64,000 nt of DNA from Candidatus Kapaibacterium sp. (GTDB lineage: Bacteria > Bacteroidota > Ignavibacteria > Kapaibacteriales > UBA4661): positions 29,152-93,151 of the forward strand of contig JALONG010000039.1 of NCBI GenBank assembly GCA_025455065.1, written 5' to 3'. Below, in pieces: positions 1 through 64,000 of the stretch. Below the pieces are notes generated by a model. That model was not told the DNA's origin. It was given only the letters and a program-made list of their open reading frames with translations, and ran no database searches. A program made the position numbers and the translations under genes. Position 1 is the stretch's first letter; every line of letters begins with the position of its first letter.

Positions 1-1
1 C

Positions 2-940
2 GAAGCGGCAAATATTGAACTTCAAGCCGTGAATGCAGAATTGATGCGGCAACAAGAACTTTTGGAAGAGCAAACGGTAGAAACCGAAATGCTCAATACC
101 GAATTGCAAGAGCGGAATAACGAATTACGGCTTTTAAGCGAGGAACGAAGCGAACTTTTGGGTATTGTGTCGCACGATTTGAAAAACCCAATTGCCAGTA
201 TTCAAGGGCTTGCCGAAATGCTCAGCGTGGGTGATGACGTATTACCGATAGAGCAGCGCCGACAAATCATCAGCCTTATTCTGCAAAATTCCTCAAAAAT
301 GAGTAGTCTGGTGAAAAATCTGTTAGATGTCAATGCGATTGAGCAAGGCAGTATTCATGCGCAGTTGAAGGAGCTTGATGCGAGTTTGATTGTCGGAGAA
401 ACGCTTGCGCATTATCAAGAACGAGCCGCACAAAAAGAAGTGCGTATATTATTCTCTAACGAAGCACCGATACGGGTTATGGGCGATGAGCAGATGCTTT
501 TGCAAGTTATGGATAATCTTGTTTCCAATGCAGTCAAATACTCTCAGCGCGGCAAAGCAATTCACATTTACGTCGAAGAATACAGTCCCGTTCAGGAAGA
601 ACGCATCAATCCTCCTTCGCCTCTGCTTGCACGATTGGGCATCCGAGAGCAAGTGCGTTTTGGTAAGCAGCCGCTTGGTGTTATTGTTGTGCGCGACGAA
701 GGTGCAGGGATTCCTGTCGATGAACTGCCGCGTCTGTTTGGGAAGTTTGTCCGACTTTCCACGCGCCCGACTGAGGGAGAGGATTCAACGGGGCTTGGGC
801 TTTCGATTGTGAAAAAGTTTGTTGAAAAGATGAACGGAGAAATTTGGTGCGAATCCGAGCCGGGTAAAGGTTCGGTCTTTGTTTTAACACTACCACTTGT
901 ACAGGGAGAAGCCTCAACCCGTATTCCTGAGACCGCTTGA
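2..940 (+). CDS. sensor histidine kinase, C-terminal part (gene continues off the left edge)
   Basis: Frame open from base 2; coiled coil then H-box LLGIVSHDLKNPIASIQG, N-box MDNLVSNAVKYS, G-boxes DEGAGIP and GLGLSIVKKFVE. Confidence 0.9.
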   Translation, partial: EAANIELQAVNAELMRQQELLEEQTVETEMLNTELQERNNELRLLSEERSELLGIVSHDLKNPIASIQGLAEMLSVGDDVLPIEQRRQIISLILQNSSKMSSLVKNLLDVNAIEQGSIHAQLKELDASLIVGETLAHYQERAAQKEVRILFSNEAPIRVMGDEQMLLQVMDNLVSNAVKYSQRGKAIHIYVEEYSPVQEERINPPSPLLARLGIREQVRFGKQPLGVIVVRDEGAGIPVDELPRLFGKFVRLSTRPTEGEDSTGLGLSIVKKFVEKMNGEIWCESEPGKGSVFVLTLPLVQGEASTRIPETA

Positions 941-3724
941 AATGGCGTTTATCGTCATAAAAAGCTGCATCAGCGACGCATCGGCTTCGGTGGTCTTGTT
1001 CTGCGTAACTTCTTCGCGCCATTGGCGCAAAAGCGCCACCTGCTGGCTGTGCAAAGGCGCAAGCGCTTGGTCGCGCAGATGCAAGGAAATGTGCAGCCTG
1101 GGGCGGCGTTCCTCGAATTTTCCGCCCAAAAGTATCGTCAGCATCGTGCGTGTGCGGGCGTACTCCGACAAAATCATCGTGTAAATGCGGTCGCGGATGC
1201 CTCTGTCCTCCACCAAATCCGCATACATCCTCATTACGTCCGTATTCACCGAAGCCAAGCCTGTTTCCACGTTGCCAAGCACGTAACTGAGCAGCTCCCA
1301 CGTCGGAATCATGCTGCGAACCCGCTCGAAATCATCGGGGCGCTCAGTCATCAGCATTTCAAACGTGCTTCCTACGCCGTACCAACTCGGCAAATAATAC
1401 CGCGACTGATTCCACGCAAAGACCCACGGAATTGCCCGCAAATCCGCCAATGTGCGCTTGCCTGTGCGCCGCGAAGGACGTGAGCCGATACGGTTCTGCT
1501 CCAAAGCGTCAATGGGTGTGGCTTGCCCATAGAAGGTCATAAAATCCGGCGCATGGATTAAGCCTTCGTACACGCGGCGGCTGTATGCGGCAAATTCGCC
1601 CAAATACGGCTCAAATTCATGCGGCTTTTTGAGATTGTGTGCATTGCGAAGCGTGGCATTGGTTACGCCGGCAAGCATAAGTTCGAGATTATATGCGGCT
1701 GTTGGGATATTCGAGTATTTTTGCGCAATCGTTTCGCCCTGCTCGGTCATGCGGAAATTTCCTGTGAGTGCAAGCGGCGGCGAGGCATCCAGAAAGGTAT
1801 TCATCGGACCCGCGCCACGACTGACCGTTCCGCCGCGCCCGTGAAAGAAGCGAATGTCCACGCCTTTTTCCGCCCCAACCCGCGCTATTGCTTGCTGCGC
1901 TTGATACAAATTCCACTGACTTGCTAAAATACCACCGTCTTTGTTGCTGTCGCTGTAGCCGACCATCACTTGCTGCACTGCTCGAAGCGGCTTGTGGAAT
2001 TGCGTCGGCTCATTTTTTTGCGCTTCCAAACTGCGTACCGTCATCGGGTGTTCCAAGAACGTTTTGACGATACTTGCGCCGTTATTCAAATCGTCAATCG
2101 TCTCCAAAAGCGGAACGATGGGCAAGCGACAAACCAAGCCTTTATCGGTATTGTGGGCAAGTCCGCTTTCCCGTGCAAGTAAATACACCACGAGCAAATC
2201 CGACACATTCCGCGTCATGCTCACAATCAGCGCTCCCGCGCCGGCAACGCCGTATCTCTCGCAATGGTCACGCACGGCGTGGTAGCAATCCAGCACTGCG
2301 TCTGCTTCTTTGCCGATGCGAGCGCCCGAAAGCGCGAAAGGGCGCGGCGATTCAAGTTCTTGCATCAAAAATTCGCGGCGTTTTTCTTCCGACCATTTTG
2401 CGAAGTTTTCGCCATCCTCCACGCCTGCGCTTACCAGTAACTGCGCCACTGCGCTGTCGTGGAAGGCAGAATTTTGGCGAATATCCAGCACCGCCAAATG
2501 AAAACCGAAGGTCTGCACGGCACGAAGCGCTTTTTGAACGTCATTCTCCACAAGCCGCATTGCGCCTACTTCTTCGAGCGATGCCATGAGAAGGCGAATA
2601 TCGGCTTCGAGTTCGGAAGCAAGGCGGTATGCGCCTTCGTGGTCGTTGAGTTGTGTGGCGTGGTCACGCTGCACATCCACCGGAAACCGCGCCATGACAA
2701 GGTTCAGGAACTGTCGCCAAGGTTCGTTTTGATTGCGTCCGGTGGCTTGCGCTCCGCGCTCACCCAAAAGCGCGGTGTATTCGGCAATTTTGTCCGTGAG
2801 TGCTTTGGAAGGCGCGTACATCCTACCGGAAATGCTTAGTTTTACCGTCAAATCCAAGATTCTGCGGCGCAAAACAATCAAGCCGCGCAAACGCAAGTCC
2901 TGAAGCGTTGTTCGGGTGATGTCGGCGGTTACAAAGGGGTGTCCGTCGCGGTCGCCGCCCACCCACGTTCCGAAAGAAATACGCGGCACGGCTTCGTGAA
3001 TATCCAGCAACTTCGTATCCAAGCCATTTCCACGCCATATTTCCGTAAAGCGTGAATCAATCACGGGCAGCGTTTCGGGGAAAATGTTGGTGAGATAATG
3101 CAGCATATTGCGGTGTTCCGAGCCGACATCGGGCTTTTCGAGAAATATATCCCCTGTGCGCCAAAGGCGCTCCAATGCGGCTTTCACATCGCGGCGAATC
3201 ATTTCGCGCTCAAAGGGAGTCCACATCTTATTTTCTCGCTTGACGAGCAGCAAATAGAGTTCGCGGTAATGTTCCAACACAGTGGCGCGTTTTGCTTCGG
3301 TGGGATGCGCCGTCAGCACAGGTTCTATGCGGATATTGGGCAGTGCTTTGGCAATTTCTTCGGCAGAAATTCCCACTTTCAGCAAGCCTTTGAGTACCCC
3401 GTCCCACAGCCCGCGCCCTGTTCCCACGCCCTTTTCGGTCTCTTGACGGCGGCGATACTGCACGGCGATATTTTCTTCAATCATGTTGAGAAGCTGAAAC
3501 GCAATCGAGTACATCTGCGACATTCGTTTCGGAATCTCGACGCGGTGCGCTTCCACGCTAGAAAATACGCCGCTTGGCATGGTCGTTTCGTCTTGCCAAG
3601 GCAGCATCGCCGCGAGGTCGGTTTTGCCGAGTTCGGTTAAAACCTCGTGAAAACATTGAAAAATAAACGCCGCATCTTCTTGAAATTTCTGCGACGGTGT
3701 GTAGGAATCAGAGGTGAAGTTCAT
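914..3724 (-). CDS. ppc: phosphoenolpyruvate carboxylase
   Basis: 936 aa; VLTAHPTEAKRATVLEHYREL, GYSDSNKDGGILASQWNLYQAQ, FFHGRGGTVSRGAGP, C-terminal NAISSGLRNTG. Confidence 0.97.
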   Translation of the reverse strand: MNFTSDSYTPSQKFQEDAAFIFQCFHEVLTELGKTDLAAMLPWQDETTMPSGVFSSVEAHRVEIPKRMSQMYSIAFQLLNMIEENIAVQYRRRQETEKGVGTGRGLWDGVLKGLLKVGISAEEIAKALPNIRIEPVLTAHPTEAKRATVLEHYRELYLLLVKRENKMWTPFEREMIRRDVKAALERLWRTGDIFLEKPDVGSEHRNMLHYLTNIFPETLPVIDSRFTEIWRGNGLDTKLLDIHEAVPRISFGTWVGGDRDGHPFVTADITRTTLQDLRLRGLIVLRRRILDLTVKLSISGRMYAPSKALTDKIAEYTALLGERGAQATGRNQNEPWRQFLNLVMARFPVDVQRDHATQLNDHEGAYRLASELEADIRLLMASLEEVGAMRLVENDVQKALRAVQTFGFHLAVLDIRQNSAFHDSAVAQLLVSAGVEDGENFAKWSEEKRREFLMQELESPRPFALSGARIGKEADAVLDCYHAVRDHCERYGVAGAGALIVSMTRNVSDLLVVYLLARESGLAHNTDKGLVCRLPIVPLLETIDDLNNGASIVKTFLEHPMTVRSLEAQKNEPTQFHKPLRAVQQVMVGYSDSNKDGGILASQWNLYQAQQAIARVGAEKGVDIRFFHGRGGTVSRGAGPMNTFLDASPPLALTGNFRMTEQGETIAQKYSNIPTAAYNLELMLAGVTNATLRNAHNLKKPHEFEPYLGEFAAYSRRVYEGLIHAPDFMTFYGQATPIDALEQNRIGSRPSRRTGKRTLADLRAIPWVFAWNQSRYYLPSWYGVGSTFEMLMTERPDDFERVRSMIPTWELLSYVLGNVETGLASVNTDVMRMYADLVEDRGIRDRIYTMILSEYARTRTMLTILLGGKFEERRPRLHISLHLRDQALAPLHSQQVALLRQWREEVTQNKTTEADASLMQLFMTINAISSGLRNTG

Positions 3725-3782
3725 TGCACGTAGGAAAATATGAGTGAAGTGTTTTTGTCTTTGACGGCTAATAGTGGCGTAT

Positions 3783-4679
3783 TTACTTGGTTTTCTTTCG
3801 TGCTTTCGTCAGTACATCGGTAAGTTCGTCTGCGTTTAATCCCGTTGCTTTCATAATATCTTTGTGAGACAAGCCCATTGCGTTAAGCCGTCGTGCGGTT
3901 TCGTGCTGATTTCGTTTTACACCGCGCTTTTCGCCGCGTTTTTCGCCACGCAATTCGGCTTCTTCAATCGCTGTATCTATTACGCTTTGCAGATCCAGAT
4001 AATGTTTCAGCGACAGTTCGTATTCTTTCATCTGTGCGGGTGTGAACTGCGCAATTTCTGCGGTGCGGAATGCCTCTTCAAAGATTTCGGCTTGCAGGGG
4101 ATTGGGAATATCCTCCAAACTGCTCACGTGTTTGATGAAATAGAGCCATTTGTCGGTCTGTGAGACAAGTTTTGCTTCGGTCTTGGTAAACTTCGGCATT
4201 TCCAAGTAAATGAACGTCAGTTTGTCGTAAAAAACGGTGTTGCGTTGGTTTTTGAGTTGAACAACATGGAGATAATCAGGGTTGTTTTTGTCCTCCTCAA
4301 ACACAAAGTCCAGAACACCGATGCAGTACACCGCAGCAAGGTTGAAGTGCCATTTTTCGCCACGTTCCGCCTGTTCGCGGATAGGAAAGGTGGAATAAAA
4401 TACGCTGCGTTCTTTGAAATAATTCTGTTTTGCTTTTTGCAATTCCACGATGAACCGTTCGCCGTTATCTCCCGTGCAGGCAATATCAAAAACGGCTCTT
4501 CGCTCAAGCACGGTCTCACCCGAAGCCTCGTTTTTGGTGTATTCCAAATTGCGAATATGGTGCTTCGGCGGCAGCAAGGCATTCAGGAAGTCAATGAGCA
4601 AGCCTTTATGCGCCTCTTCGCCGAAGAGTTTTTTGAAGCCGAAATCGGTGAACGGGTTGATGTAGCGTTGTTTGGTCAT
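3783..4679 (-). CDS. Rpn/PD-(D/E)XK nuclease-family transposase-like protein
   Basis: N-terminus YINPFTDFGFKKLFGEEAHKGLLIDFLNALL and AVFDIACTGDNGERFIVELQKAKQNYFKERSVFYST are typical of the Rpn family; charged repeat GEKRGEKRGVKR near C-terminus. Confidence 0.9.
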   Translation of the reverse strand: MTKQRYINPFTDFGFKKLFGEEAHKGLLIDFLNALLPPKHHIRNLEYTKNEASGETVLERRAVFDIACTGDNGERFIVELQKAKQNYFKERSVFYSTFPIREQAERGEKWHFNLAAVYCIGVLDFVFEEDKNNPDYLHVVQLKNQRNTVFYDKLTFIYLEMPKFTKTEAKLVSQTDKWLYFIKHVSSLEDIPNPLQAEIFEEAFRTAEIAQFTPAQMKEYELSLKHYLDLQSVIDTAIEEAELRGEKRGEKRGVKRNQHETARRLNAMGLSHKDIMKATGLNADELTDVLTKARKKTK

Positions 4680-4723
4680 GGCTTGTGAAAATGATAGTTT
4701 GAAGCGAGTTTTTTATCAGACAC

Positions 4724-6847
4724 TTACTGTGCGAGAATAACACTTTTGCTCCCCACTACACGCCCATCCACCCACAAACGGCATAAATATAAGCCCGAAG
4801 CCATGTTCTGAAGCGGAGCCGTAATACTGTGTGCGCCGGAAGCGTAGGAATTATCGGCAAGCGTGGCAATCTCCTGTCCCAATACTGTGTGCAGGGTGCA
4901 ACGCACGTGTGCAACTTGGGGAAGCATGAAGGCAAGTGTGAGCGACGTGCTTGCAGGCTGAGGAGTGATGCGCCATTCGGGGAATGGTGGTGCTGGTTCG
5001 CGGACGGCGGTTGTGGTGGCGGGGGCATCAAGGACGTAGAGACCGCCGTTTGTGCCGACGAAGATGGATTGGGTGTTGGCGGCGATACTTCTAAAATCTG
5101 TATTTGTTAAGCCATTGATTGTATAAGCGTTCCAGCGCTGCCCGTCCGAAGAGCCAAGTACCGGATTTGAAAAGAGAACTGATTGAAAACCAGAGTTGGT
5201 CATTACACTGGATGGAACTATCCTGCTGTTTTGAGGAAGACTGAGAATTTCATTACGACGTGAGGTCAAGCCAATGACATTTGTGGCTATGGTTTCCCAG
5301 CCCCGAACAATTCCTTGAAAACTATCTTCGAGAATCCAATACCCTCGCAAACGATATAGAACGGTGGGTGGCACACCCAGAGCTGAATACACAATGAAAT
5401 TAACCCTTTGGGTTATTGCATATAAATTATTACGAAAAGGTATGACATTGCTCATTGCTCCGAGATAATCCTGACTCACTTGCCGCCAAGACCTACCATT
5501 ATCAACAGAAGTTTGAATTGGATACCGATAACCCGACGAAAAGGATGTTGCAGGCTGTCTTGTAAAAGCGTGTATCGTATCGTTAGTTATGCCAAAATTA
5601 TAGACCCATTCTCCTTTTAACCATGCAGATTCCCATGTTCTTCCGCTATCCGATGAGCGATAGATGCCATCGCTGGTAGCCGCATAATACGTGCGATTAT
5701 TCTCGTAGGCAGATATATTCCCAAATGTAACATTTGTCGGTAGTTTATCAAGTACAATCCAATCTTTGCCGTTTTTTGAGCGCCGGAGTATTGAATCAGA
5801 TACGACAAAAAAGAAATCTTGTGTAGCTTGTATAAAAGGTAGCGTATCAGCACCAATTTGGAATGGAATAAAACGTTGATTGATATACTGATATGTTCTG
5901 AGAGAATTTCCATTGAGGTTCAAGATATTCACGAATACTGCGCTATCATTGGCAATGATTTTTTGAACTCGCTGCTCGGAAAGCCCTGCATTCGCGCTTT
6001 GCCATGTTTTGCCTGAGTCTCCGGAAAAATACGCTCCCTTGTTTGTCGCAGCGTAAAGCCTTCCGCGTACAAATGCCAGTCCCTGCAATATCGTATTTTC
6101 AGGAGATTTGCCTGTTTGCTGCCAAAACCGACCTTGGTCATACGAAAAATATACTGCGTTCGTACTCGAAGCAAAGAGAGTCGAGCCGCCGGATAAGGCT
6201 AGAGCTATCGGTTCAAAAGGTAGCGATATGCCAAGCCATGTTACGCCAAGATTGTAAGAAAATAAGAGTTGCCCTCCTTTTACTCCCGCATAAATGATAT
6301 TATCAACACTGGCAAGACAAGTGACAGAGGCACTGGTCAGCACTCGTCTAAAATTCTCTAAAGAAGGGGATGTGCTAATTGAAATGCCCCTGTAATTTAC
6401 CCCAATGACATGGGAAGCATTAAGGGCAATTTGGTATGGTGTGTCATAAAGATATGTTTCAACATATTGAGTCGTCATGCCACCATTGGTAGAGGTTGTA
6501 AATGTAGCAACAGAAAGTATTGCATCCGAAAATGTATTAATAGAAGATGCCGCTACTATTCTACCATTTGAGGCACTAATACATCTCGGAAATGTTCTGA
6601 ATGAACTCAGTGGCAACCACGAAGTGCCATCAACTGAGCGAAAGATTGTACTGTTGGAAGTCAGCGCATACAACGTATCACTGGAAGCGGCAATGTGCGT
6701 AACATTCGCGCCATCGGGACCAAGATAGCGCCACGCCGCACCACCACTCTGTGCGGATACTACACACGCACCCGCAAAAAAAACAACTACCGCCACAAAG
6801 CAAGGAATAAAGCGGCTTCCAAGGGCAAAAGGAGAGGACGTTTTCAT
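4724..6847 (-). CDS. secreted BNR/YCF48-like repeat protein with T9SS-type C-terminal sorting domain
   Basis: Signal peptide; repeated S.D.G.TW motifs (SSDSGRTWES, SGDSGKTWQS, SVDNGRSWRQ); C-terminus RITPQPASTSLTLAF...SGLYLCRLWVDGRVVGSKSVILAQ. Confidence 0.85.
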   Translation of the reverse strand: MKTSSPFALGSRFIPCFVAVVVFFAGACVVSAQSGGAAWRYLGPDGANVTHIAASSDTLYALTSNSTIFRSVDGTSWLPLSSFRTFPRCISASNGRIVAASSINTFSDAILSVATFTTSTNGGMTTQYVETYLYDTPYQIALNASHVIGVNYRGISISTSPSLENFRRVLTSASVTCLASVDNIIYAGVKGGQLLFSYNLGVTWLGISLPFEPIALALSGGSTLFASSTNAVYFSYDQGRFWQQTGKSPENTILQGLAFVRGRLYAATNKGAYFSGDSGKTWQSANAGLSEQRVQKIIANDSAVFVNILNLNGNSLRTYQYINQRFIPFQIGADTLPFIQATQDFFFVVSDSILRRSKNGKDWIVLDKLPTNVTFGNISAYENNRTYYAATSDGIYRSSDSGRTWESAWLKGEWVYNFGITNDTIHAFTRQPATSFSSGYRYPIQTSVDNGRSWRQVSQDYLGAMSNVIPFRNNLYAITQRVNFIVYSALGVPPTVLYRLRGYWILEDSFQGIVRGWETIATNVIGLTSRRNEILSLPQNSRIVPSSVMTNSGFQSVLFSNPVLGSSDGQRWNAYTINGLTNTDFRSIAANTQSIFVGTNGGLYVLDAPATTTAVREPAPPFPEWRITPQPASTSLTLAFMLPQVAHVRCTLHTVLGQEIATLADNSYASGAHSITAPLQNMASGLYLCRLWVDGRVVGSKSVILAQ

Positions 6848-6910
6848 CGTTATCACAGCCACAAATGAAACAACAAGGAATTATGAGACCCTCAAGATAA
6901 AACTTTTTCG

Positions 6911-6939
6911 CTCAAAAGCAAGTCCCCGTGCTGTTTTAT
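6911..6939 (+). repeat. 29-bp perfect direct repeat, left copy
   Basis: CTCAAAAGCAAGTCCCCGTGCTGTTTTAT, identical to 7390-7418. Confidence 0.95.
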
Positions 6940-7003
6940 TCGCGGAGAAAATTTTCGTATATTTCTGACAATCCAACAGTACCACCATTATTGACAAAAC
7001 ATT

Positions 7004-7291
7004 ATGACTACGCTCACCTTAGCCGATGAAAGCAGTCTCCGTGCTGTGCGTGAGGCGATTGACCAGCAGCGTTTGTCGCTTGGATACTCGCTTGAGCGCA
7101 CACGAAAAAAACTGCAAGAATTTGAACAACGGTATAATGTGCAAACCGCATATTTCCTTGATTCTATGAGTGCTGAGGATTTAGTCGGCGGCGACATGGA
7201 ATACGTTGAATGGGCAGGGGAAGCGCAAATGCTCACACTTCTTGAACACGACATGAAAGCGCTTGATGATGCTCGTTCACACTTACGCTGA
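7004..7291 (+). CDS. small coiled-coil hypothetical protein (95 aa)
   Basis: ATG start; heptad-like EAIDQQRLSLGYSLERTRKKLQEFEQRYNVQ; isolated between opposite-strand genes. Confidence 0.65.
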   Translation: MTTLTLADESSLRAVREAIDQQRLSLGYSLERTRKKLQEFEQRYNVQTAYFLDSMSAEDLVGGDMEYVEWAGEAQMLTLLEHDMKALDDARSHLR

Positions 7292-7389
7292 ATACAGTGC
7301 GATGCTGGCGCATAGTTTGAATGTGCTTCATCTTATCTCTACCTTGCTTTAGCCTCTACCTTTCCAAAAACCTATTTCCCACAAAAGCC

Positions 7390-7418
7390 CTCAAAAGCAA
7401 GTCCCCGTGCTGTTTTAT
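7390..7418 (+). repeat. 29-bp perfect direct repeat, right copy
   Basis: CTCAAAAGCAAGTCCCCGTGCTGTTTTAT, identical to 6911-6939. Confidence 0.95.
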
Positions 7419-7512
7419 ACCAATTTACGTTGAGAATTGTGCATTGTTTTTTTATACTTTTCTCTGGAAACAGCATAAATACTCGCACAGACAAGAATGT
7501 CTGTGCCGCTGA
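7415..7512 (+). repeat. ~97-bp dispersed repeat containing the 22-bp palindrome (second copy at 19102-19199)
   Basis: Same sequence as the 19.1 kb copy with few substitutions. Confidence 0.9.
7485..7506. repeat. REP-like 22-bp palindrome
   Basis: GCACAGACA-AGAA-TGTCTGTGC. Confidence 0.9.
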
Positions 7513-7596
7513 AGTTCGCCGACATTCAAACAAAAGCGAGACCCCCACAAGTACGTGAGAGCCTCGCCAAACCGACATTTCTGCCGCAGCAATCGC

Positions 7597-8907
7597 TTAA
7601 TTATTCTGCTCGACCAGCCCGTTGAAGCGCGTATTGACTATCGAATTAAAGATAGAGCCAAAAGTGTAGTTAATGCCAACCCACGCCCAATAGGAAAAAT
7701 TCGTGGGAAGTTGCCTGCCTTGCAGCAAAACGGTTGTTGTGTTGAGGTCAGATTTTGCCAGCGAAATTTGGTCTTGAATGAGTGCCGCGGAGCCGAAAAT
7801 TTGAATAGAAAGCCCTTCGACAAGGCGCAAACTGAGTTGTGTGTCGAGCGAAACGCGGTACTGCGAAAAGTTGTCCATATAATTTGAGCCGCGCAAGCCC
7901 ATATAGACAGTTCCCCACTGCTGCGTTAAATCCAGCGAAGCCGATAAACGCTGGAAGGGGCGCAGTTCTTGGGTGCGGTCGAAAACGGTTTTTTCGAGAT
8001 AATTCAACTGCTGAAAACCCGCTTCGTAACTTATGCGGAGTTGATGATAGGTGTTTTCGCTATACGGAAAAATGTTGTATTCCACTACGGGACCCAGTCG
8101 GTGCGAAAAACCAATATTACGAAACACCGAATGTTCGCCGATGTACAACCCGCCCACAGACCAGTGCTCACCGAGGCTGTGCGCATAGAGCGCATTACCC
8201 CCATAGGCATCGGTCGCAGCAAAAAACTGTTTCCCGTCAATGGTAAATTCGCTGGAATTGCGCCGAAAAAAGACATTCGCAAGCGTTTTGCTGTCATTCG
8301 TTACGCGGCGCACTGTGAGAAAGCTGTTGAGCCAGAGAAAGCGGTTGTTCGATTCGGCAGACGTATTCCCGTTTACGCCCACCGTAAACGCCCAATAATC
8401 CCACGGGTCTTTGACGGCTGCAATCGTAGCCTGTTCGCGTTTCGGGTACTCAAATTTCATTTTGCTGCGTAATTTCGTTTTTGCTACATACCGCACCAAA
8501 CCTGCTTGCAAGACCCTCACAAGTTCACTGCGAATCATTTCATCACTTGCAGACTGGTCGAGGTTAAACATGAGCGTGTCGTTCATCCCCTGAAATTCAT
8601 GTTGTCCAAGAAAATTCACCGTAAAAAGACTGCCGTCTGCTCCGGTGGACTGGCGAATAATGAGGAGCTGCACATCCGCTTGGAAGCGGTCTCGCACGAA
8701 ATTGAAAAACGATAATTCCGTTTTGACGTAATCTTCAAAGCACCATCCCGTACAGTTCAAAAAAAGTTTTGGGGCATTATTGACGAGCGCCGTGTCTTGT
8801 TGTGTCTTGGTGCTGTCTGCCGGAGCGAGTATTTCCGCGCTTTTGGCGAAACTTGTGTTGAGAGCGAACACCGCACAAAGCGCGGCAAGAAAAGCGAAAC
8901 GAATCAT
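7597..8907 (-). CDS. secreted/outer-membrane hypothetical protein (possible beta-barrel)
   Basis: 436 aa with signal peptide MIRFAFLAALCAVFALNTSFA; alternating hydrophobic/polar C-terminal half. Confidence 0.7.
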   Translation of the reverse strand: MIRFAFLAALCAVFALNTSFAKSAEILAPADSTKTQQDTALVNNAPKLFLNCTGWCFEDYVKTELSFFNFVRDRFQADVQLLIIRQSTGADGSLFTVNFLGQHEFQGMNDTLMFNLDQSASDEMIRSELVRVLQAGLVRYVAKTKLRSKMKFEYPKREQATIAAVKDPWDYWAFTVGVNGNTSAESNNRFLWLNSFLTVRRVTNDSKTLANVFFRRNSSEFTIDGKQFFAATDAYGGNALYAHSLGEHWSVGGLYIGEHSVFRNIGFSHRLGPVVEYNIFPYSENTYHQLRISYEAGFQQLNYLEKTVFDRTQELRPFQRLSASLDLTQQWGTVYMGLRGSNYMDNFSQYRVSLDTQLSLRLVEGLSIQIFGSAALIQDQISLAKSDLNTTTVLLQGRQLPTNFSYWAWVGINYTFGSIFNSIVNTRFNGLVEQNN

Positions 8908-9176
8908 AGCGATAGGGGCAAAAAGTTAAAAAAGACGCGGAAGCTAAGAATAGCTCAATCTTACGAAGCAATTCGTACTTTGTTGCACAAGAGGGGAGAA
9001 AATTTTGGTGAGGCGCGAAAAAATATTGGCATTTTGACACGAAAAGCATGGATGATGCGGGTTTTCGCAGAATAAGAATCGCACTTTTGTACAGGAATTT
9101 TCCGCCCAATATGCTGTAATCAGCGCAATTCCGTACTTCCCGTTTCTGCAATAGTCTGGATAAATGAGAAAAACTC

Positions 9177-9198
9177 GCACAGACAAGAATGTCTGTGC
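9177..9198. repeat. REP-like 22-bp palindrome
   Basis: GCACAGACA-AGAA-TGTCTGTGC. Confidence 0.9.
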
Positions 9199-9287
9199 CA
9201 CTGAAGCCTGATTTTAAGCCATAGTAGGGTAGTTGTTTTTATTTCATATGAGAAATCTCCGAACTATTCTGTCTAAAAAAAACGTAA

Positions 9288-10256
9288 TTACGCCTCGCTT
9301 TTGCGCGGCAAAAGTACCACAAACGTCGAACCTTTCCCAAGTTCGCTTTCCACCCAGAGTTGCCCGTTGTGTAATTCCACCACACGCTTGGCGATTGCCA
9401 AGCCCACGCCGTGCGAGGATTCACCGCCCGTCGGACGGGCAGAGAGGCGTTGGAAAAAACCGAAGAGTTTTTGTTTGTCCTCGTCGCTGAAGCCGGGACC
9501 TTCGTCCTGCACTTCAAAGCGAATGGTCTCCGGCAAAGCAATGACGCGGATTGTAACGGTTGTGTCGTATGGTGAGTATTTAATCGCATTGCTGAGGAAA
9601 TTTTCCAAGACCTGCTGCACCAAAATTTTATCGGCAAAAAGCGTGAAATCATCACCTTCGGCAAGCATTTCGAGGCGTTGCGCTTTTTCGGAAGCACGGG
9701 CGAGATTGTGTTCGATAACCGCCGCCAGCATTTTTTTTGCGTCGCCGTCTTCTTTATTCACCTGCATCCGTCCCATTTCGAGAGCCGAACTCGCCAAGAG
9801 GCTCTCAATCAAGTCAATCATACGCTCGCACGTCTCACGAATACGCGCTCCTGCAACGGGAAACTCTTCGGCGGTGATTTCACCCATTTCGATAAGTTGC
9901 ACTGCCGCAAGCACGGTAGCAAGCGGGCTTTTGAGGTCGTGCGACACAACGCTCAGAAGTTCGGTTTTGCGTTTGTTCGCGTCTTGGGCTTTTTGGAGAT
10001 TTTCTTTCGACTCTGTAAGTGCCTGTTCTAATTGATTTTGTAGCTTAATAAGTTTCGACTGCGTAAAATCGCTCATGCGCGTTAGCTGCGATGATTCTCG
10101 GAGCATAACTTCGTAGCGCTCGGTGAGTGTGCGATATTCCTCGTGTAGGGCGCTTGCCGTCAGGCTTTCGGGGGATTCTGCACTAAGGGCTTTGGCACGA
10201 TGCAAAAGTTCTTCTTCGGCGCGGAAAACAGATTGTGGCTCGCTCATGGTGGACAT
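9288..10256 (-). CDS. sensor histidine kinase
   Basis: H-box LLSVVSHDLKSPLATVLAAV, N-box LENFLSNAIKYSPYD, DEGPGFSDED, GVGLAIAKRVVELHNG; similar in layout to the kinase at 2-940. Confidence 0.92.
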   Translation of the reverse strand: MSTMSEPQSVFRAEEELLHRAKALSAESPESLTASALHEEYRTLTERYEVMLRESSQLTRMSDFTQSKLIKLQNQLEQALTESKENLQKAQDANKRKTELLSVVSHDLKSPLATVLAAVQLIEMGEITAEEFPVAGARIRETCERMIDLIESLLASSALEMGRMQVNKEDGDAKKMLAAVIEHNLARASEKAQRLEMLAEGDDFTLFADKILVQQVLENFLSNAIKYSPYDTTVTIRVIALPETIRFEVQDEGPGFSDEDKQKLFGFFQRLSARPTGGESSHGVGLAIAKRVVELHNGQLWVESELGKGSTFVVLLPRKSEA

Positions 10257-10352
10257 AAAAACATGATAAACATTGGAAGGATAACGGCAGAACAAAGCGT
10301 GAATTTACGCAAGGTTTGGGGGCTTGCAAAGATAAATCGTGCTGACACAAAT

Positions 10353-12257
10353 TCACACAATTCGCCGCGCAGAAATACATTGTTCAAGCCATTCCCGTTT
10401 TTTGAGAAGTTCCGGAACGCTCATCTGCTCTTGCGTTTTGGTAAAGCGGCGAATGGCGGCGGAATGAATTTTGCTGATAACCGTGCGGGAATCACCAATC
10501 ATCGTGCCTTCAAGCGACCTTGCCAGACGTGCCGCCAGCGCCGAACATTCCTGACGCAATGTCCGTTCTCGCTCGGCAATGTTGAGATGCACCGATTCGT
10601 CCTGTGACGGCGTTGTTTGAGAAGATGCCGCATCGCCGGTGCGAAAGAGCAGAGCGCCTTGCAAGGGCTGTTTTTTTGCAGAGCGCTTCACAACAGGCGT
10701 TGGACGCAAATATCCCTCGAAGAGCGTGAGGGCGTGTGTTTCGATAGATTGATGCTCCACATCGGCAAGTTGCCACAGTTCATTTTGCTGCGGTGCTTGG
10801 GTGCGTGAGCGCTTCTCTGCGTCGTTGCGGGGTTTGCGAAGCTGAACGCCGATTTGTTCTTCGTTGGAAATCCACTCCAAAATCTGCACAAGTTCTGCGT
10901 CGTTGGAAGCGTAAATATCGCAGACATTCGCCTCTTCGCTGAAACCCGCATAATACCTCATTCCGCGAAAAATTTGCTGCATCGTTTTTGAGAGCGCCCT
11001 GACCAAATCTGCCTTCACAATCACGCTAATCGGCTTAATATCCGTACCTTCACCAATCATGTCCACCTGCACCATCACATCCAAACGCCCTTCGCGGTAA
11101 TCCTGCAAAAGCCGCATCCGCTCTTCTTCCGGCACGTCTTGACCAATTCTGCCGGAGCGCACTTCGGGGAAATGTGATTGCACATAATCCAGCATCGCTT
11201 CGGCGTGTTTGTTGCTCATGGCGATAATAAGCATTTGATGTTGCCGTGCCGAAGCCTTTGAATCGGATGCACCCAAACGCTCCAATTCACGCCGCTTTTC
11301 GGCAAAACGTTCAAAGGCGGGACGCAAAAGCGCATCCAAATACACTTCGTGAAAACGGAGTTTTTTTCGTGCTAAAAACGCATCCACCTCAGCGCCGGAA
11401 GAGGCTTCTTTACTCAGTTTGTCGAGGGAAAGTTCGACAATTTCGCCCGTGTCGGTGTTCTTCAGTTTCACCGTGTAATCAATGATATGCACCGCCACGC
11501 GCTTCAAGATGCCGCCTTCGGAGTGCGCATCCCGCAACAGCGTCTCGTGGAGCGGTTTGTAGAATTGTACTTGTCTGCCGTCGCCGCCGGTGCGGGTTTC
11601 GGTCGGAACACCGAAAAGTGATTTATTGTCAGACCGCATCGGCGTACCGGAAAGCGCCACACTGCACACGAAGGGGAATTGGTTGATGCTGCCTGCCCAT
11701 GAGCCTTCCTCCGAGAGATGATGCACTTCGTCGAAGACAAACATACACGCCGCACCCGTACAAAAGCGCTTCAATGCTTCTTTTCCGCCTTTACCGCTTG
11801 CGTATTGATACGTGGTAATGATGATGTCGGTATGAAGATTTTTCAAAAACGTCCGCTCGGAATCTGCCACACAAAAGGAAAATGCCGGAGCGCCCAAATT
11901 ACGGAACACGGCAGCAAGGTCGCGGGAATCGGCGTATTGGTCGCGGAGATTGCCGCGTGGCACGAAAACAACGAGTTTTTGCGCAATGTCCAGATGCCGC
12001 GCAATAACGAAGGATGCAAGCGCCGTAATCGTTTTTCCATAGCCCGGGACAAATACGCCCAAATGCGCCATAGAGCCTGTTTTGAAGGCGTGTGCGAGTT
12101 TCTGCAAAAAGGCAACCTGCCCTGCACGAAGGCGGAAGCCCTCTCTGAGCGTTATGCCCGGCAGAACAACGTCGGGAAGCACTGCGGAGTGGTCATTGAG
12201 AAGCCGTGTCGCAGGGGAAGGCTGCGCCAAAACTTCGGAGAAAGGTTGTGGGTTCAT
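10353..12257 (-). CDS. DEAD/DEAH-box (SF2) helicase
   Basis: Walker A-like GVFVPGYGKTITALASF, Walker B VFDEVHHLSEE, SGTPMR motif, C-terminal QVDMIGEGTDIKP...QQIFRGMRYY. Confidence 0.88.
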   Translation of the reverse strand: MNPQPFSEVLAQPSPATRLLNDHSAVLPDVVLPGITLREGFRLRAGQVAFLQKLAHAFKTGSMAHLGVFVPGYGKTITALASFVIARHLDIAQKLVVFVPRGNLRDQYADSRDLAAVFRNLGAPAFSFCVADSERTFLKNLHTDIIITTYQYASGKGGKEALKRFCTGAACMFVFDEVHHLSEEGSWAGSINQFPFVCSVALSGTPMRSDNKSLFGVPTETRTGGDGRQVQFYKPLHETLLRDAHSEGGILKRVAVHIIDYTVKLKNTDTGEIVELSLDKLSKEASSGAEVDAFLARKKLRFHEVYLDALLRPAFERFAEKRRELERLGASDSKASARQHQMLIIAMSNKHAEAMLDYVQSHFPEVRSGRIGQDVPEEERMRLLQDYREGRLDVMVQVDMIGEGTDIKPISVIVKADLVRALSKTMQQIFRGMRYYAGFSEEANVCDIYASNDAELVQILEWISNEEQIGVQLRKPRNDAEKRSRTQAPQQNELWQLADVEHQSIETHALTLFEGYLRPTPVVKRSAKKQPLQGALLFRTGDAASSQTTPSQDESVHLNIAERERTLRQECSALAARLARSLEGTMIGDSRTVISKIHSAAIRRFTKTQEQMSVPELLKKREWLEQCISARRIV

Positions 12258-12471
12258 TTATGCTGCTGCTCGTTATGGAACGGGGAGCAAAGATAGGAAA
12301 AGTTTGGCAAAGGAGAAACGAGGATTTTCCACAAGTTTTGGACGTGGGGCGTGTCCTCTATGGTATGCAGATTGGCATAAATTTGTACGGGGACAATGTG
12401 CCATTTGTGGGCTTCAAACGCGGGCTGTTTTCGTTGGGAAGCAAAAAAAAATGCCAATGTAACGGAAAAAC

Positions 12472-12485
12472 GTGACACGTGTCAC
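12472..12485. promoter_or_regulatory. 14-bp perfect palindrome upstream of the metalloprotease gene (candidate operator)
   Basis: GTGACACGTGTCAC, 83 bp before the ATG and ~23 bp before a TATTTTTC -7-like box. Confidence 0.45.
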
Positions 12486-12568
12486 TAGCGGAAAAAAATG
12501 GAATTTTGTATTTTTCCAAACAATCACTTATACCATGCCTTTGTCTCACGATTTTTTGATTCGTTGCC

Positions 12569-15500
12569 ATGAAACGGTCTGTTACCTTTGTTTGCTACAC
12601 AGTAGCACTCCTTTTTTCGTGCCTTTTCGGTACGTTGTCGTTTGCACAAACACGACAGGAACTTCGCTTATTTGTACCCTTGTCTGCCGAGGAAAAAACT
12701 CATTTTGCCGCTAACGCTACATTCAGGAGGTACCAATCTTTGTGCGCTTTAGCGGAGATTGAAGCATCGGCGCTGCGATCGTTAGGGCAGCAAAAACCTG
12801 ATACGGTGTACATGACGATTCCCTTGCCGAATGATTCCGCAGTGCGTGTTTGTCTTATGAGACGCAATCCTTTTTCGTTGGATGCACAGCCGACAATGAC
12901 AGATGCTTCCGGCAACGGTAAGCGTATTGACCAATCACTATTGCCAACGATGTATGCTGGGAAGGTGGTCGGAGACGACGAATCCATCGTCAGTTTGTGC
13001 TGCACATCGGATGAAATATTCGGGCTTCTGACCTTGCGGGGAGCTACCTATAACATCGGGAAGATGCAGAACAATACCAACAACAGCACTAGTGGTGCGG
13101 CGGAGGTGTATGCCGTGAGTGATGACCGTGCTGATGCCCCGCAGCGAGAACAAATGCCGCAATGCGCCGTCACCGAACAAGAGATTATGCAGCACTCTAC
13201 GGAAATTCTTTCGACCTTGCGAGAGTTGGCGAATACGAAAGGTGGAGCGACGTTGCAGAGCGATAGACGCTTGCGTGTGGAAGTTGCCCTTGAAGTAGAT
13301 TTTGCAACGTACCAACAATTTAATAACAGCGTTGAACGTGCCTCAGCGTATGCAACATCACTCATCGCAACGGTGTCGCAGATATTTGAGCGGGATTTGA
13401 ATGTAGAACTGAGCATTTCCTATTTGAATGTATGGACTACGCAGGATCCATTTACGGGGAATAGTACGAGTACTGTACTAAATAGATTCAAATCTTATTG
13501 GCGGAGCAATCGGGTGAATATTCGGCGGACTGTAGCGCATTTACTCTCAAGTCGTTCACTCGGTGGTGGACGAGCCGGACTAAATACATTCTGTGACAAA
13601 GATGATGGTTACGGCGTGTCCGGCAGTCTGAGAAATCTAAGCAGTATTGTATCTTTACCAACCTACTCTTATGAAGTAAAAATTCTAGCCCATGAGTTAG
13701 GTCATAATTTTGGTTCGCCGCACACACACAGTTGTTTGTGGCCAGGTGGTGCAATTGATAGCTGCGCTCAAGCTGAGGAGGGTAACTGTTTTACCAATTC
13801 ACGACCGCGTATTGGAACAATTATGAGTTATTGTGATTCGAGAGGAGGAAGTGTCGAAATGAGACTCCATCCATTGTGTAGTCGTTTGATGCGTGGTATG
13901 GCAGAGAAAGCAGCGTGTGTTGGTAATGAAAATTTGCCCACGATATACACATTAAGCGGTACAATAAGGCTTGAAGATGGGCTTCCTGCTGCCAATATTG
14001 AATTTACACTATATTCAGATAACGTTGGTGAAACAAGAACACTTCTTAGAACATTTCGTACAAACGCACAAGGGCAATACACTGTTGATAGATTGGCAAC
14101 GGGACAATATAAAATTCAACCACCGTCATCATTTGTTTTTTTGCCAATGAGTGAAGAATCACCTGCATCGTTGATTATTGCGGGTAGCAATGTTCTTCAT
14201 GACATTACAATAGCACGAGCCTATGTGGTATCAATTCGTAATACGAATTCTTCTTCACATTGGATACAAATCATGGGCAATCGTATTGGAAGAACGATTT
14301 CTCAAGCTATTTATGATGGTAGTGGCAGTGTAAATCTACCCAATGGCAATTACTCTATTATTCCGACAACATCAAATGGGGTCATTTTTACACCTCCTAT
14401 CCAGCGTGTAACTGTCAATGGTGCTAATGTGGTTATACCAGCGTTTGTTGCTACTTCTGCTCCACAACGCTTTGCAATTACAGGGAAGGTAAAGGACAGT
14501 AATAATAATGGGCTTGAAGGCATAACAATTACCGTTAAAGGAGCTACAAGTCAATTTACAACAAGAAGTGATGCCAATGGTGCTTACATAGTGAATAATC
14601 TACCGATTGGACGATATGAAGTTCGTGCGGCAATAGATCAATATGATTTTTCCCCTTCGTACTGGACGTATGATATTGATGATACAGATGGATGGAATGG
14701 AGATTTTCAAGCGGCTCCGACTGTATCAGTACAAACAGCCCCTTCCCAACTCACATTCCCTCCGCTTCAGTCGGGACTGGATGCTTTTTTGCCTATCCAA
14801 TTTACCAATCCTGCTAATGCTTCGGGTGCTATTCGGGTGGAGGTAACGGTACAGCCTACCAATGGTACTCCTCGCCACGTTATTTCTGTGAATGGTACAG
14901 CTGCCAGTTTTACCTTGCAACCCGGACAAACCAACACCTTACAAGTACGATTTGCACCAAATGCTGCGGCGCAGTTTACCGCAAACATTATCGTTACCGA
15001 TAGAACCACGGGTCGGCAATTAGCCGTTATTCCCGTGTCTGGAACGGGGCTACTCAACATTCTGCCACTTGGTACACCTGTCCTGATTGCGCCTGCTAAT
15101 GGAAGCACTGCGACCAATCGTAGTCTCACGTTTGCATGGCAAGCTGTTCCCAATGCAACCTCCTATCGGTTTACGATTGCAACGGCAAGAAGCACAGCGA
15201 CGAATGTTCCTAATCTCTGGTCGTTAGATACGATTGTCTCCGGTACAACATTGTTCTTGACATTGCCCGACAGAACGCCCTTTTATTGGCGTGTCCAAGC
15301 CCGAAACGCAACAATGCAAGGGACTTTTTCCGATGAATTTACGTTGAACATCCGCCGTGATACTGTTCCTACCATGCCGACATTGATAACAATAACGAAT
15401 GTCAATCTTCAATCAGCACAAGGCGCATGGCAGCTAGACCGCATTACACCACGCGACAGCGGTTTTGTACATGGTACCAATTTGTATTTGCATAGAGCGA

Positions 15501-16273
15501 AAGCAACGGCGTTACGGCTACCGGCAGGACAAACGCAGGGACAAATTTCTCAAATTGCCGTGTGGTTTGCGTACAAGCGTCCCGGCTTAACGAATCAAAC
15601 CTATCGCATCGAATTGTATTCCGGTACGGCGCAAAGCGGTCCGCAGCGGCTTTTAGCGGCACAGGACTACATTCTTGCCGGAGTTGCTTCGGGGAATATT
15701 GATATGGTGAATATCACCTTGCCCGTCATCCCGACATTACATACCTTTTCGCCTCCTGTCAGTGTCGGAGAATCCTTTTTTGTGGGGGTTAATTTTGGAC
15801 AATACGGTGTTGCTGCTATCAGTGATGCTGCTATTGCGGCGGGGAATCTTGTCGGGCGACGGGTGGCGGAAGATTGGGAAATGGCGGTGGATGGGCGTTG
15901 GGTGAATATGTCCGATGCGTGGTTTCCCCCGACTTCTCCGAATGGTTGGAATATGTGGATAGCCGCAGGGCTATTGCCAACAGCAACATCGGTCAGCACT
16001 GCACAAGATAACACGAATTATCGCCTTACGAACTTTCCCAATCCTTGTAGCGATGCAACAAGCATTCAATACACCCTCACCACACCTGCGGAAGTGCAGT
16101 TAGAAATACTCTCGCTCTTGGGTACACAAGTAATGAGCCTTGTTCAGGAGCGGCAAAGTGCAGGAAATTATGTGGTTCCCGTGGATGTGCGCCATCTACC
16201 GAGCGGACAGTATTACTATCGTTTGCGTGTCGGTGCGGAGCAGATTGTACGGACATTGCAGGTGGTGAGGTAA
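12569..16273 (+). CDS. reprolysin-like (M12B-type) zinc metalloprotease with CNA_B/carboxypeptidase-regulatory-like repeats and T9SS sorting domain
   Basis: HELGHNFGSPHTHSC zinc motif, downstream Met-turn IGTIMSYC; domains AITGKVKDSNNNGLEGITITVKG; C-terminus NFPNPCSDATSIQYTLTTPAEVQLEILSLLGTQV...YYRLRVGAEQIVRTLQVVR. Confidence 0.92.
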   Translation: MKRSVTFVCYTVALLFSCLFGTLSFAQTRQELRLFVPLSAEEKTHFAANATFRRYQSLCALAEIEASALRSLGQQKPDTVYMTIPLPNDSAVRVCLMRRNPFSLDAQPTMTDASGNGKRIDQSLLPTMYAGKVVGDDESIVSLCCTSDEIFGLLTLRGATYNIGKMQNNTNNSTSGAAEVYAVSDDRADAPQREQMPQCAVTEQEIMQHSTEILSTLRELANTKGGATLQSDRRLRVEVALEVDFATYQQFNNSVERASAYATSLIATVSQIFERDLNVELSISYLNVWTTQDPFTGNSTSTVLNRFKSYWRSNRVNIRRTVAHLLSSRSLGGGRAGLNTFCDKDDGYGVSGSLRNLSSIVSLPTYSYEVKILAHELGHNFGSPHTHSCLWPGGAIDSCAQAEEGNCFTNSRPRIGTIMSYCDSRGGSVEMRLHPLCSRLMRGMAEKAACVGNENLPTIYTLSGTIRLEDGLPAANIEFTLYSDNVGETRTLLRTFRTNAQGQYTVDRLATGQYKIQPPSSFVFLPMSEESPASLIIAGSNVLHDITIARAYVVSIRNTNSSSHWIQIMGNRIGRTISQAIYDGSGSVNLPNGNYSIIPTTSNGVIFTPPIQRVTVNGANVVIPAFVATSAPQRFAITGKVKDSNNNGLEGITITVKGATSQFTTRSDANGAYIVNNLPIGRYEVRAAIDQYDFSPSYWTYDIDDTDGWNGDFQAAPTVSVQTAPSQLTFPPLQSGLDAFLPIQFTNPANASGAIRVEVTVQPTNGTPRHVISVNGTAASFTLQPGQTNTLQVRFAPNAAAQFTANIIVTDRTTGRQLAVIPVSGTGLLNILPLGTPVLIAPANGSTATNRSLTFAWQAVPNATSYRFTIATARSTATNVPNLWSLDTIVSGTTLFLTLPDRTPFYWRVQARNATMQGTFSDEFTLNIRRDTVPTMPTLITITNVNLQSAQGAWQLDRITPRDSGFVHGTNLYLHRAKATALRLPAGQTQGQISQIAVWFAYKRPGLTNQTYRIELYSGTAQSGPQRLLAAQDYILAGVASGNIDMVNITLPVIPTLHTFSPPVSVGESFFVGVNFGQYGVAAISDAAIAAGNLVGRRVAEDWEMAVDGRWVNMSDAWFPPTSPNGWNMWIAAGLLPTATSVSTAQDNTNYRLTNFPNPCSDATSIQYTLTTPAEVQLEILSLLGTQVMSLVQERQSAGNYVVPVDVRHLPSGQYYYRLRVGAEQIVRTLQVVR

Positions 16274-16305
16274 GGGAATGTAGGTAATTCAGTAACAGGC
16301 GCTCA

Positions 16306-16313
16306 TATTTTTG
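16306..16313 (+). promoter_or_regulatory. TAnnTTTG -7 box for the CUB/BNR gene
   Basis: TATTTTTG 49 nt upstream of the ATG at 16355. Confidence 0.5.
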
Positions 16314-16354
16314 CTACCACAAATTTCAATTTCATTATCGTTTCTTTTACAGCT

Positions 16355-17920
16355 ATGAAAACATGTATTCTGCTCTTCTGTTGTTTGCTTTCTTGGAGTA
16401 ATTATCTTTACTGCCAAACGTGTACCGGAACACAAGTGCTGACAGCTAATTCCGGAAGTTTTAGCGATAGGTCAAGTGGTGATGTCTATGGTGATAATCT
16501 TGATTGTCATTGGCTCATTCAGCCTACTAACGGACGACGGGTTACACTGACGTTTTCCCGTTTTAACACTGAACAAAATGTGGATTTTGTCACGGTATAT
16601 GATGGTCCAACAATTAATGACAGAGTACTTGGACGATTTACTGGCACAACAGTGCCTAATTATGTTACCGGAAGTGGTGGTAGTTTGTTGGTGCGATTTA
16701 CCACCGATCCATTTGTTGGGTCTTCGGGTTGGGCAGTAAATTATATTACTGAGCCAGAATCAACTATTAATCCTAGTCAAATTAGATGGCAGTTTGTCAA
16801 TATATTGGGTAACAGGCGTATAGATTGTTTTGCTTCGCAAGAAAATATCTTATTTGTTGGTACCAGTAGTGGCATCTTTCGTAGCCCTGACAATGGAAGT
16901 ACATGGGCTCTTGCAAATTCAAGTCTGGTACCAAATGTCGGCGGATTAGCAGCAAATAACACTCATGTGTTTGCGCTGGTTGGACAAGAATTGTTTTCAA
17001 GCAATAATTTGGGTAACTCTTGGACGAAAACAGCGATGACAACTGCCACTCTAGTTTTGTCTTTTCAAAACGCAATCTATGTCTTGAGCAATGGTAATAT
17101 TTTGCGAAGCGGTGATAACGGTAACACATGGCAAAATCTTTCTATGCAGTCAATGGTTCGCAATGTGAATAACCTGATTATCAATGACGGTAGATTTTTT
17201 GCATTCGCCTCGGGAGGTGTATTTTTAAGTCGTGATATGGGCAGTAGCTGGCAGTTGATTTCTACTTCATACGGCGGCAGAGCCGTTGTTTTAGGAAATG
17301 ATATTTTTGCACTTCGTATTCAATCGTTAAGCGGCTCATCGGGTTTTGTAAATAGATGTAACGAAATCTCCAATCTAATGGTAAATCGAAATTTATCAAC
17401 AACATGGGTAAATCTAGTTGAGCCGAATAATAATCCTATTTCGTTATTTGCATTCGGAACAAGCAATATTCTAGTTGGTGGTTGTCAAAGAGGGACTGCA
17501 TTTTCTAATAATAGCGGTTTGACTTGGTCTTTATTAAGTAATTCACCCGGTGATGCGAGCGCTTTCTTTTTGCATAATCAGACCATCTATGCCGCAACGC
17601 CAGTTGGACTCCTCCGTGCCCCTTTAACTGTTACAAGCAGCGTGCAAGAAAAAAGCGAGCAACAATACGACTTACAAGTATATCCCAATCCGGTAGAAGA
17701 ATCGGCAACATTATCGTACACCATACCTCGCAGCAGTCATGTGAAAATTGATATTGTCAATTCTTTAGGACAATCTGTAACAAATGTCCATAATTCGGAA
17801 CTGCCAGCAGGCAACCACACTTTACAGCTCAAGATGGATAGCTTCGTCAGTGGTACATATTTCATTCGGATATTCACCAATGGTTTTTCCGCGACAAAAT
17901 CAATCAGAGTCTTTCGTTAG
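16355..17920 (+). CDS. secreted CUB-domain plus BNR/YCF48-like repeat protein with T9SS sorting domain
   Basis: CTGTQVLTANSGSFSDRSS...CHWLIQPTNGRRVTLTFSRFNTE...VTVYDG (CUB-like); FRSPDNGSTWALANSS, RSGDNGNTWQNL repeats; YPNPVEESATLSYTIPRSSHVKIDIVNSLGQ C-terminal domain. Confidence 0.88.
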   Translation: MKTCILLFCCLLSWSNYLYCQTCTGTQVLTANSGSFSDRSSGDVYGDNLDCHWLIQPTNGRRVTLTFSRFNTEQNVDFVTVYDGPTINDRVLGRFTGTTVPNYVTGSGGSLLVRFTTDPFVGSSGWAVNYITEPESTINPSQIRWQFVNILGNRRIDCFASQENILFVGTSSGIFRSPDNGSTWALANSSLVPNVGGLAANNTHVFALVGQELFSSNNLGNSWTKTAMTTATLVLSFQNAIYVLSNGNILRSGDNGNTWQNLSMQSMVRNVNNLIINDGRFFAFASGGVFLSRDMGSSWQLISTSYGGRAVVLGNDIFALRIQSLSGSSGFVNRCNEISNLMVNRNLSTTWVNLVEPNNNPISLFAFGTSNILVGGCQRGTAFSNNSGLTWSLLSNSPGDASAFFLHNQTIYAATPVGLLRAPLTVTSSVQEKSEQQYDLQVYPNPVEESATLSYTIPRSSHVKIDIVNSLGQSVTNVHNSELPAGNHTLQLKMDSFVSGTYFIRIFTNGFSATKSIRVFR

Positions 17921-17968
17921 CCTTTTTTACATTTGAATTTTATTGGTCTCAAACGCTAGTCAAAACTA

Positions 17969-18152
17969 TGGGCTTTAGCCCAAGACTTTAGTTCCTACAA
18001 ACGTTCCAGAAGGTCGTAAATATCGGTGTGTAATTTGATGTTTGTAGATAGCGAAGTCGCTAAACAAAGCGAGGTATGCCAATATTGTTCACGATAAGGC
18101 AACCAAAAAGGACTTTCAGTCCTCTTCAAACCTCTGCACTTTCAGTGCAGAG
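17969..18152. ncRNA. cluster of four compact perfect hairpins (candidate structured RNA or repeat element)
   Basis: TGGGCT-TT-AGCCCA (17969-17982), TAGCGA-AG-TCGCTA (18049-18062), AGGACT-TTC-AGTCCT (18109-18123), CTCTGCACT-TTC-AGTGCAGAG (18132-18152); no plausible ORF. Confidence 0.45.
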
Positions 18153-18242
18153 TGGTTCAGTTATGGTTCTTTGGTATGATGGGGATTCAGGCATATAGTT
18201 TTCGTTCTTGGACGGGAGCGGAAATTTTTGTGTATTTGTAGC

Positions 18243-18761
18243 ATGAAACATCTCAGCGTCCATATTGATCGCTTAACTAATTCCCTGCGCAATGCCATTA
18301 CAGGTGATGTGTTTACGACAGAATTATACAAAATCACCGCGAAAGATAAGCCTTTGTTGCGGAAAGATTGGGTTTTTGATTGGGTAAAAGAAATGAACAA
18401 TACTGAGGCTGAGGTGTGGAAATTGGTTATCGTCAATAATCCAAGTGTGATACAAGGTTTGATAAGTATTTCCGATAGAGACGACCATATTTTTGTCAAT
18501 TTGGTAGAAAATGCTTCCTACAATATCGGCAAAAACAAGGTGTACGAAGGTGTTGGTGCAAACTTATTTGCTTTTGCCTGTCAGCGTTCTTTTGCAAACG
18601 GCTATGACGGAGTTGTTTCGTTCATCGCTAAAAGTACGCTTATTGCTCATTATTCCGCAATGCTGGGTGCGAAACGACTGGGTTCATCACTCCGCATGGT
18701 TATAGATACGCCACAAGCCCGAAGCCTCTGTGAGCGCTATTTTCCTTCATCTCAACAATAA
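18243..18761 (+). CDS. GNAT-fold N-acetyltransferase-like protein
   Basis: GVGANLFAFACQRSFANGYDGVVSFIAKSTLIAHYSAMLGAKRLG resembles GNAT motif A/B; 172 aa. Confidence 0.6.
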   Translation: MKHLSVHIDRLTNSLRNAITGDVFTTELYKITAKDKPLLRKDWVFDWVKEMNNTEAEVWKLVIVNNPSVIQGLISISDRDDHIFVNLVENASYNIGKNKVYEGVGANLFAFACQRSFANGYDGVVSFIAKSTLIAHYSAMLGAKRLGSSLRMVIDTPQARSLCERYFPSSQQ

Positions 18762-18768
18762 CAAGACC

Positions 18769-18963
18769 ATGAAACACTCCCAAGAAACAGAAGATGTCGC
18801 GCTGTATGTCGAGCAACGACAACCAACAGAAGAGGAAGAGCGCCTCTTCCGCGCATTTATGCAAAACCGCACTTCATCACGCTCTCCCAAAATGCCTTTG
18901 CAACACGTACAAACTAAAACAACGAGCGCACAACAACGCTCCCACTCAAAGCTGAGTGCGTGA
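18769..18963 (+). CDS. small hypothetical protein (64 aa) downstream of the GNAT-like gene
   Basis: MKHSQETEDVALYVEQRQPTEEEERLFRAFMQNRTSSRSPK...; starts 8 nt after the previous stop and is followed by a terminator hairpin. Confidence 0.6.
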   Translation: MKHSQETEDVALYVEQRQPTEEEERLFRAFMQNRTSSRSPKMPLQHVQTKTTSAQQRSHSKLSA

Positions 18964-18984
18964 CCATCCGCAACGATGAACTGA

Positions 18985-19025
18985 AACAGCCCGTTTGAAC
19001 TGTGCTTCAGGCGGGCTGTTTTTTT
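18985..19025 (+). terminator. rho-independent terminator
   Basis: AACAGCCCG...CGGGCTGTT followed by TTTTT, directly after the 64-aa ORF. Confidence 0.85.
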
Positions 19026-19101
19026 CTACTCATGGTAAGAAAAGAAATATCATTGCAAATAACACACGTTCTGCAAGTCTATCTGCTTCGTCGGTGCGCA
19101 A

Positions 19102-19199
19102 TTATACCAATTTACGCTGAGGATTGTGCATTATTTTTTCAATGCTTTTCTCTGGAAGCAGCATAAATACTCGCACAGACAAGAATGTCTGTGCCACTG
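19102..19199 (+). repeat. ~97-bp dispersed repeat containing the 22-bp palindrome (second copy at 7415-7512)
   Basis: TTATACCAATTTACG[C/T]TGA[G]..TTGTGCATT..TTTT..CTTTTCTCTGGAA.CAGCATAAATACTCGCACAGACAAGAATGTCTGTGCC. Confidence 0.9.
19173..19194. repeat. REP-like 22-bp palindrome
   Basis: GCACAGACA-AGAA-TGTCTGTGC. Confidence 0.9.
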
Positions 19200-19226
19200 G
19201 GTGCGGCTGTGAACTGCTCACTCTCC

Positions 19227-19251
19227 ACAGCACAAATTCTGTACATTTGCA
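19227..19251 (+). promoter_or_regulatory. repeated promoter region with TAnnTTTG -7 box (TACATTTG 19242-19249)
   Basis: 25-bp perfect repeat ACAGCACAAATTCTGTACATTTGCA, also at 19671-19695; -7 box 49 nt before the ATG at 19291. Confidence 0.7.
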
Positions 19252-19290
19252 TCAACAACCATTTATTGCACAAACTATGGTGAATCTGCC

Positions 19291-19500
19291 ATGCAAACCA
19301 CACTCCCCAAGCCTTCCAAAGAACTGCTTATTGAAGCATTAGCAGAAATGATGCGCTCGCGGCGCGAAGAATTTGTTGAGCTTCTTACCGAAGCATTGGA
19401 AGATATAGCCCTCGGCACCGCTATTGTCGAAGGACGCAAGGATGATTTTGTTAGTGAAGAAGAAATACGATTGTTGCTTTTTTCCGATGCAACGCCATGA
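19291..19500 (+). CDS. small antitoxin-like hypothetical protein (69 aa)
   Basis: MQTTLPKPSKELLIEALAEMMRSRREEFVELLTEALEDIALGTAIVEGRKDDFVSEEEIRLLLF; compact, helical, acidic; own promoter. Confidence 0.6.
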   Translation: MQTTLPKPSKELLIEALAEMMRSRREEFVELLTEALEDIALGTAIVEGRKDDFVSEEEIRLLLFSDATP

Positions 19501-19551
19501 AAACACTTTTTGAACGCTATTTCCCGTAATACTGATTTTTCACCAGCCTTG

Positions 19552-19636
19552 TCCTTGTGCGCCACCATTCTACTCATCCGCCAAAAAATACCGCTCCGCC
19601 AATTCCTCCCCAATCCCATCCCAAAAACGGGAGACT
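19552..19636 (-). pseudogene. duplicated remnant of the 3' end of the adjacent uvrD-like gene
   Basis: Reverse frame ends SRFWDGIGEELAERYFLADE*; the intact gene at 20585 ends SRFLDGIGEELAERYFLADE*; nucleotide similarity continues past the stop codon. Confidence 0.85.
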
Positions 19637-19670
19637 GTGAAAAGCAGCCTGCAATACGATTCTTGGGTAA

Positions 19671-19695
19671 ACAGCACAAATTCTGTACATTTGCA
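19671..19695 (+). promoter_or_regulatory. second copy of the 25-bp promoter repeat (TACATTTG 19686-19693)
   Basis: Identical to 19227-19251; -7 box 48 nt before the ATG at 19734. Confidence 0.7.
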
Positions 19696-19733
19696 GAACA
19701 AACACAGTATTTGCCTACGCATAAAAACAAACC

Positions 19734-20075
19734 ATGGCTGAATCGCAACTTTTAGAGAAGATAGATCTAAAGCGGGTTTTGGTACAACCGCTGAGGGAAG
19801 CGCTGTCGCCTGAACGGATTGTGCTGTTTGGTTCGCAGGTGTGGGGAACGCCGGACGCAGGAAGTGACGTGGATATTTATGTTGTTGTCCCTTCATCAAG
19901 TGCAACGCCGCTTGAACGCGCTGTACAAGCATACAAGGCGATAGGAATTGTGCCGTTTGCAATGGATATTATTGTGCAGACCGCAGCAGAATTTGAGCGT
20001 TTGCGGGATGTGCAGGGAACATTGCAACATCGTATAGCAACCGACGGGCGTACTATCTATCAAGTTTGCCCATGA
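19734..20075 (+). CDS. MNT-type minimal nucleotidyltransferase (antitoxin of a HEPN/MNT module)
   Basis: IVLFGSQVWGTPDAGSDVDIYVVV = GSx(n)SDxD nucleotidyltransferase signature. Confidence 0.92.
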   Translation: MAESQLLEKIDLKRVLVQPLREALSPERIVLFGSQVWGTPDAGSDVDIYVVVPSSSATPLERAVQAYKAIGIVPFAMDIIVQTAAEFERLRDVQGTLQHRIATDGRTIYQVCP

Positions 20076-20494
20076 GTCATCCTTTAACGCCCCATGAAGA
20101 GGCAGTCCGCGAATGGCTTATCAAAGCCGATAATGATGCCCGTTCTGCAAAAGCACTTGCAGCATTAACACCGCCGATACTTGATACCGCAGGCTATCAC
20201 TGCCAACAAGCAGCAGAAAAAGCATTGAAAGGATTAATGCTTTTTCACCACCTCTCTTTAACGAAAACACACGATTTGACGCTCCTTGTGGGGAATTTGT
20301 CCGTTGTTGAGCCTCATATCATGGTTTGGCTTCCGGCGGCGCAATATCTCACGCCGTTTGCAACACTTTTCCGTTATCCCGCAGGGGGCGGACATAATGA
20401 CCCGACACCTTCGGAATTTTCCCAAGCATTCCGCGCCGCGACCGATATTATTGGGTTTGTTCATTCTGCATTACCAAGCCATGTTTTGCCATAA
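20072..20494 (+). CDS. HEPN-domain protein (toxin of a HEPN/MNT module)
   Basis: EWLIKADNDARSAKALAA...YHCQQAAEKALKGLMLFH typical of HEPN; RYPAGGGH = R-X6-H; ATGA overlap with the MNT gene. Confidence 0.9.
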   Translation: MSHPLTPHEEAVREWLIKADNDARSAKALAALTPPILDTAGYHCQQAAEKALKGLMLFHHLSLTKTHDLTLLVGNLSVVEPHIMVWLPAAQYLTPFATLFRYPAGGGHNDPTPSEFSQAFRAATDIIGFVHSALPSHVLP

Positions 20495-20584
20495 GGTGCT
20501 GATTTTGGGGGACGCGACACAAAGGACGATTTAGGACTCACCATTGCTATTGCCAGCCTCCAGCCTGTTTAGTGTGCCGCTATT

Positions 20585-22639
20585 CTACTCATCCGCCAAA
20601 AAATACCGCTCTGCCAATTCCTCCCCAATTCCATCCAAAAAACGCGAGACTTTCCCCAGAACCATGCCACTTTCGCGGTCGAAAATGTTGATTGGATAGC
20701 TGATAAACAGGCGCTCTTTCGCCCGTGTACACGCCACGTAAAAAAGCCTGCGCTCTTCTTCCAGCGAGTCTTCCGACTCAAACGCCCGCACAGGCGGAAA
20801 ACGCCCGTCCAGCGCCCACAACAAAAACACCGCACCCCATTCTAAGCCCTTTGCAGAATGAATCGTCGAAAGCGTGAGAAATTCCGTCTCGCTGCCAGTG
20901 GGGGAGATGTCTTCGACGGATTCGGTCGGCGGTTCGATTGCCATATCTGCCAGAAGTGCAGGAACGGAGCGGTAGCGCTCGGCAATGCTGCCCATCGTTT
21001 CGATGTCTTTGAGGCGCTTTTTGTAATCATCATATTTTTTTTTCATCTGCGGACGGTAGTAATCAATGATTTGCCAAACCTGCTCGCCGGGCGTGGCGGT
21101 GCTTGATTCCAATCGTGCCAAAAGCGAAAAGAGCATCGAAATCTGTTCATCGCCTCGCACGATTGTTTTCAGATTGTGCCGCGTTTGCAGCGTGATTGTG
21201 CCGCTCACCAGCGCCTCAATAACCGTATTCGCCGTGCGCGGTCCAACGCCTTCCAAGAGCAGTAAAATCCTATTCCACGACACGGCATCTTTGGGATTGA
21301 CCAAAACGCGCAAATGTGCTATCACGTCTTTTACGTGTGCCGTTTCGATAAACTTAAAACCACCGAATTTTTGATAGGGGATATTTGCGCGGTTGAGTTC
21401 AATTTCGAGGTCGAAGGAATGAAAACCGGAGCGCATCAGCACGGCAATATCGTCTAGCGGCAGCCCTGCTTCGCGGTATTCCAAAATTTGCTGAATAATA
21501 AATTGCGATTGTTGTTGTTCATTTTCCGCTTGAATAATTGCCGGAAAGGTGCTTCCCGTCTTGCGGGAGTACAGTTCTTTGTCGTAGCGGTAGGTGGCGC
21601 GGCGAATGATTTCGTTGGTCAAACTCAAAATCGGTTGCGTGGAGCGGTAATTTTCCTCAAGTTTGATAACGCGGCAGTTGCGGAAAGCATCGGGAAAGCG
21701 CATGATGTTTTCAAAATTCGCCCCGCGAAAGGCGTAAATGCTTTGTGCGTCGTCGCCGACCGCCATCACGTTTTCATGCAGTGCCGAAAGCGTCAGCACG
21801 ATTTCATGCTGAAGAGCGTTGGTGTCTTGGTACTCGTCCACCATGACGTACCGATACTTTTGCTGTACATCCCGCTTCAGTTCTTGGTTTGTGCGCATAA
21901 GTTCCAAAAAGACCACCAGCAAATCATCGTAATCCATAAGGTTGTGTCTGCGTTTGTACATCCCATAGAGGTCGCATAAATGCTTAATGTCCGGCGCATC
22001 GTCGGTGAATTGCGGATAGTCTTTTTTGATGACGCTTTCGACCGTGATTTGACAATTTGCCGCCGTGCTGAATATGCTCAAAAGCGTGTTTTTGCGCGGG
22101 AAACGGCGCTTTTTATCTTTGCTTTTGCCGGATTCGACAAATTGCGAACGCAGCAAGTTCACAACGTCTTCTGCGTCGGATTGGTCTAAAACGCTGAAAT
22201 TTCCGTCATAACCAAAAGGGGTAAGCGACTTTGTGGCACGGCGCAAATACCCGTGCGCGAAAGAGTGAAACGTCCCGCCGGAAACCGCTTCACATCTACC
22301 GTCCAGCAAATGGGAGGCACGGCGAAGCATCTCGGCGGCTGCCTTGCGGGTGAAGGTCAAAAGCAAGATAGATTCAGGCGCAATGTGGTCTTCAATCAGC
22401 CGTGCCACGCGGTAGGTCAGTGTGCGCGTTTTGCCCGTTCCCGCTCCGGCTATGACCAGTACAGCGCCTGTGTCGTGCATGACGGCTTGGAGCTGCTCGG
22501 CGTTGAGTTCGTCGGCATAGCGGATTTTGTAGGATTCAAGCGGTCTGGCGATGTTTCCTTCCGACCCAAGTGTGGCTTTTTTGAGAACGAGTTTTTTCAT
22601 CGGATGTGAATGGTGAAGCAAAAAATTTGTGCTGAACAA
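20585..22639 (-). CDS. UvrD/PcrA-type (SF1) ATP-dependent DNA helicase
   Basis: LNAEQLQAVMHDTGAVLVIAGAGTGKTRTLTYRVA, VDEYQDTNALQ, GDDAQSIYAFRGA, LSTIHSAKGLEW. Confidence 0.95.
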   Translation of the reverse strand: MFSTNFLLHHSHPMKKLVLKKATLGSEGNIARPLESYKIRYADELNAEQLQAVMHDTGAVLVIAGAGTGKTRTLTYRVARLIEDHIAPESILLLTFTRKAAAEMLRRASHLLDGRCEAVSGGTFHSFAHGYLRRATKSLTPFGYDGNFSVLDQSDAEDVVNLLRSQFVESGKSKDKKRRFPRKNTLLSIFSTAANCQITVESVIKKDYPQFTDDAPDIKHLCDLYGMYKRRHNLMDYDDLLVVFLELMRTNQELKRDVQQKYRYVMVDEYQDTNALQHEIVLTLSALHENVMAVGDDAQSIYAFRGANFENIMRFPDAFRNCRVIKLEENYRSTQPILSLTNEIIRRATYRYDKELYSRKTGSTFPAIIQAENEQQQSQFIIQQILEYREAGLPLDDIAVLMRSGFHSFDLEIELNRANIPYQKFGGFKFIETAHVKDVIAHLRVLVNPKDAVSWNRILLLLEGVGPRTANTVIEALVSGTITLQTRHNLKTIVRGDEQISMLFSLLARLESSTATPGEQVWQIIDYYRPQMKKKYDDYKKRLKDIETMGSIAERYRSVPALLADMAIEPPTESVEDISPTGSETEFLTLSTIHSAKGLEWGAVFLLWALDGRFPPVRAFESEDSLEEERRLFYVACTRAKERLFISYPINIFDRESGMVLGKVSRFLDGIGEELAERYFLADE

Positions 22640-22711
22640 TAGTGTTTGTGCAAGTGCTAAAATACTGACTTTTCCCGCTTACAGCAAACCGTTTACCACA
22701 ATAGCATTCGT

Positions 22712-22748
22712 AAAAAAACAAGGCGCAATGCCGAAGCAAAGCGCCTTG
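22712..22748 (-). terminator. rho-independent terminator of the 22811 gene
   Basis: CAAGGCGC...GCGCCTTG with an A-tract on the + strand (T-tract on -). Confidence 0.8.
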
Positions 22749-22810
22749 TGATAGTGGTTTTTCTACGACGAAAATTTCATGGAAGCATTATGAAAGCACC
22801 CCTGAAAATG

Positions 22811-24343
22811 TTATGAAGCCTGCATAGCCGCTACACCCTTGTCGTTATTAACAAAATAATTAATCTCCGTTGCAACGCCGTCGCGGACGCGGACGCAGCG
22901 CAAATCAGCAGGAAACACTTGCGGCTTAATGACGGACTTCCCAAGCAGCATCCGCACACATTCTTGCGCACCCTCGACGATAGACGGGTGCGGGTGAATG
23001 AGTTCCGACAGCTCTTCAATGCCTTTGTTCATGTAAATCAGCAGTGCTGCTGCCTGAATAGCGCTTGAAGACTGCTCTCCGACAATACGCATCCCCAAAA
23101 GCCGCATCTCGTCATCATCGCTGACGAGAATTTTGTAAAAACCGCGCATACTTCGCATTGCCAGCGCACGATTGATGTATTGGTAGTTGAAGGTTGCCAC
23201 GCGGTAGGGGATATTTTTCGCGGCAAGTGTTTGTTCGTTCATGCCCACGCCCGAAACTTCAGGAATGAGGAACATAATCGTAGAGATATTGTCGTAGGTC
23301 AGATGTTTTTCTTCGTTGCTGTACATCGTCTCAATCACGTGTCGCCCTTCGACTTCGCCCACATTCACAAGCATAATGTCTGCCGTTAAATCACCAACGG
23401 CGAAGATATTTGGGATATTCGTGCGCCCGTCGGCATCCACGATAAAGTTTCCGCCGTCAGTCATTGCAAGCCCGATTTCACGCGCTCCCAAGCCGTTTAC
23501 TGCCGGAACGCGACCAATCGAAATGAGTGCTTTTTCCACATTATGCGTTTCCACACGCCCGTCTTTGAATTTCAGCGTGTAATTCACCCGCCCGTCATCG
23601 TCAATGGTCATGCTTTCCAGCGAGGCGTTGCGATGAATTGTGATGCCGTTGGCAATGAAATTTTCCGTTACCGTGTCGGAAATATCCTTGTCCTCGAAAG
23701 GCAAGATATGGTCGGCTTTGTCAATAAGCCGGACATTGGTTTTACCGAAATTGGAGAACACGGACGCAAACTCGCATCCAATCACACCCGCGCCAAGAAT
23801 AACGAGGCTGTCGGGAAATTTTTTCCAATTGCCGATGCCGTCACTGGTAACGATATTTTCTTCGTCAATGGTTACATTCGGCAATTTGCGCGGTGTGCTT
23901 CCGGCTGCCAGCACGATGTATTCCGAAGTGATAATTTCTTTGCCTTTGGGCGTAGTAACTTCGATTTGATTCGTCGAAATCAAGCGCCCGAAGCCGTGAA
24001 TAAAGCGGAAACGCTCAGGGCAGATGCGCTCCGAAAGTTCATCCACCTGCTTGGCAAGCTGCTCATGGCGCTCCTGCACGGCTCTATGCGCTACTTTGAT
24101 GATTTGCGGAAAATCCAATTTGAAATCGAAGACAGTATAACCACGCTCAGTAATGCGCAAGCGGCGCACATCCCGTGAGAGTTCCCAAAGAGTCTTGGAC
24201 GAAAGCGCACCATTGTAGATGGCAGCGCCGCCCAATTTGTCTTTTTCAATTAAAATAACGCGCTTGCCGAAATCCAGCGCCCGCATTGCGGCTGCGTATC
24301 CCGATGGTCCGCCGCCAATGACACATACATCACAGCTTTGCAT
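22811..24343 (-). CDS. soluble pyridine nucleotide transhydrogenase / dihydrolipoamide-dehydrogenase-fold flavoprotein lacking the redox-active cysteines
   Basis: CVIGGGPSGYAAAMRALDFGKRVILIEKDKLGGAAIYNGALSSKTL; GAGVIGCEFASVFSNFG; NIFAVGDLT; HPHPSIVEGAQE. Confidence 0.85.
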   Translation of the reverse strand: MQSCDVCVIGGGPSGYAAAMRALDFGKRVILIEKDKLGGAAIYNGALSSKTLWELSRDVRRLRITERGYTVFDFKLDFPQIIKVAHRAVQERHEQLAKQVDELSERICPERFRFIHGFGRLISTNQIEVTTPKGKEIITSEYIVLAAGSTPRKLPNVTIDEENIVTSDGIGNWKKFPDSLVILGAGVIGCEFASVFSNFGKTNVRLIDKADHILPFEDKDISDTVTENFIANGITIHRNASLESMTIDDDGRVNYTLKFKDGRVETHNVEKALISIGRVPAVNGLGAREIGLAMTDGGNFIVDADGRTNIPNIFAVGDLTADIMLVNVGEVEGRHVIETMYSNEEKHLTYDNISTIMFLIPEVSGVGMNEQTLAAKNIPYRVATFNYQYINRALAMRSMRGFYKILVSDDDEMRLLGMRIVGEQSSSAIQAAALLIYMNKGIEELSELIHPHPSIVEGAQECVRMLLGKSVIKPQVFPADLRCVRVRDGVATEINYFVNNDKGVAAMQAS

Positions 24344-24550
24344 AATGCTTTCCTGAACGTTGATAAATGGTTGTTGTTGCTTGGGTTGATGGTTGTTGTA
24401 TCAGTATCGGAAAACGTATTTGGTTGTGTTCAGTGCTGAGTGCTGAATGTTGAGTTAAGGAATCCTATGTATTTGTAAGACAAATACTTATGGTCTTCGC
24501 GTGTGTCACTCAAAACTTAACACTCAAAACTCAACACTTGTAACTACGAC

Positions 24551-26266
24551 TTATTCTTCCTGCCGCGAAGAAAAAATACTGCTCCACCGCGCAAAAAGGC
24601 TTGATTTCGGTGGCTCTGTCTCTTTGTTGGAGGAAGATTCCTGTGTTGTTGTTGCTTGGTTGCCCGAATGTAATGCCTCATTTGCAAGTTTTGACGAGCC
24701 TTGCGGAGCATGAGCCGATGAGGAATCTTGCGTTTGAGCGTTATGATTCTGCTCTTGTGGTGTTGCCGACGGCTGAATAACCACGTATTCCGCATCGTGT
24801 ATTTCCGCCTGAGCGCCGGAGGCGCGAAGCGTGGCTTGAAGCGGCTGTGGGGATGTTGCTGTCGCCGGAGTTGGTGCTTGAACTGCGGTATCTTCTCCAG
24901 ATGACGACGAGAAATTGTTCATCATCGCAGCCAAACCCGCTAATTCTGTGCCAAATGTTGAGGGAAGTTCGTCATTAACATCCTTATCGGTAACATCCCC
25001 TGAAGAAGGCTCTGTGGCTGCGCTGTGATGCGGTGTTGCAGTGCTTGTGTGCGTCGTTTCGTATTCCTGCTCTGCGGCAGCGAGTTCGGCGTTCAAATCT
25101 TCTTCGGAACTATCATCGTTGTCATCAGAAGCAAGTGTTATTGAGGGCAGCGCGGGTGAATGGGCTTCGGTGGTTGATTTTGCTGCTTCTGAGGTTTTTT
25201 GCTCCGCAGCGTGTTCCGGTACGGTATTGAGGGAATCTATTGTCAGTTCGTCGGAAAGGGGCGAAGTTTCATCGGTAGTTTCCCTCGAAGCATCAAGTCC
25301 TGAAGGGGCTTTGGGCTTACGTTTTGCTGCGCCGATTGCGAGTTCGCCAATCGTATCATCGGCTTTGATAATCGGTTCGTCATCGTCAAAGGTTATGGGA
25401 AGCGTTGCTGTGTCGCCGTGCGAGGTGGGAAGCGGTGTTTCGTGTTCCAGCTTGTTCACGATGTCGTTCAGCAAATGCAAAAATTCTCGCTGACCGATGT
25501 AGCGCAAAGCACGTGTTTTCATCATTTCTTCGAGTTCTTGGGCAATGCGATAAATGCCTTTGTCATCCAAAAAAATGATAATTGCAGGCATCGGGACTTT
25601 GCCTCGATATTGCTGCAACGCACGGTCTGCGGCATGGATTTCGTCAAACATCTCGAAAATCGGTGTGAGCAAATCCGTAAATTCTTCGGGCGAATACTCC
25701 AAAATCACGTCGTTATCCACGTTCTGCAATGTGCGGTCAAATTCCACCACCGAAACCAGCGAGACTTGGCGTACGGGCTGTTTTGTCGGGGCTTCGCTTT
25801 GTTTTGCCGCAATCCATTTGCGGAAGCCGTCCAGCAGGTAATCGTACTCTAAAAAATAATCCATACGCAGCATCACTTCGCTCAAGGTTTTGGTCGGCTC
25901 ACCGCGATAGACAAACCATTTGAGCGTGGTACGAGGGCGCAAAATGTAATTGAAGCGGGTTTTGATGGCGAGGTCTATGGCAGAGGTGAGGTCTTGATGG
26001 TCGAAACGGGCAGCTTCCATGCGGTATCGGTCGGCTTCGACCGTGTGCATGGCGAGTTGTTCGTGGGCGTAGTCAAAACGCGGGTTTGCGGCACGTTGGA
26101 GTTGTTCTTCAAAAATCCACCACTGCACTTCCGCACCGAAAAAATTCCGGTAAAAGACAGGAATATCGGCACGTTCACGGATTTCTTGCCAATAAACGAA
26201 TTGCTGTGCTGCTGCCAAGCGCTCGGTTAAAAGTTCTTTCGCTCGTTGTATCTCGCGTTCAAACAT
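24551..26266 (-). CDS. hypothetical protein with long acidic Ser/Thr/Ala-rich linker
   Basis: 571-aa frame; folded-looking N-terminal ~290 aa then low-complexity region (TETSPLSDELTIDS...SSEEDLNAELAAAEQEYETTHTSTATPHH). Confidence 0.75.
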   Translation of the reverse strand: MFEREIQRAKELLTERLAAAQQFVYWQEIRERADIPVFYRNFFGAEVQWWIFEEQLQRAANPRFDYAHEQLAMHTVEADRYRMEAARFDHQDLTSAIDLAIKTRFNYILRPRTTLKWFVYRGEPTKTLSEVMLRMDYFLEYDYLLDGFRKWIAAKQSEAPTKQPVRQVSLVSVVEFDRTLQNVDNDVILEYSPEEFTDLLTPIFEMFDEIHAADRALQQYRGKVPMPAIIIFLDDKGIYRIAQELEEMMKTRALRYIGQREFLHLLNDIVNKLEHETPLPTSHGDTATLPITFDDDEPIIKADDTIGELAIGAAKRKPKAPSGLDASRETTDETSPLSDELTIDSLNTVPEHAAEQKTSEAAKSTTEAHSPALPSITLASDDNDDSSEEDLNAELAAAEQEYETTHTSTATPHHSAATEPSSGDVTDKDVNDELPSTFGTELAGLAAMMNNFSSSSGEDTAVQAPTPATATSPQPLQATLRASGAQAEIHDAEYVVIQPSATPQEQNHNAQTQDSSSAHAPQGSSKLANEALHSGNQATTTQESSSNKETEPPKSSLFARWSSIFSSRQEE

Positions 26267-26320
26267 AATTGCTCAACAAATGAAGGGAAGCGGGGTTCTT
26301 GCTTGAATCTTTACAGGAAA

Positions 26321-26360
26321 GCGAGGCTTTCGCCCCGAAAACGGGAAGCGAGAGCCTCGC
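26321..26360 (-). terminator. terminator-like hairpin downstream of the ATP-grasp gene
   Basis: GCGAGGCTTTCGC-CCCG / CGGGAAGCGAGAGCCTCGC. Confidence 0.5.
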
Positions 26361-26438
26361 AATTTGAGAGCATTTGATATGTGCCGCAAAAAAGCAGCAA
26401 TCAAACACTAAAAACCAAAAACTACCAACCAAAAACTA

Positions 26439-27650
26439 TCACGCTGTCGCTTTTTCCGGTGCGGGCAGCGTCATGTAAAAATCGTTGTAAAAGCGTTGTT
26501 GATAATTGTCGAGAAGTTCGGTGATGCGGTCATATTTAGGCGAAGAAACGATGATTCCGGCGTGTTGCGCCTTGTTCATGCGCCAAACGATTTCCGCGTC
26601 GTTGTAGGACGTAGTATCGGGATATTCCTGCTTCGAGAGCGAAATGATGATGCCGGAATAATCTTTCTTTGCCTTCGGTGCTTTGTAGGGTTTACTGCCG
26701 TAGGAAATTTCGATTTTTGCCCATTCCGCCCAAAGATTCACGCCTGTTCCGGCTTCGACCATTTCAACGATGTTCGCTCCGCCCACGCGGGCTGCGGTTT
26801 CCATAAAGTACATTTTGCCGTCGGCGTGAGATTTGATGAACTCCGTGTGCGACGCACCAAAGCGCAATCCCATTGCCTTCAAGACGGTTTCGTTTGCTTT
26901 GAGCGAATCTTTTTCGTCTGCCGAACCGTGTTCGACGATGCGCGTGGTGAAAATGCCGCCGCCGTGCATGACTTCAAAGGGCGGTTTGCCGTATTTGCTG
27001 ACCGCAGCAAAGACCACTTTGCCTTCGTACATGAGCGAATCCACGTGGAAAATGTCGCCCGGCAAGAACTGTTCCACCAAATACCACGAGCGGCGGTCGC
27101 CGAGTTCCTCGTAAATTTTCCAGAGTTCTTCGTGCGACGTAACTTTTTTCACGCCGATAGCTGAAGCCTCGCCGCGAGGTTTGACGATGTAGGGAAGTGG
27201 TACGCGCTGGGTAAATGCTTGGACTTGGCTTTCGTTTACCAAATGCACGTAATCCGGCGCGAGAACGCCTTCATCCCACGCACGGCGGCGCATAGCGAGT
27301 TTGTCGCGGAAATTACGGGTAATCGTCTCGCCGAAGCCGCGTATTTGCAAGTGGTCGCGGAGTAATCCTGCTGCTTCCAAATCGTAATCGTCCAAAGCGA
27401 CAATTGCATCAATTTTTTCTTTGCGGGCGACATATGACACGCTGTTCAGAAGTTCGGTGTCGTCCCATTTGCCGTCCACATCGCGTAAAACATAGACTTC
27501 ATCAATGGACTCGCGGGGCCATGCCGCATTGTTGGTACGTGGTGCGGTGAGCAAAAGAACGCGGCAGCCTTGACGCTTGGCTTCGCGCAAAAATTCTGAG
27601 CCTTTGTCATAACTCGCCAAGCACAGTATGGTAAATTCTTGATTACCCAT
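26439..27650 (-). CDS. ATP-grasp domain protein (carboxylate-amine ligase-like)
   Basis: LPYIVKPRGEASAIGVKKVTS, YLVEQFLPGDIFHVDSL, YFMETAARVGGANIVEMVEAGTGVNLW. Confidence 0.88.
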   Translation of the reverse strand: MGNQEFTILCLASYDKGSEFLREAKRQGCRVLLLTAPRTNNAAWPRESIDEVYVLRDVDGKWDDTELLNSVSYVARKEKIDAIVALDDYDLEAAGLLRDHLQIRGFGETITRNFRDKLAMRRRAWDEGVLAPDYVHLVNESQVQAFTQRVPLPYIVKPRGEASAIGVKKVTSHEELWKIYEELGDRRSWYLVEQFLPGDIFHVDSLMYEGKVVFAAVSKYGKPPFEVMHGGGIFTTRIVEHGSADEKDSLKANETVLKAMGLRFGASHTEFIKSHADGKMYFMETAARVGGANIVEMVEAGTGVNLWAEWAKIEISYGSKPYKAPKAKKDYSGIIISLSKQEYPDTTSYNDAEIVWRMNKAQHAGIIVSSPKYDRITELLDNYQQRFYNDFYMTLPAPEKATA

Positions 27651-27723
27651 TGGTTACTCCAAAAAATGTAATGGACGAATGAAAGATAAATGTAACGATG
27701 ATTGTGGACGTGTTCAAATTTGT

Positions 27724-28992
27724 TCAAATCGTCTCGGTATAATTGAGTTCCTTACCAAAAGTCTCATGCAGCCCCCAAAGACAGATAAACGCTATCGTCA
27801 TGGCGATTGAAGCCGTTGCAATGCCGGCACCGACAAGTCCCAATGACGGTACAAAACTCCGAAAAAGCCACGTCATGGGAACAAGCGAACCGCGCACGAA
27901 ATTGGGTGCTGTTGTTGCCACTGTTGCGCGAAGATTGGTGCCAAACTGTTCTGCTGCAACAGTAACAAAAATTGCCCAATAGCCCGAAGACAAGCCTAAA
28001 AGCAGAACAATCATGTACACGGTATCGGCTGTCGGCATGGGAAAAATTTTGTTCATCAGAAAATACGCAGCAATGCAGAGAGAATCAAATACTAAAAATG
28101 CAAACAGCACTTTTTTTCTGCTTTGCAGGCGTTGGCTGAGATAGCCCGTCAGAAAATCACCAAGCGTTATTCCGACGTAGCAGAACATAATTGCTCTGCC
28201 GCCGCTCACGGGGTCTTTCACGCCCATTGCTGCGGCAAATTCCGGCGAAAATGTTACCAAAATTCCTACCACAACCCATAGTGGAACGCCCACCAACACG
28301 CACCGCACATAACGCTCGAAACGTTCTCGATTGGTGAAAAGGCTGAAAAAATCACCGCGTTTCGTTTCGCTGTCTTTTACTTTACTGAACATTCCCGATT
28401 CATAAACGCCGATGCGCAAGATAAGCAGCGCCAAACCTAAGCCACCGCCGATAAAGTATGCAATGCGCCAATCAAATGCCTCTGCCACAAAATACGCCAA
28501 CACTGCGCCCGAAACGCCCACGCCGGCGACAATCATCGTTCCGTAGCCGCGTATTTCTTTCGGCATGACTTCCACAACAAGCGTAATTCCAGCGCCTAAT
28601 TCACCCGCAAGTCCGATTCCGGCAATAAAGCGGAGCGCGGCGTACATATCAATCGAATTGACAAAGCCGTTGGCAATGTTTGCCAGCGAGTAGGTGATAA
28701 TGGAGCCGAACAAAATCGAAAGTCGCCCTTTTTTATCGCCTAAAATGCCCCAAAATACGCCGCCTACCAACATTCCGAACATTTGCATATTGATAAGAAA
28801 CAACCCGTCATCCATAAGTTGCTGTCCCGCCAAACCAAGCCCTTTTAAGCTGGGAACGCGGACAATACTAAAAAGAACGAGGTCGTAAATGTCCACAAAG
28901 TACCCAAGTGCCGCGACAATAACGGCTGCATTAAAAATGCTTGTGGAACTGCCTTTTTCTGCTGCTGTTGAACTCATAGTTTTCCTGAACAC
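27724..28992 (-). CDS. MFS transporter
   Basis: 12-TM-like profile; GILGDKKGRLSILFG, RFIAGIGLAGELGAGITLVVEVMPKEIRGYG. Confidence 0.92.
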   Translation of the reverse strand: MFRKTMSSTAAEKGSSTSIFNAAVIVAALGYFVDIYDLVLFSIVRVPSLKGLGLAGQQLMDDGLFLINMQMFGMLVGGVFWGILGDKKGRLSILFGSIITYSLANIANGFVNSIDMYAALRFIAGIGLAGELGAGITLVVEVMPKEIRGYGTMIVAGVGVSGAVLAYFVAEAFDWRIAYFIGGGLGLALLILRIGVYESGMFSKVKDSETKRGDFFSLFTNRERFERYVRCVLVGVPLWVVVGILVTFSPEFAAAMGVKDPVSGGRAIMFCYVGITLGDFLTGYLSQRLQSRKKVLFAFLVFDSLCIAAYFLMNKIFPMPTADTVYMIVLLLGLSSGYWAIFVTVAAEQFGTNLRATVATTAPNFVRGSLVPMTWLFRSFVPSLGLVGAGIATASIAMTIAFICLWGLHETFGKELNYTETI

Positions 28993-29375
28993 AAGTAATT
29001 ACAGACCAAAAGAATTGATTTGGCGCTAAAGATACACAATTCTTTGCTTTTGTGGTATGGGCAATATACGGTAAAGGGGAAGAATTTTTTTATTGCCCGT
29101 ACTCAACCCTCACGGAATATCTTTTTTGTGGCACAGACGCACTTAGTATTGGTGCTTGAAACCCGCATAAAAACTTGTTCTTGTGAAAAAACGGATTTTT
29201 GACTATGACGTTTTGGCATAGAAAAATGTGACGTTTTAGACCGTAACGAATGTCTGCGAAGGCGGTTATTACTAGAAAGAGACCAAACAAAGGTCGTCTG
29301 CAAAAATCAAGTACACAACAATTTTTTCGCTCATTTTCTTATTCTCATGTTCTTACTCTTATCAGGAGAAATGCT

Positions 29376-30041
29376 ATGAAAACGCTTATCCAAACCTCGC
29401 TTCGTAACGCGCTTTTGCGCACGTTCTCGGCAACATACACTCTTGCAATCTATCGTTTCTTTTTTGCTTTTTCCTTCGCGTTGGTCATCGCTTTGGGCGG
29501 CGCTTTGACTTCCTGCTCTGCCGCAAAAATTTATTCGGAATCCTCGCCCGATGCCCGCTACAACACATACCGCACGTTTGCTTTGGTGGACGAACCGCAC
29601 CGCGTCCCGAAGCAAAGCCGCGCCAGCATTGACATTATGGAAACAAACATCGAACAAGCATTGGAGCGGGAGATGGAGCGTCGGGGCTATGTCGTGAATG
29701 AACAGCAGCCGGATTTACTGGTGAAATACTCCATTGTCGTTGATAGAGACACGAAACTTGTGTCGCAGCCTGTTTATCGTCAGCGCCCCGTTGTGGCAGT
29801 GGGAGGCTTTTGGAGACCGCGTTATTACGTGAGTTCTGCGCCTATGGTTGTTGGCTCAAGAACCCGTGCGGTGACGCACAAAGAAGGCGTGTTGATAATT
29901 GACATTATTGAGCGTGCAACGGGCAAAACGGTTTGGCACGGCTGGTCAGAAGAGCCGATTGCGACAAACGCTGATGTAACGCGGGTTTTGAGCGATAATG
30001 TCCGCGATATTATGAATGCGTATCCGATTGCAGCGCGGTAA
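29376..30041 (+). CDS. DUF4136-like lipoprotein
   Basis: Lipobox-like ALTSCSAAK; YNTYRTFALVDEP; C-terminal GVLIIDIIERATGKTVWHGWSEEPI. Confidence 0.8.
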   Translation: MKTLIQTSLRNALLRTFSATYTLAIYRFFFAFSFALVIALGGALTSCSAAKIYSESSPDARYNTYRTFALVDEPHRVPKQSRASIDIMETNIEQALEREMERRGYVVNEQQPDLLVKYSIVVDRDTKLVSQPVYRQRPVVAVGGFWRPRYYVSSAPMVVGSRTRAVTHKEGVLIIDIIERATGKTVWHGWSEEPIATNADVTRVLSDNVRDIMNAYPIAAR

Positions 30042-30082
30042 GAATGTTTCAGAACAATTCTACAAGGGGAACTACCATCTCG

Positions 30083-30115
30083 AAAGGCAGGCAGCGTGAG
30101 GCTTCCTGCCTTTTT
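30083..30115 (+). terminator. rho-independent terminator
   Basis: AAAGGCAGG...CCTGCCTTTTT after the 29376 gene. Confidence 0.85.
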
Positions 30116-30207
30116 CTTTGCAGTAAGGTTTGTTGTGCTGAAATTTCGGGCATCTTCTCACTGTACAGGCGAATGTTTGTATTATGGCACAAAATCAGGC
30201 TTTGGTG

Positions 30208-30286
30208 GCACAGACATTCTTGTCTGTGCAGGTTTGTATCCTTAACACCGTTCGCTCATTTCGGACACAGACAAGAATGTCTGTGC
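30208..30286. repeat. REPIN-like doublet of inverted REP palindromes
   Basis: GCACAGACATTCTTGTCTGTGC (30208-30229) and ACACAGACAAGAATGTCTGTGC (30265-30286) in opposite orientation, 35 bp apart. Confidence 0.85.
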
Positions 30287-30308
30287 TACGAAGAAGAGGT
30301 TTGCATTA

Positions 30309-31808
30309 CTAACTTTGATACTGTCTATTGGCAAGCATAATTTCCTCAACATCGTCAAAATGCACTTTTTCCGCCCCCAAAATTTGATAGTTCTCATGCC
30401 CTTTTCCCGCCACAAGCACGATGTCACCTGCTTTTGCGAGGTTTATAGCGTGACGAATGGCTTCACGCCTTTCGGCGAGGACGGTGGTTGCGGCAAATTT
30501 TTCTTTCGGGATTCCGGCTAAAATATCATCCAAAATCGTCAAAGGGTCTTCCAAGCGAGGATTATCGCTGGTGAGAATGGGTAAATCTGCCAGATTGGAA
30601 GCAATCGCGCCCATTTTCGGGCGTTTGGTTTTGTCGCGGTTGCCGCCGCAGCCGAAAACGCAGATAATACGACCTTCAGGAGCCGATGTGTCGCGGAGTT
30701 CGCGGCAGGCAAGCAGGGCTTTTTCCAGCGCATCGGGTGTGTGTGCGTAATCAACGATTGCAACTGCTTGGTCGTTGAAAATGGGAAGGCGCTGCATCCT
30801 TCCGGGAGCGCCTTGTACGCGGGTTTCAAGAGCATTCTTTAATGTTGCTGTCGAGACTCCCAGCGCTGAAGCCATTGCCACACACGCGGCAACATTTTCT
30901 ACGTTAAATTTCCCGATAAGCGGCATCGAACCTTGCATTGATTCGCCGTTAATCAACAGGGTTACGTGTGTGCGCGTAAAGCTAAATTTTTCCTCGCTAA
31001 TCTGCACACTTGCTTTTGATGAGCGCCCAAACAGCACACGTGTTGCCGCTTTTGTGTCGCGGAGCATAAACGCGCACCGCGCATCATCGGCATTCGCAAC
31101 GGCGACACTTGATTCGGGCAGCATATCGAAAAGCCGCTTTTTCGCTTCGGCGTAGGCATCCATTGTGACGTGGAAATCCAAGTGGTCTTGCGTGAGATTG
31201 GTAAAGATTGCTCCGGCGAAGGTGATTCCATGAACACGTTCCAGCGAAAGCGCATGGGAGCTGACTTCCATGACAATCGCCGTTGCGCCGCGTTTACGCA
31301 TATCGGCAAAAAGTGCGCACAGTTCCGGTGCTTCGGGCGTGGTAAAATTCGTGGGAATGGTTTCTTCGCCAAAATAATTACCTGTCGTGCCGATGATTCC
31401 TACTTGCTCACCCATTGCTTCCAGCAAATGTTTGAGGACAAAGGTACAGGTTGTTTTACCGTTTGTCCCCGTAATGCCGAAAACACGTAACTTGGTGGAA
31501 GGTTGGTCATACCAAACGTGTGCAATTTCCGCCAGCGCCTTGCGGGTGTCAGGGACAAGCACCAGTGCCACGTGTGGCGGCACATCTAATTCCCGTTCTG
31601 CTACAATAACCCGTGCGCCGCCCGTGATTGCTTGTGCGGCGTAATCATGCCCGTCGCTTTGCAAACCCTTGATTGCGACAAATAACGAATCTTCGGTGCA
31701 TCGCCGCGAATCATACTGAATGTTCGTAACAGCCCGGGCAAGAGCGTGTGCATCGCCGCGAAGCGTGTAATTAAGCGTGTTTTCAAGCAATGTATGGAGC
31801 GATTTCAT
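30309..31808 (-). CDS. murE: UDP-N-acetylmuramoyl-L-alanyl-D-glutamate--2,6-diaminopimelate ligase
   Basis: VFGITGTNGKTTCTFVLKHLLE, EVSSHALSLERV, TSDNPRLEDP; start taken at MKSLHTLLENTL because the longer ORF start lies inside a REP repeat. Confidence 0.95.
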   Translation of the reverse strand: MKSLHTLLENTLNYTLRGDAHALARAVTNIQYDSRRCTEDSLFVAIKGLQSDGHDYAAQAITGGARVIVAERELDVPPHVALVLVPDTRKALAEIAHVWYDQPSTKLRVFGITGTNGKTTCTFVLKHLLEAMGEQVGIIGTTGNYFGEETIPTNFTTPEAPELCALFADMRKRGATAIVMEVSSHALSLERVHGITFAGAIFTNLTQDHLDFHVTMDAYAEAKKRLFDMLPESSVAVANADDARCAFMLRDTKAATRVLFGRSSKASVQISEEKFSFTRTHVTLLINGESMQGSMPLIGKFNVENVAACVAMASALGVSTATLKNALETRVQGAPGRMQRLPIFNDQAVAIVDYAHTPDALEKALLACRELRDTSAPEGRIICVFGCGGNRDKTKRPKMGAIASNLADLPILTSDNPRLEDPLTILDDILAGIPKEKFAATTVLAERREAIRHAINLAKAGDIVLVAGKGHENYQILGAEKVHFDDVEEIMLANRQYQS

Positions 31809-32008
31809 CGTGGCTTGAGGAAAAATGAAACAAGTTAGGATGACGAAATATTTTCGGCATAAAAACGCTGCAACATACGGTAAATGCTGAAAATAATCAA
31901 CGGGAAATACAATCGTTTGTTGGAAATAGTCGCTATGTGCGAGGTTTTTTGTATCATTGCGAAGTTTTTGACCATTTGACTGGCGAAAAAAAAAGTATAA
32001 AGACTTTA

Positions 32009-32088
32009 GTGGCACAGACATTTTTGTCTGTGCGGAGCGGTTGATAAACATCATCAATACTTGCACAGACAAAAATGTCTGTGCCACT
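32009..32088. repeat. REPIN-like doublet of inverted REP palindromes
   Basis: AGTGGCACAGACATTTTTGTCTGTGC (32009-32033) and GCACAGACAAAAATGTCTGTGCCACT (32063-32088), near-perfect inverted copies. Confidence 0.88.
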
Positions 32089-32162
32089 GATTGCTCAGAA
32101 TATCCACTTGATTTTTTGTCATTTCATAGCTTTTTGCAGTATCGCATTTTCTCGAAAAACCA

Positions 32163-33980
32163 ATGACACTTTTTCACCGTACCGACCTGCGTCCCGCACT
32201 AATCCTTGCCGCAATAGCATTCTTGCTGCTTACGCCGCTTATTTTCTACGGTTTGGATTACACCGACACCGGATACAGCACCGTTATGGCGTGGATGCAG
32301 GCGGCGCACCCGAAAGCTGCACTATGGGATTTTAACAATTTTGGCAGTGCTTTTTTAGCGGGTTTTTGGTTTTTTACGGGCGCGGAATCGCTCTTGGCGT
32401 ACCGATTTCAGTGGGTGTTGATGATTGTGGCGACGGCGTTGTGTTCTTACGCGATATTGTCGTGGTTTTACGAGGATAAGCGTGCAATCGTTATTTCGCT
32501 TGTTCCGGCGCTCATTTTGGCGGTGTTTAATAGCGAGGAGGGCTTGATTGTGGAATATCATAACCTACCCGGATTCCTCGCATTACTGAGCGCTGTACCG
32601 CTTTTGCGATATTTTGCGCCTCGTCTCGCCAAACCAAACCTTCTTCTTCTGATGCTTACAAGTGGCTTTGTCGCTGCGTTTATGGTGTTTTCGCGGCTGC
32701 CGATGTTGCTTTGGTGTGCGGCGGTGTATGCTGTGCTGGGCTTTGCGGCGTGGCGCGGGTTTGACAAACGTGCAATGGTGACAATAGCAGCTTGGCTGTT
32801 TGTGGGATTTTGTGCGGGGTGTTTGGTAATTGTTGGGCTTCTTGTTCTGCGTGGTTTTACCTTGCAGAGCGTTGTCGCAGACAGCATCAAATCTATCACG
32901 GCGGTCAATACGTTCCACGATTACGCCATGAAGCACCCTGAACTTGGGTATTATCCGCTCACCATCAGCACGGGCATTCGCTATGGGAAAATTCTCGGCA
33001 CAGGCGCTTTGGCGCTTGTGATTGCCTTTGTGTGGAAGCGTTTGACGTTTTTACGCGGTCGTGTGGCGAATGTTGTGGAAGGTGCTTTACTGCTTGCGTT
33101 TGGGGCGTTAATTGTGAGTGTTGTTATTGTGCTTGCCTCGAAATCCTTGGGATTTCATTACGGACCGATAACATCGTTGCTATTGGGCGCACCGTTGCTG
33201 ATTGTGGGGTATATTTTTCTTGCTGAATGGCGAGAAATGGACGCGGGGAAGCAGGTATTGATACTTTGTGCATTTGCGTTTTTTGGGTTGGTGAGTTTGG
33301 GCGGTTCAGGCGTTTGGGTAAGTAACTTTCGGCATGGTGTATGGCTTATTTTTCCGATTGCTCTGCTCGAAATGCAGCGCTTTCAATCGCGGTTCTGGGA
33401 ATTTCGCTTTGTGCGCTTGTTACTGATTGTCGGGGCGGTTGTGCTGGGAATTTCACTTCGCATCCAGATGCCCTACCGCGACCAGCCCACATACCGCTTG
33501 AACGCTCGCTTTGCAGCACCTGTTTTGAGCGGCATTGCCTCCAGCGCGGGGCGCACACAAACGCTGGAAGAACTTCTTGCCGAATTGCGTACACGCGGCG
33601 TAAAAGCAGGCGATACGCTTCAGGCGTACCCAAGCATGGCGACGGTGTATTTTGCGACAAAAACGCTGCCTTGGTACAAACATCCTTGGATTGGGCAGAT
33701 GTGGACAGTGCGGCAAGATTTGATACAGCATACAAAGGTTTGCGATGTATTCCCGCGTTATGTCGTCCGGGCGAAATTTGACCCAAACACCGCAATCGCA
33801 CTTGATTCTGACCGCCCTACTGTTCCTTTTTCGCTTGGGTACACGCCGGAAAAGCTGTTCTATGGCGAATATGCCTATTGCCACGATTGCACGACGTATT
33901 TGGATTCGCTGTTTTTAGTGCAGCAGCGTTACAAGGTGGTCTGGGAAAACAAAGGTTTTGCGCTCTTCGCCAAGCCGTAA
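32163..33980 (+). CDS. multi-pass membrane protein (glycosyltransferase-family-like)
   Basis: 605 aa, ~10 hydrophobic segments, N-terminal ...YGLDYTDTGYSTVMAWMQ. Confidence 0.75.
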   Translation: MTLFHRTDLRPALILAAIAFLLLTPLIFYGLDYTDTGYSTVMAWMQAAHPKAALWDFNNFGSAFLAGFWFFTGAESLLAYRFQWVLMIVATALCSYAILSWFYEDKRAIVISLVPALILAVFNSEEGLIVEYHNLPGFLALLSAVPLLRYFAPRLAKPNLLLLMLTSGFVAAFMVFSRLPMLLWCAAVYAVLGFAAWRGFDKRAMVTIAAWLFVGFCAGCLVIVGLLVLRGFTLQSVVADSIKSITAVNTFHDYAMKHPELGYYPLTISTGIRYGKILGTGALALVIAFVWKRLTFLRGRVANVVEGALLLAFGALIVSVVIVLASKSLGFHYGPITSLLLGAPLLIVGYIFLAEWREMDAGKQVLILCAFAFFGLVSLGGSGVWVSNFRHGVWLIFPIALLEMQRFQSRFWEFRFVRLLLIVGAVVLGISLRIQMPYRDQPTYRLNARFAAPVLSGIASSAGRTQTLEELLAELRTRGVKAGDTLQAYPSMATVYFATKTLPWYKHPWIGQMWTVRQDLIQHTKVCDVFPRYVVRAKFDPNTAIALDSDRPTVPFSLGYTPEKLFYGEYAYCHDCTTYLDSLFLVQQRYKVVWENKGFALFAKP

Positions 33981-34004
33981 TTGACCACTGAAAAAACGAG
34001 TATC

Positions 34005-34652
34005 ATGGCAACAAAACCGCATCACGAAACGTATGAAGACATCATTCATCACCCAAAACTCTTCGGTGAAAGTTTACGCCGTTTGCGCACGGCTGCCCAA
34101 ATGTCCGTGCAGCAAGCAGCAGAGCGGCTTGGCGTGTCGAAATCGTTGTTGTCTATGGTGGAAAGCGGTCAGCGCACGGCAAAATTTGAGGATATTCTTG
34201 GTTTGATGCGGCTGTACAAGTACCCTTTTGCGTGGTTTTTGACGCAAACGCGGGATTCGTTTCGGCAAAGCGTTGTTGATGCGCCGTTGGATGAACGCGC
34301 CGGGGCAATCGTGCAATCGCGCACAGATGCGCTGGTAATGACCGGCAAGCGAGATTCGGAGAGTCTTCCACGTCTTTTGCTTTTGCGCCCTTTACGCTCA
34401 CGGTCGGATAGCGAATGGTTGGAATTGTTCTTGCCGCCGCACACGCAATTAACCGAAAAACCGATAGCGCATTTTGGCGAGGTGCGAGGTGTGGTGCAGC
34501 ACGGAACGCTGTTGTTGGTGGTGGATAATGACGAATATCGCGTCCGCGAAGGCGAGGAATTTTGCTTCGACGGTGCGCGTCCGCATTTGCTGAGAAATTA
34601 TTTAGCAGAGCCGACACTGGCAACGTTGGTGATTACGCCTGCTGCGCTTTAG
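34005..34652 (+). CDS. XRE-family transcriptional regulator
   Basis: HTH ESLRRLRTAAQMSVQQAAERLGVSKSLLSMVESGQRTAKFEDI; cupin-like C-terminus VVDNDEYRVREGEEFCFDGARPHLLRN. Confidence 0.88.
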   Translation: MATKPHHETYEDIIHHPKLFGESLRRLRTAAQMSVQQAAERLGVSKSLLSMVESGQRTAKFEDILGLMRLYKYPFAWFLTQTRDSFRQSVVDAPLDERAGAIVQSRTDALVMTGKRDSESLPRLLLLRPLRSRSDSEWLELFLPPHTQLTEKPIAHFGEVRGVVQHGTLLLVVDNDEYRVREGEEFCFDGARPHLLRNYLAEPTLATLVITPAAL

Positions 34653-34835
34653 TGGGGCGTTCGGGAAAACAACTTTTATCGTATCCGATACAAAAAAAAT
34701 TTCGCTCACAGTGGAAAATAATCGGAGAAAAAATTGTACTTTTGCCAAGCGCGGAATGAATCTGAACGTTCCACGCTTTTTCTTTTTCGTCAGGAACAAC
34801 CGTGTGGCGTAAATACACAAGGCACGAGGCAATCA

Positions 34836-35354
34836 ATGAATCCGCTTGAACAAATGCAGCAAGAAATTACAAGCTATTTTCTTGCAGAAAAATACGAAAG
34901 TGTCATTTTTGTTTCGATTGGCGCACTTGCGTTGGCGACTTCCGCGTGGCTCTGGCTCAGTTCCGCTAATTTTGCCGCTACATTCAAAGCAATGTCCTAT
35001 CCGCTTGTCGCTGTGGGGCTTATTCAAATTGTCGTGGGCGGTTCGGTTCTTTTGCGAAGCGATATTCAAATCGCCACATTTACCAAGCAGGTTGTTTCCG
35101 CGCCCCAGACATACAAAGCCGATGAAATGAGGCGTATGGAAACGGTGAACAAGAATTTTACGCTGTATAAATGGGTTGAAATAGCACTCCTTCTGTGTGG
35201 AATTATCATCACATTTGCTGTTTCTCGCAATAGCGCTTGGTATGCCGCAGCCATCGGTTTGATTCTGCAATCTTCGCTTATGCTTGTTGCAGACTTGTTT
35301 GCAGAGCATCGGGCGTATCATTACGTGGATTGTATCAACCGTTTTGTCTCGTAA
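34836..35354 (+). CDS. membrane hypothetical protein
   Basis: Four hydrophobic segments (FVSIGALALATSAWLWL; YPLVAVGLIQIVVGGSVLL; WVEIALLLCGIIITFAV; YAAAIGLILQSSLMLVADLF); TACTTTTG -7-like box at 34737-34744. Confidence 0.7.
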   Translation: MNPLEQMQQEITSYFLAEKYESVIFVSIGALALATSAWLWLSSANFAATFKAMSYPLVAVGLIQIVVGGSVLLRSDIQIATFTKQVVSAPQTYKADEMRRMETVNKNFTLYKWVEIALLLCGIIITFAVSRNSAWYAAAIGLILQSSLMLVADLFAEHRAYHYVDCINRFVS

Positions 35355-35387
35355 TCTTGCCTCAGATGTATGTGCCTTCAACACCGC

Positions 35388-36080
35388 ATGAAATCTTATT
35401 TTCGTTATCTAGCCTTGTTTTTGGGTGCGGTGATTGCCGTAGCGTGTGAGCGTGAATCCTCCGCAGGCTTGATAAAACTTGAAACAAAAGATTCTGCGAA
35501 TCATTACAGCATCCGCCCCGTGATTCAATTTGTGGATTCGAGCGCTATGCGAGCGCAGATTTCTGCGGGTTGGGCGAAGGTGTACAATAAAATACGCCGT
35601 AAATACTTGGGCGGTGGCTTGACGGTGGAGTTTTTTAGTAAAAATGGTATTCCCGCAAGCAACCTTACTGCCGATTCTGCGGTGATTGAAGACGACACAA
35701 AAAATATGACCGCACAAGGAACAGTAGTCGTTACATCGGCTTGGACGCAAACAACCGTCCGCACAACCGAACTTCAATGGGATGATGCAAAGAAAAAACT
35801 TCATTCCGACAAGTTTGTGGATATTGCCTCACCAACGGAGTTATTGCAAGGATACGGCTTTGAATCGGATGCAAATTTGGAACACTATACGATTTACAAA
35901 GTAACCGGGCAAACGCTACTTATGGGCGGGACGATGGCGACAACAGCAGCAACAAATGCAAGTATTGGTGCGCCTTCAACGGTAATGCCCAATGGAATAC
36001 CAAACACAATGCCCTCAAAAACAACAACAAAAACTTTATCAACGAGTTCAACCATTCCAAGTTCAACTATTCAACGCTAG
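35388..36080 (+). CDS. LptC-like LPS export periplasmic lipoprotein
   Basis: Lipobox AVACERE; VEFFSKNGIPASNLTADSAVIEDDTKNMTAQGTVVVTS...TELQWDDAKKKLHSDKFVDI. Confidence 0.8.
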   Translation: MKSYFRYLALFLGAVIAVACERESSAGLIKLETKDSANHYSIRPVIQFVDSSAMRAQISAGWAKVYNKIRRKYLGGGLTVEFFSKNGIPASNLTADSAVIEDDTKNMTAQGTVVVTSAWTQTTVRTTELQWDDAKKKLHSDKFVDIASPTELLQGYGFESDANLEHYTIYKVTGQTLLMGGTMATTAATNASIGAPSTVMPNGIPNTMPSKTTTKTLSTSSTIPSSTIQR

Positions 36081-36093
36081 GGAGAATGTCGCA

Positions 36094-36867
36094 ATGCGAA
36101 AATACTTGATTGCAGGCAACTGGAAAATGTACACCACGCCGCCTGAAGCCACAACGCTGGCAAGTGCCATTGCTGAAAAACAGCAATTTTTGAGTCCACC
36201 CTCAAGCGTTCAAACGCTGATTTGTCCGCCCTACACGAGTATCTATGCGGCTGTGGAGGCTGTTAAAGGGTCGGGTGTGCGTGTCGGGGCGCAAGATTGC
36301 CACACGGAAAATAAAGGCGCATTTACGGGGGAAATTGCCCCGGCAATGGTCAAAGCAAGCGGCTGTTCGCACGTCATTGTGGGACACTCCGAGCGTCGGC
36401 AATATTTCAGCGAGACCAATGCGCTGCTCAATAAAAAAATTCTTGCCGCGCTGAACGAAGGCTTAGTGCCGATTTATTGCGTGGGCGAAACGCTCATTGA
36501 ACGCAAGCAAGAACAAACGATTGCTGTTGTCCGCTCACAACTTGTGGACGGTTTGAAAGATGTTTCCTTGAAAAGTGCAGACCAACTTGTTATTGCTTAC
36601 GAACCTGTCTGGGCAATCGGTACAGGGCTTGCTGCAACATCCGACCAAGCACAAGAAGTTCACGCAGCAATTCGTGGTTTTTTGAAGGAAATTTTGGGCG
36701 CTCATGGCGCAGAAACTCTCATCCTCTATGGCGGCAGCTTGAAGCCTGAAAATGCCGAAGAAATCCTTGCGAAACCTGATGTAGGTGGCGGTTTGATAGG
36801 CGGCGCGTCGTTGCAAGAGGATTCTTTTGCTGCTATTATTGCAATGGCTTGTAAACTTGCGCTGTAA
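36094..36867 (+). CDS. tpiA: triose-phosphate isomerase
   Basis: RKYLIAGNWKMY, VIVGHSERRQYF, AYEPVWAIGTG, YGGSLKPENA. Confidence 0.97.
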   Translation: MRKYLIAGNWKMYTTPPEATTLASAIAEKQQFLSPPSSVQTLICPPYTSIYAAVEAVKGSGVRVGAQDCHTENKGAFTGEIAPAMVKASGCSHVIVGHSERRQYFSETNALLNKKILAALNEGLVPIYCVGETLIERKQEQTIAVVRSQLVDGLKDVSLKSADQLVIAYEPVWAIGTGLAATSDQAQEVHAAIRGFLKEILGAHGAETLILYGGSLKPENAEEILAKPDVGGGLIGGASLQEDSFAAIIAMACKLAL

Positions 36868-36926
36868 TTGTAGATATTCCGAACAGAATTTTTTTACCGA
36901 ATTTTATTATCATCTCAGGAGAAACA

Positions 36927-38030
36927 ATGATTTGGCGCTGTGATTTAGTTCCCCAATACGAAGCATACAAATCCGAAATTGATGCGGCGATTCAGCAGGT
37001 GCTGATGTCGGGCAGATATATCCTCGCGGAAAACGTCGCCGCATTTGAACAAGAATTTTCCGATTATGTCGGTGTCAAGCACAGTGTTGGTGTCAATAGT
37101 GGCACTGATGCTCTTATGATGCCGCTTTGGATGTGCGGTTTGAAGCCGGGCGACGAAATAATTACCACGCCTTTTACGGCAATTCCTACCTTTTCTGCCA
37201 TTCGTCATGTGGGCGCAAAGCCGGTTTTTCTCGACCTTGAGCCGGATACGTTTTTGATGAATCTTGACCAACTTCGCTCCAAAATCACCGAGCGCACGAA
37301 AGTTATCGTTCCGGTGCATCTTTTTGGCAATGCGGTAGATGTGGAGCGGATTCGGGAGATTGTCGGCAAAGATATTGTTATTTTGGAAGATTGTGCGCAA
37401 TCGCACGGCGCGAAAGTACGCGGCAAAATGACGGGTTCGATGGGTGATTTTGGCGCATTTAGCTTCTATCCAACAAAAAATCTTGGTGCCTATGGCGATG
37501 GCGGTTTGGTTGTGACGAATGACAAAGATACCGCCGAATTGATGAAAAAACGCCGTATGTACGGTATGATTAGCAAAGACGAATTCGTTACCGACGGCAT
37601 CAATACGCGCTTGGATGAACTTCAAGCAGCGATTTTGCGGGTGAAATTGCGTCACCTCGACAAAATGAATGCTCGCCGTCAGGAACTTGCCGCTATTTAC
37701 GCAGATTTGCTGCCTAAAGAACACGTGCGTCCTCAAGCCGTGCGTCAAGGAATGGAATCCGTATGGCACGTGTACAGTGCAACTGTTAGCGGTCGTCGTG
37801 ATGAGCTTCTCCAATTCCTCGAAAGCCGGAATATTCAAGCAAATGTGTATTATCCCATGCCGACAAGCAAGCAAAAAGGCTACGTTGCGGCATTTGGAAG
37901 CGATGCACCGGGTCTGCCCGTAACGGAACATCTTTCAAAGCATATTATCGCACTACCATTTTATCCTGAAATTGAGATTTCAACGATGGAAACGGTTGCC
38001 AAAGCGATTCGTGAGTTTTACGGAGCATAA
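36927..38030 (+). CDS. DegT/DnrJ/EryC1/StrS-family PLP-dependent aminotransferase
   Basis: HSVGVNSGTDALMMPLW, EDCAQSHGAKVRG, GAFSFYPTKNLGAYGDGG, GINTRLDELQAAIL. Confidence 0.95.
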   Translation: MIWRCDLVPQYEAYKSEIDAAIQQVLMSGRYILAENVAAFEQEFSDYVGVKHSVGVNSGTDALMMPLWMCGLKPGDEIITTPFTAIPTFSAIRHVGAKPVFLDLEPDTFLMNLDQLRSKITERTKVIVPVHLFGNAVDVERIREIVGKDIVILEDCAQSHGAKVRGKMTGSMGDFGAFSFYPTKNLGAYGDGGLVVTNDKDTAELMKKRRMYGMISKDEFVTDGINTRLDELQAAILRVKLRHLDKMNARRQELAAIYADLLPKEHVRPQAVRQGMESVWHVYSATVSGRRDELLQFLESRNIQANVYYPMPTSKQKGYVAAFGSDAPGLPVTEHLSKHIIALPFYPEIEISTMETVAKAIREFYGA

Positions 38031-38041
38031 GATTAAAGGCA

Positions 38042-38087
38042 GAAACGTTGTCGTCCAAACCCAAATCGTATGGACGACAACGTTTTC
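38042..38087 (+). terminator. long perfect hairpin between two same-strand genes
   Basis: AAACGTTGTCGTCCA / TGGACGACAACGTTT, 15-bp perfect stem. Confidence 0.65.
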
Positions 38088-38150
38088 GCTATAACGAGAA
38101 TGTCCATCCAACTTTCCACCCAACTTTTCATCATTGAGGAGAAGTATTCC

Positions 38151-39701
38151 ATGAGCAATCGTGTCGAACAACTTGAAAAACTACGTGCCGAAGCGCTTTT
38201 GGGCGGTGGCAAAGACCGCCTTGCCACGCAGCACAAACGCGGTAAACTCACTGCCCGTGAGCGTTTGGATGTGCTGTTGGATGAAGATTCGTTCCAAGAA
38301 ATTGATATGTTCACGCGACATCGCTCGACGAACTTCGGTATGGAAAAACAGCGTCCGCTTGGAGATGGCGTAATTACAGGCACGGGAACGATTGACGGGC
38401 GTATTGTCTGTGTCTTTTCGCAAGATTTTACCGTCTTCGGTGGCTCGCTGTCGGAAGTCTATGCCGCGAAGATTTGTAAAATCATGGATTTAGCAATGAA
38501 AATCGGCGCTCCCGTTATCGGTCTGAATGATTCGGGCGGTGCGCGGATTCAAGAAGGTGTGGCTTCACTTGGCGGTTATGCCGATATTTTCTTGCGCAAT
38601 ACCCTTGCAAGCGGCGTAATTCCTCAGATTTCGGTTATTCTCGGTCCTTGTGCAGGCGGAGCGGTGTATTCTCCGGCAATTACGGACTATATTTTCATGG
38701 TGCGCGGCATTTCCTATATGTTCGTTACCGGTCCTAATGTTGTGAAAACCGTTACTCACGAAGAAGTTACGTTTGACGAGTTGGGTGGCGCGGATGCTCA
38801 CGCCGGAAAGTCAGGCGTTGCGCACTTCGCAATGGATAACGAGATTGAATGTTTGAAAGCCGTGCGCAAAATGATGAGTTTTATTCCGTCCAATAACCGC
38901 GACACGCTCCCCTACAAACCCACGAATGACAAGCCGAATCGCCTTTGCTACAAACTTGACACGATTGTTCCCGATAACCCGAATAAGCCCTACGACATCA
39001 AAGAGGTGATTCGGGAAGTCGTTGATGAAGGGGATTTTTTCGAGGTTCATGCGGATTTTGCGCCGAGTTTGGTTGTCGGCTATGCAACGCTGGACGGTAA
39101 GCCTATTGGCATTGTAGCGAATCAACCTGCTGTTATGGCGGGTGTGCTTGACCTCGCCAGCAGCGTTAAAGGTGGGCGGTTTGTGCGTTTTTGCGATGCC
39201 TTCAATATCCCGCTCGTAGTTTTTGAGGATGTCCCGGGATTTTTACCCGGCACCGACCAAGAATGGCGCGGTATTATTCGTCATGGTGCAAAGCTGCTCT
39301 ATGCCTTTTGCGAAGCAACTGTGCCGAAAGTAACGGTTATCACGCGCAAAGCCTATGGCGGTGCATATGACGTGATGAACTCGAAACACATTCGCGGCGA
39401 TTTCAATTTTGCTTGGCCCACAGCCGAAATTGCGGTAATGGGAGCAAAAGGCGCTGTGGAAATTCTCCACGCAAAAGAAGTTCAGAAAGCACCTGAAAAC
39501 GAGCGTACAGCGCTCTTGGCACAGATGGAAGCGGAATACAACGAAAAATTCTGTAATCCTTATGAAGCGGCAGAACGAGGCTTTATTGACGATGTGATTA
39601 TGCCGCACGCAACCCGCAAACGCCTCATTCACGCGCTGAAAATTCTCGAAACAAAGGTGGATACTAACCCGAAGAAAAAGCACGGGAATATACCGTTATA
39701 G
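38151..39701 (+). CDS. acyl-CoA carboxylase, carboxyltransferase (beta) subunit, propionyl-CoA carboxylase-like
   Basis: [84 protein letters not shown]. Confidence 0.95.
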
Positions 39702-39770
39702 CCTAAAAATACAAATTCGGCAAGTGTTGTTCGTAAACACGTACCTTTTTCACTATCGGAGAGTACTCTT

Positions 39771-40649
39771 ATGCAAAAGTATTGTTTTCGCCTATCAAAG
39801 TTGTTTGTTGCCGCATTATTACTGCTTTCGGAAGGATGTAACCCTCCAAATGGAGTAGATTCCGTGCAATCAAATTTCAAACTTGTATTCGATACAACCA
39901 CCACAGCATGGCACAGAGACTGGTATGTAAGGGATACTTATATGTCTGTCCCCAAAGAGATTACAACATCGCTTGTGGTCATGAATGACCAAGATAGCAT
40001 TCGGTACGAGGCTTTTCTCCCCAAGTCATTGCTTCGTCCGGCAGTAATTGCACACATATCAGATGTAACTTATTATCAGTCTGCAAGAAGTTCAAGCTGG
40101 TCGCGTTTGCTTCTTTACCCTGATGAAAGAGATGAAAGAGGCTTCCAAAACTGTGAATCATGCTCAAGCCCATCCGCTGCGCACAAAGAAAAAAACAGAT
40201 CAGATTTGTATTGGTGTTATTATCAGTTTGAACATATATCATTTGCTTCGTTAATAACAGCTCCCTTCAAAGCACGTTTTCAAGTTACGGGACTAACAAT
40301 ATTTGACAATCTTATTGAGATTCCAAGCCGCGCAGTAGTTCTTAAAATACAACCCAGTACAAATGGTGGTTTGAGTTTATCATGGCAAAATGAAAGTATT
40401 GCTCAGTACCGATATGTAAGGATTTTGTCCTTTTCACATTCCCCTCCATTTTCTAGGTCATACTGGGTGAAGAATATCTCCGGAATGCAGAACAGTATTG
40501 AACTTTCTTCAAGCGAAGTATCTGCACTGGCTAGGTCTTCAAAAGAATGGAATATCTCAATTGTTTCGGCAAACCTAAAAGTAACTAATCTAGGTAGTGT
40601 TGCTTTAATCGGTATGTCGAGGTTAGAAGAGAGAGTACAAATACCTTAA
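39771..40649 (+). CDS. hypothetical lipoprotein
   Basis: Signal/lipobox FVAALLLLSEGCNPP; 292 aa, no recognised domain. Confidence 0.65.
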   Translation: MQKYCFRLSKLFVAALLLLSEGCNPPNGVDSVQSNFKLVFDTTTTAWHRDWYVRDTYMSVPKEITTSLVVMNDQDSIRYEAFLPKSLLRPAVIAHISDVTYYQSARSSSWSRLLLYPDERDERGFQNCESCSSPSAAHKEKNRSDLYWCYYQFEHISFASLITAPFKARFQVTGLTIFDNLIEIPSRAVVLKIQPSTNGGLSLSWQNESIAQYRYVRILSFSHSPPFSRSYWVKNISGMQNSIELSSSEVSALARSSKEWNISIVSANLKVTNLGSVALIGMSRLEERVQIP

Positions 40650-40901
40650 AATTCATGTGCTTAATCTAACACTCCTGACACTGTCTGAGGTTATTGGCTT
40701 GCGTTCAAGCGCTTATAGTATTTAGTGACTTTTTGCTATTGACTTTGACACTTCTTTCCTCGCCAGCGCCGTAGTCAATAGCTATGCAGGGCTTATACCA
40801 ATTTAATTTGAGACCTGTGCAAAAAATAAGGCTTCGATAGCTCAGATTAAGCGCTGCGCTCACTTGGTTGTGAGAGTATGTTACTCAAATGCCCAAACAT
40901 C

Positions 40902-40949
40902 AAATAACGCACAAGCGGCAATAATTTTTTTGCCACTTGTGCGTTATTT
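40902..40949. terminator. long hairpin (terminator-like or palindromic element)
   Basis: AAATAACGCACAAGcGGCA ... TGCCaCTTGTGCGTTATTT, 19-bp arms with one mismatch, loop ATAATTTTTT. Confidence 0.65.
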
Positions 40950-41031
40950 ATGCTGTGGAGCGCTTTTTTTGCGCTTGTGAATTTAACAGCTACATTTTCC
41001 GCAAACAATCGCATTTATTTGCACCAAACCA

Positions 41032-42225
41032 ATGGGCTATACCAATCTTCAACCCCCGCAACAAAACTACACTTCTCCCGAATACGAGTACGCACGGCGG
41101 CGCAGTTCGTGGGTGCTGCCGCTTGGGCTGTTTATTTTGACGCTTTTCTCAACACTCATGGCGGGCGCGGCATGGGCTGGGCAGAATTTTCTTGAAGTAA
41201 CAACGTGGGTAAGCGGTGTGCAGTACTCGCTGCTGATTTTAACCTTTCTCGCGTCGCACGAATTTGGGCATTATTTCGCGGCAAAATATCACGGCGTAGA
41301 TGCCACGCTGCCCTATTTTATTCCCGTGCCGCCGCTATTTCTGCCCTTTGGCACAGCCGGCGCGGTCATTCGCACACAAAGCCCCATAATGAGCCGCAAA
41401 GCGCTGTTTGACATTGGTGTCGCGGGACCGATTGCGGGATTTGTGATGTGCGTGATTTTTCTTGTCATTGGCTTTATGACGCTACCTTCGCAAGATTTTC
41501 TCTTTCAAATTCATCCCGAATACCGCCAATTTGGCGGCGCAATCCCCGATTACGGCTTGCATTTTGGCGGAACGCTCTTGTATTCGTGGTTAGAAGGCAT
41601 TTTTGCAAACCCCAACGGCTGGTTACCGCCGATGAACGAAATGTACCATTATCCGTTTTTGTGCGTTGGCTGGTTTGGGCTGTTCGTTACTTCGATGAAT
41701 CTGCTTCCGATTGGGCAGTTGGATGGTGGACACATTGCACACGCGATGTTTTCTCGCGGTCAGGCGCGGATTGGGCGTATGGTCTGGTGGTGCATCGCGG
41801 TTATGGGCTTAGGGTCGCTTTTGAGCTATGTTCACAGCCGGATTATGTTTGATTCGCCCGACTCACTCTACACCTTTTTTCAATCGCTGTTATTGCCGCC
41901 ACTCGACACGCTCCATACCTATTTTCCGGCATTTTATCAACTTTGGAGCGGCTGGGTGCTGTGGGCGGTGATTTTACGGTTCTTCATTCGCATCGAACAT
42001 CCTGAAGTCGAAGACGATGAACCACTCGACGGAAAACGCATGGCTGTCGGTGTGCTGGCGGGATTGATACTGATAGTGAGTTTCTGCCCTACGGGAATTT
42101 TTGAGGTGGAGCGCACGGAGCAAAATAGTGTCCCGAAAAGTATGCCCAGCAAAGGAAAAGGAGAAATGACGCAAGTGGCACAGCCTTCCGCAAAGTATCT
42201 TGTCACAAAGAATCTTGTCAAATAA
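41032..42225 (+). CDS. site-2 protease family (M50) intramembrane metalloprotease
   Basis: LASHEFGHYFAAKYHGVDATLPYFIP (HExxH); NLLPIGQLDGGHIAHAMFSR. Confidence 0.93.
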   Translation: MGYTNLQPPQQNYTSPEYEYARRRSSWVLPLGLFILTLFSTLMAGAAWAGQNFLEVTTWVSGVQYSLLILTFLASHEFGHYFAAKYHGVDATLPYFIPVPPLFLPFGTAGAVIRTQSPIMSRKALFDIGVAGPIAGFVMCVIFLVIGFMTLPSQDFLFQIHPEYRQFGGAIPDYGLHFGGTLLYSWLEGIFANPNGWLPPMNEMYHYPFLCVGWFGLFVTSMNLLPIGQLDGGHIAHAMFSRGQARIGRMVWWCIAVMGLGSLLSYVHSRIMFDSPDSLYTFFQSLLLPPLDTLHTYFPAFYQLWSGWVLWAVILRFFIRIEHPEVEDDEPLDGKRMAVGVLAGLILIVSFCPTGIFEVERTEQNSVPKSMPSKGKGEMTQVAQPSAKYLVTKNLVK

Positions 42226-42246
42226 CATCCGCAAACCACAGTATTT

Positions 42247-43356
42247 ATGCTGCTTCCCAATCATTGGACTTTACAGGAAATTCTCGCTCTTTCGCTCGTG
42301 CCGCGCATGAGAGCGGTGGATTTGCGTAAGTTTGTGGAAGAATATGTCTCGCTTGAAGCATTATTACAAGCCGCTCCGGTCGAACTTCAGAAAGTGCGCT
42401 TGGGCAATGATACGCTTTTTTCGCAGACAACGGCAACACTGTTGGAAGCCGCAGAACAGCAGCTAACGCTCTGCAAAGAAGCATCGGTGAGGGTTTTACC
42501 CTTTTGGTCGGACGAATACCCCGCGTTGCTGAAAGAAATTTTTTACCCGCCGACGCTCCTCTATGTGCGCGGACGCTTGCAAGCGCCTGATGCTGCGGCT
42601 ATTGCTATTGTCGGCACACGGAACTGCACCGATTACGGAAAAATGGTTGCGGAGCAGTATGCAGAACACTTCGCTTCATCGGGAATTGTGGTTGTGAGCG
42701 GTTTGGCAACGGGGGTTGATACCTTTGCCCACAAAGCAGCCGTAAAGCATGGCGGCATAACGTATGCTGTTATTGCAAGCGGTATTGACAAGATAAACTC
42801 CGGCAGTGCAAGCAATTTGGCACGGGAAATCGGCGAAAAGGGCGCTATTTTAAGCGAGTATCCGTGCGGTGTTCCGGCGCAGCCTGCCTATTTCCCCCGC
42901 AGAAACCGCATTATTAGCGGCGTTTCGCAAGGAACATTGGTTGTGCAAAGTGGAGAAAGAGGCGGTTCGCTTATTACGGCACAATTTACGATTGACCAAA
43001 ACCGTGAATTATTCGCTGTGCCGGGGCAGATTTATTCCGAGCGCAGCAAAGGGACGAATATGCTCATCCAGCGCTCACAGGCGCATTTGACGCTTTCGCC
43101 TCAGGATATGCTCCAAACCTTGGGGCTACTTCGTGCGGATAGCCCACAAAAAGCAAGTGCTGAAACGCTTCCCGATCTTGACAAACTGGAAGCCGCCGTG
43201 TACAAAGAACTCAGTGGCGGCGAAGCAATTCACATTGAGGCGCTTTCAGCAAAAACAAACCTTGCCGTGCAGGATTTACTAGTGCTGTTATTGCAATTAG
43301 AATTTAAGGGCTACGTGAGGCAAATGGCGGGAAAACAGTTTATGCAGAGAAGGTGA
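42247..43356 (+). CDS. dprA: DNA-processing protein DprA
   Basis: AIVGTRNCTDYGKMVAEQYAEHFASSGIVVVSGLATGVDTFAHKAA; FPRRNRIISGVSQGTLVVQSGERGGSLITAQF. Confidence 0.96.
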   Translation: MLLPNHWTLQEILALSLVPRMRAVDLRKFVEEYVSLEALLQAAPVELQKVRLGNDTLFSQTTATLLEAAEQQLTLCKEASVRVLPFWSDEYPALLKEIFYPPTLLYVRGRLQAPDAAAIAIVGTRNCTDYGKMVAEQYAEHFASSGIVVVSGLATGVDTFAHKAAVKHGGITYAVIASGIDKINSGSASNLAREIGEKGAILSEYPCGVPAQPAYFPRRNRIISGVSQGTLVVQSGERGGSLITAQFTIDQNRELFAVPGQIYSERSKGTNMLIQRSQAHLTLSPQDMLQTLGLLRADSPQKASAETLPDLDKLEAAVYKELSGGEAIHIEALSAKTNLAVQDLLVLLLQLEFKGYVRQMAGKQFMQRR

Positions 43357-43378
43357 AATCTTGAAGAGTGGAAACAAC

Positions 43379-43416
43379 AAAAGCCCCGCAAGCGCTTCAT
43401 TGCTTGCGGGGCTTTT
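43379..43416. terminator. bidirectional rho-independent terminator
   Basis: AAAAGCCCCGCAAGC ... GCTTGCGGGGCTTTT between convergent dprA and the macroglobulin gene. Confidence 0.92.
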
Positions 43417-43438
43417 CTATGACTTTTTCTGCTCAACT

Positions 43439-46400
43439 CTACTGCGGCGAAACCCCACGCTCCGAAACCCGCACTGTTCCTGCTCCATTGTAGGAATGAT
43501 ACTCTCCGTTGTACATCGCATCAGCGCTCACCGGACCCAGACGGAATGTGCCTTTCGAGACCGCCCGCGCAAGGTAGTAATAATGCCGCACTGTGCCTTG
43601 TGCCGTTGCAAAGAAGTTGATACGGTCGTCGCGGATGTCCATATACTGCGGTTCGCTGCTGTCTTTTATCCAGCCGAGTTCGGGAACAGCACCTACACGC
43701 GGATTTTCAATCTCCAAACCCGCCGGAAGCATATCGGTTATCACGACGTTTTCAACAGTAGCTTTATTCAGCGTTGCAAGCGATAGTTTCACCACGACCA
43801 AATCATTTTGCTGAATATTTTCCGGCGAAAGCGGCTGTCCGGAGCGCGTCAAAAAAGTCCTGCGCACCTGAAGGAAACTATCTTCCTGCGGGAACGAGCC
43901 ATCAGCGCTCAAGCCTTCGGTATCCCAGAAATAATAGAGCGTTCCCGTGCCGCTTGATGCGATAGATACTTGTTTTCCGGCAAGGTTATCCTTCAATACA
44001 ACATCCGTCCCCGTAAAATCGGCAATCTTTTGTCCGCCGCTTGTAATCGTTGCTTTTACGTCGCTTGCCGCAGCACGTTTGGCAATTTTACCCAATGCTA
44101 CAAGCGCCATTCCGTTTTCTTGTGTGCTGAGATAGCGTGAGGTTTTAAGCTGCTCCGAGAGGTGTTTTGTCATAATGCCAATTTGCGGATTTTCAGGCTC
44201 TGCGTCCATGAGCGCCGACAGCGAGATAGCTTCGTCGCGGATGTATGAGTAGAAACTGCCGCCAAAACTGCTCACAGCCTTTTCGCCTTCAAAAGCCTTC
44301 GGAAGCAAATTGCGATAGCTCGCCTTGTCGCCCGCAAGGAAATATGCGGTTGCCAGCAAATACCGTGAATCCAGTGCCAGCGAATCACGATTTGCTTTGT
44401 AGAAATTCATCGTCGCAAAATCCGGTTTATTTGCCAGCGCCAGCACATAAAGCGAGTAGAATATCGTCTTTGCGGGAATAGTTCTCGTGCGATATTGGGT
44501 GCTTCGGTCGTAATAGCCGTAGAATTCATAATTGCGCTCTTTGACTTTCTTCGACAAATAGCCTTGCAAACGGCTCAGAAACTGGTCTCCTACTTCATAG
44601 CCCGCTTTTTGTGCTTCGGCAAGGAAATGTGCGCCATAGGCAGTGCCAAACCAACTTTCTTCCGTTCCGCCCTGCCAATAGCTCAACGAACCGTTGTAGA
44701 GCTGCATCGAAGTGAGTTTGCGAATAGCTTCCTGTACATTTGCCGTTGCTTGAGCAGTACCGCCGCCTTGAGCAATGCTTTGATTCAGCGATTTTGCTAA
44801 ATCTCCCGCATAAATCTGCGGAAAGGCACTTGAAATAGTCTGTTCCACGCAGCCGTAGGGATATTGCAGCACGTAGTTCAAATTTTTGGTGAACTGCGCA
44901 ATCGGCGATTTGCTCACCACCAAGCGCCCACGCGCTGTGCCTTGCATGAAGTTCCCTGCGAGGCTGAAATTCTGCGTCTCTCCGGCTTTCATGCTGCCTG
45001 CGCCGGAGTATTTCACAAGTCCCGCAACGGGGCGCACGGTCATTTCGGTTTTTTCGGAAAATTTCTCGCCCAAAGCGCTTACTTGAACGCTCACCGCACC
45101 GGCACCCATGCCGCGTGTGCCGACTTTTACGAACACCCGTTTTTCGCTATTTGCAGGAACGGAAACGCTTTGATTCCCCTCGGCAACGCCCACTGCACCT
45201 TCGCCCCAGACCTGCACCTGCGCAGAAGCCTCGCGCTGCGTCGTGTTGGTGAGCGTTACGGGAACAATCGCCTCGTCGCCCGGGCTGAGGAAGCGCGGCA
45301 AACCGCTTGAAATCACAATCGGGTCAGCTACGCGCATCGTTTTTTCTGCCGAGCCGAATTTATTCCCTTTGTACGCCACCGCCATCACGCGGAGTGCGCC
45401 GGAAAATTCCGGTACATCAATCGTGTAGCTAAATTTCCCACCGCTTGCTTTCGCAAGACCGCTCCAAAGCGCTATCAATTTCACGCGCTTGTTGGTGAAA
45501 GGATTGATGCGGTTTGCAAGCGCAGCATCGCCCGCAGCGCTTGATTTTGGTCGGACATCAGGGAAGAGAAGCGGATAAACCGAGTGCGAAGCCACTTGCA
45601 AAGCGCGTTTCTGGTAGAAGTAGCCGTAAGGGTCGGGTGTTTGGTAGTTTTTCAGTTGCAAGATGCCCTCGTCCACCACAGCAACCGTCAGTTCCGCATC
45701 GGATTCACCCGTCTGAACGGTAATCGTTTGCTTGGTCTTCGAGCGGGATTGTTCAGAAACCGTGATGCTTACCGGTAGCTTCGTTCCTGCTTTTTCAATC
45801 TTGAGCGGATGATAGCCGTAAGCAATCGTAAGCGGCATTGCACCGTCGTCCAGGGGCTTGATGAGCGTTGCTGCGACGTACACATTCGGCGTAAATTCGT
45901 CCTTGATTTTGAGTTCCAATTTCGCGGATTTTTGGTCGGTGTTCAGGGTGTAATAATCCAGAACCCCGCTTCGTTCCACCGTTACGAGCAGTTTCCCCGC
46001 AAAGGGCGTTTTGAAAAGGAGTTTGGCGGTTTCGCCGCTTTGATACGTGGTTTTTTCGCTTTCAATCGTGATTTCCCCTTCTTTGCTGACCTCAAAGGAC
46101 GATGCTTGCGTGTCGCCCCAGCCGTAAGCGTAGAAAAACTCGCTCACATAGCTGCTTACGCCGGGTTTGGTAACGCGAATCTCGTATTCACCCGATGTGC
46201 GGGGCGTAAAAGCTAACGAAGTTGCGCCGCCGCTTATAGTCATGGTGCGCTCAAGTTCGGTAATTTCCTGCTTTTGCGACACATAGCGGTAGCGCGTAGA
46301 ATTGTACGGGTCGCGCTCCAGTACCGTTACCCAGTTATGCCGCACAACCCGCACCAATGCTTGCACATTGCTGAGAGATTTTCCCGCAGCATCCACCGCC

Positions 46401-49000
46401 ACAAGCGGCACTTGCAAGGATTGGCGAGTAGTTTGGTAACGGTCTATGGACTGAATGCCGTAAAAAACTTCCTGCGTCGGTACGGTAAAGGGTTTCATGC
46501 GCACAACAGGGCGACCATTTTCGTCAAACACCGTAACAATCGCCGAGCCTTGCAGCAAACCAATGTCGCGGTAATTTGCAGGAATTTCGATAGTTTCCTG
46601 CACCGTTCCTTCGGCGCTGGTCATGCCTTCACGCATGAGTGGTTCCATCGGTGCAGATTCTACATTGTCCTCGCCGTAGCTTGCAGAGCGGCTTGCGTAG
46701 CCATTGCTTCCGGCGCTCTGGATAGCAAAATTATATTTTTCAAAGCCTTTTGCCGTAAACAAGCGGCGCTTTAAGTATAGTTCTGCGCGGTAGTTACGAT
46801 TTGCGGCGGGTGGTCCGAAAAGATTCAGCGCCGTTGCGGTGATATTGAGCGCCATACCGGGGCGCACAACCTCAGCAGACAAGCCCATGGTAACGGAAAT
46901 GCGGTCGGGGAGAAATTCTTCGATGTTGAAACGCTCCGACGAAAGCAGCACATCGTTCATCGTGTAAACCTCAATCACATAGCCGCCCGTCATAGCGGAA
47001 GCGGGCATGGCGAGGCTGTTTTCAACTGCACCTTCGTCGTTGAGTGTGCGCTTCAGCACGGTGTAATCTTTGCCTGTGGGAAGCACAATTTTAATTTTCA
47101 CAGGTTGCTTTGCGGCGGGCGACCAATCCAAATTCCGCACCACGACGTTAAAGCGGACAGTTTCGCCCGGGCGGTACATATTGCGGTCGCCGTAGATGAA
47201 TGCCTGCAAGCCGGATGCGTTCTCCTGCAAGCCACCCACGTCGTAGCGCGAGGTTTCAACCATCGTATTATCAAGCAGCAAATACGTCGTTTCGCCGTTT
47301 GCCGTTGCGGTAACAATCGCCGGAACGCTGCCGGGCGTTATACCATATGCGTTGCCGCGCAGATTTTGGAGTTTCAAAGTGCCGTCTTTGTCGGTCTCGC
47401 CTTTGGCAATAATTTGATTGTGGCGAGAAATGACACAGATTTCGGCGGAAGAAAGCGGTTCTGCCGTTTTGAGAGAATTTGCGATAATAAACATCGCATC
47501 AACACTGAGTTTGGCAATAAGTCCAATGTCCGATACAGCAATCATGCGGCTGTCGCGGAGCCATTTTTGGTCGGTCGAGATGACGCGCACGATGTACAAT
47601 CCTTTTCCCGTGAGTTTGTCTTGAAAATCCAGATTGAGCAGATACTTTCCATTTGCTTTCGGAAGTGTTTTGGTATCAATAACTTTGCGAAAAACTGGGT
47701 CGCCGTAATCATCAACCCGCATATAATCTTCCCACGAATTGTATTGGTCGGTGGCTTGGTCGTAGTCGCCGTCGTAGGTTTTACCGCCGTTACGGTTGTA
47801 GGCGAGGATATTATTCTCATACACTTTTTCGACAATTACCTCAATTTTGGCGACATTGCTGATGTTCACGGCAATATTTTTCGCGCCGAGCGTGGAAAGA
47901 TACATCGCTTTTGTTTCGGTAAATTTTATTGTCGGCACGAGCGTTCCGAAATTTACTGTTTGAACAAAATCGCTGCCGAGTTCATTCCCGAAAAGACCGC
48001 GTAAAGACTTGCTTACGGTAAGTTGGTAGGCAGAATCGGGCTGAAAAGCGCCGCGCACGATGATGCCCGTTTCCAGCGCTTCCACCGCAAAACCTTTCGG
48101 CTGCGGCTGCACACTCACAAACCCGCGCACATCGCTATCAAAGAGGCTTTGCGAGGTTTGGATGCGGATAATCGGGTTGTCGTCGTCGTAATCGCTGGTA
48201 ACGGCAGTAATTTTGAACTCGTCTGCAAGCGGCACGGTGAGCGTTTGTTTGGTGTCTTCATTCGTCATCCATTCGCTTTCCACACAGCGCAAACCCTTGG
48301 CAATCGTGATTTGAAGCTGCTTTCCGCCGTCTTGCTTTCCTGCTTGCACGTTCACGGCGAGTGTTTGTGCGGGTTGGGTATTTTTGAGCGTGTAAGGGAG
48401 CGTCTTGCCGTCAAGCGCGATTTGAAGCCGTTCTTTGAGTGCTTCGGGAGCAACGTTGTAGTTGAAGGGTAAATCTATACGCAATTCCACCGAAGGCGCA
48501 TTGGTACTTGCTCCCGCGCTAACGGATTCAGCCGCACGAACCCAGACTGCATCAGCACTTTGGAGCGTAAGATACGGCGTGTGAAAATTGATGTTCCGTT
48601 CGGAAGGTAATGCAACGCGCTTCTGCTCTCGCTTTGCGGCATTTTGGAGGAGTGCTTCGGTGAGTTCGGCTTTGTAATCGGTAGAAGCACGAAAGCCCGA
48701 AGACGGCGAAAAAACAAGTGTTGTGGGCGATGTCCATTTGAACGAGCCTTTAACTTGCGGCGTGAATTTCACGTAGGAAGTCGTGTCCCAAGCGTTGAGC
48801 AGCGAATCTGCCACAAGTGGATGCGAAAATTCCAGCACGAGATTTTGCTGAAGGTCAATTTGCCCGTCGAAGTTCTTGCTCGTAATGGTAAGATCATTCC
48901 CGCCTGAACAAGCATTTATCAGTATCAGAGCAAGTACAGCAAAAAATGTTTGATACGATGCCGAAAAAACGGTATTGGAGAAAAGTCCTGAACGCCGCAT
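43439..49000 (-). CDS. bacterial alpha-2-macroglobulin family lipoprotein
   Basis: Lipobox-like LILINACSGG; MG-type domains; thioester motif YGCVEQTISSAFPQIYA; ~1850 aa. Confidence 0.93.
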   Translation of the reverse strand: MRRSGLFSNTVFSASYQTFFAVLALILINACSGGNDLTITSKNFDGQIDLQQNLVLEFSHPLVADSLLNAWDTTSYVKFTPQVKGSFKWTSPTTLVFSPSSGFRASTDYKAELTEALLQNAAKREQKRVALPSERNINFHTPYLTLQSADAVWVRAAESVSAGASTNAPSVELRIDLPFNYNVAPEALKERLQIALDGKTLPYTLKNTQPAQTLAVNVQAGKQDGGKQLQITIAKGLRCVESEWMTNEDTKQTLTVPLADEFKITAVTSDYDDDNPIIRIQTSQSLFDSDVRGFVSVQPQPKGFAVEALETGIIVRGAFQPDSAYQLTVSKSLRGLFGNELGSDFVQTVNFGTLVPTIKFTETKAMYLSTLGAKNIAVNISNVAKIEVIVEKVYENNILAYNRNGGKTYDGDYDQATDQYNSWEDYMRVDDYGDPVFRKVIDTKTLPKANGKYLLNLDFQDKLTGKGLYIVRVISTDQKWLRDSRMIAVSDIGLIAKLSVDAMFIIANSLKTAEPLSSAEICVISRHNQIIAKGETDKDGTLKLQNLRGNAYGITPGSVPAIVTATANGETTYLLLDNTMVETSRYDVGGLQENASGLQAFIYGDRNMYRPGETVRFNVVVRNLDWSPAAKQPVKIKIVLPTGKDYTVLKRTLNDEGAVENSLAMPASAMTGGYVIEVYTMNDVLLSSERFNIEEFLPDRISVTMGLSAEVVRPGMALNITATALNLFGPPAANRNYRAELYLKRRLFTAKGFEKYNFAIQSAGSNGYASRSASYGEDNVESAPMEPLMREGMTSAEGTVQETIEIPANYRDIGLLQGSAIVTVFDENGRPVVRMKPFTVPTQEVFYGIQSIDRYQTTRQSLQVPLVAVDAAGKSLSNVQALVRVVRHNWVTVLERDPYNSTRYRYVSQKQEITELERTMTISGGATSLAFTPRTSGEYEIRVTKPGVSSYVSEFFYAYGWGDTQASSFEVSKEGEITIESEKTTYQSGETAKLLFKTPFAGKLLVTVERSGVLDYYTLNTDQKSAKLELKIKDEFTPNVYVAATLIKPLDDGAMPLTIAYGYHPLKIEKAGTKLPVSITVSEQSRSKTKQTITVQTGESDAELTVAVVDEGILQLKNYQTPDPYGYFYQKRALQVASHSVYPLLFPDVRPKSSAAGDAALANRINPFTNKRVKLIALWSGLAKASGGKFSYTIDVPEFSGALRVMAVAYKGNKFGSAEKTMRVADPIVISSGLPRFLSPGDEAIVPVTLTNTTQREASAQVQVWGEGAVGVAEGNQSVSVPANSEKRVFVKVGTRGMGAGAVSVQVSALGEKFSEKTEMTVRPVAGLVKYSGAGSMKAGETQNFSLAGNFMQGTARGRLVVSKSPIAQFTKNLNYVLQYPYGCVEQTISSAFPQIYAGDLAKSLNQSIAQGGGTAQATANVQEAIRKLTSMQLYNGSLSYWQGGTEESWFGTAYGAHFLAEAQKAGYEVGDQFLSRLQGYLSKKVKERNYEFYGYYDRSTQYRTRTIPAKTIFYSLYVLALANKPDFATMNFYKANRDSLALDSRYLLATAYFLAGDKASYRNLLPKAFEGEKAVSSFGGSFYSYIRDEAISLSALMDAEPENPQIGIMTKHLSEQLKTSRYLSTQENGMALVALGKIAKRAAASDVKATITSGGQKIADFTGTDVVLKDNLAGKQVSIASSGTGTLYYFWDTEGLSADGSFPQEDSFLQVRRTFLTRSGQPLSPENIQQNDLVVVKLSLATLNKATVENVVITDMLPAGLEIENPRVGAVPELGWIKDSSEPQYMDIRDDRINFFATAQGTVRHYYYLARAVSKGTFRLGPVSADAMYNGEYHSYNGAGTVRVSERGVSPQ

Positions 49001-49118
49001 AAATACTGTCTCCCGAAGAAAGAATGAGGAAGGATTGTTATGGATTTCAATGGGGCGTAATTTACGGGACGGCACGGGGAAAAACAAGGAGAATCATACC
49101 CAAAAGCGGAAGGTTTGA

Positions 49119-50285
49119 TTATTGCGCTTGAAGGGCTTTCAGTTGTTGTTTCAGTTGTTTGGCAGCGAGGGTGTAACCGCCGTCGGCGGCATCAATGAAG
49201 TGAATATGCCCGGTGGGGGATTGCAGCAAACAGGTCATAATTGCTCGGTCTGCGACGTGTATGCCAAAGGCGATATTTTTTTCTGCGGCAAGCGTTTCCA
49301 AATATGCGACAAGGCTTTTTCGGCTTTCGGTTGTGCAGGAAATGACCATTTTGAGCGCACCGTCGAATTTCCGAAAGTCGGCATCGTTCATAATGCTGGT
49401 TCGTGCAAAGTCGCTTTGTGAGCGCGGAATCAGTCGCAATGCCGCATCACGAAGAAGAATCGTGAGAAAATCCCACCAATACGAGAAATCTTTTTTTGCA
49501 TGATGCAAGACAAGTGCGTTTCGCCGCACAGAATCAAGGCTTGCGGACACAGCAAGATTTGCCAGTGACAAGGGATGATGTTCCGTTTCTGTTCCGCAAA
49601 GACGATGAATCGTCTGCAAAATGTCTCTTAGTCGTGATTCTGTGCGCTCAATGCTTGGGTCAAGAATTTTGACAATCAAACTGACCGTTTCTCCACGAGG
49701 GCTGGGAATATCCAGCCATGAGCAGATATAGCCCTTGAAATCTGCTTCTGCTTCGGGGCGATAATCTTCGGGAAGCAAGTAAGTATCAGCAATTTGCGCA
49801 TCTTTCACCAATGCTTCGGCAATCTCAATTCCCTGACCAATCATAATCGCTTGTTGGGCTTTTTCCGACAAGCGCAGTTTTGCCAGATACACACTTGCGC
49901 CGCGTTCTTGCAAGATGGTCATTGGCACAATGCCCACGCGAAGCTCCAAGCCAAACATAGTGCGGCAGAGCGCCCGTGTTCCTGCTAATGCGTCCAATGC
50001 TTGTTTGCGCTCTGTTGCGGGAATCAATATCGTCACGCCGTCGCCCCCGAAAACAAACGGAAATTCCACGCCGCCCAAAGCATTTGCCACCGCAATAGCA
50101 GCCAATCCACCCGCCGTATTGACATCTTTGTATTTCCCGGCTTCGATTGCTTCCGTAGAATTAACCACATCGGTAATCACGACCAGCCAATCATTCGGAA
50201 GTGCTTGATAAGCGCCCGCGTCAGCAATGGCGAGGAAATTTTCAATCGGCGTAAGGCGCTTGTAAAAATCTTGGCTTGTCGGCAT
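49119..50285 (-). CDS. DUF3095-like protein with nucleotide-cyclase-like N-terminal region
   Basis: WLVVITDVVNSTEAIEAGKYKDVNTAGGLAAIAVANAL...FVFGGDGVTILIPA. Confidence 0.8.
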   Translation of the reverse strand: MPTSQDFYKRLTPIENFLAIADAGAYQALPNDWLVVITDVVNSTEAIEAGKYKDVNTAGGLAAIAVANALGGVEFPFVFGGDGVTILIPATERKQALDALAGTRALCRTMFGLELRVGIVPMTILQERGASVYLAKLRLSEKAQQAIMIGQGIEIAEALVKDAQIADTYLLPEDYRPEAEADFKGYICSWLDIPSPRGETVSLIVKILDPSIERTESRLRDILQTIHRLCGTETEHHPLSLANLAVSASLDSVRRNALVLHHAKKDFSYWWDFLTILLRDAALRLIPRSQSDFARTSIMNDADFRKFDGALKMVISCTTESRKSLVAYLETLAAEKNIAFGIHVADRAIMTCLLQSPTGHIHFIDAADGGYTLAAKQLKQQLKALQAQ

Positions 50286-50326
50286 ATTGTCAAAAGTTGT
50301 TGTGAAACGACATTGCGTCTGGTGAA

Positions 50327-50620
50327 CTATGCTTGAATAGCGTCTATTTGCGCCGCAAGCGCAAAATCCTGCTCCGTCAAACCACCTTTTTCATGCGTGG
50401 CAATACTGATTTTTACCTTGTTCCACGAATAGACGAGCATATCGGGGTGATGCTGTGCGACTTCCGCGCAAATAGCAACGGCATTCATAAAGCCGATAGC
50501 TGCCAAAAACGTAGGAAATTCGTAGAGTCGAACAATCATGTTTCCGTTGCGTTTCCAAAGCGGTACTTTTGCTAAGAATGTGTTGATTTGTTCTTCCGGG
50601 ATGCGCTCTGCTTTTGCCAT
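50327..50620 (-). CDS. 4a-hydroxytetrahydrobiopterin dehydratase (PCD/DCoH)
   Basis: FPTFLAAIGFMNAVAICAEVAQHHPDMLVYSWNKVKISIATHEKGGLTEQDFALAAQID. Confidence 0.92.
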   Translation of the reverse strand: MAKAERIPEEQINTFLAKVPLWKRNGNMIVRLYEFPTFLAAIGFMNAVAICAEVAQHHPDMLVYSWNKVKISIATHEKGGLTEQDFALAAQIDAIQA

Positions 50621-50750
50621 GATAAGCCCTTCACAATGTGATAGAATCTGTTTTGTAAGGTTGAATTTCGTTGGACAATCTACGGTTTTTATACGAACAA
50701 CAAAGGGCAAAATTTTCATTTGCCCTTTCTCAATGCTTCAAACCACAGAC

Positions 50751-51992
50751 TTAATGCGCTTTGGCAATATCGGCTTTCCGTCCTAATTCCCGCACATAGT
50801 CTGCAAGCGGCTTGTATTCGTCTTCTTTGATAATTCCATCCCACTGAATCATCACTGTTTCGGGATAGTATTTGCTGGTGTGTTTAATGACATCAATAAG
50901 CGTTTCATCATCGGGATATTTTTTGTCGGCTTGGCGTAAATCCCCAATACCTAAGCCGCTTTCCCCGTGACAGCGCTGACAACCATAGTTGTAATAGACT
51001 TTCATTCCTGCGGACGCATTTGCCGGAAGAACATATTCTTCAGAAGGTTTACGCGGGGTTTTGAGATGAGGAACTGTCTGGAGGTAAGCATAAATTGCAT
51101 TGATTTCGTTGTTTGTCAAAAGCGGCTTGCGTTCCATCGGGTAGCGGAATGTTGTGCCGTCGGGGCGGATACCCTCGTGCATTGCACGGCGGAAATCTGC
51201 TTCAGACCAAGCACCAATGCCTGTTTCTTTGTCGAAGGTGATGTTGGAAGAATATAAAACTTTGCGATTTACATCCGTCCAATTGCTTCCGCCGCCCAGA
51301 AAACCTGCCGTTTTCTCAATTTCCATCGGATTGACTTTCGTAACATCGGCGGCGTGGCAATCATTACATCCCAAATTGCGGACGAGGTATTTACCAAGTG
51401 CGATTTTATCAGTGGAATCAGGCAATGCAATTTTTTCTGACGGTAAGGGAAATAGCTTCACCACAACGCGCATGAGAAATTTTGTCAAAAACGACGGCTC
51501 AGAAAAGCGATTATTAACGTCCAACGGTTGAACAAGAGGGTCCGAAGAGCGCAGCCAAGCGATAATTGAGGCAATATCTTCATCTGCCATCGCTGGAAGG
51601 CGAATCATGTAAAGTGGAATAATCAGCGAAGTTTTCGGGTGAACGCCCGTGCGAAGCAGATACAGCAATTCCCCGTCTGACCAAGCACCGATGCCTTTTG
51701 TGGGGTGTTGGGTAATGTTTTTCGTAAAGACTGTGCCGAACTCTGCGGGCAAATCATACATCGGTCGCCCCGTTATTTGCTTGGTTTCGGCGTTTTGATG
51801 ACATTCCACGCAGAGCATCATGGCGAGTTTGTGTCCGCGCTGAACACGCTCCGGCGTAGATTCTATCTTGACTGTCGGGACATTGACGGGATATTTGGGG
51901 AAATCACTTTTGTCAATGTACAATGCTGCAATTCCCACAAACAGAGCCACCGCGCCAATACCAAGCCCTGCGTACTTGAGCAGTCGTTTCAT
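50751..51992 (-). CDS. membrane-anchored multiheme cytochrome c (three CxxCH)
   Basis: CVECH, CNDCH, CQRCH; N-terminal anchor LLKYAGLGIGAVALFVGIAALYI; AGGAGG upstream of the start. Confidence 0.93.
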   Translation of the reverse strand: MKRLLKYAGLGIGAVALFVGIAALYIDKSDFPKYPVNVPTVKIESTPERVQRGHKLAMMLCVECHQNAETKQITGRPMYDLPAEFGTVFTKNITQHPTKGIGAWSDGELLYLLRTGVHPKTSLIIPLYMIRLPAMADEDIASIIAWLRSSDPLVQPLDVNNRFSEPSFLTKFLMRVVVKLFPLPSEKIALPDSTDKIALGKYLVRNLGCNDCHAADVTKVNPMEIEKTAGFLGGGSNWTDVNRKVLYSSNITFDKETGIGAWSEADFRRAMHEGIRPDGTTFRYPMERKPLLTNNEINAIYAYLQTVPHLKTPRKPSEEYVLPANASAGMKVYYNYGCQRCHGESGLGIGDLRQADKKYPDDETLIDVIKHTSKYYPETVMIQWDGIIKEDEYKPLADYVRELGRKADIAKAH

Positions 51993-52109
51993 ACTTATTC
52001 CTCCTGAAAAATGTGTAAAGTAAAACGTTTTCACCTTTTACAACACAAATCCCCACGTTATAGATTGTTGAATTTAGTAAAATGTCGTAAGTCGTTGAAA
52101 AAGGAAAAG

Positions 52110-53309
52110 TTAAAATGCTTCGGTGAACGAGACGTAAGGAAAAAATGTTTGCGTTGCAAAACCGTATCCCACATCAATACGCAAATTGATACGTTCTTCC
52201 GGCACAAGGGCAAAGCGCAAACCCGCACCAATGCTGTGCTTTAAGCCGGTGAAATCAAACGAAGCCGGAGTCTCTGCTACATTCCCCGTTCCCGCAAACA
52301 AAACTCCTCCAAAACGCCACCAAATCGGAAAACGATATTCTGCCTGTAAATGGCTTAAAACCTTGCCACGGAAGCGCCCGCCAAAATAACCGCGAGCAAT
52401 CGCTACGCCGCTAATATTTTGCCCCAAAAGCCCCATGCGAAAAAAAGGAATATCACCTGTGGTGATGTCGGTAAACCATTGAATTGCAAGGGTATGAGAA
52501 AATCCGTTGTCTTCGGGCGTAGGCTTGTTGAAGGTAAAGTATTTGTGAATATCAACCGTTCCCCGCCATCCTTCAAAATTACTACCCAAAATCCGCGTAT
52601 ATGGCACAAGACGGGCATCAATCAAACCGCCTTCACGCGGACACACAGCCACATCGCGGGTGTCGTAATTGACCGCAAGCCCCAAACCCGCCAACAGCCC
52701 ACCGGAGCGCCCCGTAATGGCATTCGCGCCTTCGCGCTCAAGCAGCCCTCCTGCCTGACGTTCAATGATGTTTTGATAATCGAAATCAAACCGAAGCCCT
52801 GCATTGATGCCGTTGCGGATGCCTTGCCCATTCAAACTGAACCACAAACTGCCAATGGCTGCGGCGCGGAAAATCGTGAACGCCTCGCGGTTGCTTTCGG
52901 GAAGATTATCACCGATGCCATAGAAAAAGTCCGGGAAACGAGAAATCTCGAACTGCCCGAAAAGCCTGATATTTTCATGGTTGAAGTACATTTCGGGTAA
53001 AACGCTCACCACAAATTGATTGCGCAAGGTGTACTGAATCCCGCCAAAAAGTTGGTTCAAGCGGCTTGTGGAATCGCCATCCGGTTGCCCGAAATAGTAC
53101 AATCCGCCAACAGTAAGCGCAAGCGACGTTTCGGGTGCATAACTTGGAACGGGTAAAATACGCCAACCTGTTCTCGAAGGCGATTGAACACTTGCTTGAG
53201 CGTTTGCTTTCGCATTTGCTTGGGTGGTCGTAGAAAATTCTTGTGCGCGAAGAAAGGAGACGCTGAGAATAAACAGAAAAAAAACGGCAAAACAACGGAG
53301 AAGACGCAT
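52110..53309 (-). CDS. BamA/TamA-like outer-membrane surface-antigen beta-barrel protein
   Basis: Signal peptide; LPVPSYAPETSLALTVGGLYYFGQ; ARGYFGGRFRGKVLSHLQAEYRFPIWWRFGGVLFAGTGNVAE; C-terminal RINLRIDVGYG. Confidence 0.85.
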   Translation of the reverse strand: MRLLRCFAVFFLFILSVSFLRAQEFSTTTQANAKANAQASVQSPSRTGWRILPVPSYAPETSLALTVGGLYYFGQPDGDSTSRLNQLFGGIQYTLRNQFVVSVLPEMYFNHENIRLFGQFEISRFPDFFYGIGDNLPESNREAFTIFRAAAIGSLWFSLNGQGIRNGINAGLRFDFDYQNIIERQAGGLLEREGANAITGRSGGLLAGLGLAVNYDTRDVAVCPREGGLIDARLVPYTRILGSNFEGWRGTVDIHKYFTFNKPTPEDNGFSHTLAIQWFTDITTGDIPFFRMGLLGQNISGVAIARGYFGGRFRGKVLSHLQAEYRFPIWWRFGGVLFAGTGNVAETPASFDFTGLKHSIGAGLRFALVPEERINLRIDVGYGFATQTFFPYVSFTEAF

Positions 53310-53618
53310 GAAGTGAAGAGGTTTGTTCGCAGAAATGAGGGTAAAAAAAATAACTGTTTCGGTCATAAATTTTTGGCGCAGATTTTCATGATTCAACAGA
53401 TTTTCATGATTACTCAAAGACAAACAAGAATCAAAAACTATCTCAAAAGCAACTCAAAATCTGCGTAATCAGTTTAATCATGATGATCTGCGTCGAAGAG
53501 CTAAACAGTTAAGTGAAAAAATACAAAACAGCCCAAAAACAATCATGATTGTGCCAAATGGCTGTAAAAAGTTTACAAATATACACTTCCTTCGGAATTT
53601 TTCAAGCGATTCTCTTCA

Positions 53619-54953
53619 TCAGGCAAGTACACTGCTCAACCCCCGTTTACGCTTCAACACAAGATTCTGTGCGGTTTTGCGGTTGTATTCCTCTACAAGA
53701 AATTGTTCGCATTGTGGAAAAAATTCAGGGTCGAAATTGGCGGCACCCAGATTGTGCAGCACCTCTTCAACGCTTGCTCCGCGCTCTATCCATCCTGTGC
53801 AGACATTTTGTCTGTACCGAATCCCCATCACGTTAAAGCCCAAAACCCGCTTCGTTACATCCTTCGCAAAGATAATCCTCAAAAGCCGCTTCCCATCTGC
53901 ATCCTGCCAAACTATCGTATCCTCGCCATTCTTGAGTTGAGCCGAAACCGTACCGTAGGTTTGATATTCAATGTCGAAAAATTTTGCAGAGTTGAAAAAT
54001 GTTGCACGTTTGTAGGACTGACGTTCACCGCAAATATTCTTCGCAATCCTCTCTCCGTGCGCTCTTGCGGCATACCACAAAGGTTCAATACGGCTCGGCT
54101 GTGAGGTATCGGCAAAGCGCATTTCTGCGCAATCACCCGCCGCATACACATCCGGCACTTCTGCTTCAAAGTATTCATTGACCAGAACGCCGCGCCCTGT
54201 TGGAATTGCCGAAGAGCGCACTACGTCTATGTTTGGTTCAACGCCGACGGTAAGCGCAACAAAATCGCATGGAATTTCTTCACCGGTGCTTGTGATAATG
54301 CCGCGTACCGCACCGTTGCCGTCATCCAAAATTTCGCGGAGTTCGGTGTTTGTGCGAAGGTCAATCGTGCTGTGTTCCCGAATGTGGGCGGTAATCATTG
54401 CGGCTTCTTCATCCGGCAACACGGTGTTCCAATACCGCGTTTCGCGCACCAAAAATGTCGTCGGAATTTTTCGAGAATACAGCATTTCTGCGGTTTCCAC
54501 GCCAATAAGACCGCCACCGACAATAACGGCTCGTTTTGCGTGATTGGTGCGGTCAATCATTGTTTGCAAATCTTGAAGAGAGTACAAGCCCTGAACACCG
54601 CGTAAATCCTGACCTTTCCAGCCAAATGTGCGCGGACGCGAACCCGTTGCGATGATAAGTTTGTCGTAGGAAATCATCTCACCCGATTGCAACGCAATCT
54701 GCTTCGCACCAGTATTGATGCTGCTCGCGTGGTCATGCACAAGATTGATACGGTTTTTCTCCCAGAACCAATCCTCGTAAGGTTTTGTCTGCTCAAAGGT
54801 AAGATGCCCCATGTAGATATACATAAGCGCCGTGCGGGAGAAAAAATATTTGCTTTCGCCGGAAATAACCGTAATACGGTGGTCGCTGAGTTTGCGAAGG
54901 GTTCTGGCAGCCGTAATTCCTGCAACGCCGTTGCCGATAATAACGATGTGCAT
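53619..54953 (-). CDS. NAD(P)/FAD-dependent pyridine nucleotide-disulfide oxidoreductase
   Basis: MHIVIIGNGVAGITAARTLRKL, LIIATGSRPR, AVIVGGGLIGVETAEML, VPDVYAAGDCAEM. Confidence 0.92.
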   Translation of the reverse strand: MHIVIIGNGVAGITAARTLRKLSDHRITVISGESKYFFSRTALMYIYMGHLTFEQTKPYEDWFWEKNRINLVHDHASSINTGAKQIALQSGEMISYDKLIIATGSRPRTFGWKGQDLRGVQGLYSLQDLQTMIDRTNHAKRAVIVGGGLIGVETAEMLYSRKIPTTFLVRETRYWNTVLPDEEAAMITAHIREHSTIDLRTNTELREILDDGNGAVRGIITSTGEEIPCDFVALTVGVEPNIDVVRSSAIPTGRGVLVNEYFEAEVPDVYAAGDCAEMRFADTSQPSRIEPLWYAARAHGERIAKNICGERQSYKRATFFNSAKFFDIEYQTYGTVSAQLKNGEDTIVWQDADGKRLLRIIFAKDVTKRVLGFNVMGIRYRQNVCTGWIERGASVEEVLHNLGAANFDPEFFPQCEQFLVEEYNRKTAQNLVLKRKRGLSSVLA

Positions 54954-55042
54954 AAAGTTGTGGTAAAACGAGTTATGAAAGCGTCTTTTCCGATTATACG
55001 CAAAATTCGTTTTTTCGGTTTGTCGGTTTTTGTCGCAAAACT

Positions 55043-55852
55043 TTACACTGACTTTGCGGCTTGTTGCAAAAATTCCCGATGTTTTTCCGGTAATTTCCAC
55101 CACGGCGTAGCCGGAAACTCATGGTGTTCATAGTGATAGCCGAAATGATAACACGTCAAAAACGAAAGCCAGACATTGAAGGAATTAGTTTTTGAGCGGT
55201 GGCGATTGGTGTAACCGCCGTCCGAAGCGCTTGGATTCGGCTCTTTGTGCGGTAAATACGTTCCGAAATAAAAAAGTTGAATCGTACTAAGAAGCGACGG
55301 AAGCACCCAAAAAAGCAGCAAACTTTGAACGGGAATATGAAGCAAGTGCAAGAACACGTTGAAAAGCAGTGCCATTCCGACAATCTGACCCCAGCCGATG
55401 TAATTCAGCAAAAAATGCAAATACCACCGCATAAAACCTGTGTGTTCGCCGTCGTGGAAATCGGGGTCATGGTGCGGCGTGGCGACGTGGCGGTGATGTT
55501 CCCAATGTTTGTCCCAAAGTTTTTTGTAGGAAAATAAGGCGTAAAGGCGCACTGCTGCTACGCCCAAAGCATGATTCAATCCGCGATAATGCCTGCACAC
55601 CGCACCGTGCATAGCGTCGTGGGCGGTGATGAAAAGCCCTGTAAACAAAAATGCCTGCAACGCAAGATGTAACGCGCTTTGCAGAGGATGAACCAGAAAA
55701 GCATCTTGCGACAATGCAACAATGAGGTGTGACAGCCATGCTGCCATGATAAAGATTGCAATGGCAATGCCTTTAATGCTGTCGGTTTTGGTGGAACGCA
55801 TAATGATTGAGCGCGAATGGTGAAGCGCATAATTGCTTGGGTGGTGGTGCAT
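55043..55852 (-). CDS. beta-carotene ketolase (CrtW)-like / fatty acid desaturase superfamily protein
   Basis: TAHDAMHGAVC, DKHWEHHRHVATPHHDPDF, HYEHHEFPATPWWKLPE. Confidence 0.8.
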   Translation of the reverse strand: MHHHPSNYALHHSRSIIMRSTKTDSIKGIAIAIFIMAAWLSHLIVALSQDAFLVHPLQSALHLALQAFLFTGLFITAHDAMHGAVCRHYRGLNHALGVAAVRLYALFSYKKLWDKHWEHHRHVATPHHDPDFHDGEHTGFMRWYLHFLLNYIGWGQIVGMALLFNVFLHLLHIPVQSLLLFWVLPSLLSTIQLFYFGTYLPHKEPNPSASDGGYTNRHRSKTNSFNVWLSFLTCYHFGYHYEHHEFPATPWWKLPEKHREFLQQAAKSV

Positions 55853-55896
55853 TTACGGAACACGTAATTTACGATGTTCCGTCGCATTGTCCAAGA

Positions 55897-58089
55897 TTAT
55901 TTCACCACGCGGAGCAGCACGGTTTTTACTCCTTGATTCGTCTGCAAACGGCACGAATACACGCCTTGTGGAAGATTCTCCACTGACCAATTCATCGTGT
56001 ACGTCCCCGATGAACGTTGCCCTTCTTCCAGCACCGCTACGCGCTCTCCAAGCATAGAAAATACTTCTACTTTTACGGGGCTTGCTGCCGATAAGAAATA
56101 CCGAAGGTGTGCGGTGGATGTTGCAGGATTGGGAATTGCCTCAAAGACCGCATTATTATTCATCTGAACGCTGGTCGGAATAAAACCGAATGAACTTGTC
56201 GAAAACCCAACGCCACCTTGCGCAATGACCGCAATAGAGCCTGTCGCTCCCTGTCCAACAACTGCCTGCAACTGCGTCGGCGAAAGCGACGTAAACGACC
56301 GCGCCGGAATACCACCAAAAGTTACGCCCGACACGCCGTTGAAAAATGTGCCGAAGATATTCACCAACGTTCCGGGTCCGCCTTGCGCAGGCGAAAAAAA
56401 CGTGATTGTCGGTGTTCCGGTAAAGGTAAATTGCTGCGAAGCGCTTGTAGAGCCGGTAAGCGTCGTTACGGTGATAGCGCCACTTGCACCGTTGCCCAGC
56501 GTGGCGATAATTTGTGTAGGGCTGCTGACCACAAAATTTTGCGCAGGAATACCACCAAAACTCACGCCTGTAACATTCGTAAAATTCGTACCAATGATAT
56601 TGACGATTGTCCCCACCGAACCGACATTGGGAGAAACAAACGTAATATTCGGCGGCGCAACAAAGGTAAACACTTGCTGCGAAGCCGATGTGCCGCCTGC
56701 TGTCGTGATGCTCACATTGCCTGTCGCCCCGCCTGTGCCAATAACGGCATTTACTTGGGTCGGGCTGACTTGGATAAACGATTGCGCGGGAACGCCACCA
56801 AAAGCGACGGCGCGAGTGCTGTCGAGATTATTTCCGATAATCGTTACCGCCGTGCCTGCTGCGCCTGATTGCGGCGTGATAAATAACACCGATGGCGGCG
56901 GAATAAAGGTAAATCGCTGCGTAGAAGTCGTTGAGCCGACGGGTGTAAAGAGCGTAATTACACCACTTGCGCCGTTACCGAGAAATGCGGTGATTTGCGA
57001 AGCGTTGTTAATGGTGAAGGATGCGGGAATACCGCCAAAACTCACGCCTGTAACGCTTGCGAGGTTTGTGCCGATAATGGTGACTGCCGTTCCTGCGCCA
57101 CCCGTAAGCGGCGAAGCAAACAGCACCGAAGGCTGCGCAACAAAGGTAAAAACTTGCGGCGCAACGGCAATCGCCCCCGCAACGCTTACGGTCACTTGTC
57201 CCGTGCTGCCTTGACCGACTGTTGCCACAATTTGCGAATCATTCACCACACGGAACGACGAAGCCAAAACCCCGCCAAACAGCACGGATTGTGCATTGGA
57301 GAGGTTGCGCCCCGTAATTATTACTTCTGTTCCGGCAGTGCCGATTTGCGGTATGATAGAGGTTACTTGCGGCTGCGCTTGTACTGCGGCAAAGGCGCGA
57401 AGCGCCGTTACGCGCCCGCATTGGTCATTGAAGGTAAAAGTTGTTGCGGTAGTAATTCCTGCCGGAGCGCCAAAAAATCGGATGCTGAGTTGTGCCTGTC
57501 CGTTGGGCGGCACAATAGGCGGATTCACAGCATCGAGCGCAAAAGCGCCGGAAAATTGCGGTGTGGGGATTTGCAAGGGCAATGTGCCTGTGTTGGTCAG
57601 CAAGACCGTTGTTGTCGTGGGGGTATTGATAGGAACGTTGTTCAAAACGATGCTTGTTGTGGAAAGCACAAAGCCCGAAGAATCACGCTGCGCTGTCAAG
57701 GGAATAGTATTGATGCCCCCTACAGCGTTGAGCGCATTTGACGCAAAAACCAGTGCGGCATTGATGTTCCCGATGCGGCTAGGGTTGTAAGCAATCACCA
57801 CAGCTTGCGTAGCGCCCGGAACGATGAAAACATTGTTGAGCGGGCTGATATTCACCGGAGAAACAATACTAAAATCCGCATTGGTAGGGCTTACCGCCGC
57901 ACCGGAGAGAATGATTGCCGCAGTGCCTGTATTGGTTATGGCTATGGTTGTCGTAACGGTGCCGCTTGTGCAGACAAGATTACCAAAATTAAGCGACTGC
58001 GGCGCAGAAAAGACCTGAGCCGGCAAAGGTAGTCTGCACGAAAGCACCGCAAAAAGCGCAATGCAAAGCCATCGGAAGCAAGTATTCAT
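55897..58089 (-). CDS. secreted IPT/TIG-repeat protein with T9SS sorting domain
   Basis: Repeated P.I.FVSPN.GSVGTIVNIIGTNFTNVTGVSFGGIPA units (5 or more); C-terminus IPNPATSTAHLRYFLSAASPVKVEVFSMLGERVAVLEEGQRSSGTYTMNW. Confidence 0.92.
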   Translation of the reverse strand: MNTCFRWLCIALFAVLSCRLPLPAQVFSAPQSLNFGNLVCTSGTVTTTIAITNTGTAAIILSGAAVSPTNADFSIVSPVNISPLNNVFIVPGATQAVVIAYNPSRIGNINAALVFASNALNAVGGINTIPLTAQRDSSGFVLSTTSIVLNNVPINTPTTTTVLLTNTGTLPLQIPTPQFSGAFALDAVNPPIVPPNGQAQLSIRFFGAPAGITTATTFTFNDQCGRVTALRAFAAVQAQPQVTSIIPQIGTAGTEVIITGRNLSNAQSVLFGGVLASSFRVVNDSQIVATVGQGSTGQVTVSVAGAIAVAPQVFTFVAQPSVLFASPLTGGAGTAVTIIGTNLASVTGVSFGGIPASFTINNASQITAFLGNGASGVITLFTPVGSTTSTQRFTFIPPPSVLFITPQSGAAGTAVTIIGNNLDSTRAVAFGGVPAQSFIQVSPTQVNAVIGTGGATGNVSITTAGGTSASQQVFTFVAPPNITFVSPNVGSVGTIVNIIGTNFTNVTGVSFGGIPAQNFVVSSPTQIIATLGNGASGAITVTTLTGSTSASQQFTFTGTPTITFFSPAQGGPGTLVNIFGTFFNGVSGVTFGGIPARSFTSLSPTQLQAVVGQGATGSIAVIAQGGVGFSTSSFGFIPTSVQMNNNAVFEAIPNPATSTAHLRYFLSAASPVKVEVFSMLGERVAVLEEGQRSSGTYTMNWSVENLPQGVYSCRLQTNQGVKTVLLRVVK

Positions 58090-58241
58090 AGTTCTGAAAA
58101 ACAAAAAAGAGGTTGCTGTTTTTGGGCGTAATCATGCAAGAATTATGCCAGAGTTGTGGTGTTTCAAAGACCGCACAGATGCTTGTTTGGCAGCAATCCC
58201 ATGTTGAAGAATAATGTTCAGTATCTCACTTTGAAGCAGCA

Positions 58242-58288
58242 TAAAAAAAACGAGACTCTCGCTCCGAAAGTAAGGAACGAGAGTCTCG
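58242..58288 (-). terminator. rho-independent terminator of the desaturase gene
   Basis: CGAGACTCTCGCTCC / GGAACGAGAGTCTCG with A8 on the + strand (T8 on -). Confidence 0.9.
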
Positions 58289-58317
58289 CTGTTATACGTG
58301 TTTTTTTGAGGTACAAA

Positions 58318-59244
58318 TTACACTTCTTCTGCCACCGCAAGTGGTTTTATGTTCGGAACAGCAGTCACGACGCGGGGTTGCGGGATTGCTTGAAGATGCT
58401 GCGGTTGGTTTTTAATCCATGACTCATGGTGTGAATCCAGCAAATGCTTGGGTACCGGACGCAAATCCCAGACCAAACCTACCCACGAGAGCATTTTCAG
58501 CGTATAGTAGGTAATATCATATTCCCACCAGAAAAATCCGTTACGGGCGGACGATTGAAAACGGTGGTGATTATTGTGCCAACCTTCGCCCAGCGTAATA
58601 ATCGCCAAGATAGGGTTGTTGCGGCTTGTGTCGGTGGTAACGTACCGTTGCTTGCCCCACGTATGGGATAGTGAGTTAATCGTAAAGGTACCATGCCAAC
58701 AAAGAACCGTGCTGATGCACAATCCCCAAACCAAACCCGGAATGCCGGCAATTAAGAACATTGCCACACCCCATACAGTGGGCGGAACAAGAAAATATTT
58801 ATTCAACCACACAAGTTCGGGATAGCGCATCAAATCACGGACGTAATGCTCTTCGGTGTGATTGTTTTCATTACTCAAAATCCAACCGACGTGCGACCAC
58901 CAAAAGCCGTCTTGCGGCGAATGGGTGTCGTCCTCCATGTCGGAGTGTGAGTGATGATGACGGTGGTGGGAAGCCCACCAAATCACGCCTTTTTGTGCCG
59001 ATGTCATCGCTAAAAATGCAATGACAAACTGAAACCAACGACTTGTGGAGTAGGTGCGGTGCGAGAAATAGCGATGATAACCGCCCGTTACGCCGAACAT
59101 ACGCACGACGTAGCCGACAAATGCCAACGCTACATACCACCACGAAAACTCAGTAAAAAATGCGGCAAAACATCCGACATGGATTGCCCAAAAGGGCCAC
59201 GTCATTGGTCGGAAAAAATAGCCCGCAGAGTGCTTCTGTTTCAT
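58318..59244 (-). CDS. acyl-CoA/acyl-lipid delta-9-type fatty acid desaturase
   Basis: GGYHRYFSHRTYSTSRW, WWASHHRHHHSHSDMEDD, LGEGWHNNHHRFQSSARNGFFWWEYD. Confidence 0.94.
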   Translation of the reverse strand: MKQKHSAGYFFRPMTWPFWAIHVGCFAAFFTEFSWWYVALAFVGYVVRMFGVTGGYHRYFSHRTYSTSRWFQFVIAFLAMTSAQKGVIWWASHHRHHHSHSDMEDDTHSPQDGFWWSHVGWILSNENNHTEEHYVRDLMRYPELVWLNKYFLVPPTVWGVAMFLIAGIPGLVWGLCISTVLCWHGTFTINSLSHTWGKQRYVTTDTSRNNPILAIITLGEGWHNNHHRFQSSARNGFFWWEYDITYYTLKMLSWVGLVWDLRPVPKHLLDSHHESWIKNQPQHLQAIPQPRVVTAVPNIKPLAVAEEV

Positions 59245-59657
59245 GAAGCCTGCCCTCAGTATGTGAAACAACAGTAGTTGAAGTATAAAACGCCAACAAC
59301 CGAAGAGGGCTTTCGCACGAGACTTTTGGGGCAGTCTGTCCCGCCGGAACTCGCCCATATCGCAATATGAACGGGAAACGACGGCTAAAAGGCTGTACAA
59401 AAAGTTTCTGCGAAAATCCTTAGTTCGGTGTGAAGTTTTCAAAGAGGAGGTTTTTGGGTGCTTGACAAACCTTCGTATGCCAAACATTTAGAACGAAACT
59501 ACGAAAATACGTTCTTTTTGTGCGAACTGCAAGGGTAAAAATTGGCTCGTGGCAAAATAAAGATGAATTTGTCTTGAATGTGTCTGCTCAGTCGTCGCCT
59601 CCGAGATTATTCGGAGATTGAGGTGACAGAGATCTTTTTGGATAAAATTCATGTGTG

Positions 59658-61010
59658 TTATTGAACATTCTCCTCACCGCCAAGTTCAACAAAACCGTAT
59701 TCCCGCAATTTTCTGTACAGCGTCCGCTCACTAATGCCCAAAGCGTCGGCTGTTTGTCGGCGATTTCCCTCAAAACGGCTCAACGCTGCACCAATTAAGC
59801 GTTTTTCAACTTCGTGCATCGTCAAAGGAAAATCTGCGGTATCATTGCTTACATGGTACTGGTCGGTGCTTGCTCGCGGCACAATCGTTGTTTCGGAGTG
59901 TTCTTCATGGTTTTGCGTCAGAACGGCATCTTTGAGTTCTGCCATTTCGCCGCGCAGTAGCGCCACTTCTCGCGCCAAGTCCACCAGCGCTTTGTACACC
60001 AATTCGCGTTCCAACTGCTCCGGCGTTTTTCCCGAAATTTGGAAAAGTGCTGAGGAAGGAGAATATGGCAAGGCAAGCGTAGAAGCGGTGTTGGGGGCAG
60101 GTGGCAAGGCGGCAAATGTAGGACGTTCCCGCGCTGCTGTGGTAACATACTCATCAACCGCAGGAAGTATCAATGTTTCAGCGTTGTCGGCTGTAAGCGT
60201 TGCAGATGGCTGCTTGAGCGCACGGGGCAGATAGCCGCGTAGCGATTCAATCGTGATATACCGCCCTTTTTCCAATGTAACAACCGTTTCAATCAAATTC
60301 CGCAATTCTCGGATATTCCCCGCCCAAGGCATATTTGCAAGAAGTTCGAGCGCTTCGGTGCTGATTCCTTCGTAATTAGCACTGTTTTTTAGCGCAGTAC
60401 GTGTTCCGAAATACGCAATAAGTTCGGGAATATCTTCACGATGTTCCCGAAGCGGCGGTATTTCGATGCGTACAGAGTTTAAGCGATAAAAAAGGTCTGT
60501 GCGGAAGGCTCCGGCGGCGACTTCTTCCTCCAAACGTCTGTTTGTCGCGGCGATAATACGGACATCGGTTTTCAGCACATCAGGCGAACCTAAGCGGGAA
60601 AATTCACCGGATTCCAGCACACGTAGCAATTTTACTTGTGTTCCAAGCGGCATTTCACCTAATTCATCCAAAAACATTGTGCCTTTGTCCGCCGCTTCAA
60701 AAAAGCCTTTACGTTGCTCCGTAGCGCCTGTGTATGCGCCTTTTTCGCTACCGAAAAGTTCCGATTCCAAAAGCGTTTCCGGTATCGCTCCGCAATTTAG
60801 GCTCACAAGGCGCTCTTTGCGGCGTTTGCTAAGGCTGTGAATGGCACGGGCAAACACTTCTTTGCCCGTGCCGGATTCACCTGTAATAAGCACACATAAA
60901 TCCGTCGGCGCAACTTGTCGAACACGCTCAATCACCTCTTGCATTATCTGCGAAGAGCCGATAATACCTAGGCTGGTGGGCGGGGCGCTATGAACGGGAT
61001 GCGTACTCAA
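59658..61010 (-). CDS. sigma-54-dependent transcriptional activator (AAA+, Fis-type HTH), no receiver domain
   Basis: LITGESGTGKEVFARAIH, GAYTGATEQRKGFFEAADKGTMFLDELGEMPL, C-terminal GNRRQTADALGISERTLYRKLREYG. Confidence 0.95.
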   Translation of the reverse strand: MSTHPVHSAPPTSLGIIGSSQIMQEVIERVRQVAPTDLCVLITGESGTGKEVFARAIHSLSKRRKERLVSLNCGAIPETLLESELFGSEKGAYTGATEQRKGFFEAADKGTMFLDELGEMPLGTQVKLLRVLESGEFSRLGSPDVLKTDVRIIAATNRRLEEEVAAGAFRTDLFYRLNSVRIEIPPLREHREDIPELIAYFGTRTALKNSANYEGISTEALELLANMPWAGNIRELRNLIETVVTLEKGRYITIESLRGYLPRALKQPSATLTADNAETLILPAVDEYVTTAARERPTFAALPPAPNTASTLALPYSPSSALFQISGKTPEQLERELVYKALVDLAREVALLRGEMAELKDAVLTQNHEEHSETTIVPRASTDQYHVSNDTADFPLTMHEVEKRLIGAALSRFEGNRRQTADALGISERTLYRKLREYGFVELGGEENVQ

Positions 61011-61045
61011 ACAATGGTCAAACTGTATTTGACGTGCCGAAATTT

Positions 61046-63475
61046 TTACTCTTTTACTGATGATTCTAACGCCGTTTCCTCCGCATGATCCTTTGCAGAA
61101 CGAGGTTTGATTACCTCTGCAAGTTCTTCGCGGCGGCGAACAATCGCTACAAAAAAACCTGCCACCATAAAAATCACGCCGCCCCAGACCAGATTGATGA
61201 AGGGCTTATAGGAAAGTTCAATCGTGAAAACTTCTCGCGGTACTGTCTGTGGCTTGCTCGAATCCGCAAACGCCAGCACTGCTTGAGATTTGGAAAGATT
61301 TTCTTTATTAGCGACGATGCGCTGGAACGCTATAAAATACTTGGTTCCGGGGATATTGTACGGTTCTTGTTTTTGCGCAGCCACATTTCCAGCAATACCT
61401 TCTTTGCCTTGGAATGTCGTGTAAAGCGCTTGTATGCTGGTGTCTGTGCCGTTTGGCGTGCGGTGAACAATTTCAATAATCGCTCCCAAGCGCAGATTAT
61501 CAGGGTTTGCGCCGCTTTGCATTGCGCCCATTGCTTGCGACATATCGAACTTTTTCAATAACACCGTGTACGTGCTGTCAAGCGGCATTGTTACAGGCGT
61601 TTCTTTGTTAATGACGGCACTTGGTGCTTCGCCTTCGGTTTCGATTGCTTTTGGCGAAACGTACATATCGCTCGTGAGCGTCCATTTGATGCCGGGTTCG
61701 AGGAAGGCAGATTGGCGCTTGTTAAAATCGCTCCAATACAGCACCGGCGCTACAACGTGTTCTTTGCCGTCTTTTTCCAGAGCAACGTAGTATTTGTATT
61801 TTTCGCGGTCTTTGTAATCTTTCTCGACTTGTTCGCGTCCGACGTACATGATTTTGTAGCCCATAGCCTGCTTTGCTACGCCTTGCGGCAACGAAATGTG
61901 TTCGGTCAAGGAATAGCGCGATGTTGCGACAATCCCCAAAAACAAGAGCGCAATGCCGAAATGCGAAATAAACGCGCCTGAATGTTGCGGCTTGGCGCGA
62001 AGCAGGCGCACTGCCATTTCGGTATTGGTGAAGAGTGCAAAAAACGAACCGAACACAAGCGCCAAATACGCGGGGTCATGCACACCAAACGCTGCCGTAA
62101 TCCCGCTTGCGACGATTGCCAAACCAGCCGGAATCATCAAACTTTTGCGAAACTGCTCGGCTGTGGTGGAGCGCCAGCGAAGCAGGATTGATGCACCATT
62201 GACGAAGGCAACGATGATAACAAGCGGCAAGTGCATTTTGTTGTAGTACGAAATATCAATCGCCACTTTCGGCTGTTTCAGCACTTCCAAGACAATGGGC
62301 CAACTTGTGCCGATGGTGACGATGATTGCACTGGAAAGCGTTAATGCGGCTCCGATAGACAACGCAAATTCGCGGGAAGTCGGATTAAAGTTTGCTTTGG
62401 AAGCGCTTATATCCTTTCTCCGCATAAATAAAATACCGAAGCCTAATGCCGCAAAAACCACAATAAACATGAGGAGCAGGATGTAGGCAAACAAGCCCGG
62501 ATCTACAAACGAGTGAACCGATGTATCGCCCAGAATACCGCTTCGTGTGAGGAATGTGGAGTACAGCACCATGAGAAATGTCATTATCGCCAGCACGAGA
62601 TTGGTGCGCACCAAACCGCGTGTTTTCTTTTGCGTAAGCATCGTGTGAACAAGCGCCACTGCGACGAGCCAAGGAATCAGCGAGGAATTTTCTACCGGGT
62701 CCCAACCCCAAAACCCGCCCCAGCCCAAGGTTTCATATGCCCAAAAGCCGCCAAGCATAATACCAAAGCCCAGCACAGCCGTTCCAAACAGCACCCAAGG
62801 CAGTGAGACGCTTATCCAATTATGATAATCCCGCTTCAGCAATGCGCCCATTGCAAAGGCAAAGGGAACGGACATTGAGGCAAAGCCCGTGAAGAGAATT
62901 GGCGGGTGAATGGTAATCCACAAATTTTGCAAGAGCGGATTTAAGCCTTTGCCATTTTGCGGCATAAAACCTTGCGTTACGCCGTCTTTAGCAAAGGATT
63001 CCCACACAAACGCGAAGGGGCTTTTTGCAACAAGCATCAGCGTCAAAAAGACCAGAATTAAGCCGTAAAATGCCATAACCTCGCCTTCGTACTTGTGTTT
63101 GCGCACGTAGGGCAGTAGGCTGATTCCGATTGTCGCCACAAGCACCGTCCACAGCGTAAAGCTGCCTTCCTGCCCCGCATAGAACGTCGCCACCAAGAGC
63201 GGTTTGGAAAGTTCGCGGGAAGAATGTCCCCAAACGTAGGTGTAGCGGAAATCGTGCGTGAGAATGTTGTAAAGCTGGTAGGCGGATAATATCAACATTC
63301 CGGCAAAAATTGTTACGAAAAATATCCGCCCTATGCGGCGAAATTCCTCTTGCCAAGCCTCGCCGCGACCTGCATAGAGCGACAAGAAATATGCGCCCGA
63401 CGAGACAATCGCCGATGCAAAAAGCAAATTGACGAAGTATTGGGAAAAATATCCTGCTATGGTGGTGATGTCCAT
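61046..63475 (-). CDS. CcmF/CcsA-family cytochrome c heme lyase
   Basis: TLGWGGFWGWDPVENSSLIPWLVAVALVHTML (WWD domain); multi-TM; NLWITIHPPILFTGFAS. Confidence 0.93.
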   Translation of the reverse strand: MDITTIAGYFSQYFVNLLFASAIVSSGAYFLSLYAGRGEAWQEEFRRIGRIFFVTIFAGMLILSAYQLYNILTHDFRYTYVWGHSSRELSKPLLVATFYAGQEGSFTLWTVLVATIGISLLPYVRKHKYEGEVMAFYGLILVFLTLMLVAKSPFAFVWESFAKDGVTQGFMPQNGKGLNPLLQNLWITIHPPILFTGFASMSVPFAFAMGALLKRDYHNWISVSLPWVLFGTAVLGFGIMLGGFWAYETLGWGGFWGWDPVENSSLIPWLVAVALVHTMLTQKKTRGLVRTNLVLAIMTFLMVLYSTFLTRSGILGDTSVHSFVDPGLFAYILLLMFIVVFAALGFGILFMRRKDISASKANFNPTSREFALSIGAALTLSSAIIVTIGTSWPIVLEVLKQPKVAIDISYYNKMHLPLVIIVAFVNGASILLRWRSTTAEQFRKSLMIPAGLAIVASGITAAFGVHDPAYLALVFGSFFALFTNTEMAVRLLRAKPQHSGAFISHFGIALLFLGIVATSRYSLTEHISLPQGVAKQAMGYKIMYVGREQVEKDYKDREKYKYYVALEKDGKEHVVAPVLYWSDFNKRQSAFLEPGIKWTLTSDMYVSPKAIETEGEAPSAVINKETPVTMPLDSTYTVLLKKFDMSQAMGAMQSGANPDNLRLGAIIEIVHRTPNGTDTSIQALYTTFQGKEGIAGNVAAQKQEPYNIPGTKYFIAFQRIVANKENLSKSQAVLAFADSSKPQTVPREVFTIELSYKPFINLVWGGVIFMVAGFFVAIVRRREELAEVIKPRSAKDHAEETALESSVKE

Positions 63476-63515
63476 GGTGATAGCTGTTGAAAAGCGTAAA
63501 ATAATAGAGGGGAAA

Positions 63516-63752
63516 CTATGCGTGTTCAACATCGCCGAAAGTCGCAATTTCTAATGCCTCGACAATTTCTTTTTGATGAATATTGATACCTGCAAGAGCA
63601 TAAAGGATATGAACTTGGTCTAAGGAAATATCGTCTCGCCGATATGCCCACGTAATTTGACCAAGCAAAATATACCGAGCCGTGTCCGATAGTATATTGT
63701 GATACTGTGCAGTTTCAATAATTTCTTTAAGGTAGAGAAAATCGCTGTCCAT
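63516..63752 (-). CDS. small hypothetical protein (78 aa)
   Basis: Complete ORF MDSDFLYLKEIIETAQYHNILSDTARYILLGQITWAYRRDDISLDQVHIL... Confidence 0.55.
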   Translation of the reverse strand: MDSDFLYLKEIIETAQYHNILSDTARYILLGQITWAYRRDDISLDQVHILYALAGINIHQKEIVEALEIATFGDVEHA

Positions 63753-64000
63753 TGATAAATTCCTTTCGTGTAATTGTTTCCATTATACCTTCAACCGTTA
63801 ATACACTAATTACTTGCAATCTATCAAATTCCATGTCATTGAGTAGCGCAACTCGTACACCTTGATTCACAAAATCAGCAAAAGCAGACTTATTAGCAAT
63901 ATACTTTAGTACCTAACGATTTTTCTTTCTCAAACGTCATATTCCAGAATCCCAGTTTTTAAGAGACTTGCAGAGAGCTATGACATCACGAGAAGGATTG

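Follow-up and report, generated by a model that had tools for sequence, protein, structure and literature searches.

A hairpin cluster in Candidatus Kapaibacterium is very probably a transposase-less IS200-group derivative

What kind of sequence is marked by four perfect hairpins with loops of 2-3 nt, crowded into 184 bp ahead of a protein-coding gene? The question is raised by a 64,000-nucleotide stretch of a Candidatus Kapaibacterium sp. contig (the window, by which we mean the whole of this stretch), where the hairpins TGGGCT-TT-AGCCCA (17969-17982), TAGCGA-AG-TCGCTA (18049-18062), AGGACT-TTC-AGTCCT (18109-18123) and CTCTGCACT-TTC-AGTGCAGAG (18132-18152) follow one another as an earlier note had described them, stems and loops included. 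That note held the cluster to be unlikely from chance, remarked on a conserved loop combined with variable stems, and left the choice between a structured non-coding RNA, a decayed mobile element and an RNA-plus-protein unit formed with the gene downstream. The mobile element is the correct reading, and ends held in common with tnpA-carrying elements now supply its family: with a probability of about 0.94, as judged from sequence comparison, the interval 17944-18161 is a non-autonomous derivative of the IS200 group (IS200/IS605 family) that has no tnpA and is PATE- or MITE-like in its organisation.

Counts of hairpins say little in this matter. Perfect hairpins with a stem of at least 6 and a loop of 2-3 occur 40 times across the window against 41 expected, and a maximum of four within 184 bp was found in 2 of 150 first-order Markov simulations, which makes the clustering mildly unusual. 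A genome scan for the 11-mer GACTTTCAGTC returned four matches, of which L003 and L004, inspected at sites that do not belong to the element family, look like chance occurrences, and the pattern CTTTCAG...TGGTTCAG with two mismatches allowed gave 10 matches against 8 for a reversed-pattern control. The idea that chance is an improbable source of the cluster thus gains little from the counts alone; homology to a dispersed repeat and the kept pairing of the stems are decisive in its favour.

The dispersed repeat emerged from a DNA search of the organism's own genome (5.6 Mb in 131 contigs, 99.5% complete), which holds, besides a partial right end on contig C130, one further full copy, located on contig C89 (71% identity over 224 bp, E 4e-26). 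The copy number is accordingly low, at two full copies and one partial. Among 60 related genomes the nucleotide matches are confined to the genus, where five of the seven other genomes contain copies, and the searched genomes outside the genus lack the element at the nucleotide level. Two blocks align, some 80 bp at the left end and some 60 bp at the right end, on either side of a middle that differs. The left end starts directly after TTTAT in 11 of 12 copies and after TTTAG in the remaining one, amid flanks that are otherwise unrelated; the right end closes with ...AGTGGTTCAGT or a close variant in 13 copies, and the flanks part at once. Five copies with both ends (207-218 bp, across three genomes) are too short for a transposase, and four other full copies, of 207-208 bp, share a core that the window copy does not have. 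The copies adjoin many unrelated genes in either orientation. Two of them, L037 (around 4613) and L040 (around 378-450), are themselves broken by another insertion sequence, and a sequence beside the L040 break recurs, in inverted orientation, in the DNA flanking the full copy at L037.

With the boundaries placed where the flanks diverge, the locus resolves into the following features, all on the + strand:

17939-17943, + strand: target pentanucleotide TTTAT, host DNA directly 5' of the element and putative left cleavage site CL
17944-18161, + strand: the entire non-autonomous IS200-type element, 218 bp, its boundaries given by flank divergence among dispersed copies
17962-17966, + strand: AAAAC immediately 5' of the left hairpin, at the position of the guide GL in IS608; invariant in 12 left ends
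17969-17982, + strand: left-end hairpin (IPL-like) TGGGCT-TT-AGCCCA, conserved in position and with two-sided changes relative to TGCACT/AGTGCA of the intact insertion sequences
18011-18103, + strand: copy-specific core, the site of tnpA in autonomous relatives, holding the non-conserved hairpin 18049-18062; it differs from the core of other full copies
18109-18123, + strand: inner right-end hairpin AGGACT-TTC-AGTCCT, with two-sided changes across copies at 4 of 6 pairs
18127-18131, + strand: CAAAC immediately 5' of the right hairpin, at the position of the guide GR, a role it would have by inference; its AAA is invariant in 13 right ends
18132-18152, + strand: right-end hairpin (IPR-like) CTCTGCACT-TTC-AGTGCAGAG, kept in most of 13 right ends; in the intact insertion sequences one of its pairs is changed on both sides
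18153-18161, + strand: right tail TGGTTCAGT up to the putative right cleavage site, directly beyond which the flank diverges
18243-18761, + strand: neighbouring 172-aa gene ("GNAT-like"), outside the element, conserved in genomes G005 and G007 where the upstream element is missing

The hairpins at 17969-17982 and 18132-18152 lie subterminally at the two ends of the element and on the same strand. The ends themselves, TGGTCTCAAA and GTGGTTCAGT, do not form inverted repeats, and alignment of the copies with their flanks shows no repeat of TTTAT past the right end, hence no target-site duplication. Between the ends there is no open reading frame of at least 50 aa within 17944-18161, tnpA being missing from the element itself. 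The four hairpins of the original cluster do not form one set: three belong to the conserved ends, and TAGCGA-AG-TCGCTA, being part of the copy-specific core, is absent from the other copies.

The ends lead to a transposase in related genomes. The best match outside the window copy itself, a left end at 92% identity in genome G004 (L036), runs straight into a tnpA open reading frame with the Pfam domain Y1_Tnp (PF01797, E 1.3e-38), whose product scores 131.7 bits on the NCBIfam IS200/IS605 transposase model NF033573 (cut-off 55); at another locus of the same genome (L043) the last codons of the same tnpA gene are followed by the right end seen in the window. A protein search of 123 genomes of the order added two intact elements of 566-567 bp (L061 and L062) in another family of that order, the TnpA of each (145 aa) being 73% and 70% identical to the G004 protein and reaching 142.4 and 145 bits, respectively, on NF033573 at the same cut-off. 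Both have the same layout: TTTAT outside the left boundary, then the left-end hairpin (TGCACT-TT-AGTGCA or TGCACT-TCC-AGTGCA), tnpA, the inner and outer right hairpins, the outer one being CTATGCACT-TTC-AGTGCATAG, and TGGTTYAGT up to the right boundary. The organism's own genome, when searched by tblastn with the cognate TnpA, yields nothing, so the window copy is an orphan and presumably immobile now unless a TnpA arrives. As tnpA is absent from the element and a cognate tnpA from the genome, we speak only of a derivative of the IS200/IS605 family, and the descent of the window copy rests on its shared ends, since no tnpA remnant is recognisable in it.

The stems at these ends change in pairs. 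The left stem reads GGGC/GCCC in the window copy and GCAC/GTGC in the intact elements, altered on both sides and still paired; across the alignment 95.5% of its cells are paired, and its covariation score of 0.27 compares with 0.11 for shuffled data, with none of 500 shuffles scoring as high. The two right stems are paired in 85% of cells, carry six pairs with two-sided changes and score above all 500 shuffles, and most of the pairing disappears when the stem partners are shifted. These figures come from 11-12 distinct sequences that are related to one another, a small set in which the covariation supports, rather than proves, the structure of the end stems. The earlier remark on a conserved loop with variable stems was well made: this is the signature of end hairpins of this kind, and the paired changes explain it.

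The host origin of TTTAT is best seen at L039, where the element lies directly 3' of TTTAT inside a gene that resembles adenylate/guanylate cyclases, an assignment made by eye on the TIGDAY motif. At the corresponding codon pair, homologues of the gene in relatives show this pentanucleotide or one like it, and they read on uninterrupted; this one-sided empty site shows TTTAT to be part of the host and the left boundary to be correctly placed. Joined-flank empty sites were sought for six insertions, the window copy among them, and gave no contiguous match: either the flank alignments break off close to or exactly at the element boundary, or rearrangement has altered the locus. The complete empty site thus escapes detection because the flanks have diverged or been rearranged between species. 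At the window site the pre-insertion sequence would have been ...GAATTTTAT joined directly to TATGGTTC....

A route by which such an element could have moved is offered by IS608 and ISDra2, in which a TnpA dimer binds both hairpins on single-stranded DNA and the cleavage sites are recognised by short guides just 5' of the hairpins (PMC5934647). The present element resembles these two in having subterminal hairpins on one strand, in lacking terminal inverted repeats and target duplication, in inserting 3' of a short fixed sequence (TTAC for IS608 and TTGAT for ISDra2, PMC5934647; TTTAT here) and in the Y1 HUH TnpA of its autonomous relatives. By analogy with the same work (PMC5934647), AAAAC at 17962-17966 may serve as a guide. 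Here a dimer of a Y1 HUH transposase, provided in trans, would bind the hairpins of both ends while the DNA is single-stranded, the top strand being the + strand of the window, and its cuts would fall immediately 3' of TTTAT at the left and immediately 3' of ...TTCAGT at the right. A single-stranded circle would be released and the donor resealed, and the circle would then reinsert 3' of another TTTAT.

Within the IS200 group, whose members carry tnpA only, the window copy stands apart by lacking that gene and by having a second conserved hairpin (18109-18123) just inside its right end. The name PATE is used for elements that have both ends and no transposase, and their movement is believed to occur in trans (PMC3119063, PMC7290912). 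The window copy answers to this description save for a complete empty site, which the joined-flank searches did not recover. Like the PATEs of Haloquadratum and the PATE-like element of Halanaerobium, the element has near-terminal palindromes that match those of an IS605-type element, is of a size that leaves out the transposase, lacks inverted repeats and target duplication, and has a longer distance from end to palindrome on the left (25 nt, at which the left hairpin begins) than on the right (9 nt beyond the outer right hairpin) (PMC3119063, PMC7290912). It differs from PATEs in belonging to another phylum, in its unrelated sequence and few copies, and in having the ends of an IS200-type, tnpA-only element.

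Alternatively, the four hairpins could make up a structured RNA or riboregulator gene that works in trans or controls the gene downstream. The RNA folding that the earlier note had proposed does exceed shuffles, paired stem changes would also fit RNA, and some additional function as RNA is conceivable, since in Salmonella the IS200 tnpA transcript is processed into a regulatory RNA (PMC12594629). However, the excess over shuffles is of similar degree on the two strands (z -3.1 and -3.65), a pattern of palindromic DNA more than of a single RNA strand. At fixed element ends these hairpins also enclose an IS200 tnpA, the copies have unrelated genes as neighbours and occur in both orientations, and promoter-like matches are as many as expected by chance. 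Rfam, likewise suggested at the outset, gave no gathering-threshold match in the 64 kb and, on the locus itself, relaxed matches of E 3.7 or worse, so that no family was matched. With the hairpins explained as end structures of single-stranded DNA, the proposal of a structured RNA finds no support, and we regard it as very unlikely. The pairing of hairpins with the "GNAT-like" gene and the small open reading frame downstream, as an RNA-plus-protein unit, is the least probable reading of all: it draws on proximity (91 bp), and it is contradicted by G005, which has both gene and small frame, and G007, which has the gene, all of them lacking the hairpins, an outcome that the earlier note had itself named as refuting. 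Upstream conservation reaches up to the element and excludes it (the last ~30 bases before the start codon are conserved in G005), and other copies of the element occur where the gene does not. The label of the gene is not borne out either, as it has no Pfam match even at E 10, no NCBIfam family and no meaningful match in a PDB sequence search.

A further candidate is a REP/BIME element mobilised by a RAYT (TnpA_REP), like the palindromes GCACAGACA...TGTCTGTGC found elsewhere in the window. The Y1 transposases that move such palindromes share a superfamily with IS200 TnpA, and the organism's own genome holds two Y1 transposase genes, both flanked by other palindromes. The ends of the element, however, match an IS200 TnpA element and neither of these RAYTs. 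The cognate transposases score 24-31 bits on the RAYT model NF047646 against a cut-off of 80, L061 and L062 reaching 30-31 there as opposed to 142-145 on the IS200 model. REP/BIME elements also differ in the subfamily of their transposase, and the element has two distinct ends rather than a single repeated palindrome, is an element-sized unit, and has only 2-3 copies. A RAYT origin is therefore rejected on the transposase scores, its likelihood being slight in the extreme, and a tnpA-less derivative of an IS200-type element remains our reading of the locus.

Several observations concern the surroundings. In G005 (L089, contig C17) a gene that by eye resembles phage head-morphogenesis genes lies upstream of 1526, ahead of the "GNAT-like" orthologue, and the latter together with its small open reading frame may be prophage cargo. 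Further along the window, 19291-19500 encodes a RelB-like antitoxin without an obvious partner, and at 19734-20494 a nucleotidyltransferase is followed by a HEPN-like frame (HEPN by eye), an arrangement resembling the MntA/HepT toxin-antitoxin pair. The REP palindrome GCACAGACA-NNNN-TGTCTGTGC is present in seven window copies against 0.03 expected by chance:

7485-7506, 9177-9198, 19173-19194, 30208-30229, 30265-30286, 32012-32033 and 32063-32084: copies of the REP palindrome

The same palindrome, preceded by GTA, flanks a Y1 transposase situated inside recG. A second Y1 transposase gene (L002, G000:C96, open reading frame 1423-1962) has on both sides a palindromic repeat of another kind, in which GCGGAATAAATTCCGC occurs.

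The transposase inside recG is an observation in its own right. In three genomes of the genus (L125, G000:C58:3-1556; L126, G007:C10:39952-41478; L127, G006:C139:5982-7553) a Y1 transposase domain of the REP-associated type, with its HUH motif intact, is embedded in frame in the RecG helicase, preceded by ...ELKxKATASF and followed by PHIMVMSATPIPRTL. The frames are open (997 aa in G007; the G000 contig starts within recG, with the N-terminal part outside view), and the palindromes at the edges are translated. Close relatives do not have the insertion, namely G001, whose RecG is 98.6% identical to that of G007, and G005, at 97% to G006 (C-terminal parts). The transposase parts are 47-53% identical and the RecG C-terminal parts 83-92%, so the insertions may be independent. 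In G005 the same RecG loop holds another translated repeat-like insertion (...TLLPEGEGQ...SPSGRGLGEG...; L131, G005:C78:61396-62319), which suggests that the loop is a tolerated hot spot for in-frame repeat insertions. A literature search found no paper on a Y1 transposase within RecG. The RecG-embedded transposase is of greater interest than the hairpin element and deserves a follow-up of its own.

As to the history of the element, one might imagine a low-copy family of transposase-less IS200 derivatives that persists although its own transposase has gone from most species of the genus, and that depends for its movement on incoming TnpA, with the covarying second right hairpin modulating recognition; we consider this scenario unlikely. 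The element itself, a newly recognised example of a class already known, is ordinary and of modest biological weight. What had been a cluster of hairpins is now a mobile element with exact ends, a target and a traceable autonomous parent, and PATE-like IS200 derivatives are thereby added to a little-studied bacterial group. The locus also carries a caution: a conserved loop with variable stems in non-coding sequence can be the signature of DNA transposition and not of an RNA gene.
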